Of a stretch of DNA of 64,000 bases, positions 1 to 64,000 are shown in pieces; within the stretch, counting starts at the first letter, position 1; every line of letters starts with the position of its first letter. Both the position numbers and the translations under genes were made by a program. Origin of the DNA: Aphrocallistes beatrix (lineage: Eukaryota; Porifera; Hexactinellida; Sceptrulophora; Aphrocallistidae); assembly GCA_963281255.1 (NCBI GenBank), contig OY725488.1, positions 2,393,986 to 2,457,985 of the forward strand, in the 5' to 3' direction. Below the pieces are notes generated by a model. It ran no database searches and had not been told where the DNA came from. It saw only the letters and a list, made by a program, of their open reading frames with translations.

Positions 1-394
1 ATGCTCAGAAATTGTGTGGATTATGATCATAAATGTCGGATTATGATCAAATTTATCCAATTTTATCAGTTATTTATATTTTGGTAAGAAAATATGCTAA
101 AATGATCCATCATTCGATCTGGCTTCCTTCTTAACACATTTTGCTTTCAATGCGAGAACTATGTTGTTTGCATGTGAAATGTTTGAGTCATTCTGGAAAA
201 TTAGGCCCAAGAAACTCCCTGCACTATATTGTTTCCATTGAAACATGTTCCTATAAATATTGCTTATGCCATGTAAAGTAATATTCTCCGCCCGTTCAAA
301 ATTTGTCTCATATCCAGAAATATTTATTTGTATTTTTTAGCGTTAATTTCCTATAATAAGGCAGTTGCATTAGCAAATTTACTGTTCTATTTAG

Positions 395-1121
395 ATGGAT
401 TTTACTATAACTGCAGGTAAAAAGGGTACTTCTCTGCACTATCTTTCTCAAGGTTTTAGATATTCCTTAACGCAAATATATTCTGGCACTAAATATTTAC
501 GTTGCACTTTATGGAAAACAAACCCATGGAATTGCCCAGGAAAGGCTCATATACATGATATGAGTAGCTTACTTATTGTGAAAAGGGGTCACAATCACTC
601 TATAGAAGCTTATAATTCTGAATCAATCGATCTCAAGAACAAATTGAAACGTGCCGCTGAAAACTCAACTCTTCTCAACTTGAGGGAGATATTTGACGAA
701 CAAACAAGAAATGATGCAGCAGGAGCATCAATTTCATTTCCTAAGGTAAGAAGTACAATGGCGGAACGACGAAAAACCCAATTTCCGGGATTGCCAAATA
801 CGCCTGAGGCGTTTCAAGCAAAGATTTTACAATCACGTTTCATAGATTGTTTTCGGGGTAGTGTGACTTTGGCAGAAAACGAAGGTACTGCTGTCATATT
901 TATATCAGACTTGATGATGACCCAACTTGCTAATGCAAAGAAAATTAACTATGATGCAACCTTTTTCGTGGTTCCAAAAAATTTTTATCAACTTTTTACC
1001 ATTTTCTTTCACCATGATGGCCATTCCTTCCCATGCATCCACGTATTAATGAGCAGGAAAACTGGAACTCTGTATATAGCAGTCTTTCAAAATATTTTGG
1101 AAATTGTGCCTGATTTTAAAC
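395..1121 (+). CDS. MULE transposase, N-terminal part: FLYWCH zinc finger and start of the DDE domain
   Basis: This open frame carries a FLYWCH-type zinc finger at about residues 15-70 with ligands C37, C47, H66 and H68, followed by a linker and the start of a MULE transposase domain. The first catalytic aspartate is probably D187 in NYDATFFVVP. The expected role is binding element ends in the nucleus and cutting them. The frame is cut after DFKP by the Harbinger insertion. If the insertion and one copy of its CAG duplication are ignored, the reading frame continues directly into the piece at 4399, so the interruption came after a working gene. The first ATG shown may be preceded by an exon. 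Confidence 0.7.
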
Positions 1122-1632
1122 CAGCGGCCGTATTCACTAAGAACTTAAGATCGATCTTAAGATCGATCTTAGTGCTTAAGTCTTAAGTTCGATCTTAAGT
1201 CGTATTCACTAAGATTGGTATTCACTAAGATTTAAGTTCGATCTTAAGACCGAACTTAAGACCGAACTTAAGACCGAACTTTAAGCAACCTAGGGAGGTG
1301 TCTTAAGTATTGGAATTGATTCGATTTCCACTAATTACTCCATAAATGTTGTTCAAAATTACTTCTATCGAACATTGAATCTACCTTGTTTGATATTAGA
1401 CTTCAAATAAAATTTAAATATTTAAAAAACATTTCGCTTATTGTGTGTAACATCGCAACATGTATCACATGCTATAGTTCGTGGCATATTCTTCTTGGGT
1501 TTATATGAATAAACAAGCATACATTCTTTGATTGTATAATCTTACACTAATTCTAACATGCATTATTATAGAGACGGCTTTATATATTGATTCACATGAC
1601 TGATGATAATTACTTTGATCCTATTTTCCTAT

Positions 1633-2370
1633 TTACAATGATTTTTCCAGCAGTCTCTGACGTTTTAATCGATAATAGTCCCTCTGTTCTTCTATTAACT
1701 GCAGCTGTGCTGAGAATACAGCCATCTGCTGGAACAAAACTTCCTGCTGTAACGGAAGTAAGTCTGCAGCCTTCAAGAGTTCGACAGAATCATCTCGTTC
1801 ATCAACAGTTCGCCTTCTCTTCCGACTTTTTTTTGATGCCTTATATGTTGTCGGTATTTCAATTTCTGGAGACTCTAAAATTGGAGTATCTTCAGATTCA
1901 TCTGGACCTGTAGCCGATACTGTTGACGCTATTGCTGGTGCTAGAAAAAGATCAGCAGCACCTGAAATTCCACTGAAAGCAGGGGTGTTTTGGAACATCT
2001 CTGTTACCCGATCTGCAGAGTCAGCAAAAATACTTCTATCTGCTGATAGGATTTGCATATCTTCGTCTTCTACCTGTCCAGCACTGTTTGCACCTCCTCC
2101 AGTCTTTCTGGCTTCCCTAAAGCTGGCATCAACTTTGGACTTTGCGTTTAGCTTTAGGTTGGTCCATTTTTTTCTGATATCCTCTACAGCTCTGACATTG
2201 CCATGTATTGAGTTGAGTTTGGCTGCGATGTCTCTCCAGATTTGTTTCCTCCTTTTGTTTTTGTCGGCAGAATTTCCTGACCCTCTCAATATATCACCTG
2301 CTGACTCAATTTCATTAATGAGACTGCACTCTTCTTCTCTGGTCCAATTTGATTTTCGTGTTTTTTCCAT
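1633..2370 (-). CDS. Harbinger Myb/SANT-like DNA-binding protein
   Basis: This is a 245-residue protein with a Myb/SANT-like trihelix at about residues 7-85. The spaced tryptophans are W9, W45 and W69, and the domain has the KTRKSNWTREEE start and the IRKKWTNLK end usual in the second protein of Harbinger elements. The middle is acidic and serine-rich, followed by a basic patch (SKKSRKRRR) that could be a nuclear signal. The C-terminus is a glutamine- and leucine-rich helix, likely a coiled coil. In known Harbingers this partner brings the transposase into the nucleus and to element ends. It lies downstream of the transposase on the same strand, about 300 bp away. Confidence 0.85.
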   Translation of the reverse strand: MEKTRKSNWTREEECSLINEIESAGDILRGSGNSADKNKRRKQIWRDIAAKLNSIHGNVRAVEDIRKKWTNLKLNAKSKVDASFREARKTGGGANSAGQVEDEDMQILSADRSIFADSADRVTEMFQNTPAFSGISGAADLFLAPAIASTVSATGPDESEDTPILESPEIEIPTTYKASKKSRKRRRTVDERDDSVELLKAADLLPLQQEVLFQQMAVFSAQLQLIEEQRDYYRLKRQRLLEKSL

Positions 2371-2665
2371 TTGTTTCGGTATTGTTAATGCAAGTACTCA
2401 GCAGCAATTTATATACACGGGAAGACGCCGACTTACCATAACCACTAATGACACCATTTATTTTCGTAACACCAAATGACGCAGAAATCTTAACGTCGAT
2501 AGAAATTTATTTTACTTCTCATATCCAGTGTTTATATTTTGTCTTAGAGAGGTTTTCATGTTACAATATACAAAGACACGTTGTTTATATGTTTTGTTTA
2601 ATATAATATTATGAATGCATGAGATACAACTTATGCTCTTTGATAGCTCCTAAATTTAGATTAAT

Positions 2666-3646
2666 TCAACTAAAGTTATGAATAGCAAACTGATCCCTGT
2701 AGTGTTTTGCAGCAATATGTCCAGTTTCCTCAAATGTAAACGGTTCATCCATAATGCTTGTATGATGGTCAATAGTGGAATCTTCCAACATGGGCTGCTT
2801 CCAAACAATAGCCATATTATGAAGAACAGCACAGGCAAGAATAATAGTGCAGACTTTATCTGGAGCCATCCGGATCTCGCCGTGAAGGCAATGAAATCTT
2901 CTCTTCCATCTCCCAAAGGTTTGCTCAATCAATACACGCGTTTTTTTGTGGGAGTAATTATAATTCTCTTGGGCATTTGAAGCAGGTTGTCTGTATGGAG
3001 TTAATAAATAGGGTTTCAGCATATACCCAATATCACCTAATATATGCTCACCAGCCAAGAAGTTATTCTCCACATATGTTCCGACCTGAGAGAGCTTCCA
3101 AATACGTGAATCATGAACTGAACCGGGGAATCTTGCCAATACATCGGAAAATCTACCATCAGGTAGACAGATAGCTTGGACATTTATGGAGTGGTAGAAA
3201 TGTCTGTTTACATAATCTGCCTCATTTTCAGAAGGCTTTTGAATACGAACATGCGTTCCATCTACAAATCCAAGAACGCCGGGGAGGTTCGCGAGCTCAT
3301 ATAACTGTGACTTAATCGTAGCCTTGTCAGCAGAACCGGGCATGCTAATGAACTTTGAATATATCGATTGCAGTCCAAGTGCAACGGCTCTGATGTATCT
3401 GCAAGCTGAGGGTTGGCTCACGTGAACTCCATCACCACAAATAATCTGAAAAGTACCAGATGCAAAAAATTGTAGAGCAACACAAACTTGTACGTGTGGA
3501 TGTGCAGCATGAGATCTATCAGTTGTATTAAGATGATCAACTATGATCTCTGTAATCTTTAATATTGCTGACCTTGAGAAGCGAAAACGCTGCAACAATT
3601 CTAGATCATCATAGAATTCCAGAGGGTCACTACGATCTCTGAACAC
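2666..3646 (-). CDS. Harbinger transposase (HARBI1-like DDE nuclease)
   Basis: This is a 326-codon open frame with the DDE_4 transposase pattern. D129 lies in GFVDGTHVRI, D179 in PGSVHDSRIW and E241 in LIEQTFGRWKRRF, and LACAVLHN follows near the C-terminus. Spacing and length fit an active family member. The frame as listed begins at a GTG. It stays open upstream through a CT/GA microsatellite to about 3688, where a stop sits just before a CAG that could be a splice acceptor. The true N-terminus is therefore probably encoded in an upstream exon, which I could not place. No internal stops or frameshifts are visible. Confidence 0.9.
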   Translation of the reverse strand: MFRDRSDPLEFYDDLELLQRFRFSRSAILKITEIIVDHLNTTDRSHAAHPHVQVCVALQFFASGTFQIICGDGVHVSQPSACRYIRAVALGLQSIYSKFISMPGSADKATIKSQLYELANLPGVLGFVDGTHVRIQKPSENEADYVNRHFYHSINVQAICLPDGRFSDVLARFPGSVHDSRIWKLSQVGTYVENNFLAGEHILGDIGYMLKPYLLTPYRQPASNAQENYNYSHKKTRVLIEQTFGRWKRRFHCLHGEIRMAPDKVCTIILACAVLHNMAIVWKQPMLEDSTIDHHTSIMDEPFTFEETGHIAAKHYRDQFAIHNFS

Positions 3647-3688
3647 TCTCTCTCTCTCTCTCTCGAGTGACTCTTCCGAATCTTCTGC

Positions 3689-4250
3689 TTAAACAATGGG
3701 ATCATTCCTGCCATTTAGATGAGCCGAGAAAGGTATATGATAATATTAATAAGAAATGGATATAATTTTTTCATTATAAACCTAATTATACTAGAGTAAT
3801 TTCATCGGAGTGAGAGTAAGATCACATTGGTATTTCACTAGTATAAGTTTTGCAATGTACATTCCTAAACACATTCAAAAGATGTGTTGGTTGCCATAAA
3901 GATTATTTGCTTCCTTTGATATTGGCTAGTGTAGAATAATTATAGATTACATACATAAAACAATGCATTTTCATAATAGAATTCAATCAAGTCAAAACAA
4001 TCTTTAACCACAGATATTCTAAGACACTCACCAGGCATTCCAGGCGGTACAACTACATAGTTAGAAGCTAAGTCTTACAGGAGTGGGTTAATCAATCTTA
4101 TTTGCTCCTAATATTGACATTAATGGCCTCAATTTTGCTCAAAAAGAAGAAATATAGTTTATTTTTACTAGATCAATAATAAATGACCACTTACCATTAC
4201 AAATATTATACTTTAGTTTTGTATTTGATGAGTATAATGCTATATTCTAA
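3689..4250. other. Non-coding interior of Harbinger copy 1
   Basis: This AT-rich stretch lies between the transposase frame and the right subterminal array. The same sequence is kept in the other two Harbinger copies (about 15310-15660 and 61490-61830), which shows it belongs to the element. It may hold the promoter and a first exon for the minus-strand genes. I saw no clear TATA or start codon that settles this. Confidence 0.5.
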
Positions 4251-4398
4251 TCATATTAACCCTAACGTTATTTCTAAGTTCGATCTTAATTCTTAGTGAT
4301 TACCACTAAGTTCGATCTTAAGATCGATCTTAACTAAGATCGATCTTAAGACTTAAGATCGATCTTAGTGCTTAATATCTTAGTGAATACGGCTGCAG

Positions 4399-5258
4399 AA
4401 TTCGCAGGTGGGGATTATGAAATTGCACCTAGAAATGCATTTAAAAATGTATTTCCTCTCATTGAAATAAATGGATGTCTATTTCATTTTTGTCAAGTAA
4501 TATTGAGACGTAACAAAAAGTTGAAACTTTCTTATTCCTATTCTAGAAATGAACAATTTAACAAATGGCTCAAATGTGTTATGGCTCTAGCTCTACTCCC
4601 ACAACAAGAGATTGACCCTATATTTAAACAGCTTTCCGAAGAGAATATTGAATTGACTAACGATGCTAAAAAGTCTAAACAGAAATTGGTAAAATATGTA
4701 TATACAGAATGGACTTGTAAAGAGGGAGTATCAGTATATGAATCAAGTAATAAATAATTTATGTGAATTATATCATAAGGGACTAAAATCATTAGTTCGT
4801 GTGAGAAACCCCAATGTTTGGAGCTTTATGGAACATCTGGAAAATATCATGAAGAAATACGACCTTGAATTCCAACGTTTAAAAAATGGTCTTGATATCA
4901 GTAACTATCAGAAGAAAGAAAATTTTGCAAAAAGCAAAAAGCGAGATGCTTGTAAGACTAAATTAGAGAGTAAGGATTATGCTCCGATGGAATATTTAAG
5001 GGAAATTAGTACCACCGTTGGTAAACCCGCTTACATAGAGTACGATTCTTCTGATAGTTATTCTAGTGAAAGCTCAGATGAAGAAGTGCCTGGAGATAAA
5101 AAGTGTGTTGTCTGTTTATGTGAAAGAACTACAGCATATGTTCTTATCCCATGTGCACATGCTAATATATGTGGAGAATGTGCAGAACATTTGGGATTGG
5201 TATGACGTGTCCTAGTTGTAGAATGGATATTTCTGACAAATTTAGAATTTTTGAGTAA
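4399..5258 (+). pseudogene. MULE transposase, C-terminal part ending in a RING finger
   Basis: This continues the gene at 395. It starts with the second catalytic half (EIAPRNAFKNVFP, then GCLFHFCQ) and passes through INNLCELYHKGL, which matches the TNN...E.fH motif of MULEs. It ends in a C3HC4 RING: KKCVVCL, then IPCAHANICGEC, then TCPSCR. The RING resembles the short RINGs at the end of IAP-type proteins. A serine- and acid-rich linker precedes it. Two single frame changes are visible, near 4720 and near 5200 just before the last RING cysteines, so the copy is broken. A RING suggests the transposase could act as, or recruit, a ubiquitin ligase. That role is inferred. Confidence 0.7.
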
Positions 5259-5391
5259 CACTAACATTTAGGAATTCGAAAAATAGCACTTCGATAAGGT
5301 AGTGTTTCATAACATTTACTTCATTTATCTACTCATTCTTTCTATTCTAATTTCTTATATATTAAATTGGTATTCGTAGTATCTTATATAT

Positions 5392-6404
5392 CAGGGGTCC
5401 TCAAACTGCGGCCCGCCAAATATTATTGCGATTTGAAATATGAGAATACTTATATGTCGGCCGCCGATACTATCGGCAAGAATTTTTGTATGGGTTTTTC
5501 CCATAGAGAGTGCTGCATCATCCTAAAAGGTTAGAAGGGTTTATTTTTAGCATAATAGTAAGTCTATGGGTTTTAATTCTCGCTGATAGTATCGGCGGCC
5601 GCTATTTAAGTAAGCCCTTGAAATATTTACCTGTCTACCAATGCGAGCATTTGAAATTTAAGTTTATTGATAAAACAATGAATATTCGTTGTTTAGAATG
5701 TTTTTAGTGCAGCTCCTAAAAGGAGATGCCCTATTGGGATGGACGGTGTTACATGTACGTCCGTACGTATGTCCGTACGCGCCAGCTCGCGATATCCAGC
5801 AGGCGGATTAACTTCAAATTTGGCATGCTATATCTCTATGATGTAGATGTGCACCTCACCGTTTCTTTTTCGAAATTTCATTTTTGCGGTTTTTATATGT
5901 ATATATTCATATTTTCACACCTTTTGGTTAAAATTCAATTTTATGTTAGAAATAAGATCTCAACGACTATTGTAGGGTATTTCACATGTAGAATTCAATT
6001 CTTACATCATAGAACCCGAATTGTGAACAATTCACTGGGCATATGCATGTGTATATACTATATTTATGTGTATATTTTCCCACCTTTTTCATAAATCAAT
6101 TTCGAATAAAAAATCAATCATTGCTACTGATTAATCTCAGCGCTCATTTTTATTTCATGTACATTTCTCTCGCCCCGGAGCTGCACTATCGGTCTGTCGG
6201 CCGACATTTTATTTTTTTGTTTCATACCCTCATTATAAAGGATTCTTTCCAGGCCTCGGAGTATTTTATCAATTTTCTGAATCCAACAAAGTAAATAGCC
6301 TTATAGCGTAATATCTCGCATACATATCGAGGAAGTTGAGGCCCTCGATGAAACTTTTATTTAATGATGTGGCCCTCAAGGCATAAAGGGTTGGAGACCC
6401 CCTG
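5392..6404. mobile_element. Non-autonomous hAT element
   Basis: The left end reads CAGGGGTCCTCAAACTGCGG and the right end inverted reads CAGGGGGTCTCCAACCC. The exact 8-bp duplication TTATATAT flanks it (5384-5391 and 6405-6412). Both the end sequence and the 8-bp duplication are hallmarks of the hAT superfamily. The 1013-bp interior has no transposase. It holds short inverted stretches such as CCGATACTATCGG near 5463 and its partner near 5588. It was inserted into the MULE 3' flank. Confidence 0.85.
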
Positions 6405-6544
6405 TTATATATTTAAGAGCAATGATTTGTTTTTTGGTTTTTTGGGGTTTTTTGTGTTGTTCAGAATTGATTGAAGAATTGCTAAATGGGAGAAACTTGA
6501 TATTTTCAGCATAAGTGTATAATACTATTCCTAGAAACAAGTTC

Positions 6545-6815
6545 TGATCATAATCCGACATTTCTGATCATAATCCACACAATTTCTGATCATAATCCGA
6601 CATTTCTGATCAAAATCCCAATATTTCTGATCATAATTCGCATATTTTCTGATCAAAATCCCACTTTTCTGATCACAATCCCATTTTTCTGATCAAATTC
6701 CTCCAAAGTTGATGAAATTTGATCAGAATGTAAATTTATGTTCCAAAGTTGCCAATTCTGATCTTATTCCCACATTTCTGATCATATTCCTAAATTTCTG
6801 ATCATGATCCAAAAA
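6545..6815. repeat. Tandem array of a TTTCTGATCATAATCC unit in the MULE right arm
   Basis: About eleven or twelve diverged 20-26 bp units with core TTCTGATCANAATCC follow each other. The first ones match bases 8-50 in inverse orientation and so belong to the terminal inverted repeat. Arrays at the ends may be multiple transposase binding sites, which is an inference. Confidence 0.75.
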
Positions 6816-7029
6816 ATTCGTCGCCGGAAAACTTTTCGCCTGGATAAAACTTATTAGAAATAGTTATTAGAAATAGAAATAGTTCATTCAATCAATTTCA
6901 TTCATCGATCTGGTTACATTAACACCCGGAGGGTAAATTATGCATTCATTAGTTGATACACCTGTGGAGATCCTGGCGTTTAACGAAAATATCAGTTAAT
7001 AAGTATAAATATAAATCTGTTAGTATCAA
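6816..7029. other. Unassigned spacer
   Basis: This is AT-rich sequence between the MULE array and the FLYWCH fragment. No repeat or coding signal was recognised. Confidence 0.3.
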
Positions 7030-7400
7030 ATCTATCAATATTATCAAATCAATGGCTACTTCTTTTATTTTTCAAAGGAGCAAGAGTGAAAGAAAAAAAG
7101 ATAAAGCATATACACGAAATCGGTATTCAAATTATCTCGAATACTGGGTGTGCGAAAAACATGGTTTTTCAAGCCAAAATTCATACCAGGAGCAACAACA
7201 TAATCAAACAAACGACCTCTTCAGAATTGATAAGTGAACATTCCCATAGACCAGACTCAGCAAAGTTTAGAAATGAAGGCTTATAACAGGCTCAAAACTG
7301 AAGCATTAGAATCTGAAATGGGCACGAGAAGTCTTCTATCCAAAGCAGTTCAAAGTTTACCAGCAGAAGCATCAATAAATTACCTAAACTAAATTCAATC
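7030..7400 (+). pseudogene. Decayed FLYWCH-type zinc finger fragment
   Basis: One frame gives FIFQRSKSERKK and then YWVCEKHGFS. A second frame gives SEHSHRPDSAKFRNE. A third gives MKAYNRLKTEALESEM and SKAVQSLPAEAS. In this order they match a FLYWCH finger (W/C, then the final HxH) and the alpha-helical linker found in MULE-type proteins. Frame changes separate the pieces. It differs from the finger at 395, so it comes from another protein, either a second MULE or a host FLYWCH gene. Confidence 0.45.
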
Positions 7401-7599
7401 AAAGTACAACAACAAAATGCAAAAGGATACAGGAAAATAATTTTGGGAATCCAACTACCTGTGCAGAAATAGTAATCTCGAATAGCTATGCTCTAACTCA
7501 CAAAGGTGAAAGTTTTCGTTTTTTGACTCAGGCATTGGTGATTTCAAAAGACTGTTACTATTTGGAACGCCGAAATTTCAAATTTAAATTTCTAAACTC

Positions 7600-8940
7600 A
7601 AAAAGTGTCTAATATAATTAAAACTCAATAAGGCCCTACGGGTCACGTAAGGTTAGTGTTTCCCATGGGACACTTGTTTTTTACTAAAAATGTGCCCAAA
7701 TTGCTTTTTTATCATTTTTAAACCCTTATAGGGGTTCTAAACAATAATTCCGATTTTTATAACTCCAGCTCCAATATTTCCTCAATTTGAACCACTTGAA
7801 TCACCTGGTGTCGCTCTAAAAACGACACATTTTAAATGCGAAATGTCCCACAGCTATAACTACTTTTAACAGTGCCAGATCATCTTTTTAATGCTGAATT
7901 CATGCTCAGCACTAGATTTCCAGCAATTTGATATACCGTATTTCCACGAATAAGCGCCGGGTCTAAAGGGTGAGCGAAATAAATAAGCGCCGGTGCTCGA
8001 ATAAGCGTCGGACGCTGGGGCATTTTAGTTCTCTGAACATCATATCAAACTAGTCTTCTCAGTAGTGGCATAGATACAAGTGCTTTTTGAAACATTACAT
8101 TATCCTTTTTTTAATAGAACTAACATTCTCAGTTGTGTCATAAATAAAAGTGCCAGTCAATGTAGTAAACAAAAAAGTCAAAATAGCGAATGAAATAAAT
8201 AAGCGCCGGTTTGAATAAGCGCCGGGTCTAAAGGGTGCACGAAATAAATAATCGCCCGGGCGCTTATTCGAAGCAATACGGTATATATTGACCATATTTG
8301 GAAACATTTTTGTTTGACCGTGCTTGGCAAGGAAATTTTTGACATTCCTGACCGTTGCTAAGAAAAGGCAACCAAAATATTCTCCCAAATATGGTCAATA
8401 TATATATCAAATTGCTTGAAATTTAGTGCTGAGCACGAATTCAGTATTAAAATAACGACCTGGCATAGTCAAATAAAGTTATAGATATGGGGTTTCTGCG
8501 GATACCAATCGGACAAGGTCATTTTGGGTCCCCAGTCATAACTGACAACATTTTCACAATTTTGAAGGTGTCATGATGTGAAAGTTTTGATATCCCATAT
8601 TTTGAAGTTAAGTACGTACTACTATAAGTTGTTGATTTAGGATGTTTAGATGTTATTTAATACTAGGATCCAGTAAAAACTAATGGAAATCAAGCCTTTC
8701 CGAAGAAAATTGCTTTGTAGCCTGTTTTTAGCACTTTAAAAAATCAATTTTACAAAGGAAGATCTTTAGTTACAAAGGTCGTAGAGTAAAGAACTCGACG
8801 GTTTTGGAAAGATCTCGTCATGTAGAACAAAATGATATAGACAGATTTTCGATATTCTACTTTGGAAAAACGTTAAAATATTTTCCAGACGAAAATCTGT
8901 TTCTAAATATAGTAGCAACGAAATTGGAAAGAAATAATTA
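7600..8940. repeat. Palindromic non-coding repeat with cruciform core, copy 1 (PCR)
   Basis: This repeat shares its flanks with copies at 15795-16830 and 17215-18525. It holds the core in which CAGCAATTTGATATA...TTGACCATATTTGGA is followed by the inverse at 8386-8415. The left arm is split by the TA-target MITE at 7936-8281. There are no open frames of note. The 97-codon frame at 8095-8388 runs across the MITE and is not a gene. Confidence 0.6.
7936..8281. mobile_element. Tc1/mariner/pogo-type MITE with CCGTATT termini
   Basis: The left end is CCGTATTTCCACGAATAAGC and the right end inverted is CCGTATTGCTTCGAATAAGC. TA sits on both sides, which matches a TA duplication, and the uninterrupted target is visible in sister copies near 15920 and 17413. 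Internal GAATAAGCGCCGG blocks repeat in both directions. Confidence 0.8.
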
Positions 8941-8950
8941 ATTGGGTTAA

Positions 8951-10428
8951 GGATACCACCCTCGAAAAAACATATGATTTGGCTTACAACATACGATGAA
9001 AGTAGAGCTATAAGGGATGTTAAGCGTGGGGAGGTATCTCCGTCAAGAAATACTTGCAAATTTCAAACCGTTTTTGATTCTCAATTCTAGTCTTTGAGAT
9101 ACAGTGTCTCAAAGTCGTCCGAAAAAAAAGGGCCAAAAATGTGTTTTCTTTTTGGAAATCAGGAATAAAACACCAAGTTATAAGATATCGAAAATAAAGT
9201 GGTCCTACGTTCATCGCCTAATAACATGAAACAACTCTTGAAAGTTTCAAACCTCTATCTCAAACCAATTTTGACTTAAAATTCTGTAAAGACGGTCAAT
9301 TTTGAAATTCTAAGTTTAGAAGTTAAGAAGAATGTAAAATGAGTTATTAATAATAAACAAAAGAATTCACAGACATTTATTCGCATTTGTACTGCTGATT
9401 TAGGTATATTCGAACCAAATATTTACAAAAAATAGCAAGAATATCCTAAAATCCACAAATTTCCTTGAGGCCCCTAACCCCGAATATTTTGAGATAATTG
9501 TAAATAATAATTCATATTCCTGGCACTTCGAAGTATAATCTATCAGTTTAGAATGAATAAAGAGCTTCCAAAAAGTATATTAGGAAGTGAGAACTAAGAA
9601 TTTGGGCATATATTTACAGAGAGAGAGAGACATCTCTTTTTGGACCCTAAATGGAGGTTTTTGACCGAATCTGGGAAGTCGAAGGCCGGAACTTTCAAAA
9701 TAATTATTAAAAGTTCTCCAATTTTTCTGTATTCATTATTAACGACAATTGTATTCATCATTTAGCATAATAGCCACATTTGGAGACATATTTAATGATT
9801 AGATTCGCCATTTTCTAATATATTCAAAGTTCCCCATAGAATTTGTATTACAATTAAATCAATGATAAGTCGAAAAATATTTATTTTTTGACAAAGGAAT
9901 GTTTGAGGAACCTATATATTTTCGCATATATCCTTTTATTTAAAAATATAATAAATTATATATCTTCAATAGTTTTTGAGATTTGACATCGGCCCCTTCG
10001 GGACCATAGAGAGATATTATACACTAACTTTACCTATAATAAGCGATATCTCAAGAACAAATTGTCGGATTCGAACACATTTTTTTTGAAACAATCAGAA
10101 TTTTTTTTCTGATCCAGTGATCGCTAGATATCTGATATCAAACAGGCGATTTCCCGAGCATTATTTAAATTTTAAATGAACTCCCTTATAGAGTTATTTT
10201 GTTTGGATTTTATTTGGCAACTCTTCTAAATCTTTGTGTTATATAACTCTAAAGGTGCCAAAACAATGTTAAGGTCCATATCATTAAAAAATTATCAAAT
10301 AAGTTAAAAACTAATTGGTAAATGCGTCAAAAACCTCCGATAAATTTTTTAATTTTTAGTAACGCTAAACTTTGGTGGGTTAACTCATAAAATTCAAATA
10401 ATGAAAACTGAGTTAGTTCTGGAAGGAA
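8951..10428. mobile_element. TTAA-target non-autonomous element (TTE), copy 3, one end only
   Basis: The element begins GGATACCACCCTCGAAAAA directly after TTAA (8947-8950) and runs colinear with the copy at 21399-30544 in reverse. Its far end is lost where the P-like element begins. There is no coding content. Features such as AGAGAGAGAGAGACA at about 9618 are local. Confidence 0.65.
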
Positions 10429-10734
10429 GCACTAACCATAGCATTCTATACATAAGGAAATGGCAGTCACTATTTTTTTGGACCAGGGATTGCTTAGTAT
10501 ATTCAAATTTACATTCATCCTTTATACGTTATATGATTAATTAAGCATTTTAAGTGACCCTGCTCACAAATATGACCATTAATTGTCAAGACATATTTGA
10601 TCTTTGTAATTATTTTTATTCTTGGAAAAAACAAATATGACATAATATAAATATTAAGCTCATAAATACAAAATAAACATTGGATTTCGAGAAGTACTAA
10701 TGAGACGGACTTCTACTTCTTGATGGCAGACTAT

Positions 10735-10872
10735 GACTTGACTTAGCTTGAGATAGGCTCGATTTAGCTTCAGAGATATACTTGACTTAGCTTAGCTTGA
10801 GAAACAGACTTGACTTAGCTTGAGACAGACTTGACTTAGTTTGAGACATACTTGACTTAGCTTGAGAATTGA
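10735..10872. repeat. Minisatellite of a CTTGACTTAGCTTGAGA unit
   Basis: Six or seven imperfect 18-22 bp copies of CTTGACTTAGCTTGAGACA lie inside the P-like element. The 61-codon minus-strand frame over it reads repeats of SSLSQAK and is a by-product. Confidence 0.75.
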
Positions 10873-11195
10873 CTTGACTGAGGATGAGAATAGACGTAAT
10901 AAGGGAACAATATACTTCTATGAGTAATAAGGAACAAGCACACACTCTGGCCTTCCAACTGGATATAGTCACACATTTTCGACCTTAACAGCATGATGAA
11001 GTTGACTAAATAAACAAATAATATTATTAAATTAGTTCTTGAATTTAGCAAGTTTAGTTTACTATTATCATGTTTCAATACTACGGTAGTGCATTATATA
11101 GAGGTCTTAACTTTATTAGATAATAAACAGTTGAATACAGTGAAAAAAGCTTTGGTAGAATGTATCACCGTGACGTACTGCATGTGCAAAATGCC

Positions 11196-11378
11196 TCAAA
11201 GTATACAATGTTCTAATTCCATATTAGCACATGCCAAATGAATAAGATCAGTATGGGAAGAGCTAGTATAAAGTTTTAAAATTTCCACTAAGGGTGCAGA
11301 TACATCGTCATTAAAATGACTATTCTTCTCTACCCAATTCACATTGAACCTTTTCCGAACATCATTGATGAATTTCAA
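11196..11378 (-). CDS. Short unknown frame inside the P-like element, possible exon remnant
   Basis: This 60-codon frame contains VRKRFNVNWVEKN and SHTDLIHLACAN. It reads like a normal soluble protein rather than low-complexity sequence, and it lies on the same strand as the THAP exon. I do not recognise it. It could be part of the transposase body. Confidence 0.25.
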   Translation of the reverse strand: MKFINDVRKRFNVNWVEKNSHFNDDVSAPLVEILKLYTSSSHTDLIHLACANMELEHCIL

Positions 11379-11949
11379 GAACTCAACAGTTTGGTTCTCA
11401 CAATGTTTTTTCCATGTTGTTGTAACACTGATTAGGAATCTATTAGCACGGATTCTAGAATGTTCTTAGGTAACTCAACTAGATAGTTGCTCCTTATAGA
11501 GCTTCCTATCAAGGAGTGAATAGTATATTTAGTACTATATAGGTATGTTCTTGATGTTAAGTAGTGTGTGTAGGTATTACTACTAATTCATTATATCACA
11601 ATCGGTTACGTGCTGAGCCTTACAGTTAAACAGTGACGACACATGTTATAAGCTAACTGTTCGACAGAAGTTGACTCATGGGAAACCTTAAGGACCAAAT
11701 TTATATTTTGCCTTTCCAAGCTGATGACCAGCAGGCTTTCGATGTTAATTTGGGACACTTTTAAATAAATTGCATTTATCCAAATTAAATAAGGTTCTTA
11801 TGCACCATGTTTTTGGAGTAAGGAGGATTGCATTCACTAAATTGGGGGAAGGTAAACACTTTTTCGTAATATTTAAATTCAGTCAATTGTTTCTAACAAA
11901 CTTGAGTATATGGATTATTCTAGAATAATTACATTACTTAAGTCTTAAC

Positions 11950-12122
11950 AAACCACTCACCTTTGGAATCTTGTTGTTTTGGTAGTCTTCACAGGTCTTG
12001 GAATGGCTCGATACCATTTTCACGAAGAGCACCATCTTTTGGTAAATAAAAAACTTCATGGAGTGTTCTACTCCTCTGTAATTGGAAGTAAAACCAGGCG
12101 CGACACAAGACATCTCGTCCAA
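11950..12122 (-). pseudogene. THAP zinc-finger exon, broken
   Basis: The frame starts MDEMSCVAPGFTSNYRG, which matches the THAP start CxxxxCxxxY except that the second zinc cysteine is phenylalanine. A neighbouring frame continues with LPKDGALRE and another with WYRAIPRPVKTTK, the P and W positions of THAP. It then meets a GTGAGT splice donor. THAP domains bind transposon ends. At least two frame changes and the lost cysteine show it is dead. Confidence 0.55.
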
Positions 12123-12429
12123 ATATTAACTCATGCAATTAGTGTTGTCAGATGAGGCATTATAAATGAGTAATAGAAATGGTATACAATAAAGCAATAC
12201 GTAAGTGTAATACACTAGTGTTGTATGCGAAGTAAATATAAATATTGTGGTTACTAATATTTTCAAAATGAATATTTAATCAATCCATGAACGCTAAATA
12301 TGTTATAATTATATAGTTGATAATAATAGTATTAATTTAGCGGTTTTAGGATTGAATATACTAAGCAATCCATGGTACTGTTTTTTTAGTGACTGCCATT
12401 GCCTTATGCATAGAATGCTATGCACTAAC

Positions 12430-12885
12430 TTTAATGCAACAGCACTATCGGTCTGTCGACCGACATTCTTTAATTATAGGGTGAACTAACTACGCTATAG
12501 ACCACTTTTAAAATTTGAAAATTGGTAGGAATTTAGACTGAAACAATCGTGCAATATTTTGAACAGAAAAAAGATTCTGATAATTTGAAAAAAATTGTTG
12601 GATCCGACCATTTGTTCGTGAGATATCGCTTATTAAAGGTAACGTTCGGATATAAATCCTCTCTATGTTACCGAATGAGGGCGATGTCATATCTTAAAAA
12701 CTATTGAAGGTATATAATCTAATATAATCTTAAGGTTGGCCTTTCCAATGAGAATATTGTTTTTTATCAAAAATTGCCAAAAGTCCTTTTTTACCATTTT
12801 TAAATCACTAAAGGGGTTCGGAACATTAATCTCGATTTTTAGAATTCAATGCCAATATTTTGCCGCTTAGAGCCACTTGTACCAC
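12430..12885. repeat. Degraded TTAA-element and PCR repeat pieces
   Basis: The sequence around 12590-12720 matches the TTE interior (GAGATATCGCTTATT, ATGTCATATCTTAAAAACTATTGAA). The part from 12730 to 12885 matches the beginning of the PCR repeat at 7680 and ends in CACCTG, the target of the second Harbinger. No gene is present. Confidence 0.5.
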
Positions 12886-12912
12886 CTGCGGCCGTATTAA
12901 CTAAGAACTTAA

Positions 12913-14350
12913 GGATACCGCCCTCGAAAAACCTTGCCTGGCGTAAAAAAAAGCAAAACTTTTGATTGTTAATTTCATTGTATTACTTAGCGGTCTACCA
13001 TCTGATAGCACTAGTTGGATGGTATTTATTTTGATTTTTATGAGTTAACCCCCTAAAGTTTAGCGTTATTAAAAATTGAAAAATTAATGGAGGTTTTTGA
13101 CGCATTTACCAATTAGTTTTTAACTTATTTGATAATTTTTTAATGATATGGACCTTAACATTGTTTTGGCACCTTTGGAGATTATATAACACAAATATTT
13201 AGAAAAAATGGCAAAATAAAATCCAAACAAAATAACTCTATAAGGGAGTTCATTTAAAATTTAAATAATGCTCGGGAAATCGCCTGTTTGATATCAGATA
13301 TTTAGCAATCACTGGATCAGAAATAAAATTCTGATCGTTTCAAAAAAAATTTGTTCGGATCCGACAATTTGTTCTTGAGATATCGCTTATTATAGGTAAA
13401 GTTCGTACATAATATCTCTCTATGGCTAAGTTGACTAATTCATTGAAATATGATGAAGAATTATGAATTATTCAATTAAAGAATTATTCAAAATCTCAAA
13501 CATTAGTGCAGATTCTATGCCCAAAAGTGGTTAAAAGGTTGCACATGTTATATACCTCTAACATTCCTCAGTCCCTAAGCGAAATATCAAATATTTTTTT
13601 TCATTATTTTAGTTTCAAATTTTGAGTAATTCATTGATAATTCATGAATTAGTCAACCTAGCTCTATGGTCCCGACAGAGGCCGATGTCATATCTTAAAA
13701 ACTATTGAAGATATAAAATCTATTATATTCTTAAATAAAAGGATATATTCGAAAATATATAGGTTCCTCAAACATTCCTTTGTCAAAAAATAAATATTTT
13801 TCGACTTATCATTGATTTAATTGTAATACAAATTCTATGGGGAACTTTGAATATATTAGAAAATGGCGAATCTAATCATTAAATATGTGTCCAAATGTGG
13901 CTATACGCTAAATAATGAATACAATTGTCCTTAATAATGTGTATAGAAAAATTGGAGAACTTTTAATAATTATTTTGAAAGTTCTGGCCATAGACCTCCC
14001 AGATTCGGTCAAAACCCCCATTTAGGGTCCGAAAAGAGATATCTCTCTATCTCTGTTAATATAACCCCGAATTCTTAGTTCTCACTTCCTAATATACTTT
14101 TTATGAGGGCACATATATGATTCATTGATAATAATTGCACTACATCCTATGGAATGTAGGTTTTAGATTTTTGTCATATGATGGCGTAGCATTTTTCGAA
14201 AATCCTAACTTGGAAACTAAAAGTCGTACACTTTCGCTCTAACTTCCTAGTATACTTTTTGGAAGCTCTTTGTTTCATTCTAAACTGATAGATTAAACTT
14301 CATAGTGCCAGGAATATGAATTATTATTTACAATTATCTCAAAATATTCG
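12913..14350. mobile_element. TTAA-target non-autonomous element (TTE), copy 4, right end lost
   Basis: It starts GGATACCGCCCTCGAAAAAC after TTAA and is colinear with 21399 onward. It ends abruptly at the HLR stub at 14351. A hAT-type MITE (13426-13661) is nested in it. There is no coding content. Confidence 0.7.
13426..13661. mobile_element. hAT-type MITE, 236 bp
   Basis: The termini are CTAAGTTGACTAATTCATTG and, inverted, CTAGGTTGACTAATTCATGA. The exact 8-bp duplication CTCTATGG flanks them (13418-13425, 13662-13669). The empty site CTCTATGGTCCCGACAG is seen at 21898 in a sister repeat, which proves the insertion. Confidence 0.85.
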
Positions 14351-14413
14351 GATTCGTTACAGATATATATATATATATACAAATAAATATTAATCGAGTT
14401 TTAATAGTAAGGA
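14351..14413 (-). repeat. HLR 5' stub
   Basis: In reverse this reads TCCTTACTATTAAAACTCGA, a TA run, then CTGTAACGAATC. That is the first 60 bases of the HLR family, preceded by A as in the other copies. Confidence 0.7.
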
Positions 14414-14577
14414 TGATACTTCCCATATCCAGTGTTTATACTCGTATTTTGTTTTAGAGAGCTTTTCATGCTACAATATACAAAGACACTTGTTGTTTAT
14501 ATGTTTTGTTTAATATAATATTATGAACGCATGAGATACAACTTATGCTCTTTGATAGCTACTAAATTTAGATCAAT

Positions 14578-15300
14578 TCAACTAAAGTTATGAATAGCAA
14601 ACTGATCCCTGTAGTGTTTTGCAGCAATACGTCCAGGTTCCTCAAATGTAAACGGTTCATCTATAATGCTTGTATGATGGTCAATAGTGGAATCTTCCAA
14701 CATGGGCTGCTTCCAAACAATAGCCATATTATGAAGAACAGCACAGGCAAGAATAATAGTGCAGACTTTATCTGGAGCCATCCGGATCTCGCTGTGAAGG
14801 CAATGAAATCTTCCCTTCCATCTCCCAAAGGTTTGCTCGGTTAATACACGCGTTTTTTATGGGGGTAATTATAATTCTCTTGGGCATTTGAAGCAGGTTG
14901 CCTGTATGGAGTTAATACATAGGGTTTCAGCATATACCAACTATCACCTAATATATGCCCACCAGCCAAGAAGTTATTCTCCCCATATGTTCCAACCTGA
15001 GAGAGCTTCCAAATACGTGAGTCATGAACAACCGAGGAATCTTGCCAATACATCGGAAAATCTACCATCAGGTAGACAGATAGCTTGAACATTTATGGAG
15101 TGATAGAAATGTCGGTTTACATAATCCGCCTCATTTTCAGAAGGCTTTTGAATACGAATATGCGTTCCATCTACAAGTCCAAGAACGCCGGGGAGGTTCG
15201 CGAGCTCATAAAACTGTGACTTAATCGTAGCCTTGTCAGCAGAACCGGGCATGCTAATAAACTTTGAATATACCGATTGCAGTCCAAGTGCAACGGCTCT
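14578..15300 (-). pseudogene. Harbinger transposase pseudogene, copy 2
   Basis: Three frames at 14578-14781, 14841-15092 and 15022-15252 are nearly identical to residues 94-326 of the intact transposase at 2666-3646. They are separated by frame changes near 14830 and 15030. The N-terminal third is deleted: after 15302 the sequence jumps to the element's non-coding 3' part. The DGTHIRI and VHDSRIW motifs remain. Confidence 0.9.
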
Positions 15301-15794
15301 AATGTCCTTGTCTTCCTATGATATTGACTAGTGTAGAATAATTATAGATTACATACAAGAAACATTGAATTTTCATAATAGAATTCAATCAAGTCAAAAC
15401 AATATTTCACCACAGATATTCTAAGAGACTCAGCAGGCATTCCAGACCATACAACTACATAGATAGAAGCTATGTCTTACAGGAGTGGGTTAATCAATCT
15501 TCTTTGCTCATAATATTGACATTAATTGCCTCAATTTTGCTCAAAAAGAAGAAATATAGTTTATTTTTACTAGATCAATAATAAATGACTACTTACCATT
15601 ACTAATATTATACTTCAGTTTTGTATTTGATTAGTATAATACTATATTCTAATCATAGTAACCATAACGTTATTTTTAAGTTCGATCTTAAGATCGATCT
15701 TAGTTAAGATCGATCTTAATTCTTAGTGAATAGCTCTAAGTTTGGTCTTAAGATCGATCTTAGTGCTTAATTAAGATCTTAGTGAATACGGCTG

Positions 15795-16830
15795 CTGGTA
15801 TCGCTCAAAATACAAACACATTTTTGAAGCGAAATGTCCATATCTATAACTTCCTTTAATCATGCCAGATCATCATTTTAATGCTGAATTCGTGCTCAGC
15901 ACTACATTTCCAGCAATTTGATATAGTATATATTGGACACATTTAGAGAATTATTTGGCAGCGGGTTCCTAGCAATGGCCAGGAATGTGAAAAAATTCCT
16001 GGTTGTTGCTAGGCACGGACAACGAAAAAATTCTCCAAATATGGTCAATATATATATCAAATTGCTGGAAATTTTATATATACGAATTCAGAATTTCAAT
16101 TGATAATCTGGCATGTTTGAAAGAAGTTATTGATCTGGGATTCTAGCGGATACTATCGGATGTGGTTATTTTTGGGTGGCCAGCAATCAATGTCCAGTTT
16201 TTCACACTTTTGATGGTTAAAATTTCTGATATACCATATTTTGAAGTTAAGTACTGCTATAAGTTGTCGAATAAGGATATTTGCATGTTATTTAATATTA
16301 CAAAGCAGTAAAAACTAATGAAAATTGAGGAATATATATAAATATTTTCTAAATCCTATTTTCTGAGCCTTTTTTTTCAGCAACCATAAATGTGACAAAT
16401 TTTTGCAAATTCAACATAAAGTCAAAAACTCAACGGTTTTTGATAGATCTCGAAGAGTAGAACAAAATGAACAGACAGATTTTTTGATATGACGAATAAA
16501 AAGAGAATTATGAAAAAAATAGTGTCAAATTTAATTTAAAAAATTCCTCGGGTGTTTTGGTTTGAATCTTTAACAATTTTCAAAATTTCAAAAATATGCC
16601 TGTTTATTTGATAGATCATCCAATGATGAAATAATTTGAAAGTTTCTACAGGATTTGTAAGTATATTGTGCCTGATTTCTTCCTTGTAAATTGACCAATT
16701 TAAAAAAAATTTTTTTGACTGTTGGATTATTTCGATTATTAATGCAGTTTTGCCGATAACCCTGCGATTCAAATATGCACTGAAAAATTATATGAATTGT
16801 TTGAAAAAGTTAAAAGTTAGCTATTATAGG
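15795..16830. repeat. PCR repeat, copy 2
   Basis: It continues the repeat interrupted by Harbinger copy 2. The cruciform core is at about 15908-16075, with inverted arms CAGCAATTTGATAT... and ...AAATTGCTGG around a GC-richer loop holding a CCAGGAATG/CATTCCTGG-type pair. It carries no gene. The 78-codon frame at 16536-16772 is in repeat sequence that recurs at 18340. Confidence 0.6.
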
Positions 16831-16839
16831 AAAGGTCAA

Positions 16840-17214
16840 CCTTAAATGAAAGGATATATGAGAAAATATATAGGTTCCTGAAACATCCTTTTGTCAAAAA
16901 ATTAACATTTCTCGACATATTATTGACTTTATTGTAATACAAATTCTATGGAAAACTGATTATATTTGAAAATGGCGAATGTAATCATTAAATCTGTTTA
17001 AAATGTGACTATTATGCTAAATAATGAATAAAATTGTCACTAATAATGTGTACAGAAATTCATTCTTAACTGATTGATTATACTTCGTAGTGCTAGGAAT
17101 ATGAATTATCATTTACAATTATCTCAAAATATTCGGGGTTAGTGACCTCAAGGAAATTTGTGGATTTTCAGTGTACTTTTGCTATTTTTTCCAAAATTAA
17201 TTGGAATATACTTG
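16840..17214. repeat. TTE interior fragment
   Basis: The sequence from AGGATATATGAGAAAATATA to the ATTCGGGGTTAG motif matches 13740-14350 and 21970-22930. There are no ends and no gene. Confidence 0.5.
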
Positions 17215-18525
17215 TCCTTTTTGAACATTTTTAGATCCCTAAAGGGGTTTTAAACATTATTTTCTTTTTTTAGAATTTCAATGCAAATATTTCGCCACTT
17301 TGAGCCACTTGTTTTTGAAGCGAAATGTCTCATATCTATAACTTCTTTTGACCATGCCAGATCATCATTTTGATGCTGAATTCGTGCTCTGCACTAGATT
17401 TCCAGCAATTTGATGTATATATTGACCACATTTGGAGAATTATTTGGCCGCGGGATCCGAGCAACGGCCAGGAATGTGTAAACATTCCTGGTCGTTGGTA
17501 GGTACGGACAGCAAAAAAATCTCCAAATATGGTCAATATATATATCAAATTGCTGGAAAATCAATGCTGGATACGAATTCAGATTCAAATGATAATCTGG
17601 CATGTTTGAAAGAAGTAATAGATCTGGCATTCCGGCGGATACTATCGGATGGGGTTATTTTTGGGTCGCCAATAATGAGTGACCAGTTTTTCACACTTTT
17701 GAAGGTGAAAATCTTTGAAATACCATATTTTGAAGTCAAGTAAAGTACTGCTATAAGTTGTTGAATAAGGATATTCGAATGTTATTTAATATTACAAAGC
17801 AATTAAAACTAATGGAAATTTTGTGATATTTGTAATTATTTTTTAAATCCTATTATCAGCAACTTTTCTTTCAGCACTTATAAGTGTGATAACCTTTTGC
17901 AAATTCAAATTAGAAGCGAAAACTTAACGGTTTTTAATAGAACTCGAAGCGTAGAACAAAATGAACAGATATATTTTTGATATTACGAATAAAAAGAGAT
18001 TTATAAAAAAAATAGTGTCAAAATTACTAAATACTGTCTGTTCATTTGATAAATCACGCATTTATGAAAGAATTTTAAAAGTTTCTACAGGGTTGTAAGC
18101 AAGGTTTCATCCAGCTTTCCAAAGTTGTACGCCTAAATGGACGTCACAATTTTTCGACGCGCCTAGACTCATTTTTATATAGCAATTTTATGTATGTTTT
18201 GTGCCACGCGCATAAGTAGGCGTATGCCGCGCGCCTAAACCCCCAAAATCATACGCTTAATTATGATCCATGAGATCAAACATGCGCCTCTAGGCGCGCC
18301 CAGCACGATTGGATGAAAGCCTGGTTGTAAGCATATTGTGTCCGATTTCTTTTTGTAAAATGACCAATTTTTAAAAAAAAAGTTTTATCTGTTGAATTAT
18401 TTTCAATACTAATGCAGTTTTGCAGATAACACGATTCAAATTTGCACTAAAAAAATTAAATGAATCGGTTGAAAATGTCAAATTTAGCAATTATAGAAAA
18501 GGCCAACCTTAATTCATTAGTAAAT
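17215..18525. repeat. PCR repeat, copy 3
   Basis: This holds the clearest cruciform core, at 17400-17560. The arms CAGCAATTTGATGTATATAT and ATATATATCAAATTGCTGGA enclose an inner palindrome around CCAGGAATGTGTAAACATTCCTGG. A 222-bp MITE is nested at 18101-18322. Open frames here (17394-17630 and others) are shadows of the palindrome. Confidence 0.65.
18101..18322. mobile_element. MITE with 10-bp target duplication, MULE-type
   Basis: The ends AAGGTTTCATCCAGC and, inverted, AGGCTTTCATCCAAT are flanked by GGTTGTAAGC twice (18091-18100, 18323-18332). The unoccupied form is seen near 16650. Duplications of 9-10 bp suggest a Mutator-type transposase. The interior is GC-rich for this window, with several GCGCGCC and CGCGCCTA motifs that can pair. 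Confidence 0.75.
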
Positions 18526-18880
18526 GCTAATAAATATCTGTGAATGCTTTTATTTATCCTTATTAACTCATTTTACAATGTAATAACTTTTAAAATTGAA
18601 ATCTACATATCTCTGGACTTTAAAATTTCAAACTTGAATCGTCTTTAAAATATAAAAATTCTAAATGATTTGAGAAAGAGGTTTGAAAATTTCAAGAATT
18701 GTTCCATATCATTAGGCGATGTACATAGTAGGACCACTCAATTTTCGATATCTTATAACTTATTGATAGTATTGCTGATTTAGCACAAAAACAGACATTT
18801 TGGGGTATTTTTGATATCTTTTTTGAGACCCATATAAAATTTACAATCTTTATCATTTTAACTTTCTTTTGGTCCTATGA
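18526..18880. repeat. TTE fragment next to the hAT
   Basis: It matches 23010-23345 in the TTE arm, up to the CCTATGA where the hAT begins. It has no gene. Confidence 0.5.
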
Positions 18881-21190
18881 GGTGGCACTAGCGACAAGTA
18901 TTATATCACTGCCCTTTGCAAATGAAGATGTATCTGATCTCGTTGATGGACTCGATATTGGAATGATTGCCACACTAACGAATCAAACTATTGAAAAATA
19001 TGTACTCAACAGTCATCTCCCTTTACCAGATAAGTTTCCTGAAGATAGTCGTAATCAAGCATTTCCAATTTCAATTTTTAAGTACAGAAATCACAATGGA
19101 GAGATAGTTGAGAGAGATTGGTTGGTATGGGCAGGAAAAAAGACGCACTATTTTACTTCCCATGTCGTCTATTTAGTAAAGGTCTAAAAGTCAATTCATC
19201 AGCATTATCTTCTCAAGAAGGATGGCCTTAAACTGTTAAATGGAGAAAATTATGTGATATAATTCAGAGCATGAAAGGAGTAACAATCACAAACATAATT
19301 ATCTGTCTTGGAGAGAATATGAACTAATATTGAAATAATCTCAATGCATAGAAAATAGCTTGTCTGCACAAATAGAACCTGAAGAATCTAAATGATATAA
19401 AATTTGGGAACGCTTGATTGACATTGTATTGTTTTTAGGCGAAAGGGGTTTGGCATTTCGCAGTTCAATACACCTCATCGATAGTCCTCAAAATGGAAAC
19501 TTTCTTGGTTTGATTGAACTTCTTTCCCATTGGGACCTAATTCAAGAAGACCATGTGAAGAAGGTTAAAGAAAATCAACAGAGAAATGAAAGACTCCAAG
19601 TTCATTATCTATCAGCAGATTCACAAAATGAATTAATCGACTTATGCTCAGTTCTGGTGTTAAAACGTATACTACTAGAGAGATCAAGTGCAAAATATTA
19701 TTCTATTATGGTTGATGCAACACCTGATTCTTCTCATGTTGAACAGACGACTTTCATCATTCGATATCTCACATCAAACCAGGGACAAATTGAAATAGTA
19801 GAGAGATTTCTTGCGTTTGCTGATTGCAGTGAAATAACCGGATCTGCAATCGCCAGTTTGATTTTAAAGACTTTGAAATAAAATGAAATTCCGTTAACAG
19901 ATTGCCGAGGACAGGGATATGATAATGGTGCTAACATGGTGGGGAAATACAAAGGTGTACAAAGCCATGTAATTCAAGAGAATTCATTTGCCATTTTATC
20001 ACCTTGTGGTTGTCACACTTTGAATCTATGCGGTACCGATTCTGCAGAATGTTGTTTAGAAGCGATTACTTTTTTTGGTACTATTCAATCTATATACTAT
20101 ATTCAGTTCCAGTCCTAAAATATGGGAAATTCTCCAAAAACACTGTCACAACGAATCCCTACATAGTCAATCTGGAACTAGGTGGTCAGAGAGAATAAGC
20201 AGTGTGAAGCCTTTTGCAGCTAACCTAAGTGGTATTAAAGAGGCACTTAAAGAACTCTTGGAGCTTAATTTAACTCCGAAAACTAGAACTGAAGTGAATG
20301 GAGCTATTACATATGTCTCGTCCTTCCGTTGCATCCTAATGTCATCAATCTGGTTCAAGACTTTAGCGCCTATTGATACTTGTAACAAAATCATCCAGGC
20401 AAGAAATGCTACAGTTGATATGGAAGTTAGTAACAGTGAAATTCTGATAAAAAACCTGCAAAATTTACGTTCAGATTTTAAAAGAATATTGTCTGAAGCA
20501 AAGGAGGTAGCAAATAATCTTGGTATTGAAATTAAGTTTGAAAGACAAAGGAAGAAAAAGCGATTCTTCGATGAATCAAAATTTGATGAAGAAAATCTGA
20601 GTGAAATTGGACAAAATACTGAGGAAGAAGTTCATTTTAATAACTATGTATTCAATGTAATAATTGATAGTGTAATTGGCGGACTTAAAAATAAATTTGA
20701 GGCTACAAAACAGATATCATCAAAGTTTTCGTTCTTGTGGAAATATTTGAGCACAACTGAAGAAGGGCTGATAGAAAAATCCAATTTTTTAGCAGATATT
20801 TACACGAAAGATATAAATGGGGACGATCTCGGGATAGAAATGGTTGATCTGAAAAAGCTCATTCATCCGGGTAACTTTGGAGAAAAACAATTAAATCCTT
20901 TTGAATTACCTAACAAGATTCTTACCTATAAGTTGGAGAATATAGTTCCAAATATCTGTGTGTCTCTTCGAATTTTTCTCACTATTCCAGCAACTGTGGC
21001 ATCTGCTGAAAGATCATTCAGCAAACTCAAGCTAATCAATAATTATCTGAGGAGTACAATGTCACAAGATCGAGTGATCAGTTTGGCTCGATTGAGTATT
21101 GAGTCTGAACTAGCTAGAGAGATCGATTTTAGAGATGTAATAAAAGCCTTTGCTCGTGAGAAAGCGAGAAGGGCATTATTAAATGTCTAG
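18881..21190 (+). pseudogene. hAT transposase of the ZMYM1/DUF4371 type, broken
   Basis: Frames at 18882-19187, 19414-19881, 19900-20118 and 20075-21190 line up in order. The first ends with HYFTSHVVYLVK, where the TTF-type finger would be. The second has YYSIMVDATPDSSHVEQTT, the nuclease core start, and the third has CHTLNLCG. The last is long and intact and ends in the dimerisation region with IPATVASAERSFSKLK and NYLRSTMSQDR. At least three stops or frame changes separate them, for example a stop near 19879 and a shift near 20100. The 371-codon C-terminal frame could still be translated, but it lacks the catalytic half. Confidence 0.85.
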
Positions 21191-21358
21191 TTGGTATTCG
21201 TTATATACTTAATTTAACTCTAATACTCATCCCTTTCAATCATTCCCTTCTATTATTTACCAAAATTATACGACTATGCTGCGCATAACTTTTTTGTATA
21301 GAGGGGGCCCAATCGATACGAGCTGCCCCGGAGCCTTTTGATTCTATCGGCGGCCCTG
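18881..21358 (+). mobile_element. hAT transposon, 5' truncated and decayed
   Basis: The right end, inverted, begins CAGGGCCGCCGATAG, typical of hAT. It abuts TTE sequence at 21359. A matching left end was not found, so the left is truncated or rearranged. It carries the transposase remnant at 18881-21190. Confidence 0.7.
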
Positions 21359-22088
21359 CTTACAGCATACGATGAAAGTAGAACTATAAGGATGTTAAGG
21401 ATACCGCCCTCGAAAAACCTTGCCTCGCGTAAAAAACCCGGCAAATTTGTTTTTTGCTAAATTCATTGTATTACTGAGCGGTCTACCATCTGATAGCACT
21501 AGTTGGACGGTATTTATTTTGATTTTGATGAGTTAATCCCCTAAAGTTCAGCGTTATTAAAAATTGAAAATATATTGGATGTTTTTGACTCATTTACCAG
21601 TTAGTTTTTAACTTATTTGATAATTTTTTAATGAAATGAACCTTAACATTGTTTTTGCAACTTTGGAGATTATATAACACAAAGATTTAGAAGAATAGCA
21701 AAATAAAATCTAAACAAAATAGCTCTATAAGGGAGTTCATTTATATAATGCTCGGGAAATCGCCTGTTTGATATCAGATATTTAACGATTACTGGATCAG
21801 AAATAAAATTCTGATCGTTTCAAAATAATATTTGTGCGGATCGGACCGTTTGTTCTTGAGATATCGCTTATTATAGGTAAAGTTCGTGCAGAATATCTCT
21901 CTATGGTCCCGACAGAGGCCGATGTCATATCTTAAAAACTATTGAATATATCTAATCAATTATATTCTTAAATATAAGGATAGATGCGAAAATATATAGG
22001 TTCCTCAAACATTCCCTTGTCAAAAAATGAATAATTCTCGACTTATCATTGACTTAATTGTAATACAAATTCTATGGAGAACTTTGAA

Positions 22089-22110
22089 TCCTTACTATTA
22101 AAACTCGATG

Positions 22111-22145
<35 letters not shown>

Positions 22146-22617
22146 GTAACGAATTGATTGAAGAAACTGCCGGGCGCAGAAGGCTGATTTTTGGCATGTG
22201 GGAGTCTTTTGGCTATGGCTCCAGTAAGTTCTGAGCTCAGAGCAAAATGTCGACTCATCATGGAATTATGACGTCATTGTCACATTTATAAAAGTTAAGC
22301 AACACAGTTATTCGGGCATAACTCAGCCATTATAGGAGATAGAAGGCTGAAATTTTAATAGAATCTGTATACTAACATAGCTCACATATGATGCGACTTT
22401 CATCAAAAAATGATGACTCATCACTTTGTTATGACGTCATCATTACGCATCAAAAATTTTAAAATTGACAAATTTGGTGATTTTTCGAGTGAAATCGGTT
22501 TTACACTAAGATGGACATATTTAGAGATGTTATCTCCCTTATAGGCGACCGAAGGGAGCCTCCGGCGGACACGAAGTGTCCGCCAGCCGCGCAGCGCAAG
22601 CAAGCGAAGCGCGCTTG
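22089..22617 (+). mobile_element. HLR, Helitron-like non-autonomous repeat, full copy
   Basis: It starts TCCTTACTATTAAAACTCGA after an A and ends GCGCGCTTG before a T. There is no target duplication: the empty site GAA|TATATTA is present in the sister at 13848. Near the 5' end is a TA microsatellite. The 3' 65 bases are GC-rich and form hairpins, including GGCGGACAC-GAA-GTGTCCGCC and terminal CAAGCG-AAGCG-CGCTTG. A|T insertion with a 5' TC and a 3' hairpin fits rolling-circle Helitrons, although the usual CTRR end reads CTTG here. Confidence 0.55.
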
Positions 22618-23592
22618 TATATTATAAAAAGGCGAATCTAATCATTAAATATGTATCCAAATGCGGCTATTATGCTAAATAATGAATAGAATTGGCGTTA
22701 ATAATGTGTACATAAAAATTGGATTGTCATACGATGACGTAGCATTTTTCGAAAATCCTAACTTGGAAACCAAAAGTCGTAGACTTTCACTCTATCTTCC
22801 CAATATACTTTTTGGAAGCTCATCATTCATTCTAAACTGATAGATTATACTTCGTAGTGCCTGGAATATAAATTATTATTTACAATTATCTCAAAATATT
22901 CGGGGTTAGGGGGCTCAATGAAATTTATGGATTTTCAGGGTTCTCTTGCTATTTTTTGTAAATATTTGGTTCGAATGTACCTAAATCAGCAGTATAAATG
23001 CGAATACATGTCTGTGAATGCTTTTGTTCACTGTTAAAAACTCATTATACATTCTTCTTAACATCTAAACTTATGATTTCTATATCGCGGGACTTTAAAA
23101 TTTCAAAATTGACCGTCTTTACAGAATCTTAACTCAAAATTGGTTTGAGATAGAGGTTTGAAAAAGTTGTTCCACATCATTATGCGATGACGTAGGACCA
23201 CTTTATTTTCGATATCTTATAACTTGTTGATTTTATTCCTGATTTCCCAAATAAAACAGACATTTTCCGTTTTTTGTCCCTTTTTTTTCGGACACCGATA
23301 AAATTTACAATTTTTGTCATTTTAAATTTCTTTTGTTCCTATGAAGTTGCAAATATGGTTGACTATCTATGTATCGATTTTGGAAGCATTTTATTCCATG
23401 GTTTGTCCTGTTGCATGAGATTTCTACTACCTTGAGATTTTTACTACTTTGAATACATGGACCATGGATATGTATTAATAATGAGATTTCTACTACCGTG
23501 AGATTTTTACTACCCTAATCTTAGCAGTAATAAAAAACTTCCATCCCTAGTCGAGATTTGATTATCTTTTAACACTACACTCCTAGTATTTA

Positions 23593-26500
23593 ATGTCAAA
23601 TATCTACCCCAAGTTATTGTATTTGTTAATAATAATCAATCTTGATAATATGGACGATTCAGAATATGGAGAACTTGTTAATTATTTAACAACAAAGACC
23701 CTACCATCTCGTCTACTGTCAGCTACAAAATTTGCAAGAGCTAATTTTAAAACATTTACTTCATCATTTCAATTAGGCGGAGACAATCTTCTTTATAAGG
23801 TTAGTGAATTATATCATCATCATCATCATCATTACCAATTAATTTACTTTTTTAATAAACAATTTTTTAGTTATATTCACTAAAAGGCCAGGATAGCCTC
23901 CTACTTCGTTACCCAAATAAAAACGATTTACCAGACATCCTTCGTTTATACCATGACACGGAACATTGCGGCAGGAATCAAACAGCTGAAATGATACAGT
24001 CCAAGTATAGATGGAAGGGCATGCATGAAGATATCCGTAAATATGTAAGTACAGTCGACTCTCGTTAACACGTACACCAAGGGACCGTGGAGATTTGTAC
24101 TCCTTATCCGGAGTACGTATTAACCAAAGTACGTACATAGCCACATTTGTCCAAAATACTTAATATACATAGTGATAACTACGTGAGAGTATGAAATTGT
24201 ACTTGTCAAATAGAGAACTCATTATCCTATATGTTGTATTAACGAGATTCGATTGTATTTTCATTGAGAAATATCTGTCTAGTATCTATCTACGTACATA
24301 CTACGTACCAATTCAAAGTGCTCGTAGGCACAAACCTGTTCGTATTATCCGTGTTCGTATTAACCGATGTATTTAGTATTGAAAACGCACTGAAGGGGAC
24401 CCACAAATCGTACTTATTATCCGATATTTCGTCTTATCCGTGTTCGTGTTAACCGGAGTTCGTTTGTATATATTTTGCCATAGATCAGGTTGGGGAATCA
24501 AAACTTGTACTTCTTATCCGATTGTACTCCTCTTCCGTGTTCGTATTAACGAGAGTCGACTGTATACTGTACTATTGTAGAATTATATAACAAATAAAAC
24601 CTAAAAAAGATTTAACAAATATAAATACGTTAAACATGTGAAGTTATCTAATTAAGGGAAGGTTTACAAAATTTGTCGTTAATTAAAATTTGGTCCCAAT
24701 TTGGGAATAAAAAATTCTCCATTCAACTTTCCTGTTTTTATCAGAATTTTGCATAACTATGAGATTGGAATCTGCAGTAAAATTTTCAAATCGTTTTAAA
24801 ACTTCAGAAGTTAGTTCTGATACCGAAAACTGATCCGTGAGGATTAATTTTTTGCTTATAGTGTAAAAGTTGTAACAAGTGCCAAATGAAGGCTCCTCTT
24901 TTGCCACAACCTCAGCGAAAATTGCAACCAATTGCGCCACCAAAGTCTCCTTGGCACCATATCGGTATGGACTTGATAACTGATTTGCCAGCTAATCCAG
25001 AAGGATACAGACATGTGTTAGTGGTTGTATGCTACCTAACCAAGTTCGTTGCTGCAAGTGTGTTATAGTCCAAAACAACGAAATCAGTTATCAACGCACT
25101 CTCTGAAATTTATCTGATCTACGGCGTTCCAGCAATTATTCAGCATGATCAAGGCAAAGAATTTACAAGCAAGGTTCGTATTATATTACGAAATTGAGAA
25201 TTAATTCATTATTATCTTGTGTACTATTAATAAATATAAAGCGGACTATTCTAGTTCCTCTTGTTCCGCTGCTTAATAGTTCAAAATTGTTAGTGGGTAA
25301 GGGCGCTTAGTGGTTGCGCAACGTAACGAAGTATCGGAGGGAAAATGTTGAATATTCCCTGCTACTTGTAAAATGTATAAATCATATCGGATATATTCAA
25401 TGAAATGGTTTTAGCATTGTGTAATGTTGAAAGAGGGGGTATCTATTTTGTGACATGGTGTGACTGAAGGGGTAGGGTATGTTTGGGGCCATTTTAGCGA
25501 TAATATTATCATAATTATGTAACGTTTGAACGGTCTACTGGACAGTTCAAGTAGTGAGGGTCTACTTGTTTAAATAATTAAATTTATGTTAAATTATGTT
25601 AAACTAGGGAGATACCTAATATTCTTGTCCTGCCAGGAAATCGGTAGCTTGATCAGGGCATCAGATTAACCAAAAAGTATGGGGGAGGGACCTGGGGCCT
25701 TATTCACTCAAGTTGTATTGTCAAATTCTAAGAATTACCTGAAATTCAATCAATTTTTCTAAAAACGACAATTCTTAGAAAATAATTAATGATGTCGAGG
25801 GTTCACTAAACTTGTATTAAATAGGTATTTGACATCATTATTTCAACCTCTATTTTACTAGATCTTTCAATCTTTCAATTCCAAAAAGTTAAATTGTTAT
25901 AATACGTACATTACAATTAATTAACAATGCCATCATGATGACGCTAGATAAAAGCCATACTACTATATTACGCATTATATTTGTGGTGAAGATGAAATCT
26001 TGCTGTTATTAATAAACATGATTCAAATTGAAGCTGATGCAACATTTGATTACTTGTAAATTTGAACTACATAACTTACGTAAAAGAAACCAAAAATAAG
26101 CAATGAATTGTAATACTTAATATCAAGCGGTTTCCATTTTTAGCATCAGCTCATGATACAATCTATCTAATATACTATGTATGGTATGACAGTTGCATTG
26201 AGCTAAGAGATTGCGCTATGCGTACGTAGTCAAATCAAGTAATACTAGAGTGACAATACAACTTCTAACTAATGACGAATATTATGTTTCATTATTTAAT
26301 TAATCTATACTTTGCGAGTACGAATACCATCTACGGTTCTAACGATTATCGTGAACAGGAAACTTTCAATAAAAAAATAGTTTGTTGATAAATTTGTAAA
26401 GAAATTATATTTCGGTAGGCTAATTCTACTAAATAAATAAATAAATTCATTCTCTTCAATAACTAGTACTTGTAAATGAATATTTCAGCATACTTTAATG

Positions 26501-29500
26501 GGTGATGTTAGATTTGATAATGTGTCAGGCTATGGCAATCAATACCCGCTAAAGAATTAAATTAAAACAGTGCAAATATTTGAGAGATATTCTAAACTAA
26601 TGTACATATAATGAATGTATCCACTGATAAATAAATTTTTGTTATATTCGAATTAGGAATTCAGGGACTATCACAATACCCTTGAAGTTGACAATCGTGC
26701 TACTACCGCTTACCGTCCCCAAGGGAATGGCCTCGTAGAATATCATAACAAGATAATCAAGAGGTATGTATTTTGAACATTATTATTATCCTTACTATTA
26801 AAACTCGATTAATGTATATTTATTTATATAGTATATATATATATATCTGTAACGAATTGATTGAAGAAACTGCCAGGCGCAGAAAGCTGATTTTTTGGCA
26901 TGTGGGAGTATTTTGGCTATGGCTCCAGCAAGTTCTGAGCTCAGACGAAAATGTCGACTCATCATGGAATTATGACGTCATTGTCACATTTTTGTTAAGC
27001 AACACAGTTATTCGAGCATAACTCAGCCATTATAGGAGATAGAAGACTGAAATTTTAATAAAATCTGTATACTAACAAAAATGATGACTCATCACTTTGC
27101 TATGACGTCATCATTACTCATCAAAATTTTAAAAATTGACAAATTTGGTGATTTTTCGTGCGATGTCGAATATAACAGTAAGACAGACATATTTAGGGAT
27201 GTTATCTCCCATATAATTAATCAATGTGACCACAGGCGCCCAAAGGGCGCCTCCGGCGGACACAAAGTGTCCGCCAGCCGCGCAGCGCAAGCAAACGAAG
27301 CGCGCTTGTTATTATGATATTCCAAAATACTTTCACATGTAAACAAACGTAGAAAAATTTCGATGATGATGGCGGATAATGACGCAGGTTGGCCGAGTAA
27401 GCTACAAGCCGCAGTATTATCAGCGAATATTCATCGGAAGCTTTCGACCGACTATAGCCCATTCCAGCTGATGTTTGGACGTAATTTTGACCATCTTCCC
27501 CTTCTCCGATTACTGAAGTTAGACACTTTAAGCTCTGCGAACCTATCCGAAGATGAGACATCCAGTGAGAATGATTCCTGCTGGATTGTAGATTTAGAAC
27601 AGCAAAGGGTTGTTGAACGTGCTAATGCCAGAACAAATATCAAGATAAAACAAGGAAAACAAAAGAGATCATATGACCTCAAAGTCGATTCCACCAGGTA
27701 ACTACAAGTATAATAGTAATATATATATAAATTAATTTTCTTTGAGCGATCAGTTAATCATCTTATAATTTTTAGGCCACGATTCGAGATTAGTGATTTA
27801 TTCATTGTCTTCGACAAAACAAAGGAGAAAAAAATGCCAGGAACAAAGGATAAACCGATGTATATGGGTCCTTTTGAAGTAGCTGACTTAACTGATAGTC
27901 ACTTAATCGCTAAAACAGGTGATAAGATGAAGAAATACCCAATTCATCTTACAAGGAAGTACTATTCTCGATTTATTGAAGTAAGTATATTTTTAGTACA
28001 ATACCCTATCTTACATTTTCCTATATTGACTAACAACAATATCAGGATACAGAATCTGATGCTACACCTATTATGGGGAAACGAAGCGCTGACGAGGTCA
28101 ATTCCACAGACAGTCAAGCATCAATTCTTCAAACAAGTAGAAACAAACACGTCAAGGTCTTTATATACATTTAGAATTTGTGCAGATATGCTGTGATAAA
28201 ATATGCTAGTAATCACAAACAAGAATTTTAACGATCAACATTCACAATATCAAAACCAAAACTTAGTAAAATTGAGTCTAAGTCTAAGTTTAGTGTACTA
28301 GAGGGAGAGACACTGCTGATTCTTACAAAAGTGTACTATATTTAGGTGGATACGAAGTGCTTGACAAACTGTTTTTGTTCTTTGTTTCGAAGTATGTATC
28401 GTATACTATTTTACCTTTAGGAGGAAATTATCAGGCACATAAAGAAAGATACCTTACTTTCTCAATTACATCGAGAGCTATCCAATTCTCCTGTAAAGGA
28501 TATAATGCTACCAATTTCAATATTGCTATCGGTTATCAAGGATGAAAGTTCGTCATCACTGGCAAGTTACTGATATATATTTGCTTCATCTGATTAAACA
28601 ACTAGCTATATGATGTATATACACCCTATATTATTTTACTTAGAGAGAGGAAATCATTAACCACCTCGTTCAATGGACTGAAGTAGCCTTCTCGGAGAAG
28701 AAGCAGCTTCCTCATCCAAAACCATTTGACTATGTTTATCAGATCCTCTATGCAACCGTGAGTAAATTCGGGTTTATTTATTCTTTTAAAATAATTCATA
28801 AAATTAATATGTACGTAAATATAGGTCATAGAATATCTAGAAGATCAGCTGATTGTCTCAAGAACTCAACAAGATCTCAAATCGCTCCCTTATACATTCC
28901 ATCAATTCAAAAATCAAGACATTCCTAATTATTCTCCGATATCTAGAGAATGGCAAATATCAAAGTGCAATCTGTTACAACTTCCATTCGAGAAAAAACT
29001 ACCTCAGGCAGATTATTACGTTGGAAAACCGCTAGGAAGTTTCATTCCCCTTGAACAGTATCCCATAGAACGCGATGGTAACTGCTTTTTCAGAGCTATC
29101 TCAGCCGCGCTAACGGGTTCAGAGAATCACCACGAGAAAATTCGCGGGGAGGTTTATAGATTTATTGGAGTTCAAGGAGCTAGCTACATTACACGCTACC
29201 TTGAATTAAAATTTAGCAAGCTGTCATCAAAGCACTATCTTTTACAGTCACAAATGGGTAGTGATCATATTTGGGCAACCGACGTCGAAATAATGGCAGT
29301 ATCCATGATGTTAGGGATATACCTGTTTGTTGCGAACTTCCATTGTGATTCGAAGAAAACATACAACGAAATAAGATGGTATCGCTACCATTTTTATGAA
29401 GAGCACAGATCTAACCAAGCGATGTACCTAACTAATTTTGATGAACATTTTCAGCCTGTTACAGACCTAATTAACTGCCGCTATCAGTCATATTTTACTT

Positions 29501-29541
29501 CGGACAGTTTTAGCAGTGCAGTTGTAATAGACGACGAGTAA
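23593..29541 (+). CDS. Ginger1 transposase: zinc finger, integrase-like DDE core, GPY/F motif, OTU protease; about 11 exons
   Basis: Exons with GT-AG borders and matching phase: 23650-23799 (or from ATG 23593), 23871-24044, 24862-25173, 26657-26763, 27353-27697, 27776-27980, 28046-28156, a short one near 28347, about 28422-28564, about 28642-28757, and 28825-29541. Exon 2 has the LLLRYPNK motif and HDTEH, and exon 3 completes the H2C2 finger with KSCNKCQ. The catalytic triad is D (24970) in IGMDLI, D (25147) in QHDQGKEF and E (26738) in LVEYHN. Exon 6 has YMGPFEV, the GPY/F motif. The last exon holds the OTU domain, with Cys in RDGNCFFR (29083) and a candidate His in DEHFQ (29446). The gene is nearly whole, with one in-frame interruption seen, so this copy is probably inactive. 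Exons 8-10 are the least certain. Confidence 0.8.
24052..24562. mobile_element. Tigger/pogo-type MITE in Ginger1 intron 2
   Basis: The termini CAGTCGACTCTCGTTAACAC and, inverted, CAGTCGACTCTCGTTAATAC are flanked by TA (24050-24051, 24563-24564). The ends resemble those of Tigger elements. The 511-bp interior repeats short GTACGTATTAACC-like motifs. It begins seven bases after the splice donor. Confidence 0.8.
25174..26656. other. Long Ginger1 intron 3
   Basis: This 1.48-kb AT-rich intron lies between the two parts of the DDE core. It holds a GGGGCCTTATTCACTCAAG stretch (25691) like other Harbinger-type MITE ends, with no partner end identified. No exon was recognised. Confidence 0.4.
26789..27308 (+). 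mobile_element. HLR full copy in Ginger1 intron 4
   Basis: It starts TCCTTACTATTAAAACTCGA after A, ends GCGCGCTTG before T, and has no duplication. The hairpins AGGCGCCC-AAA-GGGCGCCT (27234-27252) and GGCGGACAC-AAA-GTGTCCGCC (27255-27275) are perfect here. It lies between splice donor 26764 and acceptor 27352, so it would be removed from the mRNA. Confidence 0.6.
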
Positions 29542-30213
29542 CAGTTTTTCACTTATTCTATTATAAATATTAAATAATTATTTGTTGTTTGTAATTAGCT
29601 ATTTACCCTGTTAGAAATTATTGATATCGTAATTGTGATAATAATGATTATGATGTGAAATAGAAGAATTACAAAACAAGTTTCGGATTGACGTAATTTC
29701 TGACAGTTTATTTTCGGGGTGAAATCATTTGCATTCTACTACAGTAGTACAGAGCAATTGTAGTGTGTGATTAAGATACTGTTTCAATGGTGACGATGAC
29801 CTAATTCACTTTAATCACATTAAGAATGCTTGTTCTATGCTTTGTTGATTAAGTATCACACATTATATTACAAAAATTCAAAATAATGTTTTTTTCTCAT
29901 CCCAGTATATGTAAATGTCCGTTTAGATCTTCGAATAGATAACTAGATTTGTAATTTGGGAGCCTTACGAATTTCAATTTCTAATATATTCTAGTTTTTC
30001 TATCCAACTAAAAAATAAAATAACAAGTTTACTAACACACCATCTATTCTGCAATTTATCATAGTTTTATCTTATCATCATCAACCTTCAAATCACTAAA
30101 TAATGATTTCACCACTTTTAGGCATTAGTTCTAAAAGTGGTGAAAATATTATGTAGTGTAAAGTCTGGCTTAATTGTGAAGGAGCTGTGAACTATGGATA
30201 AATGCAGAGTGTA
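29542..30213. other. Ginger1 3' non-coding region with a perfect hairpin
   Basis: There is no coding signal. At 30107-30145 TTTCACCACTTTTAG pairs perfectly with CTAAAAGTGGTGAAA around a 9-base loop. AATAAA-like signals (AATAATT, AAAATAAAATAA near 30010) could serve polyadenylation. Confidence 0.5.
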
Positions 30214-30548
30214 GGTAGTAGAAATCTCACGGTAGTAGAAATCTCATGGTTAATACATATCCATGGTCCATGTATTCAAAGTGGTAAAAATCTCACGGTA
30301 GTAGAAATCAGTCCTAAACAATTCATTGAGGGACCGGATTTCTACCATTAAGATGTGCTAGCGAAAAACGAAAAAAACAGACTTTGAGACACTGTGTCTC
30401 AAAAATTAGAAATGAGAATCAAAAACGTTTTGGAATGTGCAAGTATTTCTTGACGGAGATACCTCCCCACGCTTAACATCACTTATAGCTCTACTTTTAT
30501 CGTATGCTGTAAGCCAAATCATGTTTTTTTCGAGGGCGGTATCCTTAA

Positions 30549-32170
30549 GCGTTGGCAGGTATCTCCATCAAGAAATACTTACACATTCCAAACCGTTTTT
30601 GATTCTCGTTTCTAGTTTTTGCGATACAGTGTCTCAAAGTCTGTTTTTTTCGTTTTTCGCTAGCATATCTTAATGTTAGAAATCGAGCCACTCAAGGAAT
30701 TGTTTAGGACATACCAAGGAAACAAATACTTCCAAAATCGAATCATAGATAGTCAACCATATTTGCAACTTCATAGGATCAAAAGAAAGTTAAAATGACT
30801 CAGATTGTAAATTTTATCGGCGTCCGAAAATAAAGGGCCAAAAAACGGCGAAAAATGTTTGGTTTTTTTGAAATCAGAAATAAAATCACCAAGTTATAGG
30901 ATATCAAAATAATGTGGTCCTACGTTCATCGCCTAATGATATGGAACAACTCTTGATATTTTCAAACCTCTACCTCAAACCAATTTTGACCTAAATTCTG
31001 TAAAGACGGTCAATTTTGAAATTTGAAAGTCCCTAGATATAGAGATTTTAAGTTTGGATGTTAAGAAGAATGTAATGAGTTATAAAAAATGAACAAAAGC
31101 ATTCACAGACATTTACTCGCATTTATACTGATGATTTGAGTAGATTCGAACCAAATATTTACACAAAATAGCAAGAGTACCCTGAAAATCCCCAAATTTC
31201 CTTGAGGCCCCTAACCCCGAATATTTTGAGATAATTGTGAATAATAATTCATATTCCTAGCACTACGAAGTATAATCTATCAGTTTAGAATGAATAAAGT
31301 GCTTCCAAAAAGTATATTAGGAAGTTAGAGCGAAAGTCTCGAATTTTAGTTTCCAAGTTAGGATTTTCGAAAAATGCTACGCCATCATATGACAAAAATC
31401 TAACATTCCATAGGATGTAGTGCAATTATTATCAATGAATTATATATGTACCCTCATAAAAAGAATATTAGGAAGTGAGAACTAAGAATTTGGGCTTATA
31501 TTTATAGATAGAGAGATATCTCCTTTTGGACCCTAAATGGGGGTTTTTGAACGAATCTGGGAGATCCAAGGCCTGAACTTTCAAAATAATTATCAAAAGT
31601 TCTCTAATTTTTCTGTACACATTATTAACATGAATTGTATTCATTATTTAGTGTAATTGCCACATTTTGATATTTAATGATTAGATTCGCCATTTTCTAA
31701 TATATTCAAAGTTCTCCATATAATTTGTTGAACAATCAAATCAAAAATAAGTCGAGAAATATTTAATTTTTGACAAAGGAATGTTTGAGGAACCTATATA
31801 TTTTCGCATTATCTTTTTATTTAAGAATATAATTGATTATATATCTTCAATAGTTTTTAAGATATGACATTGGCGTCTTTCGGGACTATAGAGAGATATT
31901 ATATAATCTCCAATTGTGCCAAAACAATGTTCCATATCATTGAAAAATTATCAAATAAGTTTAAAACTAATTGGTGAATGCATCAAAAACCTCCAATAAT
32001 TTTCAATTTTTAGCAATGATAACCTTTGGGGGTTAACTCATAACAATCAAAATAAATACCGTCCAACTAGTGCTATCAGATGGTAGACCGCTCAGTAATA
32101 CAATGAAATTAACAACAACAAATTTTGCCGCTTTTTTGACGCCAGGCAAGGTTTTTCGAGGGCGGTATCC
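30549..32170. mobile_element. TTE copy 2, right part (host of copy 1)
   Basis: This is the inverse of the copy-1 arm, ending TTTTTCGAGGGCGGTATCC before TTAA at 32171. Together with 21359-21394 it is the target into which copy 1 inserted. Copies 1 and 2 lie head to head and make a near palindrome of about 3.3 kb once the later insertions are discounted. There is no gene. Confidence 0.65.
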
Positions 32171-32182
32171 TTAAATGGGGTT

Positions 32183-35100
32183 TGTTGTGCCGGTAGCCAG
32201 GTCAACAGAGTCAAGTGATGTACACTAACCGGACAAAAGTATTTGTACACTATATTATTCTCCACACAAATATTACTAAATTGGCTCTTTTCATGAAGGG
32301 AAAGTATTCAAACTAGTATATGAGCTATTAGGAGTCTGAATTAAGATTCGAAATCTTCACATTTGAATTAGTAATAGTTGAAGATTTCTAATAAATTGCT
32401 CTACCCAATGAGTAAAATTATCAACCTGTGACACAAGAGGGAGTACATCACCGTTATGAATAGTGATAAAAAGGGTCATATGTGGCACAAAGTGGCAGTG
32501 ATTGATGATTTGAAAACATTGGGAATTAATAATTGATCCGAAATTTCCTGCAATAACTAATTCGAAAGGGAAGATTTCGAATTTGAAACCCTATTAGTTG
32601 TATCACTTACCGTTTCGGAGTTTAAATCTTCATGGATAGATCCATTTTAGTATTAAATGCACTTGAGATAATGAAGTGTGCAAATACTTTTGTTCGGTTA
32701 GTGTACTGTAATAGAATTATTAAAATATGATACTACACTATACCCTGTATGAGTTATAAGAGTAGGTAAAGTCCTACAGTGACTAACAACTTGGGTGGTA
32801 CTAGCTAGGGGGTAACTACGTAGAGCGACGTGATCTTAACATCACTTCTCCTTCAAACGAGCTCCATTTAGAGAATAGGTCGGACATTAGTAAGAAATAC
32901 ATATGTTGGTCACTTCCCTATGGCAAAGTCGCCACGTTAAAGGCAACTATTTGACATTGCTTGTGCGCAGATCGATTTGATTTCAATGGTTCACCGGCCT
33001 TCTTTTCTCCCTTTTCTCTCTGACAGATAATACACCGGCTGCAGAACTGCCGAATATCCCTCTACATTTTGTCCCCAGTGAACTGCAGCCTCAAGATGTA
33101 GAGAGTTCTCCTCATGTCAGGGTGGGACGCGTTGTGCACGCGTTCAAAGACTATCTCCCTCAGCCGTTCCGGAACTAGAAAAAGGCCGTCGGGGTCACGA
33201 TATTCTCTGTCAAGGCGAGTCGCTGATTGCGGTCACGATCGTACCAGGCTAATCGCGCATCCCACTACCACACTAAGGAACTGATAGCTGGTTCAACTCG
33301 TTGTCCTGTACGAATCTCCTCCAAGAAACTACAGTCTGTTAAGTTGTAAACGAACCTGTCGAACTCACACTCGTCATTAACTCGATCATCAACTCCACAC
33401 TCAAGCCTCGATACAAAAATCGGCAGCGCTGTTGTTGATCCCCTGTACGTATTGTATTTCGTAATCTAGACCCTCTAACTCCTGGATCCAGTGGGTAAAC
33501 TTGCTCTAGGGTTCCGCTGCTTCCGAAGCCAAAGCAGAGGATGTGATCGCTAATAAATGTTATCTTACAGGCCACCTTTAGGTAGTTTCCCAACTTCCTG
33601 CTTAAGGCTATGAGAGCCCACATTCTATCTCTCCAGCTGCAATCGTCTTTTCAGGTTAGGTCATTTAGCGCCCTGTAGTCCACAACGAAACGGGTTCCGC
33701 CACCCTTCTTCGTAACAAGTATGATCGGACTGATCATGGGGAGTATGACGGGCGGCATATTCGCTCCGCAACATTTCAGTTACTTGTTGGTCGATATGGG
33801 CCTATGTGGCTGGGGACATTCGTCTCGGTTTGTGCTTGACTAGCAGGTGATTCCCAGTGTCAATCAATGGGTCGTGTATGGGGGTCATCGATGACGACTT
33901 CGGGTTTTCAGCGAATACATCAGAGAATTCATTAATCATGGCGACTAATTCTCTTCTCGCTCTTTTAGGTAGCTGTGGGCTGATAGGAACGTATATCTTC
34001 TCCCTCCTCCCGCGTTCGTTAGGTGTGTACGTGCGTTGGGATTGTTGGCATTCGACTGCTGCTACCGCTGATGTGACAAGGCGTCCCCACCTTCGAGACC
34101 GACTCTGGTGTCCTTCCAAACGGTGCCAAGTCGCACTCAATGGGTGTTCCAGTCGAATTCTGTGGACTCGAACTTCATTAGTGGATCCATACCTAGAATG
34201 CGGTTTTGAATGTTATAATGCAATACACAAGAACTACTGGTTACCTGGTTGTCTCCTATGTCAACTTCCAAAATGATGTGATTAGTTCGACCGGATTATT
34301 TCCGACGCCATAAACCTTGCCTACTCGGCTATTCATTTGCTTCTCTAAACCCAAATCCCGAATAGTCCCCAAATCGAAAACTGAAGGTCCGACTCCGGAG
34401 TCCAAGACCATTTCCAGTATCGCATTGGCTATTTTACGGGTAATAAGACTGATAAGTCAGAGCCGTAGGCCACTAAGTGCATTGTGCTGTTCCTGGGAGT
34501 ACCATCCTTCTTACTTAAGTATTAGAGCAGTTGCTGATGGTGTATCTTGTTCCCACACCACTAGCAACACTTCTTAGTGCAGTAACGCCACATGTGATCG
34601 TGTGTACGCGAAGTGGTGAAGACCGCAACAACAGTGAAGGAAGCGTTTGACGCCCTGTCAGTCACACTTGATCCCCCTAATGGTCCCGTTCTCAAGACAG
34701 GCTGTGCAGACTCAGCTGGCAACCGGCCGATTCCATAGACCAATTCATCTTTACGGCGAAACATTTTGCGCGGAGGCTGGGCTGGACTTTAAATTCGTAG
34801 CTTCGCTAGTGGCATCTCAGCTCCCTAGAAGCCAAGATCAAAGACACGGTTTTGGAAGTTGATGGTGATTTAGAGAGCGTTGGGAGCCGATAGCTACTTA
34901 TGGATATAAAATGCGAATTGAATGATCGTGGTCTCGCACTAAATATGAGATGCCGCGACTCAGAGCGGATTGTCAAGGTGGATGCTTTGTCCGATCCGTC
35001 CGGTGATGATCCGCCAGATGCTGAAAAAGGGCAATCCGAGGATTCTGACAGAACGATAGCCTACACTCAGCATAGGGGTAGCAGAGGTTGCAGATATAGA

Positions 35101-35349
35101 GCACAAGGACAGTCTCAAAACAAGTCCCGATGGTCGCCATTTCGATTGAAGCTAGTTTTGTTATTATGCTGGGCCGGTTGCCAGGTCATCAGAGTTAAGT
35201 GATGTACTGTAATAGAATAACAAAAATAAGATACTACACAAATAATATCCTGTCATATATGAAGTAAGAGTAGTTGAAGTCCTACAGTGACTAACACATT
35301 GGGTGTTACTAGCTAGAGGATAACTACGTAGAGCGACGTGGTCCTAACA
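32183..35349 (-). mobile_element. Gypsy LTR retrotransposon fossil
   Basis: Two direct repeats of about 175-190 bp (32183-32841 with a later MITE inside, and 35159-35349) begin TGTT and end AACA. On the minus strand between them, remnants of Gypsy Pol can be recognised in the expected order: the stretch before reverse transcriptase (33802-34140), the start of reverse transcriptase (about 33660-33790), and an integrase zinc finger (about 32980-33070). Gag presumably lies at 34200-35150 but is not recognisable. The element is short, badly broken with many breaks, and old, since its two LTRs differ clearly. No convincing target duplication was seen. Confidence 0.75.
32223..32703. mobile_element. 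Tc1/mariner-type MITE, copy A
   Basis: The ends CACTAACCGGACAAAAGTAT and, inverted, CACTAACCGAACAAAAGTAT are flanked by TA (32221-32222, 32704-32705). It sits in the left Gypsy LTR, and the right LTR shows the empty site GATGTACTGTAATAG. A second copy is at 37626. Confidence 0.85.
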
Positions 35350-36120
35350 AGTTCAAGGAGGATTATTAAAACACCAGAAGACACTAACTATTTTCTCTTT
35401 GTCCCGCTCCCCCCAAAGCGAGTGTGTCCGGGTTTGACATCAGGAAAACCTTGCAACCCTATAGATATATGCTATTGAACCAGGCATTCCCCGAGTTTTG
35501 TAGAAAGGAACTCTCTTTTATCTCTTATTTGATGGGATTTCAATGGGCTTTCTTCTAAATGTTTGAATTATTTAATCTTCAAAGGAGCCAAAACAATGTT
35601 TGAGATTCATATTATTGAAAAATATCAAATATGTAAAATTCGAACTAATAAAGGAGTCAAAAACCCACCCCCATTTATTTTAATTTTAGCAACCTACACT
35701 TTGAGGGCTAATTCTTAAAATTCAGAATAACTACATTCTAATTATTACGATTATATGGTAGGCCACATAGATGTGAAGTTAACGGCACTTTCAACAGCGA
35801 AAACGGAGAATGGTATTAACTACTATAAGTTTCCTATGCGAGGAGATATCAATCCCAAATTGTAAAAGGGATATTTCAGCAATGTAGTATTAAGTTATTT
35901 CAATTAATAACGCATAGCATTTCAGGTTAGCTGATAGTGAGTCAGCAAACTTGGTTAATTTCTCTTATTTTTCTATTATTGGGAAAGTGAGCATGTCATA
36001 AACGACTAAAAGATACATACATATGTCTACATCTAATAATCACTGCTCTCACTTAGGTAAAAATCCAGAAATATTGCTAAAATAGATTGCTAGTTGTGTA
36101 TATTATGTGAAACCCGCGCA
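35350..36120. repeat. Degraded TTE pieces
   Basis: The part from 35510 to 35760 retains TTE motifs (GGAGCCAAAACAATGTT, AAAAACCCACC, GGTAGGCCACATAG). The rest is unassigned AT-rich sequence. No gene was found. Confidence 0.4.
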
Positions 36121-36129
36121 AATGCAAAA

Positions 36130-36620
36130 TTTAACTAATATTTTCCTTTACTAAATGGTTGACCTTGACTACTGGTTGAAATTGATCCGTTTATAGCCTC
36201 AAATACACTGTTTTCTGTTAAATTATTTATTGTATTCCTATCAATAAAGCCAAATTCCGAAAATTTCATCTAGCGATTACTATCTTTGTAAACAAAGATG
36301 TCCGTTTTTAGAATTATAGCGGCCAAGAATATCTCTTGATCTGTTCCCAAGTTCCAGTATAATTCATTTTGCTTTTAGATAATCTTCAATGGAGTTGCAA
36401 TAACCGCCAGGAAGTAAGTCATTCCTATTACTGCAATATTTTGAAATTATTTCTCTAAATTCGCCTTTCATCTTGTCTATTATTAGCTCCCTTACGAGTT
36501 TGTGATTATACTCCGTTCTGGTTATTACAAATGATAATGATCTAAATTAGCAATTGCCATCTGGACATATTCTTTTCTCTCGACTAGGTATCAAATGTCT
36601 AATTTCAATTGATTTGTTGT
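36130..36620 (-). pseudogene. Orphan OTU-type cysteine protease fragment
   Basis: Reading the minus strand from about 36700, the order is RHLIPSREKRICPDGNC, FRSLSFVI, CNSIEDYLKAK, then DQEIFLAAIILKTDIFVYKD and MKFSEFGF. This is the OTU pattern of DGNC.FRaLS followed by the W.td.Ei.aaa.ll..dI.Vy block. A stop lies right after the catalytic cysteine and other breaks follow. It is not a copy of the Ginger1 OTU at 29041. It may derive from another transposon or from a host OTU gene. Confidence 0.55.
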
Positions 36621-36699
36621 CTGCTTCGTTTTCATATGAAATACCCGAAGCGAATGTAGATCTGAGGTATTTACATCTTATTTTCCATTTCTTGTAGAG

Positions 36700-37620
36700 C
36701 TCTCGAATGCTTCACTATTGTTTGGTTAGGAATATTGTGAGATTCTAACATAATTTGAGAATTCTTGTTCGATGTTTTGGATTTGGGTTTTGACTTGAAT
36801 ATGATATATATTGATTTTGTCAATTAATGTGATGAATATTTAAAAATACCTTTACCTGGTCTAAAATAGCTTCTTTTCTTTCTCCCTTTCCCCCAAATTT
36901 CTTCTCTTTCGTCATCAGCTTTTAGTTTCATAGTTTTTTCTCCCTTAATAATTTTGACATTTATGGGTATAAACGAACTTAAATGCCACTACTCTCCCAA
37001 TGATCTCCTCGCTTAACTTGCGTATGAAATCTCCTGCACTCTTGGAAATATTGTCCAAAAATATTATTATTTTTACGATGTGCATCCACTTTTCGTCAAT
37101 ATCATTAGTTTATGTAATAGCAGAATTAGTAGGGTATAATTTGGGACCCAGTATCAATCAAGACCATAGAAGACAAATCGGCATGTAGTATGTTTTAAAG
37201 AAATTCGGTCAAGCTGGCAAGAAATAAATATTTTCTCCGCAAACATGTGCTAGTTTTTTGTTTTCAAGTTCTGTATTAATCATCCTAGAATTATTTAATT
37301 CAGTTTGAAAATGAATCCCGAATGGAGATCTTGTTTTATATGTAGATTCATCCCCTACAGTATAAGAGAGTTCTTCATCTAACTCTGAGAAATATTCTAG
37401 ATTAATCGTTGATTCCTCGTTTCTATAGCATTGTCGATTTTGTATGTTTGGAGATATATGTTTCGAGCTCAGGGAATAACTTCCTAGATAAAGTTATCAT
37501 ACAAAATGCAATAAAAAGTTGTTTAATTTCATCGAACACCGTGAAACTGATCAGTCGAGCAATTAGAAACAAAAATTTTATGTTTTACTTCTTTGTATAT
37601 TCTAATAGGTTAGTATTCCA
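36700..37620. other. Unassigned AT-rich stretch
   Basis: There are short frames only, such as 37000-37188 and 37409-37636, with no recognisable domain. The minus strand at 36600-36700 could be upstream OTU protein sequence (KYLRSTFASGISYENE). Confidence 0.3.
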
Positions 37621-37625
37621 ATGTA

Positions 37626-38117
37626 CACTAACCTGACAAAAGTATTTGTACACTATATTCTTCTCCATAGAAATAGTACTAAATTGATCTTTTCATGAAG
37701 GGAAAAGTATTTAAACTCTAAGAGTTAGTATTAAAAGTTTGATTTAAGATTCGAAATCTTCACATTCGAATTAGTAATAGTTGAAGATTTCTAACAAATT
37801 GCTCAACTCAATGAGTAAAATTATCAACCTGTGGCACAAGGGGTAGTACATCATCATCATGTATAGTGATAAAAAGGGAGATATGTAGCACAAGGTGGCA
37901 GTGATTGATAATTTGAAATAATTGGGAATTAGTAATTGATTAGAAATATCCTACAATAACTAATTCGAATGCGAAGATTTCGAATTTGAAACCCGATTAG
38001 TTGTATCACTTACCGTTTCGGAGTTTTAATCTTCATGAATAGACCCATTTAGTATTATGCTCGTAAAAAAATGCACCTAAGACAATGAAGTGTGCAAATA
38101 CTTTTGTCCGGGTAGTG
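37626..38117. mobile_element. Tc1/mariner-type MITE, copy B
   Basis: This is the same family as 32223-32703, with ends CACTAACCTGACAAAAGTAT and, inverted, CACTACCCGGACAAAAGTAT, and TA on both sides. The interior is colinear with copy A. Confidence 0.85.
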
Positions 38118-38141
38118 TATAATCGAATAGGTTTGTATTCC

Positions 38142-38425
38142 AATAGGTTATATATGTATGTGACAAATTTAGAGGTTTTCAGAGGCCGTTTAAGCCACTT
38201 CTAAGTGTTTTATTCAATTTTTTTTAGCATAAAACTGAGATTTTTAATGGGTTAATACGGAAAATTTGGAATTTTAAATGGAGTTTCATCATTCCATGAA
38301 AAAATTCCAAATTTTTCGTATCAACCTATTCACATATCAGTTTTATGCTAAAACTATAAATAAAAACACTTAGAAATGCCCTTAAACTGCCTCTGAAAAT
38401 CAAATTGTCACAAATATAACCTATT
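38142..38425. mobile_element. Palindromic MITE, 284 bp
   Basis: The outer arms AATAGGTTATATATGTATGT and, inverted, AATAGGTTATATTTGTGACA extend for about 75 bp, including TTTTCAGAGG and TAAGTGTTTT. The whole folds into one long hairpin. The target duplication is unclear, possibly lost. Confidence 0.65.
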
Positions 38426-38617
38426 CCGCTATGATTTGACAAATTTGGTATTTTTCGAATGATATCGATTATAACAGTAAGAAAGACGTATTTAGAGATG
38501 TTTTCTACCTTAAAATTAATCAACTTGAGGCTATGGTGTCTTAAAGACGCCTCTCGCAGACACTTTATGCCCGCCAGCCACGCTGCAATCAAGAGAAATC
38601 AAGCGAAGCGTGCTTGT
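38426..38617 (+). repeat. HLR 3' fragment
   Basis: It runs from TTGACAAATTTGGT to GCGTGCTTG, with degraded hairpins, and is followed by T. The minus-strand frame at 38326-38592 crosses the join with the MITE and is not a gene. Confidence 0.65.
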
Positions 38618-39300
38618 AGTATTTAAAACTTGGAGCATTTGCCACAAAGACCTTTTAGAAAGAGTAGCATGATGCTCGGTGTACCAATGGTTTCGAGTAA
38701 ACCAAAGACCTCATGTTATTTGATATTTTTGTCTTGTCAACCTACATCAAGGGCATCAATCGAGATAAACAGAGCAATTAGACATATATTTACCTAGAGC
38801 CAACAAGACGGCATGTTTCATATTCAAAAGAGATTCCAAATCAGACATTCCTAATGATTTAGAATGCGACATCACTGATTTTGAAGGCACATCGACTGCT
38901 CAACATTTTGATTAACATCCGTTTTTTCTTTAAATCATCCTTATTACAGTTCATGTTAATGATTTTGGAACTTTAGGATCCCAAAGGTAGCACTAGTAGT
39001 GAGTATGGCTCCCCTTCCATAAACTTTAGGTGCAAGCAGTTATTTTCACATAAATAAATCGCCTTGAAAGCAAAAGGCGGCATATAAAAAACAAGAGTTA
39101 CTACATTACAATATTGAAAGCATATTAGAATATAACAAATATCGACAGAACTGGCTGAATTGATCGCTGGCATTACTTACAACTGCCTCATTAGTCAGAG
39201 AAATATAATGACTATTAAAGAGTTCCTCTAATAAGATTTAAGGAAAATGCTAGTTAATTTATAATAATGATATAAAATGGGGATATAAGTTTTAAAAACA
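38618..39300. other. Unassigned stretch downstream of the hnRNP exon
   Basis: No repeat family or gene was recognised. On the minus strand this is 3' of the hnRNP-like exon and could be downstream sequence. Confidence 0.3.
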
Positions 39301-39397
39301 AGAGAAATTGAATAATCAATTCTAAATATATTTAAGTTTAATATACAAGTAGAATTCGGTGCTTCATATTATACTCATAGTTGGATTAATAACTTTA

Positions 39398-39800
39398 CTA
39401 GAATGCTTCAAATATTTCAATATAGCGATCACCAATATATTTATGGTTTTTTTCTTTCAGAGCTCGGCGGGCTTTTTCTTTAGTAGAGAAATAAACAATA
39501 GCTTCACCGGTAGAATAATGACCTCGATTGAGAAACACAATATCTCTCTCTGCAATGTCATAGTCATCAAAAAAGACAGAAATGTCTTTTTTACATGCCC
39601 TGTAAGGTACTCCGCGTAACTTGAGTTTATACTTATGTTCTTCAGAAAGATATGATACATGTGATGAAGAACAACGTGTTCCATCAATATTGTCATTGCA
39701 ATATCTATACTCTGTAGTTAACATTTGAGCAGAGTGGTTAAAACTACCATATCTTTTCATCTGCAGATGATGATGAGAGCTAATGTATACTTCAATGTAC
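39398..39800 (-). CDS. Last exon of an hnRNP H/F-like RNA-binding protein
   Basis: The exon starts after a TTATTTAG acceptor (39801-39802). It begins YIEVYISSHH, the usual end of a preceding quasi-RRM in hnRNP H/F, and then has a linker. It then encodes a full quasi-RRM: YKLKLRGVPYRACKKDI, SVFFDDYDIA, STGEAIVYFSTKEKARRAL and DRYIEIFEAF before a stop. hnRNP H/F proteins bind G-runs and steer splicing in the nucleus. An ATTAAA at about 39343 on the minus strand could be the poly(A) signal. Upstream exons were not found in the window. The reading frame is clean, unlike the transposon debris around it. An ESRP or GRSF1 relative is also possible. Confidence 0.7.
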
Positions 39801-39894
39801 CTAAATAAATATTAAAAATTTACAATAGAAAATAGAATTTGTGGAATATCTTTATACAAATTATGTTATATTGACACTTAAATTGAAAAATTGC

Positions 39895-40075
39895 AGTACA
39901 GAGAGCCCAACATGTTCGCGGTTTTGATTATTCGCGGAAAATACTTGTGTCGAATTTTGCCCTTCGCGAATAAGTCCCTCGACTATTCGCGGTTTTATTT
40001 GTGGGATATTTCGATTAGCTTGTGTAATTAGTTATGTTAGTATCCTCAAATTAGTTCTTATTCGAGCCTATAAGA
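39895..40075. repeat. Tigger-type element end
   Basis: TA followed by CAGAGAGCCCAACATGTTCG and repeated TTCGCGGTTTT/ATTCGCGG motifs resemble Tigger ends. A similar end is at 59853. The other end was not found. Confidence 0.45.
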
Positions 40076-40077
40076 CA

Positions 40078-40333
40078 GCAGTTGGCAACCTGGGGCCCGC
40101 GAGACTAAATTTGATGGCCCGCGACTCTTTCAAAACACTCTATTATGGGACCAGCGTGTTAGTGATTGCAATAGAAAATGGACCTGCCTAATTTTGGTGT
40201 GAAATTGATGCTGAAGCCAAAAGACTCCCATATGCTAAAAATCAGCTTTCTGTGGCTTGCAGTTTCTTCAATCAATTCGATACAGATATAGTATATATAC
40301 ACACATTCATTGAGTTTTAATATTAAAGATAAT
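40078..40333 (-). repeat. hAT end fragment followed by a reversed HLR 5' half
   Basis: The segment at 40078-40110 reads CAGTTGGCAACCTGGGGCCC, a hAT-like terminus. From about 40200 the HLR 5' half runs in reverse (AATCAGCTTTCTGTGGCTTG, TTCTTCAATCAATTCG, GAGTTTTAATATTAAAG). Confidence 0.5.
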
Positions 40334-40904
40334 AAATGAATTAGTAACCAACGTATGCTCTACCTGATGTTCGATTTTGTTCACATTATAAAACCATCAG
40401 AAATAACTGGATCAATCAAAAAGACTCTAACTGTGCATTTATATTTCCACACTTTAAAGAGATCTTGCACTCCAACTATTCAATGATATTGCCATAGGCT
40501 TCATTTAAGGTAATTCAATTTGAATTTGAATAATCTATTCTATATTATTACTTTATAAACATTTATAACTCACTAAATTGTGAATTTAGGATTTGAGGGT
40601 ATAATTCAAATCTGAACAGCTATCTGTTGCGAAACTTGTTTCGAGGTTAACTAACAAAGCTTGTTGGCAATCTATTTTAGAACGACAAAAAATGACACTA
40701 GCAGTACGAAATTTCGATCGTTTTAGTATCGCTGCTCTTACTACTAATATCCAGCATTCGCGTATGGATCAAGTGAGTAGATCCCAAACTAGTAGCTATA
40801 TTGAAATTATTAGCCGTGTCTTGAAAATTCTAACGTCAACTCCCCATGGAAAGGAATCCGCCTCAACGATCAAGATAGCCTACCACTTAAGCTGAATGCA
40901 TGCA

Positions 40905-41662
40905 GGTCACTTCGTACTCAATACTATTTCGTACCCCAATCATGACAACTTCGTATCCAAAACCCTTTCGTACCTAACATACTTGTTTAGTTTAGTGGTC
41001 AGTTGTTTTATTATTCCACGAAAAAAGTGTTTTCTAAGGTGTGTCTATGAAACATTGGGTCGAGTATAAATACTGATTTAAAAATCAATTAATATTTATT
41101 TTTTCATCAATAATGAGAGACCTATGCATCGTCTTCAAGAAGATAGTTACCAAAAGGCAGGAAGTACTAATGTGTGAAGGACGGTGTAAAAGTTGACAAA
41201 ATAACAAACAAAGAATTAGAAGGTTACCGCCGTCGGTTGAACTCCAAAGGTGCAGATAGAGGAAAAAGTGTTTTAATCCCACTCTTATATTCTGTCGTGA
41301 ATTGTGAGACTCCAACACACGTAGATTAATTTCAGAAAGAAAACTGCGGCGACATCAACGAAAGCAACATAGAAAAATAGAAGATAAAATATTTCAAATT
41401 TGGCAACGATATCAGGACAAGGAGATCTCCACGTCCCAATTACTAAAGGCAGTAAGCTCTTTAAACGGGCCTCTTTCAGGATAATTTTTTAAAATTTAGA
41501 AGTATATTGTGATAGGGAACTTACAATTATTCTATTAGATTTTAAAATACACTTGAATAATTGAAACTTTTATAATTAAGTGTAGTAATCTCGGATACGA
41601 ATTTGTGTTGGGGACGAAATGGTGTATGGTACGAAAGTGTGTTGGGTACGAAATTTCTATCT
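40905..41662. mobile_element. Element with arms built of TTTCGTACC units
   Basis: The left arm (about 40915-40982) has four units of the type ACTTCGTACTCAATA, ATTTCGTACCCC, CTTCGTATCC and CTTTCGTACC. The right arm (41588-41662) has the same units inverted. Arms made of repeated short units suggest a non-autonomous transposon or foldback element. The 41085-41318 frame within it is not recognised. Confidence 0.5.
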
Positions 41663-42478
41663 TCAATAGTTCGTTGGTTAGATGAATTGAGAGCATTAGG
41701 ATTTCCTCAAGGGAAATTAACATCTCAAACTTTTACAAGCTTTCGACATTATTGTAAAATAATTTGCTAACTTGTTAAATATCTGGCAAAAGATATTGGA
41801 TTTAAGTTAAGTACTCTGTTCATTTGTACAGAATGATCATATCGAGCACCACTTTGGATTGTACTCAAGGCAAATGTCGGGATCTAATTATAACCTATCA
41901 GTTTGCCAAGTGCTTGAGCTAGAAACTTACAAATTTATTTCTCAATCATCACTGAAGAGTTTACAGACCCTAATTTGGAAACGCAACAAGCAATGGCGAA
42001 TATTTTTGGTAAGGCAGCCTTCTCTGTAATCAATAAATTCATCAAGAACATCGAATTGTATTATGAGTGTTTCTAACTCAAGATAAATCGCTTGATATTG
42101 AGTAAATTCCAGCTACTTTTAAATTGATTCAGCTCTCTGGTCGTGGTGGACTAAAGTGACCTTCGAAAACTGTTGTATACATAGTTTTTGCCCTTTGGAG
42201 CTTAATAGCGAGATATACAGTATCCTATCGTGTTAACTCACTTTTTGACATCCAATTCTCGCACAATATTATTCCAACTCACTCTCTTAAAACTTCAAAA
42301 TGAAGAAAATGATGAAGTAGCATATGAGTGTTTCCAGTGTAATGCAATAGGAAGAGAAATGTTCCATAAAGTCAAATGGTTGCAGGCAACTGTTTTCTTA
42401 ATAATACAGCAAAAAAATCAACCCTTCAGCTACTCATGGTCCTGTCTAGAGGAAAATTTTTTTAAATGAAAAATTTAA
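41663..42478. other. Unassigned stretch with possible decayed coding sequence
   Basis: Frames such as 42230-42469 (with YECFQCNAIGREMFHK) have a protein-like look but no domain I know. No repeats were matched. Confidence 0.25.
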
Positions 42479-42480
42479 AA

Positions 42481-42600
42481 CATATCTGCTTGGATGGTGC
42501 AGTGGTTAGGGCGTTTGAATACCAAGACCTAGGCTACGGGTTTTAACCTCGCCCTAATCATTTCCATTTTGCTCTCAATTACATTGCTTCTGCTATGTAA
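42481..42600 (+). repeat. tRNA-derived SINE-like head
   Basis: The segment GGATGGTGCAGTGGTTAGGG matches a pol III box A, and GGGTTTTAACCTC about 40 bases later is a weakened box B. The 3' half of an acceptor stem is missing, so it is not a functional tRNA gene. A short SINE is the best explanation. Confidence 0.4.
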
Positions 42601-43110
42601 TCTGAGCCAGAGTATCTTTTAAGGAATAAAAAATTCTGTTAAAATTTTCGATACTTGTACTATAGATAGAGTTTCCTGTCGCATTTCGCCATTGAGTTTC
42701 CTCAAAGGATGTACGGACCAGAGTATCTTTTAAGGAATAAAAAAATACTTTTTACGTTTTGGGGGAATAAAAAAATATTTTCACGAATTCTGAATTTATA
42801 AAAAATATATTTCCGAACAAAAAAATTCTAGATTAATAAAAAATGTGCTTAAAAGATACCCTACTCTGAGCCGTTAAAAAGAAAGTTAAGCCAGGTGCTG
42901 TTTTCTTGCATACTGTTAGCTGAGTTTTTCTCTCTAACACTATCATATAGATATACACATGCTGTATACACCGCAGTCAGCAACTACCAGCAGGTTTAGC
43001 ACCTTACCCAGATTGTAGCCCCACTGAGAACATATCAGCATGGATTCGGGAAGTACGAGTGTTATCTTAGCAGCGGATTCAGCGACGGATTCGAAGTCAC
43101 ACTTAATCGC
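42601..43110. other. Unassigned sequence
   Basis: It contains a repeated CAGAGTATCTTTTAAGGAATAA (42611 and 42720) and the inverse-like AAGATACCCTACTCTG at 42855, so a small degenerate inverted repeat is likely. No gene was found. Confidence 0.35.
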
Positions 43111-43129
43111 TTATAACTCGAAAAGAATT

Positions 43130-43438
43130 CGTCCTAGATCAAAAATAATTATACCTATCTGGTGCTAAATCGTCATGGAACATCGATTATGAAAACATTT
43201 TATACAGAAGCAGCGGGACCTGATTTTCGATTTTCGCTTCGTGCCAGGACACATTTTTTATTCACCAAACTCACCATGCAAAACACAGTTCTAGGTCTCA
43301 GACTCGAAAAATCTTCTTAAATCGTTGAAAGTATTCGAATTACAATCTCTAAAGACCATAATAACTAAGACTGTTTGAGTATAAGAAATTCTATACCAAA
43401 TGAAGCTTGTAACAGAACTTATTTGTCACCCTGTACAA
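43130..43438. repeat. Single arm of the palindromic CAGGGTG MITE
   Basis: It matches the right arm of 44040-44809, from the TTTTATACAGAAG motif through GGACACATTTTTT to TTGTCACCCTG and TA. The left arm is missing. Confidence 0.65.
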
Positions 43439-43929
43439 GTACAGAAGTATTCAAGTTCAATTGTAAGGTACTTGAACCAAATACTGTAGATAAGATCTCG
43501 TTTTTAGGAACGCTATGATAATAAAATAAATTTCCGACATATATAAACCATCTATCTGAGCACTGGATTCCGTTATCAGATATAAGTCCAGCTCACACAA
43601 ATTTGTTATTTTCGAAAAAAAACAATGGATTTCAGGGCATGTTCACAGCCCTCTTTATATAATGTTTTTTTCACTGTATTTTTGAGAGGCTGTATAGTGT
43701 GGACCAGGGATATGCTATATTATTTTTATATGTCATATTTTGAGGCCCCGCATTCAACAATTTTGAGGCGTTGCTTTATATTATTTCTTCAACTGAGAGT
43801 TTATTTTTTGAATAATTTATAATAGACAAGCTTTTTAGATATCAAATTTCATTCCAGGATAATTTCGATTCTATGCCATACGGATTCGACTGACTATCAT
43901 CCTTCAGTACCATACTGAAGGAACATACT

Positions 43930-44039
43930 ACTGAGGTCTTATTAGAGCCATAGCCAAAAGGCTCCCAAGGGTAAATAAACAGCTTTCTGTGCGTGGCAGT
44001 TTCTTCAATCAATTCATTACATATATATTTATATATATA
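43930..44039 (-). repeat. HLR 5' half, reversed
   Basis: The sequence from CATAGCCAAAAGGCTCCC to AATTCATTACATATATATTT is the reverse of the HLR start. Its TA microsatellite is the landing site of the next element. Confidence 0.6.
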
Positions 44040-44809
44040 CAGGGTGGCTCAAAAGTTCTGTGACAAGCTTCATTAAGTATAAAATTTCTTACACTCAAAC
44101 AATCTTAGCTATTATGGTCTTTAGAGATTCTAAATCGAATATTCTCAATGATTTTAGAAGACTTTTCCAGCCTAAGAGCTGAACTGTGTTTTGGATGGTG
44201 ATTTTTATGGGGAAAAATGTGTCCTGGCACAGCGAAAATCCAGTATCAGGTCCCACTGCTTTTCAAATGATCTTTCTAAAGTCTTCAAATTCTAGGAAAA
44301 ATTGGGTCTCACATTTCCCTCGAACAGTCTAAATTCGTAGAAATATAGGATGTTTATATCAGCAAATATTGAGAACCATTTGGATCAGATTTTTGGTGAT
44401 GTGAAAATAAGTGCAATTTTGGGTGATTTTGCAAAATGTACCTAATTTGATCTCGTGAAATAATAACTTTCTCTCGTTTCTGATAATGAATTCAATGAGT
44501 TTATGAAATATTTCCATGATGAATGAAAGGTATCTGGTGCTAAATCGCCATAGCACATCGATTATAAAGACATTTTTTACAGAAGTTGAGACCTTGATTC
44601 TCGATTTTCGCTGTGTGCCAGGACACATTTTTTCCCCATAAAACTCACCATACAAAACACAGTTCCAGGTCTTAAACTCGATAAATTTATTAAAATCATT
44701 GAGAATATTCGAATTACATTCTCTAAAGATCATAATAACCAAGATAGTTTGAGTATTAATCATGTTATACATAATGAAGCGCTTGAATCAGAACTTATGA
44801 GCCACCCTG
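44040..44809. mobile_element. Palindromic mariner-type MITE, 770 bp
   Basis: The ends CAGGGTGGCTCAAAAGTTCT and, inverted, CAGGGTGGCTCATAAGTTCT are flanked by TA. The arms are similar for more than 200 bp (AATATTCTCAATGATTTTA, GGGGAAAAATGTGTCCTGG). The 137-codon minus-strand frame inside (44359-44772) is the arm sequence and has no domain. Confidence 0.75.
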
Positions 44810-44817
44810 TATATATA

Positions 44818-45562
44818 CAAGCGCAGTTCGCTTGCTTGCGCTGCACGGCTGGCGGACACTTTGTGTCCGCCGGATGCTCCCTTCGGTCGCCTGGGGTCAC
44901 ATTGATTAATTATAAGGGAGACAACATCTCCAAATATGTCTGTCTTACTGTTAAAATCGTAATGATGACGTCATAACAGAGTGATGAGTCATCATTTTTT
45001 GATTATAGATGTATCATATCAAATATCATATTTTTGAATAAACATTCTAATTAATTTGTTTACTTTTGTTTACAATAGATAAATAAAGTAAACAAATTAC
45101 AAAAATAGGCTTGAGACTAGCTTCCAACGGTTGACTGTTTTTAATGCTCTAGATTTCGAATATTATATTTTCGGATCCATATGAGAAATTATTCGTTAAC
45201 TTTCGTTTACAATATTTATATAAAGAAATAAAAATCCCAAATAGGTTAGATTGAGTACTCTAGTCGACCGCAGGGCGACTCTGCGGATACGCAGTGTCTG
45301 TAAGCCGCGCAGGGCAAGCAAGCGAAGCGCGCTTAATATACATATTCTATTAAAATCTGAGCCTTCTATTACTATGTACCTAAAATGGCTGAGTTATGGT
45401 CGAAAAATTGAATTTCTAATTAAAAAATGTGACAATGACGTCATAATTCCATGATGAGTCGTAGCCATAGCCAAAATACTCCCAAATACCAAAAATCAGC
45501 TTTCTGTGCTTGGCAGTTGCTTCAATAAATTCGTCACTGATATATATATATATATATATACA
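44818..45562 (-). repeat. HLR reversed, interrupted by a related repeat
   Basis: The start CAAGCGCAGTTCGCTTGCTT is the reversed 3' end, and the hairpin GGCGGACAC-TTT-GTGTCCGCC follows. The repeat resumes at about 45340 and ends in the TA run before 45562. Between lies about 330 bp holding GAGACTAGCTTCCAACGG and, at its end, a forward HLR-like tail GCAAGCAAGCGAAGCGCGCTT. This points to a second related subfamily also seen at 47640-48080. Confidence 0.6.
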
Positions 45563-45583
45563 CAAATATATCTTATACTAGTA

Positions 45584-47551
45584 CAGTAGAACCCCGCGTA
45601 TCGGGGCGGTAGGATGGGAATTTGTTGTTTTTTTCACTAAAAGTGAACCCCGCCGTATTGGGGCGTCATTCGCTTATCGGGGCACTCCGCCAGAGATTTT
45701 TTTCCCTCAAGTAACATACGTTTTGTGCTTGAAAACTTTATTTTTCAATAATGGCCGCTAAGCGTCACCCACTCCCGATAGAGACACGTGCTGAGGTCAT
45801 TGAACTAAGCAAGGCAGGCAGCTCCGAGATGCAGATCGCCTTGCAGGTTGGAAGTAGTAAGGGTCAGGTCGGAAGAATTCTTAGAGATCAGCGTGACAAG
45901 ATCGAGAATCTCAAGGACGTTCAGGGAAACATTCCGAACAACCTCAAGAAGAGAAAACTTGTAGACATAACGCCAAAGTACTGTGAGATCGAGAATGCAT
46001 GCGTGCTTTTTCTTGAGAGAGCCAAAGAGTATGGAATTCCGGTACAGATCCAATGCTGCGCACTCTTGCTCTGCGCGGGCTGAGAACCGCAACATCCAAT
46101 GGTTCTCTGCCTCTGAAGGTTGGCTTGATCGTGTGAAGAGACGCCATGGGATTCGCGGAAGGCAACTCAGTGGCGAGGCGGCATCGGTCAACAAGGTAGT
46201 AGTGACAAACTGGATGAAACAGATCCCAGAACTGATCGAAGGTTACGACCAGAAAGATGTTTTTAATTGTGATGAAACTGGTCTTTACTACAAACAGTCC
46301 ACATCACTTTCGCTGGTAATGCCGGGTGATTCCCGTCATGGCGGTAAGGCTCAGAAGGAGCGAATCACCCTACTCATATGCTGCTCTTGGATGGGCGAAA
46401 AAGTGAAACCCCTCATCATAGAGAAGTCTGTCAGGCCGAGGTGTCTTCATGGTGCGGATCTTGACAACATGGCGATTTCCTATAAATCCCAGAAAAGTTC
46501 GTGGATGAACGGAGACATCTTCTCCTGGTGGATGAACGAATTTGAAACCCTAATGTTTCAAGCTGGCCGCAAGGTTTTGCTGTTTATGGACAACGCAACT
46601 GTTCACAACAGTGTCGAACTAATGCAACTCAGGGCCGTCAAGGTTGTGTTCTTCCCCAAGAACTCAACTTGTTGCACTCAGCCATGTGATGCAGGTATCA
46701 TCCAGACTGTAAAGCTTCTCTATCGGAAGCAGCTGCATAACTTCATTCTCAGCACTCTCACGCATGAAGGTGGGGAAAGAATGTACCCGTACAAGGAAAT
46801 CAATATTTCAAGGGTGATTGTGTGGCTCTTCCAAGCTTGGTGCGACCTCAAGCCAGCAACCATCATGAAGTACTTCGCCCACTGCGGGTTCTCTGAAGCC
46901 GGGGAGATAATTGAGCCACAAAAGGCAGCCCTACAGGGGATGGAGGTAGATACTCTGCTCTCGGCTGAGGAGGAACAGATAGACATATTTCCCCCCGTTA
47001 TGGAGCCAGAAGAACTGTTTGACGTGGTGGTGACTGAATTGAATGACCAGCTGAATGAAGCTTCTCTTCAGGCAATTCCACCTATCGAGATCATTAAGCC
47101 AGAGGAAGATGTGGCAGAGATTCCAAACAACAAGCAGGTACTGCAGGCCATTGATACAATCGAGCTGTACGCTGCTGGTCGTGGAGACGACGAAGTGCTG
47201 GGAGGAAACTTCAACCTAGCGTGGTATAAGCAAGTTGTCGAGGGTAGAGCGTATATGGAGGAGAGGCAAACCACCGTGGATGATTTTTCAAGAAAACGAA
47301 TTAGTAGATGTTATAACGTTATGACTCTCCTAGTGCACGTAGAATTATGTAAATGTGAAGTGATAATGTGTAGTATTGTGCATAATTATCAGTCTATGTG
47401 TCTGGTTGTGTTGTGTAGGTTGTAACTTGATTATTTTCACAAAAGTACAAGTATATTATAATTTTCCCAGAATTCCGCTTATCGGGGCACTCCCTCGTAT
47501 CGGGGCGCATTGTGCTTGGACGGAGGTGCCCCGATACGCGGGGTTCTACTG
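45584..47551 (+). mobile_element. pogo/Tigger DNA transposon, young
   Basis: The ends are exact inverted repeats, CAGTAGAACCCCGCGTATCG on each side for at least 23 bp, with TA on both sides (45582-45583, 47552-47553). A second block, CGCTTATCGGGGCACTCC, stands near both ends in the same direction. The element is clearly more GC-rich than its surroundings, which suggests recent arrival. It landed in the TA run of an HLR-type repeat. Confidence 0.92.
45751..47425 (+). pseudogene. Tigger/pogo transposase (TIGD-like) with one frameshift
   Basis: The N-terminal frame (45751-46083) has a CENP-B/psq-like helix-turn-helix, KRHPLPIETRAEVIELSK through GQVGRILRDQRD. The second frame takes over near 46050 and carries the rest of the CENP-B DNA-binding half (FSASEGWLDRVKRRHGI) and the DDE_1 nuclease. 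The nuclease residues are D in VFNCDETGLYY (codon 46271), D in LLFMDNATVH (46589) and D in TQPCDAGIIQ (46688), with 32 residues between the last two. A single frame change in the 46040-46085 region is the only break I see. Such transposases bind the ends and cut at TA. The tail after 47290 may be read-through. Confidence 0.9.
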
Positions 47552-47555
47552 TATA

Positions 47556-48125
47556 TTAAAATGCTAGGAGTTTTTCGTTTGTCTGTCCGAATTGATTGAA
47601 GAATTGTCAAGTCGTAGAGATAAGAAAATTGGCATGTACGTGTCAAATGATGAATCTACGATTAAGTTCGAAAATATAATCGTAATTTTCACACCGCTGC
47701 AATAAAAATGGAAAACAATTTTTCACACCTTATCTATACAAAATAAATGAATACACTATCACAATAGAAATCATTGTACGATACTGCAATATATCGTCAT
47801 TGTTATTAATACTTCAAAGCCACAACTTATGTTTGAAATCTTAAATGTATTAGTGTAAAGCAATAAAAATGATTATATGCATTTTTCACGCCTTTATATA
47901 CATATTTTCACACCATTTGACAAATTTTGAAAAATATGCTAGAGACTAGCTTCCAACGGGTGACATGGGGTTTTAGGGGTATATATTTAGAATATCATAT
48001 TTTAAGATCTATATATGTGTTTACTTTTGTTTACATTAGGTACACAAAGTAAACAAATCTCATTGGAATTTCAATTTGGGTGTGCTTTCTAACAAACTTT
48101 AAGATATAATCCACTTAAATAATTG
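47556..48125. repeat. HLR-related repeat, second subfamily
   Basis: It starts ATTAAAATGCTAGGAGTTTT, then CCGAATTGATTGAAGAATTG, which parallels the HLR start. It ends with CTAGCTTCCAACGG, found also at 45118. A start of the same type is at 49804 (ATTAAAACGCAATGG). There is no gene. Confidence 0.5.
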
Positions 48126-48133
48126 GATACATA

Positions 48134-49108
48134 CAGTCTGTCTCATAATTATTGATCACATTTTCAATTACTATTGAACTATTTTATCTCGCTCAATAAT
48201 ACTTTTATAGCGGATTTAAGTTGATAGTAGAAGCATTGTGTTTGAGTAATGTAACTTTTTGCGTTGTATAGTAACATTTTGAATTTTTTGTGCTAATTCA
48301 GGATTTTATTTATCGTTTATCCAAGGAATTTTGAGCATTTTGGGTTAATTTAGGTTTTCAATTCCTTTTTCATCTGTTAGTAGCATTTATTTTGTGAAGA
48401 TGTCCCAAACTAGTAAAAGTTATGAAATACAAACTCTGTTGAAGTCTCGGAATCATTCGATAAAGCAAATTTGCAAAATTTCGATAAAGCAATTCGATAA
48501 AGCAAATTTGCAAAAAAGGTCGGGATAGCCACTGTACGCCGGGTAATTCGGAGAATCAAGAACAAATAGGATTTTGAACACCGAAAAGGCGGTGGTAGAC
48601 CTCTTACACTTCGTAAATCTATTAATTACACAGTCGCCCAACATATCAGACACGATGACACTCTCGCTGTAAGAGATATTACCTCTAAAATTCGGGGGAA
48701 AGGGGTTGAAGTGTCAAAGGGTACTGTTCACAGATCACAGTTGAATGGATGGAGAAAAATGTGAAGAAAAACATATTCGAATGGCCTAGCCAGAGTCCAG
48801 ACATTAACCCAATCGAGAATCTGTTTTCTGTTATCAAGCATAGGCTGGATAGAAGGCGTCCCAGTACTAAAAAGGAACTCATTTCGTACTTGATCGATAT
48901 TTGGGATACTATTGATTCTGATTTTTTGAAAGGATACTGGGGTTCGATGAAAAAAAGATGTGATTTGGTTAAAGAGAACAAAGGCTATGAAATAAATTAA
49001 TAATAAACTTTATTTAGTCTCTATCATATTGAAGTTTCCTAGGATTTAAATGTGTATTGGTGAAGTAATGTTAAAATATTGAGTGATCAATAATTATGAG
49101 ACAGACTG
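48134..49108 (+). mobile_element. Tc1/mariner transposon with internal deletion
   Basis: The ends CAGTCTGTCTCATAATTATT are exact inverted repeats for at least 26 bp, and TA flanks them. At 975 bp it is shorter than the usual 1.3-1.7 kb. Part of the transposase gene between about 48720 and 48745 is missing. Confidence 0.9.
48400..49000 (+). pseudogene. Tc1/mariner transposase remnant
   Basis: The start MSQTSKSYEIQTLLKSRNHS begins a helix-turn-helix like that of Tc1. TVRRVIRRIK-type sequence follows in another frame around 48520-48570. After a deletion the C-terminal frame 48749-49000 has FEWPSQSPDINPIENLFSVI, the last catalytic block, and ends with a stop. The first two aspartates are lost, so it cannot be active. 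Confidence 0.8.
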
Positions 49109-49129
49109 TACATATTATGTTCTTAGTTC

Positions 49130-49472
49130 GATATGGCTTTTATATATGCTAAGACTTGTCCTTGCAGTCAGAAAGGTTCCGCACTACCAACTCAGCAGAG
49201 GAAAAGCTCCAGCTTATTCCAATTCGTCCAAAACATGGAAATATATTGGCATGAACTCAATTGTGAACATCCAGTGTGTGAGTAGGGTTGCATATATATT
49301 TGGTTACAGATATATTTTGTAACAGTTTACAAAATGAGCAATTATCTTGTATTACGACCGCTTAAATCGAAAAGTTCAGAAGAAGTAATAGAAAATCTCA
49401 AGAATATCTACTTCGACTTCGGCTTACCTCTTATACAACACGATAAAGGAAAAGAGTTCAAACCAAAGTAAG
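49130..49472 (+). pseudogene. Ginger1-like integrase core fragment
   Basis: Frames include SKTWKYIGMNS (first D region degraded), then NYLVLRPLKSKSSEEVIENL and LPLIQHDKGKEFKPK before a GT-type donor-like edge. It closely parallels exon 3 of the Ginger1 at 24862-25173, including the exon end after the second catalytic D. The fragment is broken. It indicates another lineage of the same family. Confidence 0.6.
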
Positions 49473-49504
49473 GAATATTAATAATTTTCCTGTTAAATTA
49501 TAAA

Positions 49505-49676
49505 CAAGTGCGCTTCGCTTGCTTGCACTGAGCGGCTGGCGGACACTTTGTGTCCGCCGGAGGATCTCTTCGGTCGCCTGGGTATTGATTAATTTATTAA
49601 TTGATTAACGCATTGATTAATTATAAGGGAGATAACATCTCTAAATATGTCTGTCTTACTGTTAAAACCTATTTCG
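49505..49676 (-). repeat. HLR 3' part, reversed
   Basis: It starts CAAGTGCGCTTCGCTTGCTT after A and has the GGCGGACAC-TTT-GTGTCCGCC hairpin. A separate HLR start, TCCTTATTATTAAACTCGAT, lies at 49761. Confidence 0.7.
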
Positions 49677-49910
49677 AAGGTTCTCTTAAAACTGAGAAAA
49701 TGGAAAGCTCAATCGATTGGGCTTGAACTCAAGAGACTAAGACCTAACTCGTCACAGGTATCCTTATTATTAAACTCGATTAATGTGTGCGTGTGTATAT
49801 ATCTATATTAAAACGCAATGGTTTGTTTTTTGTTTGTGCGAATTGAGTGAGGAACTGGGAGGTGCTAGAAACGTGAAATTTGGCACACAGGTAGCTAATA
49901 ATGAAACTAC

Positions 49911-50099
49911 AGGGTGTTTCAGCGATTGTATCTCGAAAATAATTTGAAATTACTAGGTCAATATTTTACTAATCATCTTCCCCTTTTACGATGTTGTTTA
50001 ACACCCTCTGACATTTGTGTGACAACAAAATGGACAAGCTAGATGACAAACAAAAGAAGATCAAGATGGTGGAATTATACCATAAAAATCAGTCCTATT
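49911..50099 (+). pseudogene. Mariner-type element head, cut by an assembly gap
   Basis: TA then CAGGGTGTTTCAGCGATTG at 49911 looks like a terminal inverted repeat. From 50030 a frame MDKLDDKQKKIKMVELYHKN matches the helix-turn-helix (DUF4817-like) start of transposases of this group. The rest falls in the gap. Confidence 0.45.
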
Positions 50100-50299
50100 N
50101 NNNNNNNNNNNNNNNNNNNNNNNNNNNNNNNNNNNNNNNNNNNNNNNNNNNNNNNNNNNNNNNNNNNNNNNNNNNNNNNNNNNNNNNNNNNNNNNNNNNN
50201 NNNNNNNNNNNNNNNNNNNNNNNNNNNNNNNNNNNNNNNNNNNNNNNNNNNNNNNNNNNNNNNNNNNNNNNNNNNNNNNNNNNNNNNNNNNNNNNNNNN
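50100..50299. other. Assembly gap, 200 N
   Basis: Exactly 200 unknown bases, so the size is probably nominal. Frames crossing it are meaningless. Confidence 1.
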
Positions 50300-50526
50300 G
50301 TACGTATAGCAATATTTAATTCCTTGCATAGCATAAGTTAGTGGAACAAAGGAATAACATTATTTTACGAAATATTATTCAGGTATACTCCAATCCTGCT
50401 ACTCCAGTTGCCGCGCACGTAACACGCGCACAATACGTGAGTCATACATGTTGCGTATTTTTAAATATGTGGTATCGTTTTGAATATTGTTAAGCATCCC
50501 AATACAGCTTGTATATATTAAAATAA

Positions 50527-50760
50527 ATCCTTACTATTAAAACTCGATCTCTCTCTCTCTCTCGATATATATATATATATACGTATATATATAACGAATT
50601 GATTGAAGAACCTGCCAGCCACAATAAGCTGATTTTGGCTTGTGGGGAATTTTGGCTATGGCTCCAGTATGTTCTAAGTTCAGACAAAATGTCGACTCAT
50701 CATGGAATTATGACTTCATTGTCACATTTTTTATTATTGGAAATTTCAGTTTTTCGACTA
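50527..50760 (+). repeat. HLR 5' half
   Basis: It starts TCCTTACTATTAAAACTCGA after A, then CT and TA microsatellites, then AACGAATTGATTGAAGAA and TGGAATTATGACTTCATTG. The 3' hairpins are missing. Confidence 0.65.
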
Positions 50761-50829
50761 TAACTCAGCCATTTTCGGTGCTAGAAAATTAAATATTGCA
50801 ATTTTAAAATTTTAAAAAAGACATATTAA

Positions 50830-51016
50830 CAAACAAGTATAATTACTTAGTTTAGCCAAAACTAGTGTAGTATGTAACACAGTCCAATAATAAACTAGGT
50901 AAATATGTAGAAATTTTATAAGTATACCAAAGCGCACTAATACTTAGTGAAAACAAAGTCCAGTTTAAACTAAGTTTAAGTATACTAAGTTCAAGTTGTT
51001 TATTGAATAAGGCCCG
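50830..51016. repeat. Harbinger-like MITE end
   Basis: The sequence ends ACTAAGTTCAAGTTGTTTATTGAATAAGGCCC. Inverted, GGGCCTTATTCAATAA resembles the Harbinger terminus GCGGCCGTATTCACTAAG. Subterminal AAACTAAG motifs repeat. The opposite end was not located. Confidence 0.4.
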
Positions 51017-51227
51017 AGAGATCTGTATTTATCACAAACTGTATCTAGGAACAAACTGTATTAACCCTTAGCTCTTTGTGTCGAAATTTCAGTCATTCCT
51101 TTGTTTATCTGTTTATATTATAAGGTTAATTTACAATTACAACATTCAAACTTCTATCGCTTTGTTCATCAAGTTGATTTGTTTAGAATTCTAACATTTT
51201 CGACACACTACTGATAACAATACTAAC

Positions 51228-52002
51228 TTAGTCATCGGTGGATACATCAATCAACACATAAATTATACAATTTATGCGTCCTGAAGAAAATGATTTAATA
51301 TTAATCTGTCTAAGTTTAGGACTTTTGATTCCGTCATACATGTACCATTCACCATGTAAACAAGTTCTCATGAAGAAGTGCAGTCCAGCATGGATTGTGA
51401 ATCCGAGTAGTGCATATTTTAGCCTGCTTCTAGTGTGTGTGATGTGAATATATTCCTCCATATTATTCATTGGAATAGAATTGGTCAAATGTCCGACATA
51501 TAGAATAAGTATAGGAGGTACGTATTTTGAAAAAACTTTAGGATATTGGGACAGTGTTAACATTTGGATACCGTCATTTAATACATGTAAAATTTGAATT
51601 AATTTGATGATCAATTGTCTTTTGACAGTTCTCTTTGAATCCAACTACAGACGTTAAGTTCAGTTTTTTTTCAGATTCAGTACAGCAGCTCAAACATTGA
51701 AATATGATAATGTACATGTCTGAACAGAGGGGCAATTCGGTTAAAAGTCTTCCCTTCATAGCATAAGAAGTTACACCGTGAGTTAATGATGTTTATGCTA
51801 AGTTTAGGAGACAACCAGAAACGTCACTTGTCGAAATCTTGTAATGAATCTTAGATAACATTGCTTTAAGAGTTCGAGGTGGAGAAAAACTTGATAATGC
51901 AAATGCTGTAAATATACTTCGTGCATGTAAACTAAACATAGTAATGAAATTGTCTACTGGACAAGTGTTCGTTAATTCAATACCATCAAAGTGACAGCCC
52001 AA
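51228..52002 (-). pseudogene. USP-like (peptidase C19-type) thiol protease domain, broken
   Basis: The first frame (from 52002) has IELTNTCPVDNFITMFSL, a candidate catalytic Cys box. The last frame (51644-51228) has ALLGFTIHAGLHFFMR, then EWYMYDGIKSP and CIIYVLID. These match the C-terminal His box of ubiquitin-specific proteases (Y.L.gvi.H.G.HF...WY.yDg). The pieces are in order and on the same strand as the integrase just upstream. Broken in a few places. The fold assignment rests on these two boxes only. Confidence 0.5.
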
Positions 52003-52036
52003 CTATTATATTCGGCTCGCACAGCCGATAAGAAAG

Positions 52037-52753
52037 TCAGTCTGCGGCCCGCGTGCAACTCAGCACTAAACTATTTGTCTGTGGATGGTATGGGGCAGAA
52101 AATATTAGTTTGCAGTTATAACTTTCATGCAGTTCTTTGGAGATCAGATTGGTAAACTCTGTTCCATTATCGGTGATTGTCTGCACTGGAGCTCCTTGGC
52201 GACAATAAATTGAGAATATTCCTCTTGCTACCTCATTCACCTCTTTCGAACGTAGCGGCCGGGTCTCGATCCACTTAGTAAAATGGTCCCTAAATGTTAG
52301 AATGTACTTATGACCATCTAATTTAACAAGTGGAACGGTAAGATCCATTCCTACACGATACCAAACCTTAGCTATAACAGGTAATGGTTTGAGTGGAACT
52401 GTTGGACTTTTTAGATTGGGTTGATTTCTTTGGCATCTAATGCAATTATTCACATGCAATTCAATATAATTGTACATTCCTGGCCAGTAATACCGATCTT
52501 TTGCAATATTATAGGAGTATCGAGGACATTGGTGACCTGCTTGGTCATGGATTTCACCCAATATGCTCGGTACATCTACTAACTAAATCACGAATGCTGT
52601 TGTATTAGCAAAAAAATTTATGAACTTGTTTTTCTGAATCAGGTACTTGCTAGACCTTTTACGTAAATTTTGCTTTTGATCCTTTGAATAATTACAGGGA
52701 TAAGTTTGATCTTTCAAGTATTTCAGAATGATCTCGTACTCAGAGGGGTTCAT
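52037..52753 (-). pseudogene. Gypsy-integrase-like (Ginger/GIN type) transposase fragment
   Basis: From ATG at 52753 the protein begins MNPSEYEIILKYLKDQTYP. This parallels the start of the Ginger1 protein (MDDSEYGELVNYL) rather than an internal Pol segment. An H2C2 finger follows (HDQAGH, then NNCIRCQRNQ), then the catalytic core with VGMDLTVPL and ITDNGTEF, ending at APYHPQTNS. The third catalytic residue and all beyond are missing, and the sequence joins a short unrelated stretch with GGCCCGCGTGC. No LTRs or inverted repeats were found around it. It is truncated and broken. Confidence 0.6.
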
Positions 52754-52759
52754 TGTGGT

Positions 52760-54885
52760 TTATTTGTTTGAGAACTGAAAAAACATATGTCGAAAGATGT
52801 TGGAAAGTGTAGTATATTTATATTATAATAATAATAATTCAAATTCATGATTCGTAATGCTGTTTTAAATATTACATCTTACTAACCCCAATTCATCATA
52901 TTAATTAAGTAAGATGTCTTATTACGATATAAGTGTGTATTGACATCATTAGATACTATAAGTTTTCAAGCCTTCAACTATAACACTCGACTTCATACGT
53001 AAATGTAGTACTACGATTGCTAATTATTCAGCTTAATAAAATCACAATAGTTTCGCTTAAGCACAAATTATGAGAGTAGCATTTAAATAGACGTGTAATC
53101 ATTTAATCCTTGTCAGTGTTTCTATCTTATCTCAGAGAAGATAAATATAATTATTGTTTATGAGTTTATGACTCTGGGTTTTTATAGAATGAGTAATCTT
53201 AAGATTAGAAATAATATCTTCACAGTAAAACTAAGAAATAAGTTATTAACTAATGACAAACTCCTAGGACCCTATTTACGAAACTTCAAATTTGTATGTG
53301 ATCAATTGTTTGGATGTGTAGGTTTCAACGACATCATAAGTCAATTTGAATTCAAGGGTACTGTATATAAAATGATTATTTATATACGTATGTAGTTCAG
53401 TTTGAATTATAAGAAGTTTACTGAATAATCCCCTTTTGTTGTTACATTTAACAGTTAATTAAAGTATATATTTAAAATTAAAAACTGCACTTTAGGCCAA
53501 AAACTGTTTCTGCAAATAAATAAGCTAATAATAACTCTAGAAGCTCATTAATATGAACATGGATAATACAAACATATATATTATCTCCTACGGAGGAAAA
53601 TACTAGATTTAAATCATTCCGGATAGTACGAACAAATTTCGACATTCCCTTGGTCTGTAACAGGAGCATAGATTATTATGAAGCATAACAAAAAAGAGTC
53701 ACTAACATGACAATATAAAATTGTAAGGACTCCATTTTTGTAGAGGGTTCATTTTTGGCATTCCAAGACCTCTCAACTTGATAAAAATATTTTTATTATG
53801 CATAAATATAAATAAAGATTTAAATATTATACATTTCTAAATGCGAAAAACAGATTCTAGTACGTCTCGAAATACCATATAAGATCCGTTTATATCTCAT
53901 TATAATAGCTAAGCTCACCTCAAAATTTTTATTTCCTTAATTCTGAGACTATTTAAAGCAAAAAATCGGAAAATTTGAATTATCTTTGTTTTGAAATAAC
54001 AGACCATAAGGACCTATTAAATAATTTGAACTGAATAAAATGAAACTTAGCGGCTAATGACTATCAGATCCATGTATTTGCCTGGAATTCAGATTGCGGG
54101 TCAATTGGGACCTATGAAGGTATAATAAATCAAACAAGAGAGAAAAGTAGTTTTAATGCGCACGCATTGTGAATAGTTATTACTCACAATATTGATGATT
54201 GGACTTTTATACTGACATTTTGATAATTCATGTAATCAATCCAACTGGAATTCTAGGGCTATATTTTCTCAATATTATTTGTTTGCATATTCAGATAATC
54301 TTTACTATGTTATTTATTAATTATATGTATATATTTTTATATAAACTAAAAACTCGTGAATATAAACTAATTACTACAAAATGTAGATGTATTTAAAGAA
54401 AATATTAAGTCAAATGGACGAAAATGATAAAAGGATTCACTAACATGACAAAACAAAATTGGAAGGGGCCATTTTTGTAGGGAGTCCATTTTTGACATTT
54501 CAATCTCAATTTGACACAATTGGACCCCTGGTCCAATTTTGTAGGGGGGTCCATTTTTGTCAAAATACTCTCCTCAGAAAAAGATTTTTTATTATAAATT
54601 GACCATTGGTCATCCAGAATATTCTACTAGTCCTGTTCCTATTGCAGAAATGATTAGTTCTCCTCACAGTGTGCAGAAACAACGTAATTTTTGAATAAAT
54701 GGACACTTGAAGCCAAAAGATCGTAGGCAGTGAACTTAACATTGGTCAAATTGAAATCGATCATATTTGGGCTCTTATTCATTGCGTTTGTAACGCATTC
54801 TTCAAATGTGATCTAGATTATTCTTAAGTACATTTTGGACTAAATGAGGCGTACTGATATAAATAAGATAAATAATGTTTTCCGT
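52760..54885. other. Unassigned AT-rich stretch
   Basis: No domain was found in the short frames (53168-53395, 53478-53669, 54199-54396). One repeated motif is present. CACTAACATGACA followed by GGA(C/G)-rich CCATTTTTGTAG occurs at 53700-53750 and 54437-54490, and GGGGTCCATTTTTGTCAAA comes again at 54546, so an unclassified repeat lies between or at these points. Confidence 0.35.
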
Positions 54886-54949
54886 TCATTATGTGTAGTG
54901 TTTTTATTTGAAAATTTGGACGACAATGCGACATAATTCGATCTTTAGC

Positions 54950-55740
54950 TATCCATATCGATTGCAACCATTCTTGGAGTCAGTAGAGCGACACTACTGC
55001 GTCTTGAAGCTGCAATCTAGGGAGGTGAGTTCTACCGCGAGGGTAAGGATATATCCGAGGAGATGAACCTACAGGCACCAACTGTTCCACGCGGCCTTAA
55101 GTTTCGGGGATATGTCGTGGGGCAAGGAGAATCGTTCCAGTTACTGGAGCAGACATCGAGACGTACTTCATGTCACAGTATAAGGCTCTTTTTCAAACTG
55201 CTCTCGATGAGCTCGAAGAACGCTTCCATGTGGATGAGGCTATTGTTGCTCCAGAAGATGTTCTGATTCGTTATCTTGGGACTGAGGATTCAGAGGTGGC
55301 AATCCAGGCGGTGGGTGAGGTGTTTACAGATTATGTGGATTCAGGAACCTTTAGACGCGAGGTTAAGACAATAAGGATGATCAAACCAAACAGAGATGAA
55401 TGGCATGTTGAGGACTTGTGTCAAACTTTCAGGCTGATTCCAAGATGCGGGTCGTCCTACCCAACGTTTACTCCTGTTTACGACTTCTCCTTTTTCAAAA
55501 TCCAACTACTTGTACTGCGGAGCGCGCCTTCTCTGCTTCGAAGAGGCTGCGAAATACCACAGAAGCACCTGTGGCCAAACCCGTTATAAATACGGAGCAG
55601 TCTCTCACGTCCACGCTGACCTTTTAGATGAAATCGATATACAAGACGCAGTAGATGAATGGAGAGATTCCAGAGGCATATCGTCTAGACAGAATCAGGT
55701 TGCCTCAGGGGCGGAATGGAACAACAGATGCCATTTTTGA
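54950..55740 (+). pseudogene. hAT transposase C-terminal remnant, second lineage
   Basis: Frames in order are APTVPRGLKFRGYVVGQGES, then ETYFMSQYKALFQTALDEL (55150-55440), then MRVVLPNVYSCLRLLLFQNP with TAERAFSASKRLRN (55418-55560), then LLDEIDIQDAVDEW (55620-55660). This is the ZMYM1-type hAT C-terminal half and dimerisation domain. At least three frame changes are visible. It is different from the hAT at 18881 and has higher GC. Confidence 0.75.
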
Positions 55741-55949
55741 ATGATTTTGGATTTATTCTGTCCTTGAATATATTTCATTTTTTGTCTAGATTGGGGGGCT
55801 CGGTAATACCACCCCATTCTTGTGCCCCCCTTCAACATTTTCTGGGGGGGAGGCGCTCCTCCCCCTCTGTTTGCGGCTATGGTGGGGTTGTTTCAAATAT
55901 GGAATTAATCCAAATTATAATCCAAAAGTGATGGATAATTTACTTTCAT

Positions 55950-58481
55950 ACTACATGCCTTAATTTAAGAATGCATTCCACTTGATCCCAAACATCCAGA
56001 TCGGTGACTTAAGGAGAATTCAAACTGTCATTCTTAACCAATGTAACAAAAGAAATGAAGAACATGCTGATTATGTAAGAATGCGAGTGCTCAGTGCAAC
56101 TTCTGAATTGCATGCAGCAGATGCACAATATTACAAATAATGTTTTGATGGCTTATCAAATGTATATCTATAGCAGCTGCTGTATCATCTGATGAAGATA
56201 TCGATAAACTGATACTGAAAGTTTATGATGAAAAAGTCATTTGTGGACAATGACACAGCATATTAGAGATCAATTCGTGGAAATGAAAATTGAAGGATCT
56301 GCGTTTGTGGTGTCCAATAATCATATCCCAGATAAATTATGTTTGTCTGGAAAATGCGCCAACATATTTCTAGCTGTCGAAATGGTAGTGAAGATCACCG
56401 ATGAAACCAATATTTCATGGGGACTGATCGATGTATTGCATGATTATGATTATATATCACCATACAAAGAGATCCAATGTTTTAGGAAATCTGTAGCCAA
56501 TTAATAGCTCAAAAAGCCTATACTAGCAGAGGTTTGATTCCTAACTCAGCAAAAATAATTGGTGCATGGTATGATAACTATGATTTAAAAGTTACCCTCA
56601 AATGGTCAATGGGAAACCCATGAAATGGCAATTGAGCGGTGACAACAAGAATGCGATAAGGAGAATGATGAAACTTCTGAGAATGATGTGATTCCAAGAT
56701 TGACAAGGCAAGAAATGAAAGAATTGATACAAATGCAGCAAGACCAAGGACCAAAGAAACCCAATCCACCTAGGATTGAGAAGCCATACGATCAAGTCTA
56801 TTTGTGTCTACTTGGCCTGAGAAGTTGAAATACCTAATAAACAGATACTAGCAAATGACACTGATATTCTACTTCTTCTAATGCATTTCTATTGGAATAA
56901 ACAACTAAATGTTCAGATATCCATGAAAAGGTTTGACGACAGTGTTATTCATATTAACGCTTCAGCTTTGAGATATAGTGGTGCGGCGGCATAGCATGAA
57001 ATTTATAACAATTGTGCATTTTGTGATAAAAGCACCAAAATTGGTACACATGTACTTTGATATACTATGAACATTTTTGGATATTGGGCCACCTGAAACG
57101 ATGCCTATGTCAGCCATGACAGCTGGCCCCAAATTACCACGTCCGATAGTATTGCTGGAATGGTCTCCTATCAATAACTTCTTTTAATCACAACATATCA
57201 TATTTTGATTTCCAGCAATTTGATATATATATTGACCATATTTGGAGAATTTTTTTTGTGGTATGGCATAGTGGAAGGTATAGTTGAATGTGGTAAACAT
57301 TCATATATTCTACATATGATATATCAGAGCGTTCTAATTAGCATATTCATACTCGCTGAACCTACTCGAAAAGAACAAGGCGTCACTCGATATGGTTCCT
57401 CAAAAATTTAGAGATCGGAATTTTTCAACATTCCAGGCCGTTGCTAGGAACGGGCAACCAAAAAGATTCTCCAAATATGGTCAATATATATATCAAATTG
57501 CTGGAAAATTCGTGCTGGACACGAATTTAACAATCAAAATATGATCTGGTGTGATTAAAAGAAGTTATTGATAGAGGACAATTCCGGCAATACTATCGGA
57601 CGTGATAATTTGGGGCCAGCTGTCATGGCTGACATAGGCATCGTTTCATGTGGCCCAATATCCAAAAATGTTCATAGTATATCAATGTACATGTGTACCA
57701 ATTTTGGTGCTTTTATCACAAATGCACAATTGTTTTGCTATGCCGCACCACTAATAGGGGAAAATGCAATCAGCTTCTTGCCATGCATGCACTGACAGGC
57801 TGTGATTCAACATCGTATCCCTACTTAAAGGGAAAAGCTACCAGTTTTAATGTTCTTATGAAGTATAACCTCCCGGAGCTCGCATCCTTTGGAGAGGAGA
57901 ACACTACTACGGAAAAGGATGTCAACAGTTGGAAGAAATTTTTTTCACATATCTATAGTTCATCTTTTCCAATTGAAATGAAATCACTACGGTATAGTAT
58001 ATTTTCAAGGTGTAAGAACACTCCTGAAATCAAAACACTCCCACCTACTGATGAGGCTTTAGCTCAGCACTCTCTTAGGTGTCACTTACAAGTAATGACA
58101 TGGAAAGCTACATTGAATGAGAAAGCCCCCACAGTGGACATATCAGAATTTGGTTGGCTCAAGAAGGATTGCATTCTACATCCAGTCACTGGAGTGCAAC
58201 AAGTTGCACCTGTTGACCTTCTGAAGACAGTTGCATGCAGTTGTAAGTTTTCAAAAAGATGCTGTTCAACAGACACCTGCAGCTGCAAATCAAGTGGTAT
58301 GTCCTGTATAACATATTGCAGATGTGAAGGAGGCCCAGATTGCCACAATGAGCATACAAAACATGATGATGAAGATGATGGCATAGTACTACTATACTCA
58401 GATCACTCTGACGATGATGAAACTGATACATCAGATGATGAAGAAATAAACACAAACTATATTTATATATTTTCTACATAA
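55950..58481 (+). pseudogene. CXC-domain protein of an uncharacterised invertebrate family, interrupted
   Basis: Segments in order: RRIQTVILNQCNKRNEEHAD with HAADAQYYK (about 56010-56140); AWYDNYDLKVT and NGQWETHEMAIE in neighbouring frames (56570-56640); RLTRQEMKELIQ with GPKKPNPPRIEKPY (56700-56790); LANDTDILLLLMHFYW (56850-56900); after the inserted foldback, LLAMHALTGCDSTSYPYLKG (57775-57830), LPPTDEALAQHSLRCHLQVM, and a CXC cysteine box CSCKFSKRCCSTDTCSCK (58240-58300). This set recurs in many unannotated invertebrate proteins. The DTD block recalls PIN/FEN-like nucleases, a weak inference. Several stops or frame changes plus the insertion break it. Its high copy number in other genomes suggests a mobile origin, but no ends were found. 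Confidence 0.6.
56978..57751. mobile_element. Foldback element related to the PCR repeat, copy 4
   Basis: The ends GTGGTGCGGCGGCATAGCAT and, inverted, GTGGTGCGGCATAGCAAAAC are flanked by TA (56976-56977, 57752-57753). The arms are about 240 bp and include CATCGTTTC, TGACAGCTGGCCCCAAATTA and CGATAGTATTGC. The centre holds the CAGCAATTTGATATATATAT cruciform core seen at 7917, 15908 and 17400. It splits the CXC gene. Confidence 0.75.
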
Positions 58482-59408
58482 AAACAAATAATGCAAATAA
58501 TCAATCTACAAATTAATTATAACCCATTCCTGCCAATCTCATTTGAGGGTCGTTATCCTGGACCAGCCATGACATTCTCAATTTGGTTTAAAGTTATTCG
58601 TATTCAGCGTTAAATTTAATGTTCGTATTCATATTCAGTGTTAAATTTGGGGAAATTGAGGGGTCACATGACCATAATTGAGCTGAATATTTTCCTTGAC
58701 AACGCAGGAATGTGCAACATTCCAATCTCAAATCACCTAGTAACCACATCTAGTGACCCCTAATTTTGCTCCGCTATATTCCTTGAGTTCAAATATACAT
58801 AAATGAACAGTTTACATGATCATTTAGTAGGATTTCCTGAAAGAGGAATTGTCCGAATTATTAAGGCACCCCGAAAATATAAGCTTGCATAAAAGAAATT
58901 GTCCAAACATACCAAAGTGGTATGGGCTTGATTTTGGTCAAGGAGACTCCCAATAACTCAAAACTACCAAAAAAGTTCCTACTTCTCAAATTTCTCGGTT
59001 GACCCCCTTTGGTCCTCGACTATATCAACAAGGGAGTTAGGGAGTTTATCGAAATATTCAAGATTGGGTCAACAAGACTGGGATGAAGCTGGTACTTGGG
59101 CGACGGATCTTGTGATATTTGATAAGGCCTTATTATTAGAAGCATATATTTGGGTATTTTTGAGACAGGAAGGGACACGTTGTGTTGGGTTTTCGGCTAA
59201 AGGATATAATTTAGATAGGTTTTTGCAGGGGTCAACTTCTTATGGAATGTATAATCGAAATTTGGGAAGCCTAGTGGACCAAAGTTAGTAATCGAATCCC
59301 AAATAGCCAAAAAGCGTGTGAAACTCCTATAATAACATACTAGCCTTGGTACTTTTTCATTTTTCAATTTGTAGAGATCAAGCAATAGTATAAATAAAAA
59401 CAGTTCAG
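58482..59408. other. Unassigned stretch
   Basis: Only short frames occur. The 59064-59288 frame (QDWDEAGTWATDLVIFDK) is not recognised. A GTTCGTATTCATATTCAGTGTTAAATTT-type motif is repeated at 58590-58650. Confidence 0.3.
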
Positions 59409-59457
59409 TCATTTATTATGAGCTTCTGACGACTGTACAGAAGCTCATAATAAATGA
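59409..59457. repeat. Perfect 20-bp hairpin
   Basis: TCATTTATTATGAGCTTCTG pairs without mismatch with its inverse at 59438-59457 across the 9-base loop ACGACTGTA. It stands alone and is not part of any element recognised here. Confidence 0.85.
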
Positions 59458-59499
59458 TAGGGCGGGTATGGCTGGCCTAGTTCCATCAACCCTATTAAT

Positions 59500-59686
59500 A
59501 CAAAATTTAAAAATTAACAATTTTTATGATTTTTCAAGTGATATCGATTATAACAGTAAGATAGACGTATTTAGAGATGATATTTACCATATAATTAATC
59601 AATGTGAGCCCAGGCACCCAAAGGTCGCTTCCGGCGGACACAAAGTGTCCACCAGCCGCGCAGCTCAAGCAAGCGAAGCCCGCTTG
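59500..59686 (+). repeat. HLR 3' half
   Basis: It runs from AAATTAACAATTTTTATG to AGCGAAGCCCGCTTG and is followed by T. The hairpin GGCGGACAC-AAA-GTGTCCACC carries one mismatch. Confidence 0.65.
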
Positions 59687-59852
59687 TAGATATAGTGTAT
59701 ATACAACTTAGGAAAGTACAATTAAGGTGCTCGAATAACGACACTAAATTTGATTTGCTAGAACTATTACAGTAATGATACGAAGTGATATACAACAAAC
59801 CTATCTATAACGGCCACTCAAGGGATGGGTAAAAAATATATACAGGCAGCCC

Positions 59853-60180
59853 TTGCCGTTCGCGGTTTTGATTATACGCGGAAAATACTTTGAATCGAAT
59901 TTTTGTGTCCACAAGGGACCAAAGAAATGATGGTTGCTGGTCGCGTTGAGGAGGTGATCGTTATACACGGTTCAATATAATAAGAAATCGGACGAGAATG
60001 TTCTTAGTTAGACGCTATGTCCAGGTGACAGATATATAGAGGTGACCGCTAGGACAGGTCCAACTACAGTCAGGGTTGCGAATTCTCAACCACCGGGGGA
60101 CCAAAAAATATGTTCATAATAGAGAGACTTCACATTAGGCGAACTTGATTCAATACAATTTCTATCTAAAAATTAAATTG
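59853..60180. repeat. Tigger-type end followed by unassigned sequence
   Basis: CAGGCAGCCCTTGCCGTTCG with GCGGTTTTGATTATACGCGG after TA resembles the end at 39895. No partner end was found. Confidence 0.4.
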
Positions 60181-60187
60181 GGACCTG

Positions 60188-62005
60188 CGGCCGTATTCAC
60201 TAAGAACTTAAGATTGAACTTAAGATCGATCTTAGTGCTTAAGTCTTAAGTTCGATCTTAAGACCGAACTTTAAGCAAACTATGGAGGTGTCTTAAGTAT
60301 TGGAATTGATTCGATTTTCACTAATTACTCCATAATTGTTATTCAAACTTACTTCTATCGAACATTTAATCTACCTTGATTGATATTAGACTTCAAATAA
60401 ATTTAAATATTTTAAAACATTTTTCTTATTGTGTGTAACATCGCAACATGTATCACATGCTATATTCGTGGCAAATTCTTCTTGGATTTGTATGAATAAA
60501 CAAACATACATTCTTTGATCATATAATCTTACACTCATTTTAATATGCACAATTATAGAGACAGGCTTTATATATTGATTCACATGACTGATAATAATCA
60601 CTTTGATCCTATTTTCCTATTTACAATGATTTTTTCCAGCAGTCTCTGACGTTTCAATCTATAATAGTCCCTCTGCTCTTCTATCAACCTGCTGTAATGG
60701 AAGTAAGTCTGCAGCCTTCAAGAGTTCGACCGAATCATCTTGCTCATCAACAGTTCGCCTTCTCTTCCGACTTTTCTTTGATGGCTTACGAGTATATATT
60801 GTCGGGATTTCAACTTCTGGAGACTCTAAAATTGGAGTACCTTCAAATTCAACGGGACCTGCGTTGATACTGTTGATGCTATTGGAATTTCATTGTTCTC
60901 AGCTGGTGCTTTGAAAAAGATCAACAGCACCTGTAATTCTGCTAAAAGCAGGGGTGTTTTGAAACATCTCTGTTGCCCGATCTGCATAGTCAGAAATACT
61001 TCTATCTGCTGATATAATTGCATGTCCTCGTCTTCTACCTGTCCAGCAGTGTTTGTACCTCCTCCAGTCTTTCTGGCTTCCTATTTTTGCCAGCAGAATT
61101 TCCTGAGCCTCTCAAAATCTCACCTGCTGATTCATTTTCATTAATAAGACTGCACTCTTCTTCTCTCGTCCAATTTGCTTTGCGGGATTTGTCCAGTTGG
61201 TTTGGTAATGTTAATGCAAGTACTCATCAGCAATTTATATACACGAGAGGACGCCGACTTACCATAACCTTAATGACACCAATTATCTTCGTAACACCAA
61301 ATGGCGCAGAAATTTTAACGTCGTTCAATTTATTGTACTTTTCATATCCAGTGTTTATATTTTGTCTTAAAGAGGTTTTCATGTTACAATATACAAAGAC
61401 ACTTGTTGTTTATATGTTTTGTTTAATACGCATAATATTATGAATGCATGAGATACAACTTATGCTCTTTGATAGCGCTTCCTTTGATTTTGACTAGTGT
61501 AGAATAATTATAGATTGCATACATAAAACATTGAATTTTCATCATAGAATTCAAAGTCAAAACAAGATTTCACCACAGATATTGTAAGAGACTCACCAGG
61601 CATTCCAGGCGGTACAACTACATAGATAGAAGCTATGTCTTACAGGAGTGGGTTAATCAATCTTCTTTGCTCCTAATATTTTGACATTAATTTCCCCAAT
61701 TTCGTTCAAAAAGAAGAAATATTGTTCAGTTTTACTAGATTAATAATAAATGACTACTTACCATTACTAATATTATACTTCAGTTTTGTATTTGATTAGT
61801 ATATTGCTATATTCTAATCATATTAACCCTAACGTTATTTCTAAGTTCGATCTTAAGATCGATCTTAAGTTCGATCTTAATTCTTAGTGAATAGCTCTAA
61901 GTTCGATCTTAAGATCCATCTTAACTAAGATCGATATTAAGACTTAAGCTCGATCTTAAGACTTAAGATCGATCTTAGTGCTTAAGATCTTAGTGAATAC
62001 GGCTG
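60188..62005 (-). mobile_element. PIF/Harbinger copy 3, internally deleted
   Basis: The terminal CGGCCGTATTCACTAAG and inverted CAGCCGTATTCACTAAG are flanked by CTG (60185-60187, 62006-62008). It keeps the Myb region and the non-coding 3' part, but the transposase is absent: position 61477 joins directly to sequence equivalent to 3910 in copy 1. Confidence 0.9.
60600..61215 (-). pseudogene. Harbinger Myb-like gene, broken, copy 3
   Basis: It is closely similar to 1633-2370. Part of the SANT-like helix region is deleted near 61083, and small indels shift the frame (for example near 60690 and 60850). The start TREEECSLINE is still readable. Confidence 0.85.
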
Positions 62006-62008
62006 CTG

Positions 62009-62946
62009 GAGTTAGTTCATAATGAACGAATGTTCATATTAAGCGGGTTCATAATAAGCCACCCTGATTGTATATTTGATAGGGAGAGGTGTTAAAGGAA
62101 TCGAACACTTATGGCGTAACCATTCATTATCCCATTATGGACAAATATGTGTTCAATCATTTATATTAGATTGAACTTTATTCGCATAATGATGTGTGCC
62201 TAATAGATCATTATGTATTGCAGATTTCATTATATATTAGGAATATGTACCCTCTTGACATACAGTAAATCATAATGTTTATACGATTTTCTGAGATATG
62301 GAAAATACCTCTTGCGAATAATACAATATAAAATACATTCACCAAATTCGAGGTAAACCATATCTCGAAAAACGAAGACGTATAACGTATGACGTAACGA
62401 TCAAGCATTGGAAATGTAGATAGCGATGTTTTAAATGAGCCAGAACAGCAGCATTGGCACTAAAAGAGCATATTGTACAATCACTTGATGACATATCAAA
62501 TTTTAGACAGTTGAAAGGAATACTCTGATATGATGTTTGCATATGGTAATAATACCTTTCAAAGGTCTATTATGTACGGTTTTTGATCTATCGGCCTAAT
62601 TAAATTTGGATTCTGTTAAAACTGGCGTTCCATTTTTCGGACCTTCTCGGTGACATACACGGCCGTGTATTAAGTAGAGCATGAATGCGTTATTTCAGAT
62701 CTTCTTCGACAAGGGTGTTCAATACCGCTTTGCAACTTTGTTTCATTGCTATAAACAAATGCGGTCAGCTCGGTTTGATCGGGAACACAATGATCCCGGA
62801 TATTTGTCCCGATTAAGCAGAGTTCGTCAATTAAATGATAAAATTTAGTTTAGCTTCCATGAATGGGATCCATTCTGTTCTTGGAGACCTGTCACCATTA
62901 AATGGTTTTCCGAAAAACGAGTACCCCTATTAAGCAGAGTTGACAG
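62009..62946. repeat. Decayed Tigger-type element, right end
   Basis: The right end, inverted, reads CTGTCAACTCTGCTTAATAG before TA (62947-62948), a Tigger-like terminus. ATTAAGC motifs recur at 62036, 62812 and 62931. A matching left end was not found, and there are no coding frames. Confidence 0.4.
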
Positions 62947-62996
62947 TATAATGATCATGACGTCAAGTAGCACAATTTGACACAAGTGATGATATT

Positions 62997-63260
62997 TACG
63001 CTTTAGAAATGAATAAATGGTTAAGAAAGGTTTTAAACGATGTATTCGAATGTGATAATCTGAGATTAATATCAGATTTATCAGCTATAAGTACATACCT
63101 AAATTATTCAACAGGAATATACCAAACCTTGACAATTGATAGCTTAAGAGATAGTGGTGAACAAGAAACATTGTCGAGGCAGTTAATGGATATCCTAACT
63201 AAAAGTCCCCAAAGGGAACTTTGGGAGTGTAAAATAGTCATATGGTACAACAATATGTAA
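62997..63260 (+). CDS. Short unknown frame, possible exon
   Basis: The frame is open upstream (SDDIYALE) and encodes EMNKWLRKVLNDVFECDNLR with YQTLTIDSLRDSGEQETLSR, an ordinary soluble composition. It matches no repeat in the window. I do not recognise it, and it could be an exon or debris of a mobile gene. Confidence 0.25.
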   Translation, partial: YALEMNKWLRKVLNDVFECDNLRLISDLSAISTYLNYSTGIYQTLTIDSLRDSGEQETLSRQLMDILTKSPQRELWECKIVIWYNNM

Positions 63261-63378
63261 TGGGCGGTTAATGCAAAATTTTCAACCGCCAAACCTTTAT
63301 CTCAGGCAAACTCAGCGGTTTCAAGCAATCGTAATTCTTTCGACACAATCGATGCAAATGGTCCAAGCTTTCATATCA

Positions 63379-63904
63379 CAAGCGCGCTTCGCTTGCTTAC
63401 AATACGGGGCTAACGGAGGCGGACACAAAGTGTCCGCCAGAGGCGTCCTTTGGGCACCAAGGAACACATTGATTAATTATAAGGTAGAATCATCTTTAAA
63501 TACGCGTCTTACTTTTATAATCGGTATCACTGACGACTTACTATTATAATCGAATTCACTGGAAAAATGGACAAAATTTGTCAATTTTTCGATTGTTGAT
63601 ACTTAATGAAGACGTTATAACAGTGATGATTCATTTTTTATGAGGGTTAAGACATATGTGAAGAATATTAATATACACATTCCTTTGAAATTTCAGGCTC
63701 TTATCATTCCAAATAGCTGAGTTATAGTCGAAAAACAAATTTCTAATTCTAAAAAAAGTGACAATGACGTCATAATTCCATGATGAGTCGACATTTTCGT
63801 AAGAGGTCAGAAATTAGTGGAGCCATAACTAAATGACTCCAACATGCCAAAAATCATCCTTCTTGCAAGGTAGTTTCTCCAATCAATTCGTTACAGATCT
63901 ATAT
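63379..63904 (-). repeat. HLR reversed, nearly full
   Basis: It starts CAAGCGCGCTTCGCTTGCTT after A. The GGCGGACAC-AAA-GTGTCCGCC hairpin is perfect here, and a GGCGTCCTTTGGGCACC part is degraded. It ends near CAATCAATTCGTTACAGATC. The last 60 bases of the 5' end are replaced by TACGGGCATTCAATAAGTTCTG, perhaps a mariner-type end that runs out of the window. Confidence 0.65.
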
Positions 63905-64000
63905 ACTACGGGCATTCAATAAGTTCTGTTCAATACACTGCAAAACATTTAAAATACACAATGAACAAGTAATTAATGTTTTACTTTTTCAAAATACTAC

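Follow-up and report, generated by a model that had tools for sequence, protein, structure and literature searches.

The 64,000-nucleotide stretch of Aphrocallistes beatrix DNA analyzed here (the window) contains, very probably, a cut-and-paste-type DNA transposon in defective form. It belongs, on this reading, to a Ginger1-like lineage that targets GNNC and carries an integrase-OTU gene predicted to be spliced by the host from 10 exons. The presence of a Ginger1-type element with the ends, duplication, and length given below is confirmed, the ends having been fixed by comparison with other copies. The Ginger1-like reading is supported by the architecture, the 4-bp duplication, the length of the terminal inverted repeats (TIRs), and the protein domains.

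23405..23408, no strand: left target site duplication GTCC (sequence; empty-site match)
23409..30310, plus strand: Ginger1-like element, 6902 bp
23409..23514, plus strand: left TIR, which begins TGTTGCATGA and holds repeated GAGATTTYTACTACC-like motifs
30214..30310, minus strand: right TIR, lacking 9 bp near the terminus
30311..30314, no strand: right target site duplication GTCC (sequence; empty-site match)

The element has TG...CA ends, and its left terminus, TGTTGCATGAGATTTC, is found again in other copies. Both of the 100-bp inverted repeats reported in the preliminary description can be recognized as two arms (23419-23514 and 30214-30309, 96 nt, 95% complementary within the window), but the right one is short: it ends in GAAATC-A, followed by GTCC, and the 9 bp absent near its tip are present in all five other right termini read (L010, L011, L012, L014, and L016). 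The GAGATTTYTACTACC-like motifs are repeated in the inverted repeats of the window element, and the number of 66-bp units in these repeats varies among the copies L009-L021, being unequal at the two ends of L012.

The element is hosted by a high-copy palindromic repeat (window positions 23180-23408 and 30315-30930), which gives 88 match rows in the sponge's own genome. When the flanks are joined at one GTCC, they match straight through the junction, at 87-89%, the other arm of the palindrome in the window, a repeat on contig C11 in both of its arms (the overlapping loci L032 and L034 are one place there), and one arm of L033; each of these matches carries a single GTCC at the junction. The second L033 arm matches at only 73% and has an altered site. 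Because the joined flanks match unoccupied repeat arms, the GTCC duplication is a genuine insertion footprint. The boundaries and the readable 4-bp duplication proposed in the preliminary description are thus borne out, and the termini agree with those of other copies.

Elsewhere in the window, Pfam searches revealed the following transposon-like genes.

395-1186, plus strand: FLYWCH and a weak MULE match
1636-2397, minus strand: Myb/SANT
2669-3688, minus strand: DDE_Tnp_4 (Harbinger type)
20060-21187, plus strand: hAT dimerisation region
45971-47422, plus strand: DDE_1/Tc5

The duplicated tetranucleotide conforms to a rule. The terminus TGTTGCRTGAKATTTC has 52 exact matches, which belong to families 1 and 2 and small relatives; 45 of the 52 are preceded by GNNC (GTAC in 18 of the 45) and 7 are not; the base composition of the window predicts GNNC before ∼3% of termini, the two termini of one element not being independent observations. 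The reversed pattern of TGTTGCRTGAKATTTC, used as a control for this search, gave 0 matches. The preliminary description had suggested aligning other genomic copies to define ends and duplications, and the same ends do recur: 14 pairs of inward-facing termini lie no more than 15 kb apart, and 12 of them have identical 4 bp on both sides, the other two reading GTAC/GTGT and GTTA/GTTC. The same ends and 4-bp duplications also bound short copies of 134-622 bp. In 32 flanks from the window and the fetched loci (families 1-3 and relatives), the counts by position are 25 for T at −6, 19 for A at −5, 29 for G at −4, and 31 for C at −1. In family 3, L029 has GGCC on both sides and L030 has an imperfect duplication, GGCC versus GGCT; in a fourth, intronless group, the duplications on both sides are GAAC in L035 and GTGC in L036. 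The 5′ terminus is TGTTG in families 1 and 2, which fits TGTNR, and TGTTT in families 3 and 4, which does not. The 5-kb copy L010 and the 0.4-kb relative L025 occupy the same GTAC in two copies of one host sequence (24-bp flanks read; flank matches of 71-85%).

The best gene model has 10 exons separated by 9 introns; its 791 codons include a single internal stop, at codon 177.

23650..23799, plus strand: exon 1, with the ATG and a possible YPYY region; seen in copies
23871..24044, plus strand: exon 2, with the H2C2 histidines; seen in copies
24052..24562, no strand: nested insertion in intron 2, 511 bp with TA on both flanks; absent from L009-L012 and L016
24862..25173, plus strand: exon 3, with the H2C2 cysteines and the catalytic residues D145 and D204; interrupted by an in-frame stop (25066-25068)
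26657..26763, plus strand: exon 4, with catalytic E240
26790..27308, no strand: repetitive sequence nested in intron 4, with approximate borders; L016 and L017 lack it
27353..27697, plus strand: exon 5 (gene model; copies)
27776..27980, plus strand: exon 6, with the GPF of the GPY/F motif
28046..28156, plus strand: exon 7 (gene model; copies)
28421..28561, plus strand: exon 8, directly followed by a GC-AG intron
28644..28757, plus strand: exon 9 (gene model; copies)
28825..29541, plus strand: exon 10, with the OTU cysteine protease (D637, C640, H761) and the stop codon at its end
28157-28420, 28562-28643 (GC-AG), and 28758-28824, plus strand: introns of the gene model additional to the six named in the preliminary description

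That description had counted about 11 exons; the multi-exon gene stands, with 10 exons in the model. Its six introns (23800/23870, 24045/24861, 25174/26656, 26764/27352, 27698/27775, and 27981/28045) all have GT...AG ends and the same coordinates in the model, and sister copies have them too wherever the borders can be read, with the exception of two borders in L010. Of the nine introns in total, 28562-28643 is GC-AG and the other eight are GT-AG. The great length of introns 2 and 4 is largely due to the nested insertions.

The predicted product would be a transposase that resembles Gypsy integrases and bears an OTU deubiquitinase domain at its C terminus, presumably produced in cells by host splicing of the 10 exons. 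It contains the zinc ligands H78, H82, C109, and C112 (H2C2), the integrase core D145-x58-D204-x35-E240 (DD35E), GPF at residues 394-396, and the OTU residues D637, C640, and H761, so that the GPF motif and OTU residues noticed earlier are indeed in place; the catalytic, zinc-ligand, and OTU roles are those usual for such residues in these families. Pfam matches to the spliced protein, all exceeding the gathering score, were Integrase_H2C2 (E = 1.4e-15), rve (3.9e-10), and OTU (4e-6). Among PDB sequences, the core best matched the PFV integrase (2.3e-23), with Ty3 (3.6e-14) among the other matches, and an OTU profile built from three families matched OTUD1 (1.6e-6) and OTUD5 (2.8e-6). No reverse transcriptase was detected in the spliced protein or in 10 of the window's other listed reading frames. 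A possible YPYY region was read by eye only, as Y12, P19 (preceded by L, not Y), and Y49 in the window model; YP is present in L029, L035, and L045.

The complete catalytic triad noted previously is present as D145, D204, and E240, but codon 177 in exon 3, between the first and the second catalytic Asp, is a stop in the window copy. Four of the nine sister copies can be read at this point (L010, L012, L013, and L015), and all four have a sense codon there. Judging from this stop in the core, the loss of 9 bp near the right terminus, and the nested insertions in two introns, the window copy is dead and is unable to make a full-length transposase.

The window element was aligned with nine partial copies (L009-L017) from the same 100.5-Mb genome (28 contigs); none of the other copies fetched has all ten exons. 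Their readable exon borders retain GT (GC for intron 8) and AG, with exceptions only in L010, where the exon 6 donor is TT instead of GT and the exon 2 acceptor enters a gap. Differences between the window and the copies are lowest at the second codon position (2.2%, 81/3602), compared with 3.1% (113/3602) at the first, 4.2% (151/3600) at the third, and 3.9% (386/9897) in introns after removal of the nested insertions. The chi-square test gives p = 1.6e-5 across codon positions, p = 2e-5 for positions 1 and 2 versus introns, and p = 0.47 for position 3 versus introns; these values are rough because the copies share ancestry. An extra 14-bp stretch in exon 9, common to L011 and L017, would shift the frame under the present model, which leaves it unexplained; its sharing suggests common descent of two copies that would both be frame-shifted.

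The exon structure extends to more distant relatives. A protein search of the genome, in which 57 of 1649 candidates were scored, yielded 87 rows; its counts are therefore lower bounds. At least 27 of at least 87 rows (window included, 50-98% identity) start at residues 104-110 and end at 212-217, the borders of exon 3, and at least 5 cross the exon 3/4 border at 212/213 (C3:5314692, C6:1064141, C15:1116285, and C3:5437977 and C13:1885821 of the intronless group). Family 2 (L028, with L027 where readable) is ∼45% identical to the window protein over residues 110-363, and family 3, compared through L029, 31-62% depending on the segment; over the OTU exon, identity to the other families is 32-34%. 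Splice sites of introns 2, 3, and 9 are found at matching places in families 2 and 3. The donor of intron 5 is common to the window and family 2. Family 3 shares the intron 1 donor, the intron 7 acceptor, and, at intron 8, the acceptor together with what is likely a GT donor. Intron 4 is missing from family 2, in which exons 4 and 5 form a single reading frame; this family has GPV in place of GPF. A search for Wnt, intended to place the host among animals, matched neither this genome nor any of 14 control genomes and is thus uninformative.

Published Ginger1 elements were compared by description. The 4-bp duplication has the length given as characteristic of Ginger1 in a study of IS481EU (PMC10045372). 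The Ginger1 elements with an OTU domain (Ginger1-1/2/3/11_HM and Ginger1-1_AC; PMC2836005) resemble the window element in the 4-bp duplication, TIRs of 40-270 bp, TGTNR start, H2C2, DDE core, GPY/F, C-terminal OTU, protein of 500-800 aa, and total length within 2.6-7 kb, and differ from it in having a CCGG/CCGT target and 0-4 introns, compared with GNNC and 9 introns here. The preliminary description was therefore right that GTCC is unlike the published duplications, which among 112 Hydra elements are CCGG in 75% and CCGT/ACGG in 24% (PMC2836005), and the GNNC rule in other copies and families shows the difference to be real; this duplication is the sole published Ginger1 trait that the window element was tested for and lacks. 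The intron number, which that description had called high for a transposon, is indeed so, with 9 introns against the 0-4 reported for Ginger1 (PMC2836005). Ginger1-5_HM and the Gin-1 and Gin-2 genes also have a Ginger1 integrase gene with introns (PMC2836005). However, Ginger1-5_HM has 4 introns, the first of them GC-AG, and a Ulp1 domain instead of OTU; three introns of the Gin genes are common to it. Ginger2/Tdd elements share with the window element 4-bp duplications (in animal families), TGTNR ends, H2C2, and DDE, but their target is AT-rich (RTATAY) and GPY/F is lacking according to the same source, as opposed to GNNC and GPF here. Since other copies and families share both the GNNC target and the intron number, these look like lineage traits, and the element can be regarded as a member of a Ginger1-like lineage that is set apart by an intron-rich gene and by a target rule of its own.

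Similarity of the integrase to those of Ty3 and spumaviruses, together with the TG start and CA end, could also be taken to indicate a remnant of a Gypsy-type LTR retrotransposon, of which the integrase and OTU part was left between unrelated inverted repeats. We consider this highly improbable. Gypsy elements have direct LTRs and a reverse transcriptase, whereas the terminal repeats here are inverted, the same ends with 4-bp duplications surround many copies including the short ones, and neither reverse transcriptase nor RNase H was seen in the frames scanned. Passage through an RNA intermediate is expected to remove introns. On the inverted repeats, the recurring ends with duplications, and the absence of reverse transcriptase from the scanned frames, this explanation was rejected. 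Domestication of a Ginger1 element into an immobile host gene, as with Gin-1, Gin-2, or Imagin (PMC12863088), would account for the many introns, of which the Gin genes have 6-8 (PMC2836005). It is, if anything, still harder to credit and was rejected too, given the inverted repeats, the target duplication and empty site in a high-copy repeat, the nine partial copies elsewhere in the genome, and the stop codon within the integrase core.

A more serious contender is that target preference and intron number vary widely among unpublished or Repbase entries, so that the window element is an ordinary Ginger1 with nothing special about it. This carries appreciable weight, while falling short of an even chance: the 2010 paper tabulated 16 Ginger1 families (PMC2836005), and later literature on Ginger1 was sparse in the searches made. 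Against it, the published elements have 0-4 introns and 99% of them CCGG or CCGT/ACGG duplications (PMC2836005), in a comparison that lies outside Repbase. No report of a GNNC or GTAC target for Ginger1 was found in the literature searched, likewise outside Repbase.

For a cut-and-paste-type transposon of the Ginger1-like lineage, the sequence features allow the following cycle to be predicted. Host splicing would yield the integrase-OTU protein, which may bind the repeated motifs of the terminal inverted repeats and catalyze joining of the TG...CA ends to both strands of a GNNC target, at points staggered by 4 bp; repair by the host would then produce the 4-bp duplication. Excision would be a further step. 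During transposition, the OTU domain would probably deubiquitinate the transposase or host factors. A role in transposition and repair was proposed for proteases of this kind by Bao, Kapitonov and Jurka (2010; PMC2836005).

The intronless group carries a different C-terminal region. Its Ginger1-like open frame of 911 codons (L035:2067-4802, minus strand) ends in a region of ∼420 residues with N-T-C, C-x2-C, G-H, and H-F invariant in seven aligned members, and this domain recurs at ∼30% identity across many loci (L035, L036, and L037-L047), its hallmarks in L035 and L037-L047 being N-T-C, paired cysteines, and a late histidine. In L039 and L040, it is found on the same strand as, and up to ∼4 kb downstream of, intron-type integrase exons, where a single element is a candidate only. 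The domain had no match below E = 0.01 in Pfam (best 0.068), no match in NCBIfam, and only chance-level matches to PDB sequences (best 0.27); against viral contigs, 8 stretches matched and 0 were confirmed. No publication linking Ginger DNA transposon, deubiquitin, and integrase was found in the literature searched. From the N-T-C and H-F pattern, one might guess that the region is a ubiquitin protease. An 813-codon open frame in L046 (179-2617, minus strand) starts like an integrase, has stretches rich in cysteine, and shares its C-terminal domain with the L035 group, and the window itself has an integrase fragment of that group (52037-52759, minus strand; H2C2 and rve) with 62% identity to L035 over residues 22-259.

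A bolder proposal, which we put forward tentatively and rather doubt, is that this distinct Ginger1-like lineage kept an ancestral intron-rich gene, moved its target to GNNC, and swapped its C-terminal protease: OTU in families 1-3 versus the undescribed domain, maybe a third type of ubiquitin protease, in sister families whose integrase exons have the same borders (L035 and L037-L047). If true, recurrent replacement of one deconjugating protease by an unrelated one next to a single integrase would imply that ubiquitin removal belongs to the transposition reaction. The OTU domain and its possible alternative bear on the reason for the presence of ubiquitin or SUMO proteases in Ginger1. With its conserved, intron-rich gene, the lineage allows a direct test of the origin of the 6-8 introns in vertebrate Gin genes. 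Finally, as the published Ginger1 target is highly specific, elements of the same architecture that use GNNC would form natural pairs with CCGG or CCGT users for locating the target-reading residues.
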